The notes below the pieces were generated by a model. It ran no database searches and was not told where the DNA came from. It saw only the letters and a program-made list of their open reading frames with translations. The translations under genes and the position numbers were made by a program. 42,666 nt of DNA. Origin: Methanosarcinaceae archaeon (GTDB taxonomy: Archaea; Halobacteriota; Methanosarcinia; Methanosarcinales; Methanosarcinaceae). Positions within the stretch are counted from its first letter, which is position 1; the number at the start of each line of letters is the position of its first letter. This document shows, in pieces, positions 1 through 42,666 of this stretch. The stretch spans positions 1 to 42,666 of the forward strand of contig JAIPUR010000023.1 of NCBI GenBank assembly GCA_020055655.1. Reading direction: 5' to 3'.

Positions 1-371
1 ATACGAATCGCCTTATTCATGTTTGCTTCACATGAATGAAGATCATTTTCAACATCAAAATGAGCATTGCATGACAAGGTGGTCCTTAGCATATCGAGTG
101 ATTCAGTCCCATGTCCACAGGCACTCATAAACTGGATCAGTGAAGCATCAATACCTCTTTCATCCCTCAGATTATTTGAATACTCAAGCAATCCGGAATC
201 ATCCGGGAATCTACCATGGATAAGCAAATAAGAAACAGCATCGTAGGAACTATCAGCTAGTTGCTCCACCTCTATTCCCCGGTACTTCAGGACACCTTGA
301 GAGCCATCAATAGATGAAATGCTCGTGTCTAAAGCGATAACATCTTCTAATCCTGTTTTCTTATTTTCCAA
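1..371 (-). CDS. Citrate synthase, N-terminal part (runs off left edge)
   Basis: An open frame without stops covers 123 codons from a TTG start at 371 to the window edge. The protein begins MENKKTGLEDVIALDTSIS and continues with DGSQGVLKYRGIEVEQLA and a YLLIHGRFP segment, the typical N-terminal small-domain sequence of citrate synthase (oxaloacetate + acetyl-CoA to citrate). A strong GGAGGAG ribosome-binding site lies 6 bases before the TTG, which decides this start; no in-frame ATG is nearby. Catalytic His and Asp residues lie beyond the window. It follows acnA on the same strand with about 200 bases between, so the two supply the first steps towards 2-oxoglutarate for biosynthesis. Family assignment is firm; gene symbol left open because the class cannot be told from this part. 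Confidence 0.88.
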   Translation of the reverse strand, partial: MENKKTGLEDVIALDTSISSIDGSQGVLKYRGIEVEQLADSSYDAVSYLLIHGRFPDDSGLLEYSNNLRDERGIDASLIQFMSACGHGTESLDMLRTTLSCNAHFDVENDLHSCEANMNKAIR

Positions 372-533
372 ATAAAGCTCCTCCGAAAAAGATGCAATTA
401 AGCAGAATTTATCCAAAAATATGTTTAATACTACTTTTCTGAAAAGGATAAAAACCTTTGGTCATAATATACAGTATGAAAAATAAATAAACAGATAAGT
501 AAATGAAAAATCCCAAAGTTGAAATGAAAACAT

Positions 534-560
534 TTAGAAAAAAGAGAAGAAATTATTCCT
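534..560 (-). terminator. Possible terminator after acnA
   Basis: On the minus strand a short GAGAAG / CTTCTC hairpin just after the acnA stop is followed by a CTTTTTTC run. It separates acnA from the citrate synthase gene, suggesting separate transcripts. The rest of 372-574 is AT-rich promoter and leader of citrate synthase; I see no gene in it. Confidence 0.4.
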
Positions 561-574
561 TCTCCCATCTTAAT

Positions 575-3355
575 TTAATTCTTAATATTATCTCTAAGGA
601 ATTTGTGTAAAATTCCACCATTTCTGTAATATTCAACTTCAATGCTAGAGTTCAAACGTACAATTGCGTTGAATTTATTTTCTTCACCATTCTCATTCCT
701 TGCAGTCACAAGAAGTTCACCGAATGGCTCCATATCCTCGATTCCAACAATGTCGAAAGTTTCCTTACCATTAAGACCGAATGTCTGAGCATTTTCCCCT
801 TCCTTGAACTGAAGTGGAAGAACACCCATACCTACAAGGTTGCTGCGGTGGATTCTCTCATAAGATTCAGCAATAACTGCTTTCACACCAAGAAGCTGGG
901 TACCCTTTGCAGCCCAGTCACGGGAACTGCCGGTTCCGTATTCTTTTCCTGCAACAACTACCAGAGGGATGTTCTTATTCAGATACTCCATTGCTGCATC
1001 GTAGATGTAGGTCTCTTCGCCTGTAAGATGATTCAGGGTTATGGAACCTTCCTTTCCTGGAACGAGCTTGTTCTTCAGGCGAACATTTCCAAAAGTACCT
1101 CGCATCATTACTTCGTGGTTACCACGTCTTGAACCATATGAATTGAAACTCTTTTCGTCAACACCTTTTGAGATCAGGTATTCACCTGCGGGATATTCTG
1201 CTGGTATTGAACCTGCCGGGGAAATGTGGTCGGTGGTGATACTGTCATCAACGAATACAAGAACACGAGCGTCCTTAATGTCAGCCATTTCTTCTACTTC
1301 AAGTGGGAAGTCCTTGAAGAATGGTGGCTCCTGTATATATGTTGAATCTGAATCCCAATCATAGAGTAATCCAGTTGGCGCTTCAAGATCCCTCCATAGT
1401 TGCGTTCCTTCAAACACATTGGAATACTGTTCCTTGAACATCTCAGGTCTTACAAAATCCTTTGTGAACTTGTCGATCTCTTCTTTTCCTGGCCAGATGT
1501 CTTTCAGGTATACTGGCTGTCCGTTAGGATCACATGCTACAGGTTCGGTGCTTAGATCAATATCAACATTTCCTGCGAGAGCATATGCAACTACAAGCAT
1601 TGGAGATGCAAGATAATTGGCTTTTATCTGGGAGTTGATCCTGCCTTCGAAGTTCCTGTTACCACTGAGAACTGCAGCAACTGTTAGGTCCTTATTCTCA
1701 ATTTCCTGAGAAACAGATTCTCTAAGTGGACCGCTATTACCGATACATGTCAAACAACCGTACCCTACGAGATGGAAACCGAGTGCATCAAGGTATGGTG
1801 TCAGCTTTGCCTCATCAAGGTAATCTGTAATTACACGTGAACCTGGTGCAAGACTGGTCTTGACAAAAGGTTTTACTTTAAGGCCACGTTCAACAGCATT
1901 CCTTGCAAGGAGACCAGCTCCGATCATGAGTGATGGACTGGAAGTATTAGTACATGATGTAATGGATGCAATAACAACTGAACCATGGGTTACTGAAACA
2001 ACATCATCTGCACATTTGATCTTTGAGATCCCAGTGTGATGTGGGTGAGTGATCTCTGATACACTGTAACCACCATCTTCTAACCACTGACTGTATTCTC
2101 CGTTTTCTCCGTTGAGCTCATTGCCGTTCTTTGCAGAGAAGATGTCCTTCATTGTCTGATGGAAAGCCCGGGACATATCCTGCATTGCGATACGGTCCTG
2201 TGGTCTTTTCGGACCTGCAAGACTTGCTTCGACTGTGCTCATGTCAAGTTCAAGGGTGGAGCTGAACTCAGGTACAGGTGAATCCTCTTCCATGAAAAGT
2301 CCCTGCATCTTGCAATATTCCCTGACCATGTCCACATGTTCCTGGCTTCTGCCAGTCATTATCATGTAATTAAGTGTAACTTCATCAACCGGACAGAATC
2401 CCATGGTTGCACCATATTCAGGACCCATATTAGCTAGTACTGCCCTGTCAGCAAGCTCAAGTGTCTTGTAACCTGGACCGTAGAACTCTACGAATTTACC
2501 TACAACGCCATGTTCTCTGAGCATCTGAACAACTGTGAGTACAAGATCGGTTGCTGTAACTCCATTTTTCATTTCACCTGTAAGCTTGAAGCCTACTACT
2601 TCAGGAATTGGCATATAGTATGGCTGACCAAGCATCACAGCTTCAGCTTCAATTCCACCAACACCCCAACCGAGTACACCAAGACCGTTTATCATGGTGG
2701 TGTGCGAGTCAGTTCCTACGATGGTATCAGGATAAGCTACAATTTCGCCTGCCTTTTCCCTGAAGTGAACGACAGATGCAAGGTTCTCAAGGTTTATCTG
2801 GTGAATGATGCCTGTTGCAGGAGGAACGACCCTCAGGTTGTCAAATGCATTCTGTGCCCAGTGAAGAACCTCATAACGTTCTGTGTTGCGATGGAACTCA
2901 TATTTCTCATTGCAGTTTCTGGCATAGTCAGTACCGTAATAATCTACCTGTACAGAGTGGTCGATCACCAGATCTGCGGGAATTACAGGGTTGATCTTAT
3001 TCGGATCTCCACCAAGTCTTTTCATTGCAGACCTTATAGCTGCAAGGTCGACAACAGCAGGAACTCCAGTGAAGTCCTGAAGAATTACCCTTGAAGGAAT
3101 AAATGGGATATCCTCTGATGAAACACCCTTAGGACTCCAGCTTGCGAGGTTTTTGACATCAGATTCGGTCACTACTTTTCCATCAATGTTACGTAAAAGC
3201 GCCTCAAGGAGGACTCGGATAGAATATGGAAGCTTCGCAAGATCGACAAGTCCTGCTTCCTCTAGTTTTTGTAACTGATAAACTGTTACATCCTTACCAA
3301 TAAAATCAAAAATCTTTTTAGCCCCAAAAGGGTCATGAGTAGAAGTATCGCTCAT
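575..3355 (-). CDS. acnA: Aconitate hydratase (AcnA type)
   Basis: 926 residues, the usual length of the AcnA/IRP1-type aconitase. It interconverts citrate and isocitrate through a [4Fe-4S] cluster in the cytoplasm. The cluster cysteines are visible in SITSCTNTSSPS and CLTCIGNSGPL; the N-terminal half has VVGTDSHTTMINGLGVLGWG and the C-terminal swivel domain has KEYGTGSSRDWAAKG with the substrate-binding Ser-Arg. The ATG at 3355 has a GGTGA ribosome-binding site 6 bases upstream. Together with citrate synthase just downstream it forms the biosynthetic half-cycle to 2-oxoglutarate and glutamate known in Methanosarcinales. No damage is seen. Confidence 0.97.
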   Translation of the reverse strand: MSDTSTHDPFGAKKIFDFIGKDVTVYQLQKLEEAGLVDLAKLPYSIRVLLEALLRNIDGKVVTESDVKNLASWSPKGVSSEDIPFIPSRVILQDFTGVPAVVDLAAIRSAMKRLGGDPNKINPVIPADLVIDHSVQVDYYGTDYARNCNEKYEFHRNTERYEVLHWAQNAFDNLRVVPPATGIIHQINLENLASVVHFREKAGEIVAYPDTIVGTDSHTTMINGLGVLGWGVGGIEAEAVMLGQPYYMPIPEVVGFKLTGEMKNGVTATDLVLTVVQMLREHGVVGKFVEFYGPGYKTLELADRAVLANMGPEYGATMGFCPVDEVTLNYMIMTGRSQEHVDMVREYCKMQGLFMEEDSPVPEFSSTLELDMSTVEASLAGPKRPQDRIAMQDMSRAFHQTMKDIFSAKNGNELNGENGEYSQWLEDGGYSVSEITHPHHTGISKIKCADDVVSVTHGSVVIASITSCTNTSSPSLMIGAGLLARNAVERGLKVKPFVKTSLAPGSRVITDYLDEAKLTPYLDALGFHLVGYGCLTCIGNSGPLRESVSQEIENKDLTVAAVLSGNRNFEGRINSQIKANYLASPMLVVAYALAGNVDIDLSTEPVACDPNGQPVYLKDIWPGKEEIDKFTKDFVRPEMFKEQYSNVFEGTQLWRDLEAPTGLLYDWDSDSTYIQEPPFFKDFPLEVEEMADIKDARVLVFVDDSITTDHISPAGSIPAEYPAGEYLISKGVDEKSFNSYGSRRGNHEVMMRGTFGNVRLKNKLVPGKEGSITLNHLTGEETYIYDAAMEYLNKNIPLVVVAGKEYGTGSSRDWAAKGTQLLGVKAVIAESYERIHRSNLVGMGVLPLQFKEGENAQTFGLNGKETFDIVGIEDMEPFGELLVTARNENGEENKFNAIVRLNSSIEVEYYRNGGILHKFLRDNIKN

Positions 3356-3613
3356 TAATTCACCTGTTTGATAAATTATTAATTATTAATATGATTATGG
3401 ATCTCAATAAATTAGATCATGGATATGTAACCCGATTATATGGATATTATTTAAGTGAAATATAATTTAGTGCGTTCTTCCTTTAGAAAAGCCGAAGCTG
3501 CCCGTTAGAAGAATTGATAATTATTTGTATACGACCGAGGTCTTAAAATCTACATTCAAATAAATAGTTTTGCCCTTTCACAGAAAATTACTTAAATAGA
3601 TTATCAGACATGT

Positions 3614-3666
3614 ATTGAACTGTCAATAATCATTTGTAAAATATTAAACTGTCAATAATCATTTGT
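3614..3666. repeat. Two 24-bp direct repeats
   Basis: ATTgAACTGTCAATAATC followed by ATTTGT occurs at 3614-3637 and again at 3643-3666 with one mismatch and a 29-base period. It lies in the 440-base gap between acnA and the truncated corrinoid gene, just before an AT-rich TATA-like stretch (ATATATTTAA at 3681-3690). Spacing near three helical turns fits a regulator binding site. No gene is seen on the plus strand downstream. Confidence 0.6.
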
Positions 3667-3724
3667 CAAAAATACTACTCATATATTTAAGAGTTAAAAT
3701 CTGTTAGTAATCTAGGATGGATTA

Positions 3725-3768
3725 TTAAAAGGAGGAGGGAAGGTTTCGCTGGGTGGAACGAAACCTTC
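3725..3768 (-). terminator. Hairpin terminator after corrinoid gene
   Basis: GAAGGTTTCG (3739-3748) and CGAAACCTTC (3759-3768) form a perfect 10-bp stem with a 10-base loop. Read on the minus strand it starts 28 bases after the stop of the corrinoid protein fragment and is followed by CCTCCTCCTTTTAAT, so it most likely ends that transcript. The plus-strand reading, with the TATA-like box at 3681, could instead be a small RNA. Confidence 0.5.
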
Positions 3769-3795
3769 AATATCTGGGCAACTACGAGTGATTTA

Positions 3796-4110
3796 TCATG
3801 CATCACATTCTACGACTAAATTACCAAACCAGCATACTTCTTGTTTGGAGTTGGCAATTACAGGTTTGAGCACATTGATACCAGAATCAACTATATGGGA
3901 TGCCTGAAATATCTGGGAAAGCTGGGATTTGCCTTCCTCAAAATAATCGCCCATTGTTTTCATACCTTCGATGAATCCTTTTTCTATAAGGTCTACTGGA
4001 TTGATACCAGCAGCAATGGCTTCATGGGCTATTCTTTCGACTGCACTTTCATCGAGATCAATGACAGCATGCTTTGCCATGTCAAATATCTCTTCTTTTG
4101 TTGAGTACAT
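3796..4110 (-). pseudogene. Corrinoid protein, cap domain only (truncated)
   Basis: 104 residues starting MYSTKEEIFDMAKHAVIDLD. The sequence EEGKSQLSQIFQASHIVDSGINVLKP matches the four-helix N-terminal cap (B12-binding-2) of methyltransferase corrinoid proteins such as MttC/MtbC/MtaC. Those proteins run to about 210 residues and carry a DxHxxGK motif that binds cobalamin from below; here the frame stops after FGNLVVECDA, just where that motif should follow, and nothing resembling it is found downstream. The ATG at 4110 is preferred over the GTG at 4119, which lies inside the AGGTGA ribosome-binding site. Either a decayed gene or a free cap domain; cobalamin binding is unlikely. Confidence 0.7.
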
Positions 4111-4213
4111 ATATTTCACCTGTTTCTCTAGATTTTACTTTATAGTTTATTTTTTATGGAAAGGTCGTTTTTCCGTTTTTATAATTTTGATTTTTGTTTT
4201 GTCTGGCTCTTGC

Positions 4214-4636
4214 TTAAAAAATCCCGAGATCAAACATCAACGAAACTATAATTGCTATTATCGAGAATGCAAAGATCGTGAGGTAATTCAAGCGTTCTTT
4301 TGAAACCGAAAGACTCCAAAGAACATATTCAAGGCCTTCATAGTCACTTTCGTCTAATACCTGCTTCGACTTGATCTTTTTCAATAACTCCAGATTCCTG
4401 AGAACACCTACCCTGCGTGTTGAAACATGATACCTGTGAGCGAAAAAGATAAGGTAACCGATGACACCAAGGTAGAAGAGAGCTTTTGAAAGGATTCCAC
4501 TGTAATAATCTGCAATTATTATCAATCTCAGCAAAGTTGCTGAAACCAGACCAAGCCAGAAGTAGAATTGAATTCTTCTGGAGCTATAGCCCTCGGGAAC
4601 CGATATATTAGTTAGACTCGATACAATTTCTGTCAT
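4214..4636 (-). CDS. Small membrane protein of unknown function
   Basis: 140 residues with three hydrophobic segments: about 27-45, 50-67 and 118-137. Between segments two and three is a charged cytoplasmic-type stretch (STRRVGVLRNLELLKKIKSKQ). I do not recognise the family. It lies about 100 bases upstream of the corrinoid protein fragment on the same strand, so the two may be co-transcribed. Start ATG at 4636 with weak GGTAGAAAT upstream. Confidence 0.6.
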   Translation of the reverse strand: MTEIVSSLTNISVPEGYSSRRIQFYFWLGLVSATLLRLIIIADYYSGILSKALFYLGVIGYLIFFAHRYHVSTRRVGVLRNLELLKKIKSKQVLDESDYEGLEYVLWSLSVSKERLNYLTIFAFSIIAIIVSLMFDLGIF

Positions 4637-4926
4637 GATTTCTACCTGTCATTTGTCATTCAATTTTTTGTCAGCCTCCAAAAATATTTGTTCACACAAA
4701 ATTAATGGCAGACAGAATCCCTATACCTATTTAATAATATTTAAGGTTTTTTCAATATTACATAAATCAAAGAAAAAATAAAAAAACAAAACTACCTTAT
4801 AATGTATTTTTATATGGAATTGGCAATATATAAGCAACGAGCAAATCTGTTATTTTAGGAATCTATATATTATTTATCTTGACAAAGAAAATTCTATTGA
4901 GCAGATCAAGACCAAGGTGGGAAAGA

Positions 4927-5252
4927 ATGAGTGATATAATAATTTCAACTATAAATGAGATTCCCGGAAGAGAAATAGCTGAGACCCTGGGAATATTGTC
5001 AAAGGAAATACAGTAAGATCCAGAAATCTTGGAAGAGATATCGGAGCTGTATTAAAAGGCATAGTCTGTGGGGAGATCAAGACTTATACAGAAATGATAA
5101 ACCAATCAAGGGAAGAAGCTATTAATAGAATGGTCAATCAAGCTATAGACCTTGATACAGATGCAATTATAGGAGTACGTTTTATGACCTCAATGCTAAT
5201 GCAGGGTGCATCAGAAATGCTTCCTTACGGAACTGCGGTCAAACTGAAATGA
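4927..5252 (+). pseudogene. YbjQ-family protein, frameshifted
   Basis: The first frame reads MSDIIISTINEIPGREIAET then LGILSK and hits a stop; the +1-shifted frame continues GNTVRSRNLGRDIGAVLKGI and ends MQGASEMLPYGTAVKLK. Together this is a complete YbjQ (DUF74, pentameric putative metal-binding) protein of about 108 residues. One G is missing in the run AAAGGAAAT near 5002-5006 (AAAGGGAAAT would restore the frame); the total span of 326 bases confirms a one-base loss. Good ribosome-binding site GGTGGG before the ATG and a TATA-like TATATATTATTT near 4865. Could be a real mutation or a sequencing error. Confidence 0.85.
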
Positions 5253-5293
5253 TCAAGCACCTGCTGTAATATACTAAGAACTAAAAATAATTA

Positions 5294-5335
5294 GAGCAAG
5301 AATGAAGGATCTTGCTCATTTTGCTTTTTCTGACT
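5294..5335 (+). terminator. Terminator after YbjQ gene
   Basis: GAGCAAGA (5294-5301) and TCTTGCTC (5310-5317) form an 8-bp stem with an 8-base loop, followed by ATTTTGCTTTTT. It sits between the plus-strand ybjQ relic and the convergent permease gene. Confidence 0.65.
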
Positions 5336-5350
5336 TGTCCTTTACGGGTT

Positions 5351-6316
5351 TCACAGAACTATATTGAACATATATCCTGTGAATATAACAGCTATTGTTA
5401 CGATTCCTACAAAGACTGCTATAAGCTCGTTCTTCAGGACCTTTTTCAATATGATCATCTCAGGCAGGGATACTGCTGTGACAGACATGAGAAATGCCAG
5501 TGAAGTTCCGATTGGCAGACCTTTGCCAATGAGACTTTCAACAACAGGTATCAGTCCCATTACATTGGAATAGAGTGGTACGCCTATCAACACTGCAATG
5601 GGAACTGCAAGGAGGTTATCTTTTCCTGCATATTCTGCAAGTATTCCCTCAGGCGCAAAGCCGTGGAACAAACCTCCGATACTTACACCTATAACGACGT
5701 AGATCCAGACCTTTCCGACGATACTTTTTACCTCGTCAAAAGCATAGTCTAGCCTTTGCCGGGAATTCATTTTTGCTTCTTCAAATGGAAGTGAATGAAC
5801 ATTGTAGACAAATCCTTCAACGTATTTTTCCAGTTTGAAGAAGCCTATGGCATATCCACCGATAACACCGATAAGGACACCTGAAATCACATAGAGTGCT
5901 GTTGCCTTAAATCCAAGTGTAGCCCAGAGAACTGCAATAGCAGCCTCATTAACAAGTGGAGAAGTTATAAGGAAGGAGAAAGTGACACCAAGAGGTACAC
6001 CTGCTTCAATAAAACCAATGAAGATCGGAACAGAGGAACATGAGCAAAAAGGAGTTACGGTACCTACAAGTGATGCACCTACATTGTACTGTGGTCCTTT
6101 TTTGCCGCCCAGTATCCTCCTTGATCTTTCTGGTGTGATGTACGATCTCATATAAGCTATGAGGAAGATCATTACGCAAAGAAGTGTGAATATTTTAAGT
6201 ATATCGTAAATTATGAAATTCAGACTATCTGCAAGGCCTGTACCCGCCTGAATTTCAAGCAGATCGTATGTGACTTTGTCAGCTATCCATTGCATTGGAT
6301 AAAATACATCAGCCAT
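5351..6316 (-). CDS. Permease of the ArsP / DUF318 family
   Basis: 321 residues, largely hydrophobic, with about eight membrane segments. The motif GTVTPFCSCSSVPIFIGFIE near residue 85-105 is the signature of the DUF318/ArsP permease family, whose members export organoarsenicals or metal ions. A second half repeats the fold (VIGVSIGGLFHGFAPEG and LIGVPLYSNVMGLIPVVESL). It is the last gene of a minus-strand operon with the DGC protein, thioredoxin-like protein and the divergent ArsR regulator, which supports metalloid or metal export; the exact substrate is not decided by sequence. Gap of about 80 bases to the previous gene. Confidence 0.88.
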   Translation of the reverse strand: MADVFYPMQWIADKVTYDLLEIQAGTGLADSLNFIIYDILKIFTLLCVMIFLIAYMRSYITPERSRRILGGKKGPQYNVGASLVGTVTPFCSCSSVPIFIGFIEAGVPLGVTFSFLITSPLVNEAAIAVLWATLGFKATALYVISGVLIGVIGGYAIGFFKLEKYVEGFVYNVHSLPFEEAKMNSRQRLDYAFDEVKSIVGKVWIYVVIGVSIGGLFHGFAPEGILAEYAGKDNLLAVPIAVLIGVPLYSNVMGLIPVVESLIGKGLPIGTSLAFLMSVTAVSLPEMIILKKVLKNELIAVFVGIVTIAVIFTGYMFNIVL

Positions 6317-6397
6317 GTTATCATTTCCTTCAAAATTATTGATGCTCTATTTTTACGTTATCGTTTTTTCGTTTTTATAGGAGGAAAGTGTCAGCCA

Positions 6398-6772
6398 TCA
6401 AAAGAGAAAAAGACATTTTTCCATATTCTCTGCGATAACTGAATCTTCAATGTCCGTGTCTCTTGTTTTCTTTACACCAAGTTCAGTGACAACTATATGC
6501 TTGTCAACTGCAATTTGTGCATTCTCAAATATCGTGGATGCACAATTCATTGGACAGCCATCTATCACTACTATCCTGTCACAGCCTTCTGCATTCTTTA
6601 ATTGGACTGGTATTTTTGCACCCACACCAGCGGTGCAAAGCATTCTACCTTTTCCGGCCTTTGTCAATTCGAGTGCCAGTTGATTGGAAATAATTCCTAC
6701 ATTAGCAGAGCCTGAGCATGGAAAAATACCAACAAGCTCTGATTCACAATCACAGTTTATACTTTCATTCAT
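6398..6772 (-). CDS. DGC-domain putative zinc-binding protein
   Basis: 124 residues from the ATG at 6772 (MNESINCDCESEL). Motifs FPCSGSANVGIISNQLA, MLCTAGVGAKI and VIDGCPMNCASTIFENA give conserved Cys clusters of the DGC family (PF08859), small proteins often beside thioredoxin-like and ArsP-type genes. Function is unproven; zinc or metalloid binding is inferred from the cysteines. The upstream in-frame ATG (6844) would overlap the thioredoxin-like gene by 32 bases and adds residues not typical of the family, so I prefer 6772. Confidence 0.8.
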   Translation of the reverse strand: MNESINCDCESELVGIFPCSGSANVGIISNQLALELTKAGKGRMLCTAGVGAKIPVQLKNAEGCDRIVVIDGCPMNCASTIFENAQIAVDKHIVVTELGVKKTRDTDIEDSVIAENMEKCLFLF

Positions 6773-6812
6773 TTTTGCGCCCTTCGATTCTGTATTTATA
6801 TTCTTGTTGCAG

Positions 6813-7049
6813 TTATTTTTCAGCAAGCCAGCCTTTAACGTCATTTACACTTGGAACTTTACCACCAAGCTTTACTTCACCATCAATTACAAGCCCGGGA
6901 GTGATCATTACTCCATAGGAAAGAATGGTCTCGTAATCTTCAACCTTAACAACTTCCGCCTCAAGCCCGGTTTCCTCAAGAGCTTTCTCAACAACTTCTT
7001 TAGTCTTAATGCACTTCTTACAACCTGTACCCAGTATTTCGATCTTCAT
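6813..7049 (-). CDS. Thioredoxin-like small redox protein
   Basis: 78 residues, MKIEILGTGCKKCIKTKEVV at the start, with redox pair Cys10-x-x-Cys13 and cis-Pro in VMITPGLVIDGEVKLGG. This is the Thioredoxin_3 (redox-active disulfide protein 2) family, known from archaea, typically 76-80 residues. First gene of the operon with DGC protein and permease; likely a disulfide or metalloid-handling partner of the permease. It starts about 50 bases downstream of the first of three palindromes. Confidence 0.9.
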   Translation of the reverse strand: MKIEILGTGCKKCIKTKEVVEKALEETGLEAEVVKVEDYETILSYGVMITPGLVIDGEVKLGGKVPSVNDVKGWLAEK

Positions 7050-7100
7050 TCAGTCACATCACTATTATTCTATGGTCGTATTCTGTTATTCTAAAATGCA

Positions 7101-7181
7101 TTTCAAATTTATTTGAAACACTCCATTTCAAATAATGTTGAAATGGTTATTTATAGATAACGGTTTCAAATTAAGTTGAAA
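7101..7181. promoter_or_regulatory. Three palindromic ArsR operator sites
   Basis: Three 18-bp inverted repeats: TTTCAAATTTATTTGAAA (7101-7118), TTTCAAATAATGTTGAAA (7126-7143) and TTTCAAATTAAGTTGAAA (7164-7181). Consensus TTTCAA-N6-TTGAAA with the arms identical in all three except one base in the first. They lie between the minus-strand redox/permease operon and the plus-strand ArsR gene, the expected place for ArsR binding. Site 1 is close to the promoter of the minus operon. The rest of 7182-7348 is AT-rich leader of arsR, with no other gene seen. Confidence 0.8.
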
Positions 7182-7348
7182 TGAGAGTGGTAGAAAAACT
7201 GTAGATAAACTTACTGTATCCAATTAATTTTTATGGGATATTTACAATGAATTAGCTTACTATAGATTCAAGAATATGTGTTTGTGCATAAGCTTTGTAT
7301 AGTAATCGCATATCCATGTATTGTGTTATCAGTATTCTTAATTTATAG

Positions 7349-7687
7349 ATGATTTTTATGGAAATTCCAGAGCAGGTTAATAAAGAAATAGAAGCTATCG
7401 GTGGAATGGAAGCACTCATTTGCCAGTTGCCTGAAGAAAGTGACATCATTGAGCAGAGTCTAATTCATAAATCGCTCTCCTCACCAATAAGATTGAAAAT
7501 TCTTAATCTGCTAGCGACCCAATCACTTTGTGTCTGTGTTATACAGGAAATAATAAAGATATCACCCTCAAAATTATCCTACCATCTTTCAATATTGACT
7601 GACAATAACTTAATAGAAAGCAATCGAGAAGCATCATGGATGATCTATAATATTACAGAAATGGGTAAGAAATATCTGATCAAATGA
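7349..7687 (+). CDS. ArsR-family metal-responsive repressor
   Basis: 112 residues with a winged helix: SSPIRLKILNLLATQSLCVC then SPSKLSYHLSILTDNNLIES and a wing region. Cys61-Val-Cys63 in the recognition region is the classic As(III)/metal-sensing CxC of ArsR repressors. It is divergent from the Trx/DGC/permease operon and most likely represses it through the three palindromes. Start could also be the ATG at 7358 (MEIPEQV); no clear ribosome-binding site, so the message may be leaderless or nearly so. Confidence 0.88.
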   Translation: MIFMEIPEQVNKEIEAIGGMEALICQLPEESDIIEQSLIHKSLSSPIRLKILNLLATQSLCVCVIQEIIKISPSKLSYHLSILTDNNLIESNREASWMIYNITEMGKKYLIK

Positions 7688-7803
7688 AATTGGATATAAG
7701 CTATACCATGAAGCTGATTTAATTCTCTTGTCCACTTCATTTTCAACTCTCATTTCGAGACCAGCAAATTAGATTTTCACTTTAAAAGTGTAAATCTTTT
7801 TTA

Positions 7804-8049
7804 TTACCAATTAACGTTGCAGGAGCACAGCAAACCGCTGCTTCTGTGGAAGAACAGCCAGCTTCCATGCAGGAACTGGCAAGGTCTGCGCAGGATCTTT
7901 CAAATGTTGCTGCTGATATGCAACAGGTGGTAGCTAATTTCAAGCTGGATAGTGGCAACTCAGTTCACTCTGAAGAAGAAGGTTCAGAAACTGAAAAGAA
8001 ATACCGTACAAATTTATTTTTATGCTGCACTAAGCTCTTTCAACGCTAA
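7804..8049 (+). pseudogene. Tail of a methyl-accepting chemotaxis protein
   Basis: An open stretch reads GAQQTAASVEEQPASMQELA followed by RSAQDLSNVAADMQQVVANF, the C-terminal methylation helix found at the end of MCPs. No start codon, membrane segment or signalling hairpin precedes it, so only the last 60-70 residues of the old gene remain. The final part (from about 8000) runs into the 3' end of the convergent ACT gene. A relic, not expected to function. Confidence 0.75.
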
Positions 8050-8427
8050 CAGAGCTTCATCTACTTTTTCTTTCTGCACAAATATGTGATCATGATAATA
8101 TGCAGCCACTACATTTGCACTTATGTCATGAGATGCCAATTTTGTTGAAACAGCCGCCGTTAAACCTATTGCATCCAAACTTGAGTGAACTGTTAACGTG
8201 ATCTGCTTAAAGGTACTTTCATAGACTAATTCGGCTTCCTCTGCCGCTTCAACCGAAACTATTAATGTTAAACCTTCTGCTTCCACGAAAAAAGCCAGTG
8301 GGTTCAAATGTACATAATCGGAGAAATCGCCATCAACTGTAAAAAACACATAATCACCATTTTGAATTTCCGGTGTCATAGATTCTAGCAACTCATCTAA
8401 ATCAACGATTCCGACCATAATTTGCAT
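8020..8427 (-). CDS. ACT-domain protein
   Basis: 135 residues. The pattern DYVHLNPLAFFVEAEGLTLI and a second half with LTVHSSLDAIGLTAAVSTKL then DISANVVAAYYHDHIFVQ fits the paired ACT-type (ACT_7/CASTOR-like) proteins of about 130 residues that bind amino acids. No enzyme domain is attached; role probably ligand-dependent regulation, not known. Isolated gene with overlap of its 3' end with the MCP relic. Start ATG at 8427; an in-frame ATG at 8418 is an alternative. Confidence 0.82.
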   Translation of the reverse strand: MQIMVGIVDLDELLESMTPEIQNGDYVFFTVDGDFSDYVHLNPLAFFVEAEGLTLIVSVEAAEEAELVYESTFKQITLTVHSSLDAIGLTAAVSTKLASHDISANVVAAYYHDHIFVQKEKVDEALLALKELSAA

Positions 8428-8523
8428 TCTCCATTTTATTGATGTTGTTTAATGAGCTATGCTACATATCTTATTTGCTGACAAAATAATCAGCTGACAA
8501 AGTCTAAAAAGCATATCATTCAT

Positions 8524-8562
8524 AAAAAAAGAAAAGAAAAGAAAAGAAAAGGAAAAAATTTT
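8524..8562 (-). terminator. T-rich terminator of the flavoprotein gene
   Basis: The plus strand carries a purine tract of repeated AAAAG units; on the minus strand this is TTTTCTTTTCTTTTC ending in a T7 run, starting about 20 bases after the flavoprotein stop. Oligo-T tracts of this kind end transcripts in archaea. Confidence 0.55.
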
Positions 8563-8581
8563 ATTAATTTATCAGCTGAAT

Positions 8582-9160
8582 TTACTCAGAATGAATCTTT
8601 TTCAGCAACCATGCCATGTTAGAAGCAAGACTCTCCATGGTCTGCATACCCTCAGCATCGTCATTGACATCTCCGGGGTTCAGACCAATACCAATGTTCC
8701 AGTAACTTGAGCCAACGGTGAACATATTGGTAATTCCAAAGAGTTGGTTAATGGAATTGTACGCACGTACTGCACCGGCCCTGCGAACTGCTACCACAGC
8801 AGCACCGGCTTTTCTGGAGAAGAAACTATCGTTTGCCAGAGATACGAATCCTGCACGGTCTATGAGTGCTTTTGTCTCAGTGTTGACATCTGCGAAATAG
8901 GTTGGTGAACCTATGACAATGCCATCGGCTTCCTTCATCTTTGCGATACATTCATTGATGATATCATCATCAAAAATACATTTACTGTTCTTATTCTCAA
9001 AACATTTCATGCATGCAGTACAGCCACGGATCATCTTCCCACCAATATTGATGGTCTCGGTCTCAATGCCTTCATCCTCGAGTTTGGAGGTGAATTTTTT
9101 GAGCATAGCTGCTGTATTTCCTTCCTTGCGTGGGCTTCCGTTTATTGTGATTACTTTCAT
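8582..9160 (-). CDS. Iron-sulfur flavoprotein / FMN reductase
   Basis: 192 residues. MKVITINGSPRKEGNTAAML is the phosphate-binding loop of the flavodoxin-like FMN fold; Cys47, Cys50, Cys53 and Cys61 (CTACMKC...SKC) make the compact CX2CX2CX7C cluster motif of archaeal iron-sulfur flavoproteins (Isf), which hold a [4Fe-4S] and FMN and reduce O2/H2O2 or transfer electrons. GSPTYFADVNTETKALIDRA is the second flavin loop. The start is fixed by the conserved N-terminus. A decayed HxlR-type regulator gene lies divergently upstream, a common partner of such flavoproteins. Confidence 0.9.
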   Translation of the reverse strand: MKVITINGSPRKEGNTAAMLKKFTSKLEDEGIETETINIGGKMIRGCTACMKCFENKNSKCIFDDDIINECIAKMKEADGIVIGSPTYFADVNTETKALIDRAGFVSLANDSFFSRKAGAAVVAVRRAGAVRAYNSINQLFGITNMFTVGSSYWNIGIGLNPGDVNDDAEGMQTMESLASNMAWLLKKIHSE

Positions 9161-9306
9161 TTTATTACCGCCTTCATTTTGAATAATGTAGATATCAGGT
9201 GAGTCAATGAATTACATGATATATTATCAAAACACACCTAATATACATATACTTCATACGAACTATCTAAATAGTCACTAACAAAAAGTATACCATTATA
9301 ATTATT

Positions 9307-9674
9307 ATGGGAAATGATGAAAAACTGATCAATGCAAGGAATAATAAAGAATAATACTGTCCTGTGGAAGCAACTCTGGATGTTATAGGGGGAAAATGGA
9401 AAGCTTTGATCCTCTGACATCTAAAATAAGTTGAGGCCATACGCCACAATAAATAACAACAGAATCTCCATGGAATTTCTCCAAGAATGCTGACAAAGCA
9501 GCTAAAGTAGCTTGAAGATGATGGTCTGGTTAATCTTGAGATGTGCCCGGAGATTCCCTAATATTGAATATTCGCTGACAGAATTTGGAAAAACATTTCC
9601 CCATACTTGAAGCACTGTGTGGCTGGGAAACTGAATACTTAGGCAGAGAATGTACTTTGGGACAAGATGAATAA
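9307..9674 (+). pseudogene. HxlR-family regulator, decayed
   Basis: Read across frames the DNA encodes CPVEATLDVIGGKWKALIL, then a broken recognition region with MLTKQLK.LEDDGLVNLEMC-like pieces and IEYSLTEFGKTF...ILEALCGWETEYLGREC. This is the full HxlR winged-helix family pattern, but there are stop codons (TAA after NNKE; TGA in place of Trp in the LWHLK motif) and at least two frameshifts. It was probably the redox-responsive regulator of the divergent flavoprotein gene. Confidence 0.85.
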
Positions 9675-9756
9675 AAGCTTGCTTTAGTAATACCTGCGAC
9701 CTTACTTTTTCATATAAACTTTAGGCTAATAGTTTAGCTAATTCAGTACTCTTCTT

Positions 9757-9809
9757 CCAAAATTTATAAATAAGGATTTAACATCAATTGCTTTTAATAA
9801 TTATTAAAA
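9757..9809 (+). promoter_or_regulatory. Promoter and palindrome before sugE
   Basis: A TATA-like TTTATAAATA near 9762-9771 is followed by a perfect 18-bp palindrome TTTTAATAATTATTAAAA (9792-9809) just before the gene. Placed between TATA box and start codon it would block transcription when bound; the GbsR/MarR-like protein encoded downstream is a candidate binder (inference). Confidence 0.5.
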
Positions 9810-9830
9810 TCTATGGAAGATGTAAGCATG

Positions 9831-10148
9831 GAATGGATTTTTTTACTAGTTGCAGGATTATTTGAGACAGGATGGGCAATCGGAATAAAATACACTGAAG
9901 GGTTCACCAGACTATACCCAACGATCTTTACAGTTATCTGTTTAATTGTTAGTATGTTTTTTCTGGAAAAAGCACTAAGGGTAATCCCCGTAGGGACGGG
10001 TTATGCTGTCTGGACCGGTATTGGGATCATTGGAACAGCGACTTTGGGCATAATTTTGCTAAATGAATCAATGGATATGACACGTCTTTTCTTTATGGGA
10101 TTAATTGCCGTTGGGATTGGTGGATTAAAGCTGGTATCAGCTCAATAG
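9831..10148 (+). CDS. SMR-family efflux protein, SugE/Gdx type
   Basis: 105 residues with four membrane helices. MEWIFLLVAGLFETGWAIGI places the essential Glu (residue 13) in helix 1, and WAIGIKYTEGFTRLYPT is typical of the SugE/Gdx subgroup that exports guanidinium, as opposed to EmrE drug exporters. The ATG at 9831 gives the usual family N-terminus; the ATG at 9813 adds only six unusual residues. Upstream palindrome and downstream regulator gene (38-base gap) suggest autoregulated expression. Substrate is inferred from the subgroup. Confidence 0.85.
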   Translation, partial: EWIFLLVAGLFETGWAIGIKYTEGFTRLYPTIFTVICLIVSMFFLEKALRVIPVGTGYAVWTGIGIIGTATLGIILLNESMDMTRLFFMGLIAVGIGGLKLVSAQ

Positions 10149-10186
10149 TCCATTTTCCAATATTTTAATAGGAAATACTCTGATTC

Positions 10187-10684
10187 ATGAGTGAGAAAAT
10201 GAGTGATGTTGAAAAAAAGATAATTGATGTTGGTCATGAGATCTTTAAAGGCTATGGGGTCGATGATGTAACTGCACAGATCCTATCGATACTTAACTTT
10301 GAATCAAATGAAATAAGTATGGAGCAATTAGCACAGAGAACCGGATATAGTCTTGCTTCCATCAGCCTTAAAATAAAAAATATCGAACAATTTTGGAGTA
10401 TTAAAAGGATACATAAGCCAGGATCCCGCAAGACATTTCTGTATATGGAAAAAAACTTGTTAGATGCTTTTGCTATCCAGATCAGGAATGGATTTGAAAC
10501 TGAATTAGATATTGCAAAAAATAAAATTACTCCTCTTATAGAGGAGTATAGAAAGTATGCTAATAGCGAAGAACAAAAAATAAAACTTCATACGTATGAG
10601 AAATATCTTTCAGAGATAAATCAATTTGAAGAATTGATTCAGCATATTTATGAGCAGATCAATCGCCTAAAGAAGAATCGATAA
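10187..10684 (+). CDS. GbsR/MarR-like transcriptional regulator
   Basis: 165 residues. After a short helix, ISMEQLAQRTGYSLASISLK is a helix-turn-helix, then a wing with SRKTFLYME; the C-terminal 80 residues are helical (LIEEYRKYANSEEQKIKLHT) for dimerisation. This layout fits the GbsR family of winged-helix regulators, which in archaea and Bacillus control osmolyte genes. Here it follows the SugE-type pump, so it may control that pump through the AT-rich palindrome at 9792. Start at 10187 or 10199 (MSDVEKK). Confidence 0.75.
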   Translation: MSEKMSDVEKKIIDVGHEIFKGYGVDDVTAQILSILNFESNEISMEQLAQRTGYSLASISLKIKNIEQFWSIKRIHKPGSRKTFLYMEKNLLDAFAIQIRNGFETELDIAKNKITPLIEEYRKYANSEEQKIKLHTYEKYLSEINQFEELIQHIYEQINRLKKNR

Positions 10685-10841
10685 TTATGAATGAATAAAA
10701 AATAAAGCTACTATTCTAATGGTAGCAGAATTAAAAAACGTATTTCTATCTTCCAATTCCTGCCTCTTTCTTTCATTCCAGCCACCCACATTGGAAAGGT
10801 AGCCGATAACCCTTGCAACTGATTTATGGTTCGCCATTTGA

Positions 10842-11066
10842 TTATCTGAAAAAATCTCTTGGATTAACAATTTTATTATTTTTGACATTACCGAAAAATA
10901 CTGCTTTCTGACCTTTTTGAATATATTGTATCACTGGCTGAAACTTTGTTTCCATATCATTTTGAATAAATTGACCGTCCATATTTTCAATATTCTTGAA
11001 ATGCATCAAGTTTTCATTATTAAAATATTCCCATCCATGGAAAGTTGCTTGAAATTTCATTTGCAT
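10842..11066 (-). CDS. Small protein of unknown function
   Basis: 74 residues, MQMKFQATFHGWEYFNNENL at the start and VFFGNVKNNKIVNPRDFFR at the end. No family recognised. It looks real because it has a GGTGAT ribosome-binding site 5 bases before the ATG, a TATA-like stretch (TATAAATATCTATTTATAAA) and a 20-bp palindrome upstream. The 150 bases downstream to 10685 contain no convincing gene. Confidence 0.5.
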   Translation of the reverse strand: MQMKFQATFHGWEYFNNENLMHFKNIENMDGQFIQNDMETKFQPVIQYIQKGQKAVFFGNVKNNKIVNPRDFFR

Positions 11067-11100
11067 TTAATATCACCGCTGTTTTTATAAATAGATATTT

Positions 11101-11120
11101 ATACTGTAAAATTACAGTAT
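11101..11120. promoter_or_regulatory. 20-bp palindrome, probable operator
   Basis: ATACTGTAAAATTACAGTAT is a 9-bp perfect inverted repeat with a two-base centre. It overlaps or abuts the TATA region of the minus-strand 74-residue gene, 35-54 bases from its start codon. Likely a repressor site; the regulator is unknown. Confidence 0.6.
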
Positions 11121-11174
11121 ACAGAATTTTCTTACTTGTTGAAAAAATAAAAAAGAAATCATTTTTTAGATATC

Positions 11175-11470
11175 TTAATATGGGGTATATCCCATCATTC
11201 CAACGAATAAAATTAAGAACGCTGCAACAATTATTCCAACATATAGCCATATGTTGTCTGATTTGCTTGCGTTTGTTTCAGGAATATAACTTAATGTAAA
11301 TTGTTGTCTGTCTTGGGTTTCTTCTTTTGTTACTGGTATAAGTCCGTTTGCTGGTGTGCCTGAGATTACAACAAAATGTGTTTTGTCATTTTAATCAAGT
11401 TGGACTTTTACAGCACCTTCTTATATATACACTTTCTTTCCATATTAACATATGCTTTACCGTCATCATA
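11175..11470 (-). pseudogene. C-terminal fragment of a membrane-anchored protein
   Basis: The intact end reads THFVVISGTPANGLIPVTKE ... FTLSYIPETNASKSDN then a single membrane helix WLYVGIIVAAFLILFVGMMG and ends YTPY. This is a surface domain tethered by a C-terminal helix. Upstream, around 11395-11470, the frame is broken by stops (TAA in GKKVYI-, and after KVQLD) and no start can be found. Family not recognised. Confidence 0.6.
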
Positions 11471-11492
11471 TCATGTAATGTTTGATTGATGC

Positions 11493-11714
11493 TTATGAAC
11501 TTGTGTCCGGTATGATCGATGGTTTCTGAATCACTCCTTTCCTCTTCTTCCTGAGCACTTGAACTGAACTCTCCTTCAGTGCTTTTAGTGCTTTTACCGT
11601 GCGTTCCAGTCTGCCTGCTGGCATGGCAATGACCATATAAACACCCTTCAGCTTGCCAAAGGCTCTTTCAGCCAGGCAGGGCAGGCAAATTGACGGCTTC
11701 CTGTAGCAACACAT
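11493..11714 (-). other. Open frame of doubtful coding value
   Basis: An uninterrupted 73-codon frame with GVYMVIAMPAGRLERTVKAL and a basic end KKRKGVIQKPSIIPD. It resembles no family I know and has no clear ribosome-binding site. It may be another gene relic in the eroded stretch 10.7-11.85 kb. The remainder (11715-11850) shows no gene. Confidence 0.25.
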
Positions 11715-11907
11715 TAAGAGTTATTGAAGTTACTCAAATGGATCAAATGCATTGCATTGCCAATGAAAGTCCCAGAAAAAGTGAATAAAAAGGTCACGTA
11801 GAATAAATAGTAGAATTAAACCTGGTATATTAGACTGATTTTTGTGAATTCGTGTGACCTATAACTATATATTTCTAATATACATGGTTAAAGGTAGAGG
11901 GAGAAAA

Positions 11908-12711
11908 ATGACTGTATTAAGCATATTGGCCTGTAAAATACTTCAGGATGAAATTGTCTGGCTGTTAAGCAACGATTCTGAAATTGATAATATTTTGGTA
12001 GTAGAAAGTGACAATATTTCGGAATTTACAAAAAAACTTGATGAGCAGTATGTTCCTTATGAGATCTTGCCACACGATAAAGTACCAGACAAAGTTGAAG
12101 AGAATGATGAAGATAAACTGAATGTTGTTGTCAACTTCCGGGAAGTTGCACTTCACATGATATTAAATAGACTGAGATCTGAGATATATAAGAACATAGA
12201 AGAAATGACCCCGTATTCCAACGGAATCCTCTTATTTTATGGACTTTGCGGTAATGTTCTGGGCAAGGTCGAAGAAGATTTCCCTGTGGATAAATGTGGT
12301 TCAATAGTACGAATACTCAAGGATAATGAGGGCTGGATCGTAGATGACTGTATAGCAGCAACTGTAGGTGGATGTGTGAAATATTCTAATTTATTAAAAG
12401 AATGTAATAAGGAGCCTGCTTTCTTTTTGACACCTATGTTCGCTAATTCATGGAAAGAATTCCCTCTTACAGGTTACGATTTTGATACAGATCCCGAAGA
12501 AGCCTTGAGACTGACAAAAATGATCAATGACCTTGGAGGATATTCAAGAGCTGCAAAGGTCAACACCGGCCTCATGTATGTAAAAGATTTTGATGAAAGG
12601 GTCGAAGAATATGCAGAAATGTTCGGATATAGTATTTTTGAAATAAATGGTGATCAGGAAATATTTGAGAACTGCTATCGATCACTAAAAAATGAATTAG
12701 AGATCATGTGA
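11908..12711 (+). CDS. DUF1638 protein
   Basis: 267 residues from ATG 11908 (MTVLSILACKILQDEIVWLL), which has a GAGGGAG ribosome-binding site; the upstream ATG at 11854 lies before it. Conserved points are the Cys in LACKILQDE, YGLCGNVLGKVEED, and VDDCIAATVGGC. These match the DUF1638 family, common in methanogens near methylamine/corrinoid methyltransferase genes; function unknown. Cysteine-rich pockets suggest a metal or cofactor site (inference). A related N-terminal domain seems to occur in the kinase at 24147-25832. Confidence 0.85.
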   Translation: MTVLSILACKILQDEIVWLLSNDSEIDNILVVESDNISEFTKKLDEQYVPYEILPHDKVPDKVEENDEDKLNVVVNFREVALHMILNRLRSEIYKNIEEMTPYSNGILLFYGLCGNVLGKVEEDFPVDKCGSIVRILKDNEGWIVDDCIAATVGGCVKYSNLLKECNKEPAFFLTPMFANSWKEFPLTGYDFDTDPEEALRLTKMINDLGGYSRAAKVNTGLMYVKDFDERVEEYAEMFGYSIFEINGDQEIFENCYRSLKNELEIM

Positions 12712-12733
12712 TCATTTTAATGTAGAAAAAACA

Positions 12734-12800
12734 GGGTGTAGAATCATTTATTGAGCAGACATAAGGAGTCTATGACTCTTTCTTTCAACTGCATACACCC
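12734..12800 (+). terminator. Nested hairpin after DUF1638 gene
   Basis: GGGTGTA (12734-12740) pairs with TACACCC (12794-12800), enclosing AAGGAGTC TAT GACTCTTT (12763-12781). It starts 23 bases after the stop codon. Probably the 3' end structure of the message; a T-run is lacking, so an RNA regulatory element remains possible. Confidence 0.45.
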
Positions 12801-12873
12801 CAATTATCATTACTTCATATTCAAATAAACTACTATTTATTATATAAGCTATACAAAATAAACCCCTTTTAGT

Positions 12874-13110
12874 TTACTTGAAGTCAATTGTCTTCTGGAA
12901 TAAGCACCTGGTAGATTCCGTTGATATCGTTACTTTTTGATCAAAAACATTCCTCATAGTAGTGATTTCTGCATATGCAACTTGAGAGTTAGTAACGGAA
13001 CTATAAAGGGCATCAAAGTCACTCAAATATACTACAGTTATTGCAGTGCCTATTAAGTATATATGAATAACTGTGCAATAGGGGTTGTGATACTCACACC
13101 CTTTTACACA
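12874..13110 (-). pseudogene. Unidentified coding relic
   Basis: On the minus strand an open frame of about 75 codons reads TVIHIYLIGTAITVVYLSDF then DALYSSVTNSQVAYAEITTM and ends CLFQKTIDFK. It begins after a stop codon with no usable ATG/GTG, so it may be the tail of a lost gene. The hydrophobic start followed by a helical part would fit a sensor or chemoreceptor N-terminus, but I do not recognise it. Confidence 0.35.
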
Positions 13111-13158
13111 CGAGGATTCAAATCTTTATAAATTGATGATCAATAGGAGTGGATAAAT

Positions 13159-13809
13159 ATGAAGGGTCCTAGGAGTATCGGGTTCCCCATCAAAGATAGC
13201 AATACTGATTGTGCCCTTGAGGCAGCACTTGAAGTAACGGCATGGATTACGAATACGTCAAACTGATTGATCATACAGTTGGCTCCCTGCAAGGCCTGTC
13301 TGGGATGTGTAAGTACAAACGTCTATGTAATTAAAAACCATGGAATTGCCCAGGCAGAGAAAGCCAAAGAATCAGATGCACTTATTGTTGTAGGTTTTAC
13401 ACCATATTCCTCCCTTGACTCTCGCACAAAAGCATTCATTGAAAGGCTCTACCCACTTCGCAACATGCATTTATGCAAGGAAAGCCTGGCGGAATAATAA
13501 TCACATCCGCATTCCCTGATAATTGTGATGCTGTCATGTGCATCTGATAACGGAATAAATGTCATCACATAGTACATGATGGAAGAAGGAATGGACATAG
13601 TGGATCCTGTAAAGGTACTTGGAAATATAGCCTGTGTGAAATGTAAATATGGAGATGACTGCGACATGACCGACATCAGGAAGATGTTGGGCCCTGAAGC
13701 AAGTAAATCCTCTGCGGTAATTAACAGATTTGAAGAACAGTTCAAAGCTGTTGATGCTGCAAAGGAACTGGGTAAGAATTTCGCAGGAAAACTGAAGTCA
13801 AAAGAATAG
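13159..13809 (+). pseudogene. Flavodoxin-type NAD(P)H/FMN oxidoreductase, decayed
   Basis: The first frame starts MKGPRSIGFPIKDSNTDCAL (old flavin loop GSPIKDSNTD) and ends in TGA at 13264; a second frame gives LAPCKACLGCVSTNVYVI and ALIVVGFTPYSSLDSRTKAF; a third gives KPGGIIITSAFPDN; the last gives VLGNIACVKCKYGDDCDMTD to the TAG at 13807. Together these make one complete iron-sulfur flavoprotein-like gene of about 215 codons broken by at least two frameshifts and a stop. The CKACLGC and C-terminal CVKCKYGDDC pieces suggest two Fe-S or metal sites in the ancestor. Confidence 0.8.
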
Positions 13810-13962
13810 ACCAGAATTACTTCAGTATACATTTTTTAATTAGTTTCAAAAAATACCATTCAACTTATATAGCATATCGATATTGTGTATATACAGCAAA
13901 ACCAACTTGATTTTATGTACCACCAAAAAGCGAATTCAAATTTGGTTTGCACACCCCCCAAC

Positions 13963-14002
13963 ACACCGATATGAATTATCGGTGTCCCTCTCATTTTTTT
14001 TG
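13963..14002 (+). terminator. Strong hairpin with T-run
   Basis: ACACCGATA (13963-13971) and TATCGGTGT (13977-13985) form a perfect 9-bp stem with a 5-base loop, followed by CCCTCTCATTTTTTTTG. It looks like an intrinsic terminator of whatever is transcribed from the relic upstream, and precedes the thioesterase promoter. Confidence 0.6.
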
Positions 14003-14118
14003 TGTAGTTATAATAATTTTAATTGAATATCAGTAAGATGCTTCTCTTTGCAGGGAAATATTTAATTCAAAATAACATATCATTAAAAGGGTTATCAAAC
14101 GAAAGGGGAGATTTTAAA

Positions 14119-14517
14119 ATGTTCACACTAACAATTGATCCAAGATTCGGCGATATTAACGCAATGAAGCATGCTAACAGTATTGCTGTTGCCATGTGGT
14201 TCGAACATGCCCGAAATCCCGTATTTCGCTTATTTATTCCAGATCTTGATCTAAGCTATGAAAAGTGGAATCTAATTATGGCAAGGACAGCATATGAATA
14301 TACCAGTCAAATTGTCTATGGGTCAGAGGTCGATATACATACCTACATATCTAAGATCGGCAATTCTTCTTTTGAAATCACCCAGGAAGCATGGCAAAAT
14401 GGAGAAAACTGTGCAACATGCGTTTCTACTGTTGTTCATTTTGATTTCATCAATAAGAAATCTATGTCAATTCCAGATGATATAAGGAAAATTCTTAAAC
14501 AACACTTGCCGGAATAA
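14119..14517 (+). CDS. Acyl-CoA thioesterase, 4HBT hot-dog fold
   Basis: 132 residues from the ATG at 14119, preceded by GGGGAG; the earlier ATG at 14038 and ATT-rich stretch add 32 residues outside the family pattern. The active-site region FGDINAMKHANSIAVAMWFE carries the Asp and the His of 4HBT thioesterases (normally D-x-N-x-H-x-N), and MARTAYEYTSQIVYGSEVDI then STVVHFDF complete the fold. Normal length is 130-140. Substrate not known; acts on acyl-CoA thioesters in the cytoplasm. No operon partner. Confidence 0.8.
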   Translation: MFTLTIDPRFGDINAMKHANSIAVAMWFEHARNPVFRLFIPDLDLSYEKWNLIMARTAYEYTSQIVYGSEVDIHTYISKIGNSSFEITQEAWQNGENCATCVSTVVHFDFINKKSMSIPDDIRKILKQHLPE

Positions 14518-14611
14518 AATATTGATGACTAGTTAGAACACATTATTTTCTTATCATCAAATACGCCACCAATGATGAATTGGTATACTGATCCATGAGG
14601 GTGGATTTAGA

Positions 14612-15451
14612 TTACTTATCCTTCCACCAGATCTTAACTCGTGTCGAAGTCGCATCATAAAGATATCCATCACCATCTTTTTCAAGGGTGGATTCCAGAT
14701 ATTCGGCAAGTATTGATCTATGTTCTTCTGTGCTTACGGAAAAATGGCTGGATAGATCATCTACTGCTTCATAAATTGATGCATAACGTTCTATACGTCC
14801 GAGCTTGAATGTGCTCATATTAGGATAGATCCCCATTCCATAGAGTACATTATAAAGGATATTGCATTTTGGCATAGAACAATATTCCCTACCGTGGAGC
14901 TTTGGCCATATTTTCTTTGAGTGCAGATTCCATGATGTTTCTCCTGCGAACCAATAGAGATAGATGTAACCAGAGGAAACAGCCTGCATGTCCTCTATGG
15001 CTTTGCGAATATCCGGCATTCCCAAAGAAAATGAAGCAATGATGACATCATATGGTCCATCAAGGTCTTTTTCCACATCTATATCTTCCCAGAGTTTTTT
15101 GACGCAGGTAATATTGTTAGATCCAAACTCATCTATATTTTCCTGCAGCACCTCAAGCATACCTGTGGATGGTTCCACGGCTGTCACGTGTGCGACCTGC
15201 TCAGAAATAGGAATTGCAAGGGAACCCGGACCTGCACCTATATCCAGAACTCTGGAATCAGGAGTGAGATTCAGAGACTTGATTGTTTCTCTGGCACGTT
15301 TTTGTCCATCGCGTTGTGACATCTGCCAGAACTTTTTCGCAGCCTCTTTTTCCTCCCATATGGAGGCACATTCCGTCTTATTTCCACATTCAAGATGATC
15401 TTTGGTACGAATGGTCCAGACATCATTCCAATCAATATTTTCAATTATCAT
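14612..15451 (-). CDS. SAM-dependent methyltransferase of the ABC operon
   Basis: 279 residues with class I motif I VLDIGAGPGSLAIPISEQ (about 68-85), acidic VEPSTGMLEVL and post-motif YDVIIASFSLGM. The C-terminal half has MPKCNILYNVLYGMGIYPNM, which is not part of the standard fold. It is the last gene of the importer operon, 43 bases after the ATPase stop. Methyltransferases of this type commonly sit behind iron/cobalamin-type transporters in methanogens; a role in modifying the imported ligand is only an inference. Confidence 0.82.
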   Translation of the reverse strand: MIIENIDWNDVWTIRTKDHLECGNKTECASIWEEKEAAKKFWQMSQRDGQKRARETIKSLNLTPDSRVLDIGAGPGSLAIPISEQVAHVTAVEPSTGMLEVLQENIDEFGSNNITCVKKLWEDIDVEKDLDGPYDVIIASFSLGMPDIRKAIEDMQAVSSGYIYLYWFAGETSWNLHSKKIWPKLHGREYCSMPKCNILYNVLYGMGIYPNMSTFKLGRIERYASIYEAVDDLSSHFSVSTEEHRSILAEYLESTLEKDGDGYLYDATSTRVKIWWKDK

Positions 15452-15494
15452 ATTATCTCCACCAACACATTAAATTGTCGAAATCATTCAATTA

Positions 15495-16250
15495 TCAGAC
15501 TGTGGGTATAACCACAGAAACATCCATGTAATTCTGTATCGTTACCGGAACTCCGTATACTTCTTCTATCACCTGTGGAGTGATATCACCCATACTTCCA
15601 GCAGCATAAATTGTACCGTTCTTAAGGAAAATGAATTTATCCGAATAACGAAAAGCAAGGTTGAGGTCATGCATTGTCATAATGGCAGACACATTCTCAT
15701 TTCTAACAACATCTCTCACTGTATCAAGTATGTCTAATTGATTGCGCAGATCAAGACTGCTGGTCGGCTCGTCCAGTAAAAGCAGTTTTGGATTCTGTGC
15801 AATGGCACGTGCAATGCTGACCTTCTGAAGTTCACCGCCACTTAATTCGTCAATATAGCGAAGAGCCACATGTTCAAGATTGAGCTTTTTAATGGTAGAT
15901 TCCACGAGCATAATATCTTCCGGTGATACATTCCACTTAATGTGTGGCATCCTACCAAGAAGAACAGCATCAAAAGCTGTCAGTCTTGCTGGCTCACAAC
16001 GTTGCGGAACGTATCCAAGCCGTTTTGCGATCTCTATCTGTTCAAGCTTTAGAATGTCCTCATCTTCAATGAGAATAGCTCCACTTTTTGGTTTCAGAAT
16101 CGCATTCATGCACTTTAGGAGTGTTGTCTTACCAACGCCGTTCGGACCCAATATAGACAATATCTCATTCCTTTTAAGATGGAACTTTATATCCTTTAAA
16201 ACTTCCTTACTTTTATACTGAAATTCCACACCATTAACTTCCAGGATCAT
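15495..16250 (-). CDS. ABC transporter ATPase, iron/cobalamin type
   Basis: 251 residues. Walker A GPNGVGKTT, signature LSGGELQKVSIARAIA, Walker B LLLLDEPTS and switch His in MTMHDLN are all present. Closest type is FecE/BtuD, energising import of Fe-siderophore, haem or corrinoid. The ATG at 16250 has GGGGGAGAAGG upstream and overlaps the permease stop by four bases (ATGA), so it is the start; the longer frame upstream is antisense-like extension through the permease gene. Co-translated with the permease. Confidence 0.93.
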   Translation of the reverse strand: MILEVNGVEFQYKSKEVLKDIKFHLKRNEILSILGPNGVGKTTLLKCMNAILKPKSGAILIEDEDILKLEQIEIAKRLGYVPQRCEPARLTAFDAVLLGRMPHIKWNVSPEDIMLVESTIKKLNLEHVALRYIDELSGGELQKVSIARAIAQNPKLLLLDEPTSSLDLRNQLDILDTVRDVVRNENVSAIMTMHDLNLAFRYSDKFIFLKNGTIYAAGSMGDITPQVIEEVYGVPVTIQNYMDVSVVIPTV

Positions 16251-17317
16251 ATCCTTCTCCCCCTGAGAATCAGGTAAATAAATGTAGGTGCTCCCATAAA
16301 CGATGTCAGAACAGCCACAGGCAACTGATAAGGCTGAAGCATTACGCGGGCAGCAGTATCGGCACAAAGCAAGAGCAATGAACCCATGACAATACTGCCA
16401 CATATCAAATATCGGTGATCATCACCGATCAATCTCCGGGTCATATGGGGACATATCAATCCGATAAATCCAATAACACCAAGAAATGCCACGATGATAG
16501 CCGTCACAAGTGATGCACAGAGCATACCGAGAAGTCTTACCCGCTCAACGTTCACACCAAGACCCTTTGCAGTCTCATCACCTGCATCGATTGCATTGTA
16601 CTTCCATCGATTGAAAGAAAAGTAAACAATCGAAAATATCACAACCACTGAGATAAGACCAAGTTCATGCCAGCTTGCCCTTGCAGTATCTCCAAAGGAC
16701 CAGAATACCATGGATGCAAGTTGTACATCATCTGCAAAATACTGGAGGAACATTGTTCCGGCAGTGAACAGGGAACCCATTGCCACACCCACCAGGATCA
16801 TGATCTCAGGAGTCGTCCCCCGGATTCTGGAGAATGCCACAATGACAAGTGTCACCAGCAACGAGAACAGGAAAGCCACAACTGTAGTAGTGTAAGGATT
16901 GTTGATAGAGACCGCATCCCCAACGCTGCTATGTGTTCCACCGGTACCGAGTACCATCACCGAAAAAGCAGCACCAAAGGCTGCAGCATTGGATATACCC
17001 AGTGTGAAAGGTGAACCTAAAGGATTCCGAAGTATTGATTGCATTACAACCCCGGCAACAGCCAGACCTGCACCTGCAACAATTGCAGTTAGAACCTGAG
17101 GTAATCGAATATTCCAGACGATACTATGCAGCCTTACTGGAACATCAGCTCCCAGAAGAGTGTGAATAACATCGATCAATGGAATATCCACTGATCCAAT
17201 AGATATTGAAACGATCGACACCACAAAAAGAAGAAGGATACCGGAAAGAAGATAAGTTCTCTTCCTTCCAGTGTGTTCCCTGTACTTCTGTGCTATATCC
17301 CCATGGCTGTTTTTCAT
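16247..17317 (-). CDS. ABC transporter permease, FecCD/BtuC family
   Basis: 356 residues with about ten membrane helices. Family marks are RLPQVLTAIVAGAGLAVAGV, MQSILRNPLGSPFTLGISNA and near the end GFIGLICPHMTRRLIGDDHR, the region that contacts the ATPase. It forms the membrane dimer of a type II importer. Starts 28 bases after the binding-protein gene with GAGGGGAC as ribosome-binding site. The N-terminal 25 residues are charged and cytoplasmic. Confidence 0.95.
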   Translation of the reverse strand: MKNSHGDIAQKYREHTGRKRTYLLSGILLLFVVSIVSISIGSVDIPLIDVIHTLLGADVPVRLHSIVWNIRLPQVLTAIVAGAGLAVAGVVMQSILRNPLGSPFTLGISNAAAFGAAFSVMVLGTGGTHSSVGDAVSINNPYTTTVVAFLFSLLVTLVIVAFSRIRGTTPEIMILVGVAMGSLFTAGTMFLQYFADDVQLASMVFWSFGDTARASWHELGLISVVVIFSIVYFSFNRWKYNAIDAGDETAKGLGVNVERVRLLGMLCASLVTAIIVAFLGVIGFIGLICPHMTRRLIGDDHRYLICGSIVMGSLLLLCADTAARVMLQPYQLPVAVLTSFMGAPTFIYLILRGRRI

Positions 17318-17345
17318 TTTGTCCCCTCGAAACTAATGGCAGAAT

Positions 17346-18518
17346 TCAGACATCAATTTTTGTAAATGCCGGAGTTCCAAAAGCAGTCCTCATGCTTTCA
17401 TAAACCTCAGCTCCATTTTCCCTATCCCCACTACAGACGAGGAACGTGTATATTTCAATGGTCTTATTATCGACATCTATATCATCAAACCTGTCAGGAT
17501 AGAGCAATTTACCAACATAGTATGAATCTGCGAGGATCGAACCAAAGTTCTGTGTGTAGTAATTGTAAGGGAGAACTCCGTAAACCTCACCTGACTTCAC
17601 TGCTCCCAGTTGTCTGTATATCACCTCATTCTGAAGCTGATACAAAGCATTATTCTCACCTTCAGACCTTACGGATGACAGATCGATAAATATAATTTCG
17701 GGATTCCAGTCCACTATATTTTCCCGTGCAACCTCTACAGTGCTAAGATTCATCGGATCGTATGCCACATTCTTCGCATTGGTAAAGAGAAACGGAGGAT
17801 AAGTCGGTTCTGTGGACTGTATTCCATGTGGGCCACTTCGGGCAATTCCACCTACATAACATGCAATTTTATCTTCTTCAGCAACATCTGATGTACGCTC
17901 ATTCAGATCATTGATGCTTGTATCAAAGAAATCCATAACTTCCTGTGCACGCTTCTCCTTACCCATGACCAGTCCCATGGTCTCAAGGCTCTGGTACAGA
18001 TCTTCCCTGTTATCCACCATATCCCCGTAGTTTAGGGTGATCACAGGAATTCCGGTCTTTTGCTGAAGTTCCACAGGATCATATCCTGAGCCATAGTAGG
18101 TCTTGAATATCACCTGAGGCTGTGGTTCAAGTGACAGTATCTTCTCAGGGTCATCATTACCTCTGAATTCACCAAATACCTCGTAATCGGTGCTGAACTG
18201 CGGATTTGCATAAGCATAAGGTCGTGCTTCGTATGGTGAATCACGAGTTTCGATGCTGTCCACAGCTACTATTTTGTCCTGTGCTTCAAGATAAGTGAGA
18301 AGTCGCAGGCAACCGGGACCGGAACACAGAACATGCTCAGGTGATCTGGGCACCTCAATTTCTCTCCCTAGAGCATCGGTCACAGTTATCATATCTGTAT
18401 TTTCGCTCAGTGCAACATCAGATTCACTGAGTGAACTTTCTGTACAACCTGAACAGAAAACAAATACTAGCAAAAGTATGAATGAAATCAAAATTAATTT
18501 TTCTTGTATGAATTTCAT
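17346..18518 (-). CDS. Substrate-binding lipoprotein, iron/cobalamin type
   Basis: 390 residues. A signal peptide of hydrophobic residues 8-21 ends in a lipobox FCSGC with Cys25 as the likely lipid-anchor. The mature part begins with DALGREIEVPRSPEHVLCSG and has KTYYGSGYDPVELQQKTGIP and NYYTQNFGSILADSYYVGKL of the TroA/FecB-BtuF fold. It captures the ligand outside the cell for the permease/ATPase pair. GGTGG ribosome-binding site before the ATG. Ligand (ferric chelate, haem or corrinoid) not fixed by sequence. Confidence 0.9.
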   Translation of the reverse strand: MKFIQEKLILISFILLLVFVFCSGCTESSLSESDVALSENTDMITVTDALGREIEVPRSPEHVLCSGPGCLRLLTYLEAQDKIVAVDSIETRDSPYEARPYAYANPQFSTDYEVFGEFRGNDDPEKILSLEPQPQVIFKTYYGSGYDPVELQQKTGIPVITLNYGDMVDNREDLYQSLETMGLVMGKEKRAQEVMDFFDTSINDLNERTSDVAEEDKIACYVGGIARSGPHGIQSTEPTYPPFLFTNAKNVAYDPMNLSTVEVARENIVDWNPEIIFIDLSSVRSEGENNALYQLQNEVIYRQLGAVKSGEVYGVLPYNYYTQNFGSILADSYYVGKLLYPDRFDDIDVDNKTIEIYTFLVCSGDRENGAEVYESMRTAFGTPAFTKIDV

Positions 18519-18642
18519 ATATCCACCACTATTATTCTGATATAATCATTTTATAATATGCATTTGGTATTAAAATATTACTATTTTGTATTACTAAGTA
18601 GAATGGAAAATTATAAATTTATTAAATATTATAGAGCACATT

Positions 18643-18660
18643 GTTAATAAAAATATTAAC
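18643..18660. promoter_or_regulatory. Palindrome upstream of the ABC operon
   Basis: GTTAATAAAAATATTAAC is a 7-bp inverted repeat with four-base spacer, 125 bases before the binding-protein start. A TATA-like ATTATAAAAT lies on the minus strand near 18550. It could bind a metal-dependent DtxR-type repressor, but AT-richness makes chance possible. Confidence 0.3.
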
Positions 18661-18760
18661 TAAAACGTTATTAAAATCGCTATTAAGTCATATAAATGGC
18701 TACAAAACAATAACCAGACAAGAAAAATCATTTTAGTAATTTTAAGTAGTGACTAGATAT

Positions 18761-19200
18761 GAAAAAATGAGATAAATTTTAAGCGATTAAAGGATGCTAG
18801 AAAAAGGAAATCTGAGGCTAATAAGCCTTTTTCACTTAATGCTCATTTTCCGGAAATAACCGATGATTTGATCTTGAATTTAACTCATGAGAAAGGCGTC
18901 AAATAGGAATCAAGAATAGGAGTGTTTTGGCTTATTTGAAGAAAAAACAAGTGAAGGAGATTTGAATTTTAAGAGTCGAAATGTTAGTAAATGATTTGAT
19001 TCAAAATTAGGATATTATCCTTTTCCCATTTAGCATAAACTAGAGAACTATTCCAATGCCTTGTTGGTAAGAGAACGGAAATAGGGGGTTTTAAAGCTGC
19101 TTATGTTGAGAAAAGAGATGATATTGGTTTTTGAGGAAAAGATTCAAATTATTTTGAGGTTTATGTTTAGCTTGACTTAAAAACGGAAACATGTTTTTCA
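18761..19200 (+). other. Possible coding relic in a long intergenic gap
   Basis: The 700 bases between the ABC operon and the FilR1 gene hold no intact gene. Pieces such as FKRLKDARKRKSEANKPFSL, LILNLTHEKGVK, NRSVLAYLKKKQVKE, GGFKAAYVEKRDDIGF and SNYFEVYV appear in different frames separated by stops, as in a decayed gene. I do not recognise a family. Confidence 0.3.
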
Positions 19201-19246
19201 AGTTGCTAAATAATTTATAAGATTTGTGATTCTATGGGGTCCTTTA

Positions 19247-20032
19247 ATGCAAAAACCATTAATTGATGTTCTTTTCATGTCAGAAAAAAGAAAGACTGTT
19301 CTCTTACTACTGAAAGATGGTGCAAAGGAAATGAGTCCTCTTATAGATCATCTGAAAACTTCAAGGCAATCATTGCTCCCACAAATGAAAATACTGGAAG
19401 AGCATCATCTGATTACTCACTATGATGACATTTATGAATTGACATGTATTGGAAAACTTATTGTTGATAGTATGGTTCCTTTACTAGATAAAATCGACGT
19501 TCTTGATGCTAACATTGATTACTGGGGAAGTCGTGAACTTGCTTTCATTCCACCTCAGCTTTTAGAGAAAATATCCCAGCTAGATAAATGCGAAATAATA
19601 AATCCATCCATTCATGAGTTGTTTTCTATTCATACATCAATCAATCCAAAATGTGAAGAAGCTTCATGTGTTTATATCGTAACTAATATACTATACCCCG
19701 ATTTTCAATCGACAATTGTAGATATACTTGAAAAAAATACTGGTATACAGTATATCGTTTCTCAAAAACTGCTTGACGAGATAAAAACAAAATACCAAAA
19801 AGAATTTGCAACTTTTCTTAAGAACAAGTCCTTCAAGATGTATGTTTGCAATAAAGAAATGAAATTTTTGTATTTTACGTTTGATAGTGAACAATCACTT
19901 CTAACCGTGTTAAACAAGAAAGAGGAATTTGATCATAAGTTCATGTTATGTAAAGACCAGGATGCAGTCGACTGGATTAAAGAGCTTTTTGAATATTACT
20001 TTGAAGATTCAACGCTGATAACTGAAATATAA
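19247..20032 (+). CDS. FilR1/DUF1724-type transcriptional regulator
   Basis: 261 residues from ATG 19247 (MQKPLIDVLFMSEKRKTVLL). The N-terminal winged helix has LIDHLKTSRQSLLPQMKILE and EHHLITHYDDIYELTCIGKL; the C-terminal domain (about 110-250) has LYPDFQSTIVDILEKNTGIQ and ends with WIKELFEYYFEDS, as in the methanogenesis-related Msr/FilR1 regulators of Methanosarcina that control methyltransferase genes. It lies 2.4 kb upstream of the corrinoid/methyltransferase operon on the same strand, a plausible target. The GTG at 19226 is a less likely start. Confidence 0.85.
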   Translation: MQKPLIDVLFMSEKRKTVLLLLKDGAKEMSPLIDHLKTSRQSLLPQMKILEEHHLITHYDDIYELTCIGKLIVDSMVPLLDKIDVLDANIDYWGSRELAFIPPQLLEKISQLDKCEIINPSIHELFSIHTSINPKCEEASCVYIVTNILYPDFQSTIVDILEKNTGIQYIVSQKLLDEIKTKYQKEFATFLKNKSFKMYVCNKEMKFLYFTFDSEQSLLTVLNKKEEFDHKFMLCKDQDAVDWIKELFEYYFEDSTLITEI

Positions 20033-20133
20033 CATTCCAAACTTTTCATCATATTTATAGATCAAAGGTTGTAGTTGCTAGCGTACAAATAAATAGAGTT
20101 ACCTATATCCCAATATTGCCCAGACCATAAAAT

Positions 20134-20260
20134 CAATTGAACTGGCCATTCCCTGATCCGGAATCATTTGCTGGAACAGAAGAAGATCAATTATCACAGC
20201 TGAGGTCACTGAGAGATTCTATTAAAATGAAGGCCGAACAATTTTTTGAAGAAAATCTCA
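20134..20260 (+). pseudogene. Tail of LMW phosphatase/arsenate reductase
   Basis: NWPFPDPESFAGTEEDQLSQ followed by LRSLRDSIKMKAEQFFEEN is the C-terminal Asp-Pro loop and last helix of the low-molecular-weight tyrosine phosphatase/ArsC fold. A TAA stands just before it in frame and the CX5R active-site loop is absent, so only the end of the gene remains. Confidence 0.7.
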
Positions 20261-20563
20261 TGTTTGGGATTATCATTTTTACTCTGATCAATACTTCATT
20301 ATCCTTTGGAGTATGTTTATCGACCTCTTTGAAATTTAGTGCCATGTGGATAGAGTAGTCTTGAATTTGAGATTATCAAATTGACTCATTATTCCATCCA
20401 TTCTAATTAGATAAACTCGAAATCCTCTGCTGTAAAAAATCCCAAATTACATAAGTGAGGAAAATAAAATACTTTGAAAACACAAAAAATCTTGCTGTTA
20501 CCACATCTGCTCTCGCAAAGCTCTGATTATTAAATAATATCTCTTGAAAAATTCAATTTTACA

Positions 20564-21832
20564 ATGCTATCAATAAAAATAATAGATCAGAACCGCTCTT
20601 TTGATGTGCTAAAACTCTGGACATCAAGAATTTTATTTTATTTTATTCTTTTTTTGCTTACCTTAGGACTCTCCCATTACATTTTAATGCAGCTGGGTCC
20701 TTCGAGCTATAGTATGGCAAGTGCACGATACATGATAAGTGCACTTATACAAAGCGAAGCCGCCATAATGGCTATAATTGTTACGTTAAGCCTTGTTGCT
20801 GTGGAACTTGCAGCCAGTTCCTATTCTGTGAGAATGATAGATCTCCTTAAAGTCTATAACCCGGACTTCTGGATACTCATAATGATCTATATCCTTTCAA
20901 TGATCTATAGTATATTCGTACTCATGTCGATCTCAGACAAAAGTAGCAGCAAAATCGAACTGATGATATCCTTTGCATATCATACAGGAGTTTATTCTTT
21001 CCTTATCCTCTTCCCTTACCTTTTCAGAACACTTCAGATGCTGAAACCTTCAACATTACTGAATATGCAGGCAATGAAAATAAGCACACCCAACATCATG
21101 AAAGCCATTAGTTCGGATGTCCATACTGCTCATGAAAAGGACCCCATACAACCAATAATTGATATTGTCAGTAGCGCCCTTTTAAACCACGACTTTGAAA
21201 CCATCCGGAATGGTCTCAATATCATAGGTATGCGATCAAAAGAGATATTCCTGTATAAAGAAATAGATGAAACTGAAATGAAGATGATTTCTTATTATAT
21301 CTTTTCACGCCTGGCAAGATTTGCTAAGTTCACCCTGAATCATAATGATGAAGATGCAACATTTATAGTTATCAAGAACCTCGAAGTTCTATGGGATGAA
21401 TTGAAAAATAAAGATCCTAGAGAATCGGTATTACAGGCTTCTTCTTCGCTTGAGGAAATAGGGAAGGTTTCGGCAGATATGTCTGAAATAAATGTATTAT
21501 CTGCTGTGATCAATCATCTTTATGATATAGGACAATGGTCACTGGATTATAATTATGATGGAGAGACCTCAAGGATAATTGATTCCCTTTCTTCGGTTTG
21601 TTTAAGCTGTATAGAAAAACGCATGGACCCATGGATCATAGAGAATATCATTATTAGTTGTATCGGAAAACTTGGAGTAAAAGCATCATATTCTGGAAAG
21701 TTTTTATCGATTCAGCAAACTATCGAGTCCATGAATGATCTGAACCTTTCAATGGAAATTGGAGAATCTTCGCAATACCAGCATCTTTGTGGAAAAACAG
21801 AAAAGATCATAGAATACATAAGTAAAGATTAA
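20564..21832 (+). CDS. DUF2254-like membrane protein
   Basis: 422 residues with four membrane helices near 24-46, 64-86, 102-125 and 137-158, then a helical cytoplasmic part of about 260 residues. The helix-2 region SALIQSEAAIMAIIVTLSLV with VELAASSYSVRMIDL resembles DUF2254 membrane proteins. Function unknown. It stands alone between the ArsC relic and the methyltransferase operon. Start ATG at 20564 without clear ribosome-binding site. Confidence 0.65.
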   Translation: MLSIKIIDQNRSFDVLKLWTSRILFYFILFLLTLGLSHYILMQLGPSSYSMASARYMISALIQSEAAIMAIIVTLSLVAVELAASSYSVRMIDLLKVYNPDFWILIMIYILSMIYSIFVLMSISDKSSSKIELMISFAYHTGVYSFLILFPYLFRTLQMLKPSTLLNMQAMKISTPNIMKAISSDVHTAHEKDPIQPIIDIVSSALLNHDFETIRNGLNIIGMRSKEIFLYKEIDETEMKMISYYIFSRLARFAKFTLNHNDEDATFIVIKNLEVLWDELKNKDPRESVLQASSSLEEIGKVSADMSEINVLSAVINHLYDIGQWSLDYNYDGETSRIIDSLSSVCLSCIEKRMDPWIIENIIISCIGKLGVKASYSGKFLSIQQTIESMNDLNLSMEIGESSQYQHLCGKTEKIIEYISKD

Positions 21833-22011
21833 TCACCATTTTGTTAATGATCTCCCTGGCTAATTCCCCATTCTAATTTGATAAGCATTTTTCCTCACAT
21901 ATAATTTGCAAACGAATTTGGATTTCTTATCTTATTCTGCAAATTCGAAATCAACATCAATTGATAAACAACAAAGTTCACATTAACATATAATTCTATG
22001 CTCTCTTTTAG

Positions 22012-22240
22012 ATTATCTTATTGAGCTCATTTTCTCCAAGCCTGTATTTTACAAAATGATGAAGTGTTACATGGGATGGAAAATTGATAATGCCCTTATC
22101 TTCTTCAAAAGAGAGAAGCTGCGCTTCTTCTTTTGTTAGAGTGGATATTGTTTTTTCAAACGAGAGGTTCTTTGTTGAGATAACTGGCTATTGAATCTCT
22201 GGTATGGATTCCGTTCGAAACATTGTGATAATATTTCATG
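22012..22240 (-). pseudogene. Unidentified gene relic
   Basis: The minus strand reads SFEKTISTLTKEEAQLLSFE then EDKGIINFPSHVTLHHFVKY and RLGENELNKII before a stop. Codon use looks genuine but upstream the frame changes and no start exists. Family not recognised. The remaining 21833-22011 and 22241-22380 show no gene. Confidence 0.4.
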
Positions 22241-22404
22241 GACTGGCAGATATTCTAATATATAAACATAATGAATGATCTACGCTCATACAACGTTCAT
22301 TGGTAATGAAAAGAGTTATATTTTTAAAGTTGAAATCTAATTTGATGATCACAATTTAATAATCGCAACATTTCAAAAAGTATATATGTGGTTGCAAGGT
22401 TAAA

Positions 22405-22453
22405 ATAAAAATATAATATTACATATATATATGCATGATTCGAAGGTTAAGCT
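22405..22453 (+). promoter_or_regulatory. Promoter of the methyltransferase operon
   Basis: AAAAATATAATATTACATATATATATG forms a TATA-rich block 15-45 bases before the first start codon; GAAGG lies 7 bases before ATG 22454. One promoter probably serves all three genes because the gaps are 1-6 bases. Confidence 0.4.
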
Positions 22454-23092
22454 ATGGAAAGTGATAAAAAATCAGTATTAAATCTTGAAGATGCACTACT
22501 AAAAACTGATAAAATAACTGCAGAAAGTATCATTCGCAGTAACTTACTTGATAAGCAAGTAGATGTGTTTAAGGTAATTGATTTGATAATCTCACCTGCA
22601 CTTGAAAGTATTGGGCATAAATGGGAAAATGGAGATATTGCCCTTTCACAGGAATATATGGCAAGTAAGATCACAGAAGAAATTATTAATGAAATATTGC
22701 CACCTGAAAATCCAATGAGAACTTCAAAACCAAACATAGGCATTACTACCCTTGAAGACCAGCACATGCTTGGGAAACAGATATTGAAGAGTCTATTAAA
22801 CTCAAAAGGTTTTAACCTTACTGATTATGGTAGCATACCTATCGAAAAGATAAAAGAAAAAATAAAGTCAGATAATATCGAAGTTCTTTTTATATCCACC
22901 CTTATGTTAAACCAGGCACTAGCAATAAAAGAAGTAACTAAGTTTATAGAGTTAGAAAAAACCAATACTAAAGTCATAGTAGGTGGAGCACCTTTTCTTT
23001 TTGATGATAGATTGTGGAAAGAAGTCAATGCCAATGCAATGGCTAAGACTGCTGTAGGTGGTATGTATATAATTCAGGAAATGATGGGGTAA
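22454..23092 (+). CDS. Corrinoid (B12-binding) protein of a methyltransferase
   Basis: 212 residues: helical cap about 5-85 (GHKWENGDIALSQEYMASKI) and a Rossmann-like B12 domain from 93. Asp102-x-His104-x-x-Gly107 (DQHMLGK) is the lower-axial-ligand motif; ISTLMLN and VGGAPF are the other cobalamin loops. Such proteins carry a methyl group on Co between a substrate-specific methyltransferase and a methylcobamide:CoM methyltransferase. Here no substrate-specific methyltransferase is adjacent; the next gene, one base after the stop, is an MtaA/MtbA-type protein and the third a kinase. Confidence 0.93.
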   Translation: MESDKKSVLNLEDALLKTDKITAESIIRSNLLDKQVDVFKVIDLIISPALESIGHKWENGDIALSQEYMASKITEEIINEILPPENPMRTSKPNIGITTLEDQHMLGKQILKSLLNSKGFNLTDYGSIPIEKIKEKIKSDNIEVLFISTLMLNQALAIKEVTKFIELEKTNTKVIVGGAPFLFDDRLWKEVNANAMAKTAVGGMYIIQEMMG

Positions 23093-23093
23093 T

Positions 23094-24140
23094 ATGATGA
23101 TTAAAGAAGAAATGACATCTATGGAACGTGTACTGACCACACTCGGGCAGGAAGAACCCGATAGATTACCTTATTTTCTCCTGTTAACCATGCATGGTGC
23201 TAATGAACTGGGAATGTCAATTAAAGAATATTTCTCAAATCCTGAATATGTGGCTGAAGGACAAATACGCATGAGGGAGAGGTATGGACATGACTGCTAC
23301 TATACTTTCTATTATGCATCGCTTGAGGTAGAGGCTTGGGGAGGAAGTACAATATTCTATGAGGACGGTCCTGCAAATTCAGGAGCACCTTTCATAAAAA
23401 ACATTGAAGACATAAAAAATCTAGAAGCACCGGATATATGGGATAGCCCACAGCTTCTTAAAGTCCTGAAAACAACAGAAATACTAAAAGAGCAGGCGGG
23501 GGATGAAGTACCAATAATTGGAGTTGTAATGTCACCATTTTCTACCCCACCTATGCAGCTTGGTTTTGACAAATATTTTGACCTCATTTATGAAAACCGT
23601 GAATTGTTCGATAGACTCATGGAGGTTAATACAGAATTCTGCATCGAATGGGCAAATGCTCAATTGGAAGCAGGAGCTACAGCTATTTGTTATTTTGATC
23701 CTGTATCTTCGCCAACAATTGTTCCAAAGGAGTTGTATAGGGAAACTGGAAATAAGATCGAGCAAAATGTTATTTCCAACCTTAATGGTCCAACTGCAGT
23801 TCACCTTGCATCAGGAAAGGCTTTACCGATAATAGATGATATTGCAGATGCAGGAGCTGCGGTAGTCTGTACCAGTTCATTAGAAGATCTTGCAGAAGTC
23901 AAAGCAGCATGCAAAGGCAAGATGTCTGTACTTGGTAATCTGAATGGTATTGATATGAGAAACTGGACTCCTGAAATAGCCGATAATAAAGTTAAAGAGG
24001 CTATTGATAAGGCTGCAAAGGGAGGAGGTTTCATTCTTTCAGACAACCATGGCGAAATCCCATATCAGGTATCAGATGAAGTTCTTATAGCTATTTCTGA
24101 TGCAGTCAGGAAGCACGGATTTTATCCAATTAATAGGTGA
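23094..24140 (+). CDS. MtaA/MtbA-type methyltransferase without Cys zinc ligands
   Basis: 348 residues of the uroporphyrinogen-decarboxylase fold family that includes methylcobamide:CoM methyltransferases. MERVLTTLGQEEPDRLPYFL, GVVMSPFSTPPMQLGFD and SVLGNLNGID are family marks. The catalytic zinc site in MtaA/MtbA is H-x-C near residue 237 and a second Cys near 319; here the codons read His237-Leu-Ala239 (VHLASGK) and His319 (SDNHGEIP). Loss of both Cys ligands while the gene is otherwise intact suggests altered chemistry or a non-catalytic, methyl-corrinoid sensing role. Starts at 23094; ATG 23112 is possible. Tightly coupled to the corrinoid gene and to the kinase gene. Confidence 0.88.
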   Translation: MMIKEEMTSMERVLTTLGQEEPDRLPYFLLLTMHGANELGMSIKEYFSNPEYVAEGQIRMRERYGHDCYYTFYYASLEVEAWGGSTIFYEDGPANSGAPFIKNIEDIKNLEAPDIWDSPQLLKVLKTTEILKEQAGDEVPIIGVVMSPFSTPPMQLGFDKYFDLIYENRELFDRLMEVNTEFCIEWANAQLEAGATAICYFDPVSSPTIVPKELYRETGNKIEQNVISNLNGPTAVHLASGKALPIIDDIADAGAAVVCTSSLEDLAEVKAACKGKMSVLGNLNGIDMRNWTPEIADNKVKEAIDKAAKGGGFILSDNHGEIPYQVSDEVLIAISDAVRKHGFYPINR

Positions 24141-24146
24141 AAACTA

Positions 24147-25832
24147 TTGATAGACAATATCTGCTTAATTGTCCCCGAGGATATCGTTAAGGAGGTCGAG
24201 TACATTGTAAGTAGCAATGACCTCTTAAAAAATATCAATGTCATCTCGATACCTTATACGAATTTACTCGAACAGAATTTTGATTGTGTGAACTGTAGTT
24301 TGATTCAAGAATCACTTGAGAGCTCGGAATGTTTCTACAAAGCTTTATTGATCCATGGTTTTGAATTCCCTCAGATCGTAAAATCACCAGAATGCAATAT
24401 AACACTTCATACACATGGGATGGAGAATCTATACGAACTTATGCTGAGTGCTAGAGAACTGCAAGAACATAAAGGAAAATTAATAATCTCATCTGGATGG
24501 CTTGATAAGATCATCAGTAATACAGAAAATGATGAACAGGAAAAGGAAAGGGTCAGGAAATATATTGACACATCCTATTCCTCCATCCTCCATATTGAAA
24601 CTGGTTTTTATGAAAGCAGTTCTAGCAATATAAAAAAACTATCAGAAATAACTGGAAAATCTTTCAAAACAGTATCTATTGATATGGACCTCATGAAAGT
24701 GCAACTAAAGAGCATCGTTCTTGAACATGACTGTATCAGTAAAGCTGAAAACTTAAAAGAATCAAATGAAAGGATTGCATCCTACTCAATGTCCATTGAA
24801 ATCATAAAGGAACTTGTAGAACTTAAGACCGAAGAAGATGTTATAGAAAAAATAGCACAAACGTGTCATGTTCTGTTTGCACCAGAGAAGGTCAGTTATA
24901 TTTCATTGAGAAAAGGACTTGTTCAATCACAAATATCCATAATGTCTGATTCAAATGCTGATTTGAACAAGGAGTTACTTGAAACGGATAAAATGTATTT
25001 GATTTTTAATAATCGGGATGGATTCATCCTGAAAATCGCTGATAGTAACGAGATTATGGGGACCATTGAAGTTCAAAAAGTATTTAGTCCTCAGAAAATA
25101 TCGGAATACCTGAATACAGCTCTTATTATTGCAAAGGCATCATCCCTTGTTGTATCGAACATTCGAAGATATGAGGAACTTAGTGAATCAAAAAAACAGC
25201 AACGCGAGCTTGCTGACATGTTGATGGTGATGAATAAGATATTGAGACATGATATTGCTAACAACCTCAACGTAGAAATAAATGCCATTGAATTATATAA
25301 TCTTAAAAAAGAGGACAGGTTCCTTAAAATGGCACAGGATTGTGCACATAGAAGTGCAAAAACTATCGAAAATATGAAAGATATTGAGGAAAGTCTGTTC
25401 TCAGATGAACGGGATCTTCTGCCGTATCATGTCCGCAATACAATTGAAAGTACATGTTCCCATTTTGATATCCTTAGCAATATAGAAGGCGATGCACTCA
25501 TAATGGCAGACAGTGCTCTCCCCTCGACTATTGAAAATATTGTGCGGAATGCGCAGGTTCATGGCAAGGCAGACGATGTTCAAATTTTTATTGAAGATGA
25601 TGAAACCAAATGTACTATCAATATTCAAGATAATGGGATTGGAATTCCTGAAGAGATTAAAACACGCATATTTGATGAGGGAGTCAAATATGGAGATACT
25701 GGCAATACGGGCCTTGGTCTATATATTGTGAAAAAGACTATTGAAAGATATAAAGGCACCGTATCTGTAAAGAATAATGAACCGAAAGGTGCTACTTTTG
25801 TAATTGAATTACCATCTATTCACATTATGTAA
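24147..25832 (+). CDS. Histidine kinase with DUF1638-like N-terminus and GAF domain
   Basis: 561 residues, no membrane helix. Residues 1-195 resemble DUF1638 (ALLIHGFEFPQIVKSPECNI, IISSGWLDKI, NIKKLSEITGKSFKTVSIDM), though its CGN motif is absent. A GAF-like part spans about 215-340. The transmitter has phospho-acceptor His368 (NKILRHDIANNLNVE), N-box IENIVRNAQVHGK, G1 DNGIGIPEEI and G2 TGLGLYIVKK. Start is TTG at 24147, six bases after the methyltransferase stop, with AGGTGAAAA before it. Cytosolic sensing of the corrinoid/methyltransferase state is the natural reading of this operon. No response regulator lies nearby. Confidence 0.88.
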   Translation: MIDNICLIVPEDIVKEVEYIVSSNDLLKNINVISIPYTNLLEQNFDCVNCSLIQESLESSECFYKALLIHGFEFPQIVKSPECNITLHTHGMENLYELMLSARELQEHKGKLIISSGWLDKIISNTENDEQEKERVRKYIDTSYSSILHIETGFYESSSSNIKKLSEITGKSFKTVSIDMDLMKVQLKSIVLEHDCISKAENLKESNERIASYSMSIEIIKELVELKTEEDVIEKIAQTCHVLFAPEKVSYISLRKGLVQSQISIMSDSNADLNKELLETDKMYLIFNNRDGFILKIADSNEIMGTIEVQKVFSPQKISEYLNTALIIAKASSLVVSNIRRYEELSESKKQQRELADMLMVMNKILRHDIANNLNVEINAIELYNLKKEDRFLKMAQDCAHRSAKTIENMKDIEESLFSDERDLLPYHVRNTIESTCSHFDILSNIEGDALIMADSALPSTIENIVRNAQVHGKADDVQIFIEDDETKCTINIQDNGIGIPEEIKTRIFDEGVKYGDTGNTGLGLYIVKKTIERYKGTVSVKNNEPKGATFVIELPSIHIM

Positions 25833-25904
25833 AATGCATATCATTAAACATTAAAATACTAGGGAATTGGTAATTAAATAAAAAAGGATTTGACCTTAAT
25901 TATG

Positions 25905-26246
25905 TTAAAATTTAAGGAATCCTTTACGCTGGAGCCAGTCGACCTGAGGTCTTGTGTATTTCCAGATCACATCAGCTTTCTCATCCTGGAAAGACCATGG
26001 TGTAGCTATAACAACATCGCCCTGGCGTACCCACATTCTCTTCTTCTTTGAACCAGGGATCCTGCCCATACGTACAACTCCATCAAGGCATTGTAATCTT
26101 ACCCTGTTTGCACCAAGAAGAGTGGATACTGTTGCAAGCACCTCTCCATTCTCTTTTCGTGGGGTTCGTACACGTACTACTTCCGGTGTTCCCGCAGACG
26201 CATGTGATGCGCTCTTTTTCCTTTTATTACTGTTATAATTTGCCAG
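25905..26246 (-). CDS. Translation initiation factor aIF1A, CTG start
   Basis: 113 residues: an N-terminal basic tail ([20 protein letters not shown]), then the OB-fold [40 protein letters not shown] and [10 protein letters not shown]. This is aIF1A (eIF1A family), which binds the small ribosomal subunit and helps initiator tRNA placement. There is no ATG/GTG/TTG at the expected N-terminus: the frame opens after TGA, then GGT ATT AAT CTG, so CTG at 26246 with GAGGT six bases upstream is the best start; GTG at 26141 would delete conserved residues. Confidence 0.9.
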
Positions 26247-26267
26247 ATTAATACCTCATTATTGTGT

Positions 26268-26292
26268 AGATCATAAATATAGTAATTTGCAT
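26268..26292 (-). promoter_or_regulatory. Promoter of aIF1A
   Basis: On the minus strand AATTACTATATTTATGATC gives a TATA box about 25-30 bases before the leader of the aIF1A gene. No other gene lies between 26293 and 26500. Confidence 0.4.
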
Positions 26293-26500
26293 TATTCAAG
26301 TATTTCAAAACAAGAATATATTTTCGAATACAGATTCTAGATTATTTGGACTGCCTCTATTCAGAGTTCAAAGTATATAAACTAACTTATTCACTTCAAT
26401 ATAAATAAGCATATCCCGTATAATTTAAGATTGAGTATATTCTTTTTGAAGGATGAAAGCATGTGACCAGAATGTAAAAATGCAGTATGCAGACCATTTA

Positions 26501-26650
26501 TCAGCAGCTATTTATTCTGTACCTAAAAAAATACTTTGCGTTCTCATTCTCTTCCCAGAGCCCAAAAATATTTCCTTCGGTATCAAAGCATACGGCAAGG
26601 TAGCTCCATCCTGGCACTGGCATTTGATTTATGCCAACATATCCTCAAAT
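26501..26650 (-). pseudogene. C-terminal fragment of a glyoxalase/VOC protein
   Basis: The minus strand encodes NQMPVPGWSYLAVCFDTEGN then IFGLWEENENAKYF before a TGA. The pattern P-x-W-x-Y-L-A-x-C-x-D-T-E-G-N-x-F-G-L is the end of VOC-fold proteins (glyoxalase/dioxygenase family). Upstream the frame is broken by TAA/TGA and soon merges with the Rsm22 3' end. A relic. Confidence 0.7.
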
Positions 26651-26677
26651 TCCATATTATCTTTGGAATGGAAGGAT

Positions 26678-28174
26678 CTAAAGATTTCTTTCCATGTAAT
26701 CTACGTGAGTTCCTTTACCTACAAGTAAATTGTACGAATCAGTATCAGAATTATAGTTGACAAGTACATTGTTAATAGATATTATATCCCCATACTTTGC
26801 AGTCTTCAAAATTGCATTATCTTCAGTTACATTATGTACTGGCAGAACAGCATATACAGGCTTTCGGGAAGTTCCATCACATATTTTATAAAGACTGTTC
26901 TTTTCATTTCCAAGGTCACCTGATAGCAAGGAGCACACTACGTTTATATGCTTATCAACATGCTTTTTCAAATCTGCAAATCTCGCGAATCTGGCTTTTG
27001 CAGGCACATGATATTTCATTTCTGTAACATTATCCTTACGTAAAATAGCGTATGTGAATTTGATATCAGTATTCATGAAACGATATGAGTCTTCGCAATC
27101 TGCCATTGCTTCCATGAGTCTTGTAAGCTTAATATCCTGCTTTTGTTCAAAACTCCAGCATTTTTCAGGATTACAACCAGCGCCCCATATGAATGAGCAT
27201 GGTCCATATATCCCCAGACCTCTAGCCTTAAGTTTGATCGTGAGATTGCGCGCTTCTATTGAATTCACTTTGTCTGCAGGTTCAATAATGATGATATTTC
27301 CATCTTTTGAAAGCTTTTCAGACAATTGCATCACAAGATCAGCTTTTTCATCGACATTTGTCCCTTCCAGCTCATTAAGAACATTTGAAAATACCATCAG
27401 ATCGATATTATCTGGAATCTTTGCTAAATCCAGTTTCTTAATATCTGATTTTATAGGATCTTCAATGACAAATCTTGACTTGAATGCAGCATATTCCGGA
27501 ACAAGGTATCTGTAAGCCTCAATATTCTCATCATATTTTTCTATTGAATGGATTATCGCCTGATAATCATCAAGCCTATTGCAAAAATCTATAATTGAAA
27601 GTGGTATTGTTCCTGCACCAGTCCCTACATCCAGTATCTTCATTCGCTTTTTCAATAGGCCTTGCTGTGCTAGTTTGTATAATATGTGTTGGAACTGAAC
27701 AAAATAAACCGGGAATTGATATTCAAGATAACCAAGAATGTGATAGCCTTTTTCGTATTTGATCTTCTTGGACTTACTTTTTTTCCAATAGCTTGATTTT
27801 TGTGCAACGACCGCTTCCCTCATTTTTTGAATTGTCCTGGGATCGTCCCATGCTTTTGCAGCCTTTTTTTCTATATACTGCTCAATAAGTCTCTCAAGTT
27901 TTCGTGAAACAGAAGGAGAGCTAAAAAATGAATTATTTTTCTTGATCTCATCTTCAGATAACTCTATCATTCCCTTTGGTGAACGGGAAACTTTAAAATC
28001 ATCAGCATCGGCCAGCAAATCTATGCCAATATCAAGAATTTTTGGCTGAATGATATTATAAATTTCCTCTGTTGACATCTCACTTTTAATGTAGTTACGA
28101 ATTTCAGATAACATGAACTCCGGTTTCATGCGTGAGACGTATTTGATAGCCGATATGATTTCCCTTTCAGACAT
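26678..28174 (-). CDS. Rsm22-family ribosomal small-subunit methyltransferase-like protein
   Basis: 498 residues from ATG 28174 (MSEREIISAIKYVSRMKPEF), preceded by CAGGAAAC; ATG/GTG starts further upstream (28237) would extend into the Rubisco promoter. SAM motif KILDVGTGAGTIPLSIIDF (about 179-197), MVFSNVLNELEG as catalytic-side loop, and a cysteine group Cys326, Cys334 and Cys339 (GPCSFIWGAGCNPEKCWSF) that binds Zn or Fe-S in Rsm22/METTL17 proteins. Family members bind the small ribosomal subunit during assembly. Divergent from the Rubisco gene with only 107 bases between. Confidence 0.8.
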   Translation of the reverse strand: MSEREIISAIKYVSRMKPEFMLSEIRNYIKSEMSTEEIYNIIQPKILDIGIDLLADADDFKVSRSPKGMIELSEDEIKKNNSFFSSPSVSRKLERLIEQYIEKKAAKAWDDPRTIQKMREAVVAQKSSYWKKSKSKKIKYEKGYHILGYLEYQFPVYFVQFQHILYKLAQQGLLKKRMKILDVGTGAGTIPLSIIDFCNRLDDYQAIIHSIEKYDENIEAYRYLVPEYAAFKSRFVIEDPIKSDIKKLDLAKIPDNIDLMVFSNVLNELEGTNVDEKADLVMQLSEKLSKDGNIIIIEPADKVNSIEARNLTIKLKARGLGIYGPCSFIWGAGCNPEKCWSFEQKQDIKLTRLMEAMADCEDSYRFMNTDIKFTYAILRKDNVTEMKYHVPAKARFARFADLKKHVDKHINVVCSLLSGDLGNEKNSLYKICDGTSRKPVYAVLPVHNVTEDNAILKTAKYGDIISINNVLVNYNSDTDSYNLLVGKGTHVDYMERNL

Positions 28175-28281
28175 ATTGTTTCCTGATTGGTTTGGAGGGG
28201 TGATAAACTTAGTGATAAAAGAATATTTTTCAACCACAATCTTAAAAAAGCTAAAATAGATTGTTAACTTTTATCTATTAT

Positions 28282-29721
28282 ATGAATTCAAATCATGAAG
28301 ATCTGGTCAAGTCGCTTAATCCTAAGCAGGAAACGTATGTAAATCTGGAACTGCCTGAACCGACAAACGGTGAATATCTTCTTAGTGTATTTCATCTTGT
28401 ACCAGGAGGAAAATTCAATTTTTTACAGGCTGCAGCAGAGGTAGCTGCCGAATCATCCACCGGTACCAATTTTAAGGTTAATACGGAAACCCCTTTTTCC
28501 AGAGTAATGAATGCATTGGTCTACCAGCTTGATCTCGAGAGGGAACTTGTATGGATAGCCTATCCATGGAGACTTTTTGACAGAGGGGGAAATGTACAGA
28601 ACATTCTTACTTACATAGTCGGAAATATTCTTGGAATGAAAGAAGTAGCTGCATTAAAACTACTTGATGTCTGGTTCCCACCGTCTATGCTGGAGCAATA
28701 TGACGGACCTGGTTTTACTATAGATGATATGCGTAAATATCTCAATGTGTATGATAGGCCAATCCTTGGAACTATTGTGAAACCAAAAATGGGATTGACC
28801 TCTGCTGAATATGCAGAAGTATGCTATGATTTCTGGGCAGGTGGCGGAGATTTCGTTAAAAATGATGAGCCTCAGGCAAACCAGGATTTCTGTCCATACG
28901 AAAAAATGGTTGTACATGTCAAGGAAGCTATGGATAAAGCAGTTAGGAAGACTGGGCAGAAAAAGGTACACTCATTCAACGTTTCAGCTGCTGACTTTGA
29001 TACCATGATCGAAAGGTGTGAAATGATAGTCAACGCTGGATTTGAGCCTGGGAGCTATGCATTCCTCATTGATGGAATAACTGCCGGCTGGATGGCTATA
29101 CAAACTATCAGACGAAGATATCCTGATGTTTTCCTTCACTTCCACAGAGCAGCCCATGGAGCTTTCACAAGACCTGAAAATCCACTTGGATTCTCTGTGC
29201 TTGTGCTTTCAAAATTTGCAAGACTTGCCGGAGCCTCAGGTATTCACACAGGTACCGCTGGTGTTGGAAAAATGAAAGGTACACCACAAGAAGATGTTGT
29301 TGCTGCACATGGCATCCAGTACCTGAGATCAGATGGCCATTTCTTCAATCAGTCATGGGCAAAGGTACCTGATTCCGACAAAGATGTTGTTGATCTTGTA
29401 CACGAAGATACAGCTCATCATGTAATCTTGGAGGATGACAGCTGGAGGGCTATGAAAAAGTGCTCTCCGATTGTATCCGGTGGGCTTAATCCAGTAAGAC
29501 TGAAACCATTCATTGATGTCATGGGCAACGTTGATTTCATTACAACCATGGGTTCAGGAGTTCATGCACATCCAAAAGGTACCCAGGCTGGTGCAAAGGC
29601 ATTGGTACAGGCCTGTGAAGCATATCTAAAAGAAATAGATATTGAAGAATATGCTAAAGATCATGAAGAATTGGCACAGGCAATCGAATTCTTCACAAAG
29701 GCATCGAAAGATGCTATGTGA
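28282..29721 (+). CDS. rbcL: Ribulose-bisphosphate carboxylase, form II/III
   Basis: 479 residues from ATG 28282 (MNSNHEDLVKSLNPKQ). Active-site residues are in place: Lys167 (TIVKPKMG), carbamate Lys193 with Asp/Glu (GGGDFVKNDEP), His288 in FHRAAHGAF and loop-6 Lys330 (GTAGVGKMKG). After loop 6 there is an extra segment about 345-380 (SDGHFFNQSWAKVPDSDKDV) that matches the assembly-domain insertion of Methanococcoides burtonii Rubisco. In methanogens this enzyme works in AMP/nucleoside salvage, making 3-phosphoglycerate, without a Calvin cycle. No partner genes (AMP phosphorylase, R15P isomerase) are in the window. No clear ribosome-binding site. Confidence 0.96.
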   Translation: MNSNHEDLVKSLNPKQETYVNLELPEPTNGEYLLSVFHLVPGGKFNFLQAAAEVAAESSTGTNFKVNTETPFSRVMNALVYQLDLERELVWIAYPWRLFDRGGNVQNILTYIVGNILGMKEVAALKLLDVWFPPSMLEQYDGPGFTIDDMRKYLNVYDRPILGTIVKPKMGLTSAEYAEVCYDFWAGGGDFVKNDEPQANQDFCPYEKMVVHVKEAMDKAVRKTGQKKVHSFNVSAADFDTMIERCEMIVNAGFEPGSYAFLIDGITAGWMAIQTIRRRYPDVFLHFHRAAHGAFTRPENPLGFSVLVLSKFARLAGASGIHTGTAGVGKMKGTPQEDVVAAHGIQYLRSDGHFFNQSWAKVPDSDKDVVDLVHEDTAHHVILEDDSWRAMKKCSPIVSGGLNPVRLKPFIDVMGNVDFITTMGSGVHAHPKGTQAGAKALVQACEAYLKEIDIEEYAKDHEELAQAIEFFTKASKDAM

Positions 29722-29762
29722 TTCTTTTTTGGAACTGATTTTAAAATTTTAAAAGAATAGAA

Positions 29763-29847
29763 TGAGTATGGGAAGTCAAGTGACTTCCCTGTCTAGGGAC
29801 AATAACCCGGTTCCTTTCGAAACATTTTTCCCAAATCGCTCATACTC
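29763..29847 (+). terminator. Hairpins in the Rubisco 3' region
   Basis: GGGAAGTC (29770-29777) and GACTTCCC (29782-29789) make an 8-bp stem with tetraloop; an outer GAGTATG (29764-29770) pairs with CATACTC (29841-29847). It starts 42 bases after the Rubisco stop. Probably 3' end or processing structure of the rbcL message. Confidence 0.5.
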
Positions 29848-29875
29848 CAGATAAATGTAATAAATTTAATTTAGT

Positions 29876-30043
29876 AGCTGAAAGCTTGAACGTGAGCAGA
29901 CCCGCCGTTTGTGTGGAGTAGCGTGGATATGGTCTGTCAGCGTTCGTGTTATTTTCATACATTTTTGTTTCAGCTTCGATTAGTCCATATCGTACCACCG
30001 ATTGGTCAACGCAGTTCTCCCAAGCTTGAGCTTGTGTGACTGC
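29876..30043 (+). ncRNA. Candidate structured non-coding RNA
   Basis: A nested fold can be drawn: AGCTGAAA (29876-29883) with TTTCAGCT (29968-29975), inside it GAACG (29888-29892) with CGTTC (29941-29945), then an internal loop TGAG/TCAG, then CAGACC (29897-29902) with GGTCTG (29931-29936). A second hairpin GCAGT / ACTGC (30011-30043) holds CAAGC TTGA GCTTG. The base composition is richer in G+C than the surrounding AT-rich spacer. No coding frame covers it. A TATA-like TAATAAATTTAA lies at about 29858. Class unknown; not tRNA, 5S or SRP as far as I can see. Confidence 0.5.
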
Positions 30044-30062
30044 AATTATAAGTATTAATTTT

Positions 30063-30141
30063 AACTATATAAATATATCTACACACAAATATATCATAGT
30101 AATGATGATGATGAGATGGGTGGTTGTCCCGATCAACTGAA
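30063..30141 (+). ncRNA. Possible C/D-box-like small RNA
   Basis: A TATA box (ACTATATAAATATA, 30064-30077) is followed by ATGATGATGATGA (about 30102-30114), containing the C-box-like TGATGA, and a CTGA (D-box-like) near 30137. Only one guide length fits between and no clear C'/D' pair is seen, so this is tentative. It may equally be just the promoter and leader of the zinc-ribbon gene. Confidence 0.2.
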
Positions 30142-30223
30142 ATAATACCCAATACTTGAATAAAATCACATGAGACCTATTTGTATTACAAAAATAACAA
30201 TTCATAAATGAGTTAGTGGTACT

Positions 30224-30490
30224 ATGGATATTTTAGGGATGGTATATATCTGCCAGAGCTCTGGGATGCCTCTGGGAATCAGTGATGATATCGGAATCAA
30301 TGCAGATGGATCAGGTAGTAAGGATTATTGTACATATTGCTACCATAAAAGTGAATTTCTAGAGTCTGCCCTTACTGTTGAAGAAATGATATTAAAGTCA
30401 TCTGAAATATTATGGCAGCAGATTGGAGATATTACTCAGGAGGCAAAGAAAATTAGGCAAAACATTCCAAATTCGAAGAGATGGAAATAA
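30224..30490 (+). CDS. Small zinc-ribbon protein with a Cys-to-Ser change
   Basis: 88 residues. CQSSGMPLGISDDIGINADG then SGSKDYCTYCYHKSEF matches the putative zinc-ribbon family PF12674, normally CQSCGMP ... YCxYCY. The second metal Cys is replaced by Ser (codon TCT, one change from TGT), leaving three of four ligands. The C-terminal half is helical (VEEMILKSSEILWQQIGDIT). Metal binding may be weakened, or another residue may serve. Start at 30224; ATG 30239 is an alternative. Confidence 0.8.
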   Translation: MDILGMVYICQSSGMPLGISDDIGINADGSGSKDYCTYCYHKSEFLESALTVEEMILKSSEILWQQIGDITQEAKKIRQNIPNSKRWK

Positions 30491-30543
30491 TTATTTTTGT
30501 TATTATGTAATCTGAATAAAACATCTCAGATATATGTTAAATT

Positions 30544-30584
30544 CAAGTGTTCATATCCGCATGAGCGGGTAATGAACAAACTTG
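30544..30584. terminator. Shared terminator hairpin
   Basis: CAAG...CTTG, TGTTCAT with ATGAACA and CCGC ATGA GCGG form a nested stem of about 15 bp between the zinc-ribbon gene (plus) and the FKBP gene (minus), serving both convergent transcripts. Confidence 0.6.
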
Positions 30585-30595
30585 TAAATTCAAAA

Positions 30596-31021
30596 TTATG
30601 CTGCTACGACCTTAATGTTAAAGGTAAGTGCTTCGCCAGCAAGTGGATGATTCATATCTAATTTAACTTCATCATCGGTCATACCTACTATTTTTGCAGG
30701 CATCTGCTGTCCATCCGGACTCTTTACCAGAAGCATCATTCCAAGCTCGATCTCCATATCTGCTTTAATCATCTCTTTTGGAATTGACTGTGTAAGAGCA
30801 TCATTATATTCACCATAAGCTTCAGCTGCTTCGATGCGGAATTCTTTTTCTTCACCGACTTCCATATCCTTTACAGAATCATCAAAGCCTTTAATGACCT
30901 GACCTTCACCCACTGTAAACTCAAGTGGTTCATCATGGTCCTCAGAACTATCAAAGACTGTACCATCATCAAGTTTGCCGGTGTAGTCTATTTTAATTGT
31001 ATCGCCGTCTTTTATTACCAA
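30596..31021 (-). CDS. FKBP-type peptidyl-prolyl isomerase, short archaeal type
   Basis: 141 residues. MVIKDGDTIKIDYTGKLDDG, TVFDSSEDHDEPLEFTVGEG, VIKGFDDSVKDMEVGEEKEF and the insert-in-flap region AEAYGEYNDALTQSIPKEMI are those of SlyD-like archaeal FKBPs, with MNHPLAGEALTFNIKV at the end. It speeds proline isomerisation and acts as a folding chaperone in the cytoplasm. The His-rich SlyD tail is absent, as in short archaeal members. Single gene. Confidence 0.95.
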   Translation of the reverse strand: MVIKDGDTIKIDYTGKLDDGTVFDSSEDHDEPLEFTVGEGQVIKGFDDSVKDMEVGEEKEFRIEAAEAYGEYNDALTQSIPKEMIKADMEIELGMMLLVKSPDGQQMPAKIVGMTDDEVKLDMNHPLAGEALTFNIKVVAA

Positions 31022-31661
31022 TATATCATCTCAGTGTTAAAATTGAACGAATCTTTCCCGTTCGCGTCCTCGAGGTTGCCAACATTACTTAGCTGTTGTG
31101 GTAATGCCATTAAGGACCAAAGAATAAAAAAGAAAATCATTAAAAGAGAATAATGATCAGTGCGCTAGTGGACAGATATTATCTCTTTTTCTGTATACAT
31201 TCAAAATTGTATTTTCACTGAGTTGATAGCTGAGTAAATTTTTTGATATTACAGTGGAAAAATTCCCTTCTTATAATGACCTTAATAGCAGCTTACTCTT
31301 ACCATACTCTAAAATGTCTGAAACGCTGGTGTGTTCTTCTTGATAATTTCCACCCCATAATTAAACCTCCTGTTTATATCTGGAAAACTCCCATTTCCCT
31401 TTATAATTGGGCCTTCATACCCATTTTACACTTAATTTTTTTGTATATAATATGAATCGCTTCAATAATTTAATGATATTGTTAAATTTAATATCATTAA
31501 ATTTATTCACAACCAGATGATTGCTTACTGCTGTTCAGCGATGCATAATGCTGATCTCTGTGCTAATTCCATTGCGTATCTTCTGTATATCACAATGCAA
31601 ACTTATAATAGCATAAACATCGTAGTTTGAACAGATATATATATTTAGTGTTGTATAAAAT
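31022..31661. other. 640-base spacer with small relics
   Basis: No intact gene is seen. A piece VEKFPSYNDLNSSLLLPYSK (plus, about 31253) and, on the minus strand near 31540-31600, YRRYAMELAQRSALCIAEQQ may be tails of lost genes. A perfect 14-bp inverted repeat AATTTAATGATATT (31467-31480) / AATATCATTAAATT (31490-31503) lies in the middle. A TATA-like GATATATATATTTAG near 31635 serves the next gene. Confidence 0.4.
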
Positions 31662-32132
31662 ATGCCAAATGGACAAAACCATGATATGATCAATATGGCA
31701 GTATTGATTCTTGCATTAGCAGCTTTCTTTTACTTTATATTATGGAACGAAAGTATAATTTGCTCCAGATATCTGGATCTCTATACAATCCTCATTTTTT
31801 CTTTATCTTATTTGTTTGCAACATTCTTCCTTAGTCCAGATCTTGATATAGAGAGCAAGCCATACAAAAGATGGGGTATTCTCAGATTGATATGGTGGCC
31901 TTACAAGGTCATACTCAAACACAGGGGATTTTCCCATAATACCATAATCGGACCATTTTCAATAGTGTTGAACCTGGCAATAATAGTAATTCCATTCCTA
32001 TTGCTTGCAGGTGTTCAGCTGCAAAAGATACCTCTGAATTATGTTGCAGTAACAATATTAGGGATGGTAATGTCAATGGAAGTCCACATAATATCAGATT
32101 GTTTGGTCTCTAAATTCAATGATCATTTTTGA
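31662..32132 (+). CDS. DUF2227 putative metal-binding membrane protein
   Basis: 156 residues with hydrophobic stretches about 12-27, 39-57, 102-121 and 126-142. NGQNHDMIN, FLSPDLDIESKPYKRWG, ILKHRGFSHNTIIGPF and EVHIISDCLV provide the His/Asp set conserved in DUF2227 (COG2389). Related to the YdjM membrane-hydrolase fold; true function unknown. Single gene. Confidence 0.85.
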   Translation: MPNGQNHDMINMAVLILALAAFFYFILWNESIICSRYLDLYTILIFSLSYLFATFFLSPDLDIESKPYKRWGILRLIWWPYKVILKHRGFSHNTIIGPFSIVLNLAIIVIPFLLLAGVQLQKIPLNYVAVTILGMVMSMEVHIISDCLVSKFNDHF

Positions 32133-32270
32133 GATAATTGATGATCCATTGACCATATGGAGATTTTCAGATATCATAAGACTCTGTCAATAGTAAATCA
32201 AACTAGATCATCCAGTTGTATGGCATACAGAGCAAGAAACCATATAAAATACTAACATTTTAGTGCAGGT

Positions 32271-32789
32271 ATGGAATATGAGAAAAAAGAGTTTGAAAAG
32301 GAAACACTCGCAAACATCGATTTTACAGATATGTCTTTCAAGAACTCAAAGTTTATTGATTGCAGTTTTGAAGCTTGTAATCTATCCAGTGTAGTTCTTG
32401 ATAATACAAGATTCCAGGATGTGAAATTTGAGAATTGTAAAATGCTGGGACTTGATCTATCAAAATGTAACGATTTTATATTTTCAATTGGATTTGAAGA
32501 ATCATTTATTTCTCTTTCAGTATTCTCAGACATGGATCTGGAAAATACAGATTTCATCAATTGCCAGATACATGATTGTGATTTTGTAAATAGCAATCTT
32601 AAAAATGCTAACTTTGATGGTTCAGACCTTAGTAATAGTCTTTTCAGAAATACCAACCTTCATTCCACATCATTCAAAAATGCAAAGAACTACAGCATTG
32701 ACCCGAATAATAATTTCCTGAAAAAAACAAAATTCTCAATTCCTGAAGTCATTTCCCTCTTAAATGTATTTGACATTGAAATTGAATGA
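32271..32789 (+). CDS. Pentapeptide-repeat protein
   Basis: 172 residues. Repeats of A(D/N)LxF type run from about 12 to 135, for example NIDFTDMSFKNSKFIDCSFE, MDLENTDFINCQIHDCDF and NLKNANFDGSDLSNSLFRNT. These build a right-handed quadrilateral beta-helix, as in Qnr/MfpA proteins that mimic DNA. A short interruption near 68-80 (NDFIFSIGFEESF) splits two coils. Its stop overlaps or touches the next gene (methyltransferase). Role unknown. Confidence 0.88.
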   Translation: MEYEKKEFEKETLANIDFTDMSFKNSKFIDCSFEACNLSSVVLDNTRFQDVKFENCKMLGLDLSKCNDFIFSIGFEESFISLSVFSDMDLENTDFINCQIHDCDFVNSNLKNANFDGSDLSNSLFRNTNLHSTSFKNAKNYSIDPNNNFLKKTKFSIPEVISLLNVFDIEIE

Positions 32790-33081
32790 AATATCCAACA
32801 ACAAATCCATTAATGATGTTGCCATAGAATATATTATTCTTAACAGAGAAATTATGAGCATTCTAAGCAATCTTGTATGTCCATCTGAAATAGCAGGTAT
32901 TCTGGATAACAGAATTCGCAGAATTTTTCAAGAACCTGAGAAGATATTAGGCCCTTATGTTAAAAAAGGTATGACCGTTGTGGACCTTGGATGTGGTCCC
33001 GGTTACTTTTCAATATCATTGGCCACCATGGTTGGTAATTCCGGTAAAGTTATAGCTGCTGATCTGCAGGAAAGGATGCTC

Positions 33082-33089
33082 AAAAAAGT
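33082..33089. repeat. 8-bp target duplication, left copy
   Basis: AAAAAAGT here and again at 34364-34371 directly flank the IS. Eight bases is the usual size for ISL3-family insertions. Confidence 0.9.
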
Positions 33090-34363
33090 GGTTCTCTTTA
33101 ACATCGTGTGGGTAAACTCAGTTTACCTGCCATCAAGAATATCATTGTACTCCTACACTTCTCAGTCTTTAATCCATATGATCTCTTAAAAGCAGTCTTG
33201 ATCTTGTTGTTCAATCCTTCGACAACACCATTACTGATTCCTTGCTTAATTGATTCCAATATCCCATGAGAATTCCGCTTTATCATTTTAGCTAATGTGA
33301 TAATTTCCTTGATGTTACTATGCGTTCCCCAATAATGCCATTTATCAAGATATTCCTTTGCTACTGCTATATTTTTGATCTCCCACAGACGTTGAAGTCC
33401 AAGCTTGAATCTATAAGCTTTCGCTGTCTTAGTATCCAGATCTTTGATCGAACCCATCTTAGTTATTTCTCTATTCGATAGATTTTCAGGATTTTTCAAC
33501 CACATAAATCTCGTTTTACCAAGTTCTTTATTTGTTTGATATTCCTTCCTTCGAACCTTATCAATGGCATCATTCATCATTTTGACAATATGGAACTTAT
33601 CGTAAACTATCTTAGCATTTGGGAAATATTCTCTTGCTCCACCCTTAAAAGCAGGATACATGTCCATTGAAATACACTTGATATCATCGGGATCTATCTT
33701 CCTGGAAAGAACTTCTCTGAAGTTCTTGAAAACAGTTCTTTTCTTCCCATTTTCAATATGAATTACTCTTGATTGATTTAGATCATAGAACAAGGTCACA
33801 TAGCTGTGACCTTTTTTAACGGAGATTTCATCCACTCCGATAGTATCTAGCTCAGAGAGATCCATCTTTGCTCTTGCTTCTTCAACATAATGAGCTAGAA
33901 TTATCCAGACTGAATTTTCATTAATGTTGACCAATTCAGCAATGGAAGAGATACTCATTTCTTTAGACATAGCAACGATCAGTGCTTCAAAAAATAATGT
34001 GAATCCAGTGTTCTGTCTGGTCCAGGGAACTTCAACAAGTTTTACCCCATCCCCATCACACTTTGTTCGGGGAACTCTTGCATGAATGTATGTTTCATGA
34101 TGGAAAAAATCAAGGTGTCTCCATACTTTTTCTTTGGTATCATGGAGATCACACAGTTCGTTGCAAACAGGACAGGGGAACTTCGTTCCCCTTGTAAAAT
34201 CAAGATAAATATCCATTCTTTTATTAGAAACATCAAGATTAATGTCTTTTACATACCAAGGACTTGAGAGTCCTAATGCAAGTTGTATAAGGTCTTTATC
34301 TTCCATACCAATTGAATTGGAGAATATGAATATTAACTTACCCACTCAATCTTAAGGAGATCC
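33090..34363 (-). mobile_element. ISL3-family insertion sequence, complete
   Basis: 1274 bases between 8-bp duplications. Imperfect 29-bp terminal inverted repeats are at 33090-33118 and 34335-34363, 22 of 29 matching; the outer ends are GGTTCTCTTTAA and (reverse) GGATCTCCTTAA, the inner parts share GTGGGTAA. One intact transposase gene on the minus strand. The element interrupts the methyltransferase gene and looks young. Confidence 0.95.
33098..34306 (-). CDS. ISL3-family transposase
   Basis: 402 residues from ATG 34306 (MEDKDLIQLALGLSSPWYVK). N-terminal zinc ribbon FPCPVCNELCDLHDTKEKVW and a second Cys/His part; then helix-turn-helix SISSIAELVNINENSVWIIL. DDE catalytic core: Asp in DTIGVDEISVKKGHSYVTLF, Asp in CISMDMYPAFKGGAREYFPN and Glu in GISNGVVEGLNNKIKTAFKR. 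Family usual length about 400-430, so complete. Its stop codon lies within the left terminal repeat. Confidence 0.95.
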   Translation of the reverse strand: MEDKDLIQLALGLSSPWYVKDINLDVSNKRMDIYLDFTRGTKFPCPVCNELCDLHDTKEKVWRHLDFFHHETYIHARVPRTKCDGDGVKLVEVPWTRQNTGFTLFFEALIVAMSKEMSISSIAELVNINENSVWIILAHYVEEARAKMDLSELDTIGVDEISVKKGHSYVTLFYDLNQSRVIHIENGKKRTVFKNFREVLSRKIDPDDIKCISMDMYPAFKGGAREYFPNAKIVYDKFHIVKMMNDAIDKVRRKEYQTNKELGKTRFMWLKNPENLSNREITKMGSIKDLDTKTAKAYRFKLGLQRLWEIKNIAVAKEYLDKWHYWGTHSNIKEIITLAKMIKRNSHGILESIKQGISNGVVEGLNNKIKTAFKRSYGLKTEKCRSTMIFLMAGKLSLPTRC

Positions 34364-34371
34364 AAAAAAGT
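34364..34371. repeat. 8-bp target duplication, right copy
   Basis: AAAAAAGT, identical to 33082-33089; after it the methyltransferase frame resumes. Confidence 0.9.
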
Positions 34372-34699
34372 AAAAAAGAAGATTTCAGATACTGAAATTG
34401 AAGAAAGAATCATTCTGCACAAATGTGAAAGCGATAGGATTGGATTATCAGATAAGGTCGATCTTGCCATAACTTTGTACATGCTTCATGAAGTTCCACA
34501 TAAGGAAAAAACTCTCAATGAAATAGCATTTATTCTAAAACCAAATGGGTATTTACTTATAGCTGAGCCATATATCCATGTCTCAAAAAAAGCATTTGAA
34601 CACACAGTAAAAATTGCCTTAGATGCAGGATTCGCGCTTGTGGAAAAGTCAGAGATATTTTTTAGCAGAGCTGTTCTCCTAAAAAACTCTGAATAGTTT

Positions 34700-35150
34700 T
34701 TGCAGAGCAAATTGGTAATTTCTGCGTACAGTAACAACAAATTTTCGAGGTATCAACAGATATACTGGTTTTTAAGAAATATCTTCGTTTCTTTTCTGTT
34801 CTCCATGAATAATAGCTACAGTAGCTATCAGTAAATTCACTTTGATCGATAGCATTAATTTCTATTATTTCAACATGAGAATAAAATATTTTTAACGTTT
34901 GTTTCAACAATCCAGCAAAATAGATAGAGCTTAATCTTGTAATGAATTTCTGAAGTGTAGTAAAGTGTGGAACCTGTTTAAATCCAATTCTTGATTTTAC
35001 TTTATCCATGACTTCAACAATTTCTACAATGTCCCTATATACTCATCGAGATATTCTTTCAACAAAATCAATTTTAATAGCTGAGTCCTGTATTTATTTT
35101 CTTTTTGAATATTTGCAACTATATATCTGAATGTGTAAGTTTCCCGATAC
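34700..35150 (-). pseudogene. IS5-like transposase fragment
   Basis: On the minus strand, pieces KYRTQLLKLILLKEYLDE, then (after a frameshift) YRDIVEIVEVMDKVKSRIGF, KQVPHFTTLQKFITRLSS and IDQSEFTDSYCSYYSWRTEK then YFLKTSISVDTSK are the N-terminal half of an IS5-type DDE transposase (first Asp region). The rest of the gene and its ends are missing and it abuts the methyltransferase 3' end. Dead remnant of an older insertion. Confidence 0.75.
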
Positions 35151-35243
35151 ATGTAGCGCTGTATCAACAAATATTAAGTACTTATTGGACATGCCATAAA
35201 ATCACAGATTGAATGGAAGTTCCAGATTTTGTTGCAATAGCTG

Positions 35244-36722
35244 TCAGTTTCCGGAGAAAAATTTCCATATCTTCTTTGTTTCCTGGTCATCAACATTATC
35301 CACATGAAATATCTTTCCTGAAGGAGATGATAACACTGATGTACTTATATTGCTCAGATCACTTTTTCGCTGGAAAGGATTGGAACCGGATTCCAGAGAT
35401 TGAATATGGTTTTGCACCATAAGGACCATATATCGGTTTATATTACGAAAACGGAAGGTCAGTTGCTTATCGTCTATAGATGTAGCACCTGTCCTGTAAC
35501 GTGAAAGTCCCAACATGAACGCAGGTAACAATAAAAGCAATCCCAACCAGCCGTATGGCAATAATTGCATGGGCAGAATAATTATAATTGCAGTTACAAA
35601 TGTGCGGAAAAGATAACGTTTCCTGCTCCTTCGGGGAACAGATGTCATGGAGGTGGGTATTTTGTACTCCGGTAATATTCTTTCCAGAAAGGTTGCAAGT
35701 TCCCTTTTATGCAAAAGAGGACAGATAATGGTCACATATTCCTGATCCCGAAGGCCACCGCCTGCAACCTCTGAATTGATCGCACACAGGCCAAATGGCT
35801 GTCTGAACAATCCTTCCTGTATTGACAGGGCCTGTATCCTGTTGACCTTTAATGTGAATTCCTTCTGCTCGATCATACCCCATGAGATATTGAGATATTC
35901 GTGCTGCCTGCGTATGCTAAAGTTTGCGTATTTTACCATGTACGCAAGAACTGACACAAGCCATGAAAGTAGCAGCAATGACAGTAATATTATCACGATC
36001 AAAAGTATGTCAGTGTTGCTTTCAGGGATCAGTTGTTCAATAAGAAGATCAGTGATATCTTCCGGAATATACGGATAGAATTGAGAAAATGCAGCTGCTA
36101 TAAAGGAAAATAGCAGCATGAACCTTCCGGAAGTTGCTCCTGCCAGGAATATCTTCCTTATAGGTAAAACATAACTGGCTGTTATTCCATATTCGGTGTC
36201 ATGTTCTGATACGTTATCAGATATATCTCCTTTGCTTTCCTCAGCATCGACATGAGATCTGCTTTTTGACCCACTCTCTAAATATGACCTGATCCTTTGT
36301 GCCTCTTCCATTTTTACCGCTTTAAGGATGACCTCTGATTCCATTCCACCGCCGGCTGTCTCTATCCGCACAGTTGCAACATCCAGTAAACGCTGAAGAA
36401 GCCCGGTGCGGATATTTACGGTCTGTACCCTCTCTTTTTTGAGAGACCTCTCCTTTTTGAATATAAGACCTAGTTTTATGTGCAGGTATCCTTCTTCATA
36501 CCTGTAAGTATAGAGGTACCATCTTAACGTTGAAAGCGCAAAAAAAGCAACAGCAGGAATGACTAATATCCATATATATGAGAGCACAGCACTCAGTTCT
36601 ATTTCTTCACTTATCGAAAGCAGGAACAGAAAAACAGGCGGAAGCATGTAGACAAAACTTCTTACAGCTTCCATTATTATCATTAAAGGATGCTGACGCT
36701 TTATATCAGACATCTTCATCAC
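35244..36722 (-). CDS. YdbT-like membrane protein with PH domains
   Basis: 492 residues. Three bacterial PH (bPH2) units are seen: RYEEGYLHIKLGLIFKKERS (about 74-150), FSIRRQHEYLNISWGMIEQK (about 275-350) and a last one near 425-490. Between them are pairs of membrane helices (about 16-65, 190-265, 372-400). YdbT-type proteins are always with YdbS; their role at the membrane is poorly known. The first codon overlaps the end of ydbS by 17 bases; GTG 36722, ATG 36719 and ATG 36713 are all possible starts. Confidence 0.85.
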   Translation of the reverse strand: MMKMSDIKRQHPLMIIMEAVRSFVYMLPPVFLFLLSISEEIELSAVLSYIWILVIPAVAFFALSTLRWYLYTYRYEEGYLHIKLGLIFKKERSLKKERVQTVNIRTGLLQRLLDVATVRIETAGGGMESEVILKAVKMEEAQRIRSYLESGSKSRSHVDAEESKGDISDNVSEHDTEYGITASYVLPIRKIFLAGATSGRFMLLFSFIAAAFSQFYPYIPEDITDLLIEQLIPESNTDILLIVIILLSLLLLSWLVSVLAYMVKYANFSIRRQHEYLNISWGMIEQKEFTLKVNRIQALSIQEGLFRQPFGLCAINSEVAGGGLRDQEYVTIICPLLHKRELATFLERILPEYKIPTSMTSVPRRSRKRYLFRTFVTAIIIILPMQLLPYGWLGLLLLLPAFMLGLSRYRTGATSIDDKQLTFRFRNINRYMVLMVQNHIQSLESGSNPFQRKSDLSNISTSVLSSPSGKIFHVDNVDDQETKKIWKFFSGN

Positions 36723-37203
36723 TCACTCTGGCCAGAGCAGCTATCTCTCCCATAAGTTGTGAGGACTTTTCCTTTGAAAGCGCGGGGATTCGGTGCTCCG
36801 TGGCAGCTGTTGATATGCTTAATGTGGCCAATCCGAAATATCGCATCAGAGGACCATACTCAGTATCCAAATGCTGAACTCTGATCATGGGTATGAGAGT
36901 GCGCCTTATTATGAAGATACCATGCTGTATATCTATCTCGTCTTCCCGGATCTCATAACGCCAGAACCTTATCCTGAGCTGAGGTGCTATTATTGCATCC
37001 CATATGGTATAAACTACAATAACTCCAACAACGATCCATCCCCATATATCAGGCAGGCTCCGGAAAATATCTTTTAGCAGTACAAGATACACTACAGGGA
37101 TCAAAAGGAGAAGAAGTCCTTTCAGTATCCCTCCGATAAACCAGGCCTTCAATGCCCGAGGATCGATACGTTCAGTAGGTTCATTATCAAGCAATGTCTT
37201 CAT
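36706..37203 (-). CDS. YdbS-like PH-domain membrane protein
   Basis: 165 residues: two membrane helices (about 27-46 and 54-72) followed by a bPH2 domain with FWRYEIREDEIDIQHGIFII and MIRVQHLDTEYGPLMRYFGL and STAATEHRIPAL. It is the standard partner of YdbT and is translated just before it with overlap. Start ATG 37203. Partner proteins probably form one membrane complex. Confidence 0.88.
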   Translation of the reverse strand: MKTLLDNEPTERIDPRALKAWFIGGILKGLLLLLIPVVYLVLLKDIFRSLPDIWGWIVVGVIVVYTIWDAIIAPQLRIRFWRYEIREDEIDIQHGIFIIRRTLIPMIRVQHLDTEYGPLMRYFGLATLSISTAATEHRIPALSKEKSSQLMGEIAALARVSDEDV

Positions 37204-37327
37204 TCCATTTTTTGTTATTTATTTCAAAAGAACTTAACATATCTGTCTGTATATATTCTTTATTCATTGTAATTATCGGCAGGTATGTTATTATACACGT
37301 CTTTTAGTAAAGCATTGGTGATGGAGC

Positions 37328-37500
37328 AGCTCTGTAGAAATACTCTACCTTACTACACATCACGGATGTGAAAAACACTATCTGTGTTCATCTGTGTTAG
37401 CTTTTAAACGGATTTTTAGCAGGCACTCAACGCCGTAAGAGGTGAGTGTATCTGCGGCTATGACTTAAAAATCGTTGATGATCTGAGTTTCTACAGAGCT
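37328..37500. repeat. 173-base inverted-repeat element
   Basis: AGCTCTGTAGAAATACTC (37328-37345) and GAGTTTCTACAGAGCT (37485-37500) are inverted copies with a two-base indel. Inside are further pairs: AACAC TATCT GTGTT, CACTCA ... TGAGTG and GATTTTTAG ... TTAAAAATC. This could be a MITE-like element or a long structured RNA. The rest of the 680-base spacer (37204-37881) has no convincing gene; a basic 64-codon frame at 37516-37710 (minus) is doubtful and may be an IS scrap. Confidence 0.55.
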
Positions 37501-37881
37501 AAAAGATGATTATCTTTATATACTGACAGACTTATTTACAAGTCTCCTTTGACATTCAAGGTATTTGCCTAAATAGTCAAGTGGAGTATAAAAACAAGAT
37601 TGTAGAACTCTTTTAATGATCAGTTTTTGATCTAAAACAGGTTTTATTATAGTAATTGCACATTGCAATTGTTTTTGCAGTTTGGTTCTTAAGTAACTAT
37701 TCTTATGCATACTTGTTTTCCGTTAAGTTTCAAACGATCCATCTCCAGATGAACACTCACAAATTAAAATTTCAACCTTGAATTATGTTCTTACAAAGAA
37801 CTTTTAATTCATATTATTGGAGTTCTTAAATATTACAATTGAAGAATTTCCAGTTATTATATTTCTTAAAATGGGATAAAT

Positions 37882-39420
37882 ATGGTATTTATAGAACACT
37901 TGAATAACGATAAATTGAACCTTAAAAATGAGGTCTTATCAGGGCTTACAGTTTCACTGGCTCTTGTACCAGAAGCTGTAGCCTTCTCAATAATAGCGAA
38001 TGTTAGTCCACTGGTTGGGCTTTACTCTGCATTCATAATTGGATTAATAACTGCGATAATGGGTGGCAGGCCGGGAATGATATCAGGTGCTACAGGCGCA
38101 ATAGCTGTTGTAATTATATCATTGGTCATTCGACACGGAGTCGAGTATCTTTTTGCCGCTGTAGTTCTAATGGGGATAATTCAAATAATCATTGGAGCCT
38201 TGAAATTGGGTAAGTTCATCCGACTTGTGCCACATGCAGTGATGTTTGGATTTGTAAACGGACTGGCTATTGTTATTTTCATGGCACAATTTTCCCAGTT
38301 CAAATTCATTGATGTAAATGGAATTGAGCACTGGTTAGGTGGACAGGCACTCATGGTCATGCTAGGCTTTGTAGGTCTGACTATGGCTATAATTTACCTG
38401 ATGCCTAAATTAACAAAAGCTGTACCTTCATCACTTACTGCGATTATAGTCGTTTCAGCAATCGTAATTACTCTCCAGGTCCAGACAAGAACAGTTGGAG
38501 ATATTGCGTCCATTGCAGGTGGTTTGCCAAAGTTCCATATTCCACAGGTTCCATTCAATCTTGAAACTCTGAAAATTGTTCTCCCTTATTCTGTAATAAT
38601 GGCGCTTGTTGGTTTAATTGAGAGTTTGCTGACACTTACAGTAATAGATGAAATGACAGAGACCAGAGGCCGGGCAAATAGGGAAAGTGTTGCACAGGGC
38701 GTTGCCAATTTTGTTTGCGGTCTGTTTGGTGGAATGGGAGGATGTGCCATGATCGGCCAAAGTATTATAAATATTAACTCGGGTGCAAGAAACAGAGTCT
38801 CAGGGGTCGTTGCAGCTACAGGACTTTTACTTTTCGTGCTTGTGGGTTCCCCTTTAATTGAAATGATACCAATGGCAGCACTAGTTGGTGTGATGTTTGT
38901 GGTAGCTATAGGAACTTTTGAATGGGCATCACTTAAGATATTTAGAAAAGTGCCAATAACTGATTTCATTGTCATGATAATAGTTGCAGGTATAACTGTA
39001 ATTTATCATAACCTCGCAGTGGCTGTAATTGCAGGTGTTGTCATTTCTGCACTGGCTTTTGCCTGGGAGAATGCCAAACTTGTACGTGCAAGGGAAATAG
39101 TGGATGAGAATGGTATTAAGCACTACGAATTTTTCGGTCCACTGTTCTTTGGTTCAGTTACTGAATTCCAGAACAAATTTGATATTTTGAATGATCCAGA
39201 TGAGATCATCATCGACCTTAAAGAATCAAGGGTTGCTGACCACTCTGCGATCGAGGCACTAAATAGGATAACTGAGCGCTATGCAAAGGTTGGTAAAAAG
39301 GTTCATCTTCGCCATTTGAGTGAAGACTGCCAGTTACTGGTCGACAATGCATCTGCAATAATCGACGTGAATCACTGGGAAGATCCCCACTACAAAGTAC
39401 CATCAGATATTCTGGCATGA
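37882..39420 (+). CDS. SulP-family anion transporter with STAS domain
   Basis: 512 residues. Ten or more membrane helices, with LVPEAVAFSIIANVSPLVGL (SulP signature), GRPGMISGATGAIAVVI and GRANRESVAQGVANFVCGLF then GGMGGCAMIGQSIININSGA. The C-terminal STAS domain (about 415-500) has PDEIIIDLKESRVADHSAIE. Takes up sulfate, bicarbonate or another anion; the substrate cannot be told here. ATG 37882 has GGGATAA upstream. Single gene with its own terminator. Confidence 0.93.
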   Translation: MVFIEHLNNDKLNLKNEVLSGLTVSLALVPEAVAFSIIANVSPLVGLYSAFIIGLITAIMGGRPGMISGATGAIAVVIISLVIRHGVEYLFAAVVLMGIIQIIIGALKLGKFIRLVPHAVMFGFVNGLAIVIFMAQFSQFKFIDVNGIEHWLGGQALMVMLGFVGLTMAIIYLMPKLTKAVPSSLTAIIVVSAIVITLQVQTRTVGDIASIAGGLPKFHIPQVPFNLETLKIVLPYSVIMALVGLIESLLTLTVIDEMTETRGRANRESVAQGVANFVCGLFGGMGGCAMIGQSIININSGARNRVSGVVAATGLLLFVLVGSPLIEMIPMAALVGVMFVVAIGTFEWASLKIFRKVPITDFIVMIIVAGITVIYHNLAVAVIAGVVISALAFAWENAKLVRAREIVDENGIKHYEFFGPLFFGSVTEFQNKFDILNDPDEIIIDLKESRVADHSAIEALNRITERYAKVGKKVHLRHLSEDCQLLVDNASAIIDVNHWEDPHYKVPSDILA

Positions 39421-39427
39421 ACTATAG

Positions 39428-39475
39428 GCGGGTAAATTTTTTACCCGCATTATTTCCATTTCTTTTTTTGATTGA
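39428..39475 (+). terminator. Terminator of the SulP gene
   Basis: GCGGGTAAA (39428-39436) and TTTACCCGC (39440-39448) make a 9-bp stem with a TTT loop, followed by a T-rich stretch CATTTCTTTTTTTG, 7 bases after the stop. Confidence 0.8.
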
Positions 39476-39511
39476 CTACATGTTTATAGTTTCAAGGAAT
39501 ATTGCATGTTT

Positions 39512-39709
39512 ATGAGTCAGGGAAATACCAGAGCAAACATCAAGATAGGATCAAGTGTTGGAATTGTTTTAAAGAACGATCAGAGGTCTGGCAAAATAAC
39601 CAAAGGTGTTGTGAAAAGGCTTCTTACTAAATCTCCAACTCATCCACACGGAATCAAAGTTCAACTGGAAGATGGTCAGGTTGGAAGAGTAAAGGAAATT
39701 TACCTATGA
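39512..39709 (+). CDS. YwbE-family small protein
   Basis: 65 residues from ATG 39512 (MSQGNTRANIKIGSSVGIVL). KNDQRSGKITKGVVKRLLTK and SPTHPHGIKVQLEDGQVGRV are the full YwbE (DUF2196) pattern, usually 60-70 residues. Function unknown; the compact basic beta-fold suggests nucleic-acid binding (inference). ATG at 39506 is an alternative start. Confidence 0.9.
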   Translation: MSQGNTRANIKIGSSVGIVLKNDQRSGKITKGVVKRLLTKSPTHPHGIKVQLEDGQVGRVKEIYL

Positions 39710-39830
39710 TCTTCATCAATACATTGTTTATCAAAAAATAAAATAGCTTCAAACTCACTTGTAGCTTAAGGCAAGAATATAAGCTTTTGAATCCTTCTAT
39801 GTTTTAGTAAACTATAATGAGGTGTGAAAT

Positions 39831-40577
39831 ATGTCACAAGAAAATTCAAATAGCAAATTATTTTATGTTGTATTTGCTCTGTCAATAGCTCTTGTATTAA
39901 TGGCAGCAGCTTTGTACACAGGCTCACATACATCTGTGCAGCCAGGTTCTGAAAACACCATGCAGATGAGCGGAAGTGCCGAGAAAAAAGTAGTCCCGGA
40001 TACTGCATCAATAAGTATTGGTGTAGTCGTTGAATCTGCAACATCAAAAGAGGCATCTGATGAGAATGCAGTCTTAATGAGCGCTGTTATCGAAGAGCTC
40101 AAAGACTTGGGCCTTGAAGATAAGGATATCCGAACATCATATGTTTCCGTTCATCCTGTCTATAACTATGAAGGTAAACGCACAATAGAAGCTTACTCTG
40201 CTTCTAATAGTGTACAGGTAACTACAACCGATCTTGAACTTCTAAGCGATATTGTTGATAGGTCTGCAGCGGCCGGTGCCAATCAGATAGGAAGTGTATC
40301 CTTTTCAGTTTCTGACGAAATGCAAAAGGATCTTAATGAAGAACTCATAGATGAAGCAGTAGAAGATGCATCATCAAAGGCCAATGCACTTGCTAAGAGT
40401 CTGGATGTCAAAATAATCGGTATACAAACATCATCAATAAGCGACAACACAGGTTCCAGAATGTATTACGGTGCAATGGAAATGGCTATGGATGAAGAAG
40501 CAGGAAGCTCTACTCCTATAATGCCAGGAGAATCCACAGTTTCAATGTCAGTGCAGGTCACATATCTTATTAAATGA
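39831..40577 (+). CDS. SIMPL-domain (DUF541) protein, secreted or anchored
   Basis: 248 residues. A single hydrophobic helix at 12-27 (LFYVVFALSIALVLMAAALY) acts as signal or anchor. The rest is a SIMPL domain: MQMSGSAEKKVVPDTASISI, DLGLEDKDIRTSYVSVHPVY, EAYSASNSVQVTTTDLELLS and DEAVEDASSKANALAKSLDV. Family members (e.g. YggE) are linked to oxidative-stress defence outside the cytoplasmic membrane. Complete length. GAGGTGTG before the ATG. Confidence 0.9.
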   Translation: MSQENSNSKLFYVVFALSIALVLMAAALYTGSHTSVQPGSENTMQMSGSAEKKVVPDTASISIGVVVESATSKEASDENAVLMSAVIEELKDLGLEDKDIRTSYVSVHPVYNYEGKRTIEAYSASNSVQVTTTDLELLSDIVDRSAAAGANQIGSVSFSVSDEMQKDLNEELIDEAVEDASSKANALAKSLDVKIIGIQTSSISDNTGSRMYYGAMEMAMDEEAGSSTPIMPGESTVSMSVQVTYLIK

Positions 40578-40591
40578 TATGTGCTAAATAA

Positions 40592-40640
40592 GAGAATCAA
40601 TATGGGAATCTCTATTCATTCCCATTTATTCTCACTTTTT
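40592..40640 (+). terminator. Terminator after the SIMPL gene
   Basis: GAGAAT (40592-40597) pairs with ATTCTC (40628-40633), enclosing ATGGGAAT (40602-40609) / ATTCCCAT (40618-40625); then ACTTTTT follows. Confidence 0.75.
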
Positions 40641-40660
40641 AAAAAAGATATTATTTTGTT

Positions 40661-40951
40661 CTACAATAGAACAGAAATGATCCCGTTTTCAACTTTGGTT
40701 TCGAATGTCTCGACCTTTGGATCATCCATATCAATGTATTCTCCCGTATCTACATTCTCCCCGGTTCTTATATCAAATCCCCAGTTATGGCATCCACATT
40801 TTAGTGTAAAGTCATCAAGAGTCCCACTTTTCAAGGGACATCCCTCGTGTGGACATTCATTGGATATTGCATATACCTCATTATCTTTCTTAATAAGAGC
40901 TATCTGCTTATTATCAGTTGTAAAAACTTTAATCTTACCTTCTTTTAATTT
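40661..40951 (-). CDS. Rieske [2Fe-2S] protein, 3' exon
   Basis: 96 codons from the proposed intron boundary: [20 protein letters not shown] leads into [13 protein letters not shown] and [13 protein letters not shown], the two Rieske cluster boxes (C-x-H ... C-x-x-H). The full family protein (NirD/ferredoxin type, about 105 residues) has about 8-10 more residues with its start codon, and these must lie past the intron, outside the window. A continuous frame runs upstream through intron domains VI and V to 41032, but that part ([19 protein letters not shown]) is intron RNA, not protein. Electron-transfer or oxygenase-partner role in the cytoplasm. Confidence 0.85.
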
Positions 40952-41026
40952 GTCGAATAAGAAAGAGCGATTACTCGCTCTCCCTCTTCTAAGAACCGTG
41001 CGTGAAAGTTTCCCTTCATACGGCTC
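40952..41026 (-). ncRNA. Group II intron domains V and VI
   Basis: Domain V is 40993-41026, exactly 34 bases: GAGCCGTATGAAGGG and ...CACGCACGGTTC with the AGC triad near its start and GAAA loop. Domain VI (40952-40990) pairs AGAGCGA with TCGCTCT around a GTAA loop, continues with G-T/G-C pairs, and leaves one unpaired A before the closing AAG/TTC pairs. Confidence 0.88.
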
Positions 41027-41085
41027 AAGCATTCTATAACCCTTTCTGTATCAGGCAGCTGTTAGACTTTCCATGACATTTACTC

Positions 41086-42558
41086 CTACAACACTTGTTT
41101 CTGCTTTCTCAGATAATTTGTTCTCCACTCAAAATATTCTTTATCTACGTAAGGGTTCTTGTCCATTTTTATACATGGATGTCTTATTATCTTCGTATCT
41201 GTAAAAGATTTGAGTTTAAGCCCATCAGCAGCGAATACCCAATTTCTTGACCCAATCCTGTGCCAATATCTATTTACTTTCCATTGGTGTGATTTATGTG
41301 GATGTCGCCTTTTCGCCCACGTCCATAGCATGTTCCATAATCTGAAATCAAGCTTACTGAACGTATCTTTAGCGACAGCCGATCGATGATATTCGCTCCA
41401 TCCAGTGATAATAGGGTTGAGTCTTTTAATGAGAGAACTTTGAGACAGAGCCTTGCCTTTCTTAATCACATTGCTAATGCTTTTTGTGATATTCTCAATA
41501 GATTTGTTCGAGGGTTTGATCAGGAGTTTACCGTTATATTTTCGGAAATTCCATCCCAGGAAATCAAATCCATCATCTATATGGGTGATAAGGGTTTTCT
41601 CATGAGATAGTTCCAGTCCTCTATCCTTCAGGAATTGTCTGATAATCTCAGCAATATCTTTAGCTACTTCTTCTGAATCTGCAGTAACAATAAAGTCATC
41701 TGCATACCTCACAAAATTGACTTTATGAGGGTTGTATCTATTTTTATAGATAGTTCCCCTCTTGTTTGTACGGTATCTAGATGCTATCGCATTTTCCATA
41801 CCATCCAAAGTCATATTCGCCAATGTTGGAGATATTAAGCCACCCTGGGCAGTACCTGCTTTGGTAGGATTCAGATGTCTGTTATAGACAAAACCAGCTT
41901 TAAGGAATTGCTTAAGTATTGACTTGTCCATAAGGATGTTGTGCAGGAGCCATTCGTGATTTATGTTATCAAAGCATCCTCTTATATCACCTTCCAGAAT
42001 CCATTGAGCAGAGTTTCTTTTACTCAGACATACAAAAAGTTGAGATTTTGTATCCTGTGTACTTCGATATTTACGAAATCCAAAAGACCTTCTGTCTGCT
42101 GTGGTTTCTGCTATTGGGTTTAGAGCAAAAGCAGCCTGTATTGCTCTATCGTACATTGTAGGAATGCTTAATGGTCGTTTTTTCTTTTTCCCTTGTTTTT
42201 CTATATAGATTCTTCTCGATGGTTTGGCTTTGTAATTCTTACCTGATAACTCTAGAGCAGCTTTCATCTTAGAGTTGGATGTTGTCCATTTTTCTCCATC
42301 GATTCCTGCTGTTCTTTTTCCTTTGTTCTGTGTTACCTTCTTTACTGCCAGTAATTTGGCATGAAAATAGTTGGTAAGCAAGTATTGTAGCCGTTTAACT
42401 AAATGCCAATTCTTTTGTCTAACCGCTTTTACAATCCGGGTTTGCAGCTTATTAACATTCTTTTCTACTGTTTTCCAGTTGATTTGTTCCCATTTGATTG
42501 GGATTGAATTGTCTACAAGCCTCTCACCTGAAGGTGTCGTTGAGTGTCTTGCATTCAT
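41086..42558 (-). CDS. ltrA: Group II intron reverse transcriptase/maturase
   Basis: 490 residues. RT blocks: GKRTAGIDGEKWTTSNSKMK, RPLSIPTMYDRAIQAAFALN, ILEGDIRGCFDNINHEWLLH, GTAQGGLISPTLANMTLDGM, the catalytic FVRYADDFIVTADS and FDFLGWNFRKYNG. Then the maturase X domain IITGWSEYHRSAVAKDTFSK. The end (KRRHPHKSHQWKVNRYWHR) lacks the CxxC pairs of an HNH endonuclease, so the enzyme seems endonuclease-free. AAAGGAGGCAAAC before the ATG is a strong ribosome-binding site. It supports splicing and reverse-splicing of its own intron. Confidence 0.95.
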   Translation of the reverse strand: MNARHSTTPSGERLVDNSIPIKWEQINWKTVEKNVNKLQTRIVKAVRQKNWHLVKRLQYLLTNYFHAKLLAVKKVTQNKGKRTAGIDGEKWTTSNSKMKAALELSGKNYKAKPSRRIYIEKQGKKKKRPLSIPTMYDRAIQAAFALNPIAETTADRRSFGFRKYRSTQDTKSQLFVCLSKRNSAQWILEGDIRGCFDNINHEWLLHNILMDKSILKQFLKAGFVYNRHLNPTKAGTAQGGLISPTLANMTLDGMENAIASRYRTNKRGTIYKNRYNPHKVNFVRYADDFIVTADSEEVAKDIAEIIRQFLKDRGLELSHEKTLITHIDDGFDFLGWNFRKYNGKLLIKPSNKSIENITKSISNVIKKGKALSQSSLIKRLNPIITGWSEYHRSAVAKDTFSKLDFRLWNMLWTWAKRRHPHKSHQWKVNRYWHRIGSRNWVFAADGLKLKSFTDTKIIRHPCIKMDKNPYVDKEYFEWRTNYLRKQKQVL

Positions 42559-42666
42559 AAGTTTGCCTCCTTTATGTAATAGAACACCTACGGTAAGTCT
42601 GCTCCCTTTCGGGATAAGGCAAATTCTGAACCTCTATGCATCCCATTACAGACTGCCATTCGCTTT

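Follow-up and report, generated by a model that had tools for sequence, protein, structure and literature searches.

A recurrent trio of a corrinoid protein, a zinc-less methyltransferase homologue and a DUF1638-type sensor as a candidate signalling module in archaea and bacteria

In methanogens and many bacterial phyla, the genes for a corrinoid protein, a methyltransferase homologue without zinc ligands and a sensor protein recur in the same order across about 100 sampled loci, which suggests that microbes employ a B12 protein for sensing in a manner not yet described. We analysed the trio in a Methanosarcinaceae archaeon, on a stretch of 42,666 nucleotides (contig JAIPUR010000023.1 of assembly GCA_020055655.1; hereafter, the window). 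A signalling role of this module is well supported by its context, and gene context strongly favours the signalling half of what a sequence-only reading of the window had inferred (that is, that the corrinoid and methyltransferase pair was recruited as a sensor feeding the kinase). We think it probable that this pair provides the kinase's input. The explanation we favour, at about even odds, is that the three genes make up a dedicated signal-transduction module in which the pair forms the input arm and the kinase acts as reader by means of its DUF1638-like domain. That methyl-cobalt itself is the signal is a possibility we regard as somewhat doubtful, and the sequence is also compatible with the other option of the earlier reading, use of a different methyl acceptor.

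The three-gene operon is real: the plus-strand trio described in the sequence-only reading was found again at the same open reading frame positions (Table 1), encoding 212, 348 and 561 amino acids and separated by 1 base (corrinoid and methyltransferase genes) and 6 bases (methyltransferase and kinase genes). Each gene is under purifying selection (dN/dS 0.09–0.25), and mean column identity is highest for the methyltransferase (77%, against 58% and 53% for the other two proteins).

Table 1. Features of the three-gene operon in the window
Feature	Position	Strand	Basis
Corrinoid protein, gene 1	22454..23092	+	Pfam B12-binding_2 and B12-binding; D102-x-H104-x-x-G107; orthologues directly upstream of methyltransferase in 99/100 testable loci
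URO-D-fold MtaA-like methyltransferase homologue without zinc ligands, gene 2	23094..24140	+	Pfam, phmmer, AF2
Codons His237-Leu-Ala239, replacing zinc ligands His-x-Cys	23802..23810	+	Family alignment
Codons Asn318-His319-Gly320, replacing third zinc ligand Cys	24045..24053	+	Family alignment
GGTGA, which overlaps the stop codon of gene 2 and is the likely ribosome-binding site of gene 3	24136..24140	+	Read from sequence
Soluble histidine kinase whose sensor region has DUF1638-like and GAF-fold parts, gene 3	24147..25832	+	ORF, Pfam, profiles, fold of relative
DUF1638-like domain, about residues 1–190	24147..24716	+	Pfam in relatives, hhalign
GAF-fold domain, about residues 226–335, with long signalling helix ahead	24822..25151	+	Secondary structure and Foldseek of homologue L107, alignment-mapped
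His368, predicted phospho-acceptor, ILRHD H-box	25248..25250	+	Invariant in 18 kinases
HATPase_c domain, residues 460–556	25524..25814	+	Pfam 75.9 bits

The first product exceeds Pfam cut-offs only for B12-binding_2 and B12-binding and carries the DxHxxG motif at the three residues previously named, and thus has the features of a methyltransferase corrinoid protein; the motif is present in the best corrinoid match of all 101 loci examined. It resembles the methyltransferase corrinoid families (E = 1.8e-17) and, more weakly, CarH (1.3e-10), which has the same two B12-binding Pfam domains. Together with the established existence of cobalamin photoreceptors (PMC11796333, PMC6199135) and the presence of the module in the phototroph Allochromatium, the CarH match speaks for a CarH- or AerR-type light or redox sensor to which the methyltransferase homologue is a mere scaffold. 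We consider this improbable, given the weaker match to CarH, the prevalence of dark-sediment anaerobes among the hosts and the conservation of about 65 methyltransferase positions at 97% or more, a degree of constraint that is high for a scaffold. The N-terminal MerR-type DNA-binding domain typical of CarH was not found by Pfam in the window corrinoid protein. CarH and AerR likewise use a B12-binding protein as sensor, but CarH uses a helix-turn-helix of its own to act on DNA, and neither is accompanied by a methyltransferase homologue or a kinase.

The methyltransferase has a URO-D fold (Pfam match of 192.6 bits), and the AF2 model (pLDDT 93) has MtaA (4ay8/4ay7) as its top PDB match, with a TM score of 0.85. 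The alignment by phmmer to Methanosarcina mazei MtaA (4ay7) sets the His-x-Cys ligands opposite His237-Leu-Ala239 and the third ligand Cys opposite His319, which bears out the zinc-ligand replacement claimed earlier. Among 111 family members, His237 is found in 109, Ala239 in 110 and Asn318-His319-Gly320 in all, whereas 20 zinc-type paralogues keep H-x-C in 19 cases (Cys at 239) and the third Cys in 18; in the G046 copy, position 239 is Gly and the frame contains a stop. The protein shares with MtaA, MtbA and MtsA the fold (theirs being the closest solved structure) and a corrinoid protein as partner, but it lacks the H-x-C...C zinc site, falls in a separate clade and nearly always lies beside a sensor gene. 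As it also scores below every NCBIfam cut-off (for example, 124.5 bits against mtaA_cmuA, cut-off 235.4), we rejected membership of the MtaA/MtbA (SCMT) class despite the URO-D fold. A true uroporphyrinogen decarboxylase is not favoured either, because phmmer places Tyr74 opposite the Asp of the UroD FSD motif, which we take to be catalytic. His319 aligns with a conserved UroD His, and a non-classical metal site may be formed by His237, His319 and another residue.

The Ala239/His319 variant is a family trait, which extends to further methanogen families and to ten or more bacterial phyla. A search of 100 relatives yielded 20 further copies at 60–85% identity, a second copy in the window's own genome among them, before identity fell to 31%; within the Ala239/His319 family, identity is 60–85% in Methanosarcinaceae and 52–64% elsewhere. 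From a scan of 84,980 species genomes, 263 relatives were confirmed and 80 kept, and the record titles place these 80 in Chloroflexota, Thermodesulfobacteriota, Bacteroidota, Nitrospirota, Nitrospinota, Pseudomonadota, Verrucomicrobia, Aminicenantes, Neomarinimicrobiota, Riflebacteria, SAR324 and Bacillota. Other methanogen families also carry the module, as do the isolates Desulfonema magnum, Desulfocicer vacuolatum and Allochromatium (Pseudomonadota), so that its range does not depend solely on contigs of metagenome-assembled genomes (MAGs), which can be misbinned. Occurrence is patchy (family-level matches in 3/297 Thermodesulfobacteriota genomes and 1/296 Bacteroidota genomes, with the centre genome counted each time). 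In the tree, the Ala239/His319 variants form one clade (support 100), a point that the sequence-only reading had put forward for checking, and from this clade the zinc-type rows split off (98). The Methanosarcinaceae rows make up one group (93) amid bacterial and other archaeal rows, a placement consistent with horizontal spread. The unit had been seen as a methanogen oddity; it is instead widespread and mostly bacterial, with variable outputs.

Gene order is nearly invariant. All 20 Methanosarcinaceae loci have the three genes in identical order, and this order, first seen in the window alone, extends far beyond the family: among 101 distinct loci of the methyltransferase family, chosen by methyltransferase similarity alone, the corrinoid gene is directly upstream in nearly every testable case (Table 1) and a DUF1638/GAF-type third gene directly downstream in 95/97, with a DUF1638 part in 82 (about 15% of third genes retain the GAF part alone). 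The co-occurrence with the kinase that the sequence-only reading had wanted checked is borne out. At L135, one of the two misses, a homologous ORF is present and was excluded by rule, as its frame opens inside the methyltransferase gene. The third-gene model had no match in 20 control loci with zinc-type paralogues. The loss of zinc ligands, taken alone, would fit a decayed, lineage-specific methyltransferase with an unrelated kinase adjoining by chance. This account has a negligible probability in our estimation: decay is refuted by orthologues with the same change in many phyla, low dN/dS and the near-universal order, which also rules out a chance neighbourhood. What the sequence-only reading had listed as evidence against itself did not appear, as zinc ligands are intact nowhere in the family, the substitutions are not unique to this sequence and the kinase is conserved.

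A more serious alternative, although one we hold to be unlikely, is that the corrinoid protein and methyltransferase serve as a small pair for methyl transfer in catabolism or biosynthesis (an O- or N-demethylase independent of the His-Cys-Cys site, for example) and that the kinase only regulates expression of the pair or of a pathway encoded elsewhere. The mec dichloromethane cassette indeed unites URO-D methyltransferases and a corrinoid protein with MecA, a kinase that has a PocR domain (PMC9768040), and O-methyltransferases of the superfamily have carboxylates or non-coordinating residues in place of the zinc Cys ligands (Kountz and Balskus, PMC10418091). The methyltransferase is strongly conserved, and, as the best conserved of the three proteins, it could equally be a genuine enzyme that makes a product of its own, which counts against the module. 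However, the mec cassette is catabolic and also encodes a receiver, a transporter and several MTI/MTII enzymes (PMC9768040), whereas the immediate operon neighbours of the family loci are mostly kinases and receivers, the Methanolobus loci inspected lie among housekeeping genes, and the constant companion over many phyla is the sensor region rather than a catabolic partner. In nine genomes, no RACE gene (PF14574) was found close to the module, and two of the nine, one draft MAG and one draft isolate, have no PF14574 anywhere; this speaks against a catabolic cycle of high turnover. Type 1 mlp clusters (PMC10418091) similarly combine MtaA-like proteins with a corrinoid protein and are widespread in anaerobes, but they contain several His-Cys-Cys Mlps and RACE, whereas the module has one zinc-less protein and a sensor and no RACE nearby; membership was rejected on these grounds.

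The third gene encodes, as previously read, a soluble histidine kinase, on the basis of hydropathy and of the H-box His and the N, G1 and G2 boxes, all of which are present and conserved in the window clade. Its start codon is TTG, 6 bases from the GGTGA, and orthologues have ATG at the same place. In the window kinase itself, Pfam gave no match to DUF1638, the likeness being too weak, but the resemblance claimed for its N terminus was confirmed through relatives: PF07796 is detected (E ≤ 0.01) in 46/66 third genes (best 1.9e-14), hhalign of the window clade against the DUF1638 proteins of the same genome gives E = 6.5e-6, and the paralogue at G000:C2 reaches 28.9 bits against PF07796 (cut-off 27). 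The AlphaFold model of a bacterial member (pLDDT 94) begins with an alpha/beta domain, followed by a long helix and then by another domain that, by Foldseek, resembles GAF domains such as that of KdpD; a Foldseek search of the PDB with this member matched the GAF and kinase-linker part only, with no solved DUF1638 relative. The outputs are exchangeable while the sensor region stays (HATPase in 43, HisKA in 31, Response_reg in 10, GGDEF in 5 and Hpt in 3 of 66 third genes). The bacterial DUF1638-like domains have four conserved cysteines; most of the cysteines conserved in bacteria are lost from the Methanosarcinaceae domains, and the reader may therefore work differently there.

Sister clades bear on the link between the parts of this sensor. 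Eight sister loci in Thermodesulfobacteriota and Bacteroidota genomes (E 1e-43 to 1e-61) combine a DUF1638-like gene with a methyltransferase homologue that also lacks the zinc triad, and a corrinoid gene can be seen at every locus except L203; most have a stand-alone DUF1638 gene followed by a separate GAF-PAS gene, whereas in L202 the parts are fused. When parts encoded by adjacent genes in one clade are joined in a single protein in another, this is classically taken as evidence that they are functionally linked, and the fusion in the third gene is a Rosetta stone of this kind. In Phaeobacter inhibens, the DUF1638 protein PGA1_c13340 is needed for the split B12-dependent methionine synthase, and its gene adjoins the corrinoid gene of that enzyme (PMC5764234). 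This tie of a homologous domain to corrinoid function suggests, by analogy, that the DUF1638 domain of the kinase docks on the corrinoid protein, although PGA1_c13340 and the methanogen copies are stand-alone and outside any kinase. As DUF1638 tracks RamA across Alphaproteobacteria, with a proposed role in B12 reactivation (PMC5764234), and as the module has no RACE gene nearby, DUF1638 and the GHKL ATPase might also constitute an ATP-driven machine that reactivates the corrinoid protein. We regard this as very improbable, given the conservation of the kinase boxes and of the His that would accept the phosphate, that the outputs include receivers, Hpt and GGDEF, which would be useless for reactivation, and that sister loci have separate GAF-PAS genes.

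For the signalling module, we infer a course of events in which the proteins touch, a methyl group is transferred, a ligand takes part and the state of the cobalt is the signal. The methyltransferase would bind a small ligand, probably a methylated compound, and would methylate or demethylate the corrinoid, or merely gate it, shifting the cobalt state of the corrinoid protein (that is, methyl-Co, Co(II) or Co(I)). The DUF1638 domain would dock on the corrinoid protein and relay its state to the kinase by way of the long helix and the GAF domain, phosphorylation of His368 would change, and a receiver encoded elsewhere would carry the output. In this division of labour, the methyltransferase would confer ligand specificity, the corrinoid protein would hold the state and the kinase would read it.

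A literature search for DUF1638, corrinoid and kinase, in which subscription journals and bioRxiv were thinly covered, did not find a description of the module; the text on mlp clusters (PMC10418091) mentions no histidine kinase, DUF or signal, and the archaeal two-component census (PMC5847659) neither corrinoid nor cobalamin. We tentatively propose, with slightly less than even confidence, a new sensory principle in which a zinc-stripped pair from methyl metabolism acts as detector and a DUF1638 adaptor reads its redox or methyl-cobalt state and couples it to interchangeable outputs (histidine kinases, diguanylate cyclases and phosphorelays) in archaea and bacteria. If true, methyl-cobalt chemistry would serve sensing besides catalysis in methanogens, sulfate reducers, purple sulfur bacteria and many uncultured anaerobes, and DUF1638, an orphan domain on which B12-dependent methionine synthesis depends, would gain a testable role as a reader or partner of corrinoid proteins. 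It would also supply a candidate input for some of the many orphan kinases of methanogens. No receiver gene is present among the ORFs beside the window operon; archaeal kinases are frequently orphans, and the tested Methanosarcina acetivorans kinases that have the H-box His are true autokinases (PMC11784639).

The module belongs to a wider class: in genomes of Thermodesulfobacteriota and Bacteroidota, stand-alone genes for DUF1638-like and GAF-PAS proteins accompany zinc-less URO-D proteins at most of the eight sister-clade loci (L199-L206), and these clades are a broader form of the same module. In an alignment of the third-gene sensor proteins, the bacterial DUF1638-like domains conserve four Cys (residues 10, 38, 71 and 93 of the bacterial homologue L107), a pattern that resembles a metal or Fe-S site; most of these Cys are lost in the Methanosarcinaceae domains. 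The window's own genome also encodes at least seven stand-alone DUF1638 proteins, including the one tabulated, next to which no corrinoid or methyltransferase gene was seen within the window.

Several Methanolobus genomes carry a MASE3-type membrane histidine kinase gene downstream of the operon (L053, L054, L057, L060 and L066), the kinase core of which shares about 40% identity with that of the DUF1638-GAF kinase. In the window, a FilR1/Msr-type regulator gene lies 2.4 kb upstream of the operon and is a possible output partner.

Coordinates of features in the window and at two related loci
Feature	Location	Strand	Basis
Stand-alone DUF1638 protein	window 11854-12711	+	
FilR1/Msr-type regulator	window 19226-20032	+	FilR1_middle, 2.6e-23
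Transposase	window 33098-34345	-	by eye
Group II intron reverse transcriptase	window 41086-42558	-	by eye
Additional corrinoid protein paralogue	L067:8858-9517 (G000:C2)	-	
Methyltransferase with in-frame TAG	L069:7067-8104 (G046)	-	

A second operon copy in the own genome has an additional corrinoid protein paralogue upstream, with D-E-F-L-L-G at the DxHxxG motif; the cobalt-ligating His is lost. The in-frame TAG in G046 occupies the conserved Trp82 position of the methyltransferase, representing either a nonsense change or amber read-through; the close relative G033 has Trp there. The transposase and reverse transcriptase genes appear to be mobile elements sharing the operon's contig.
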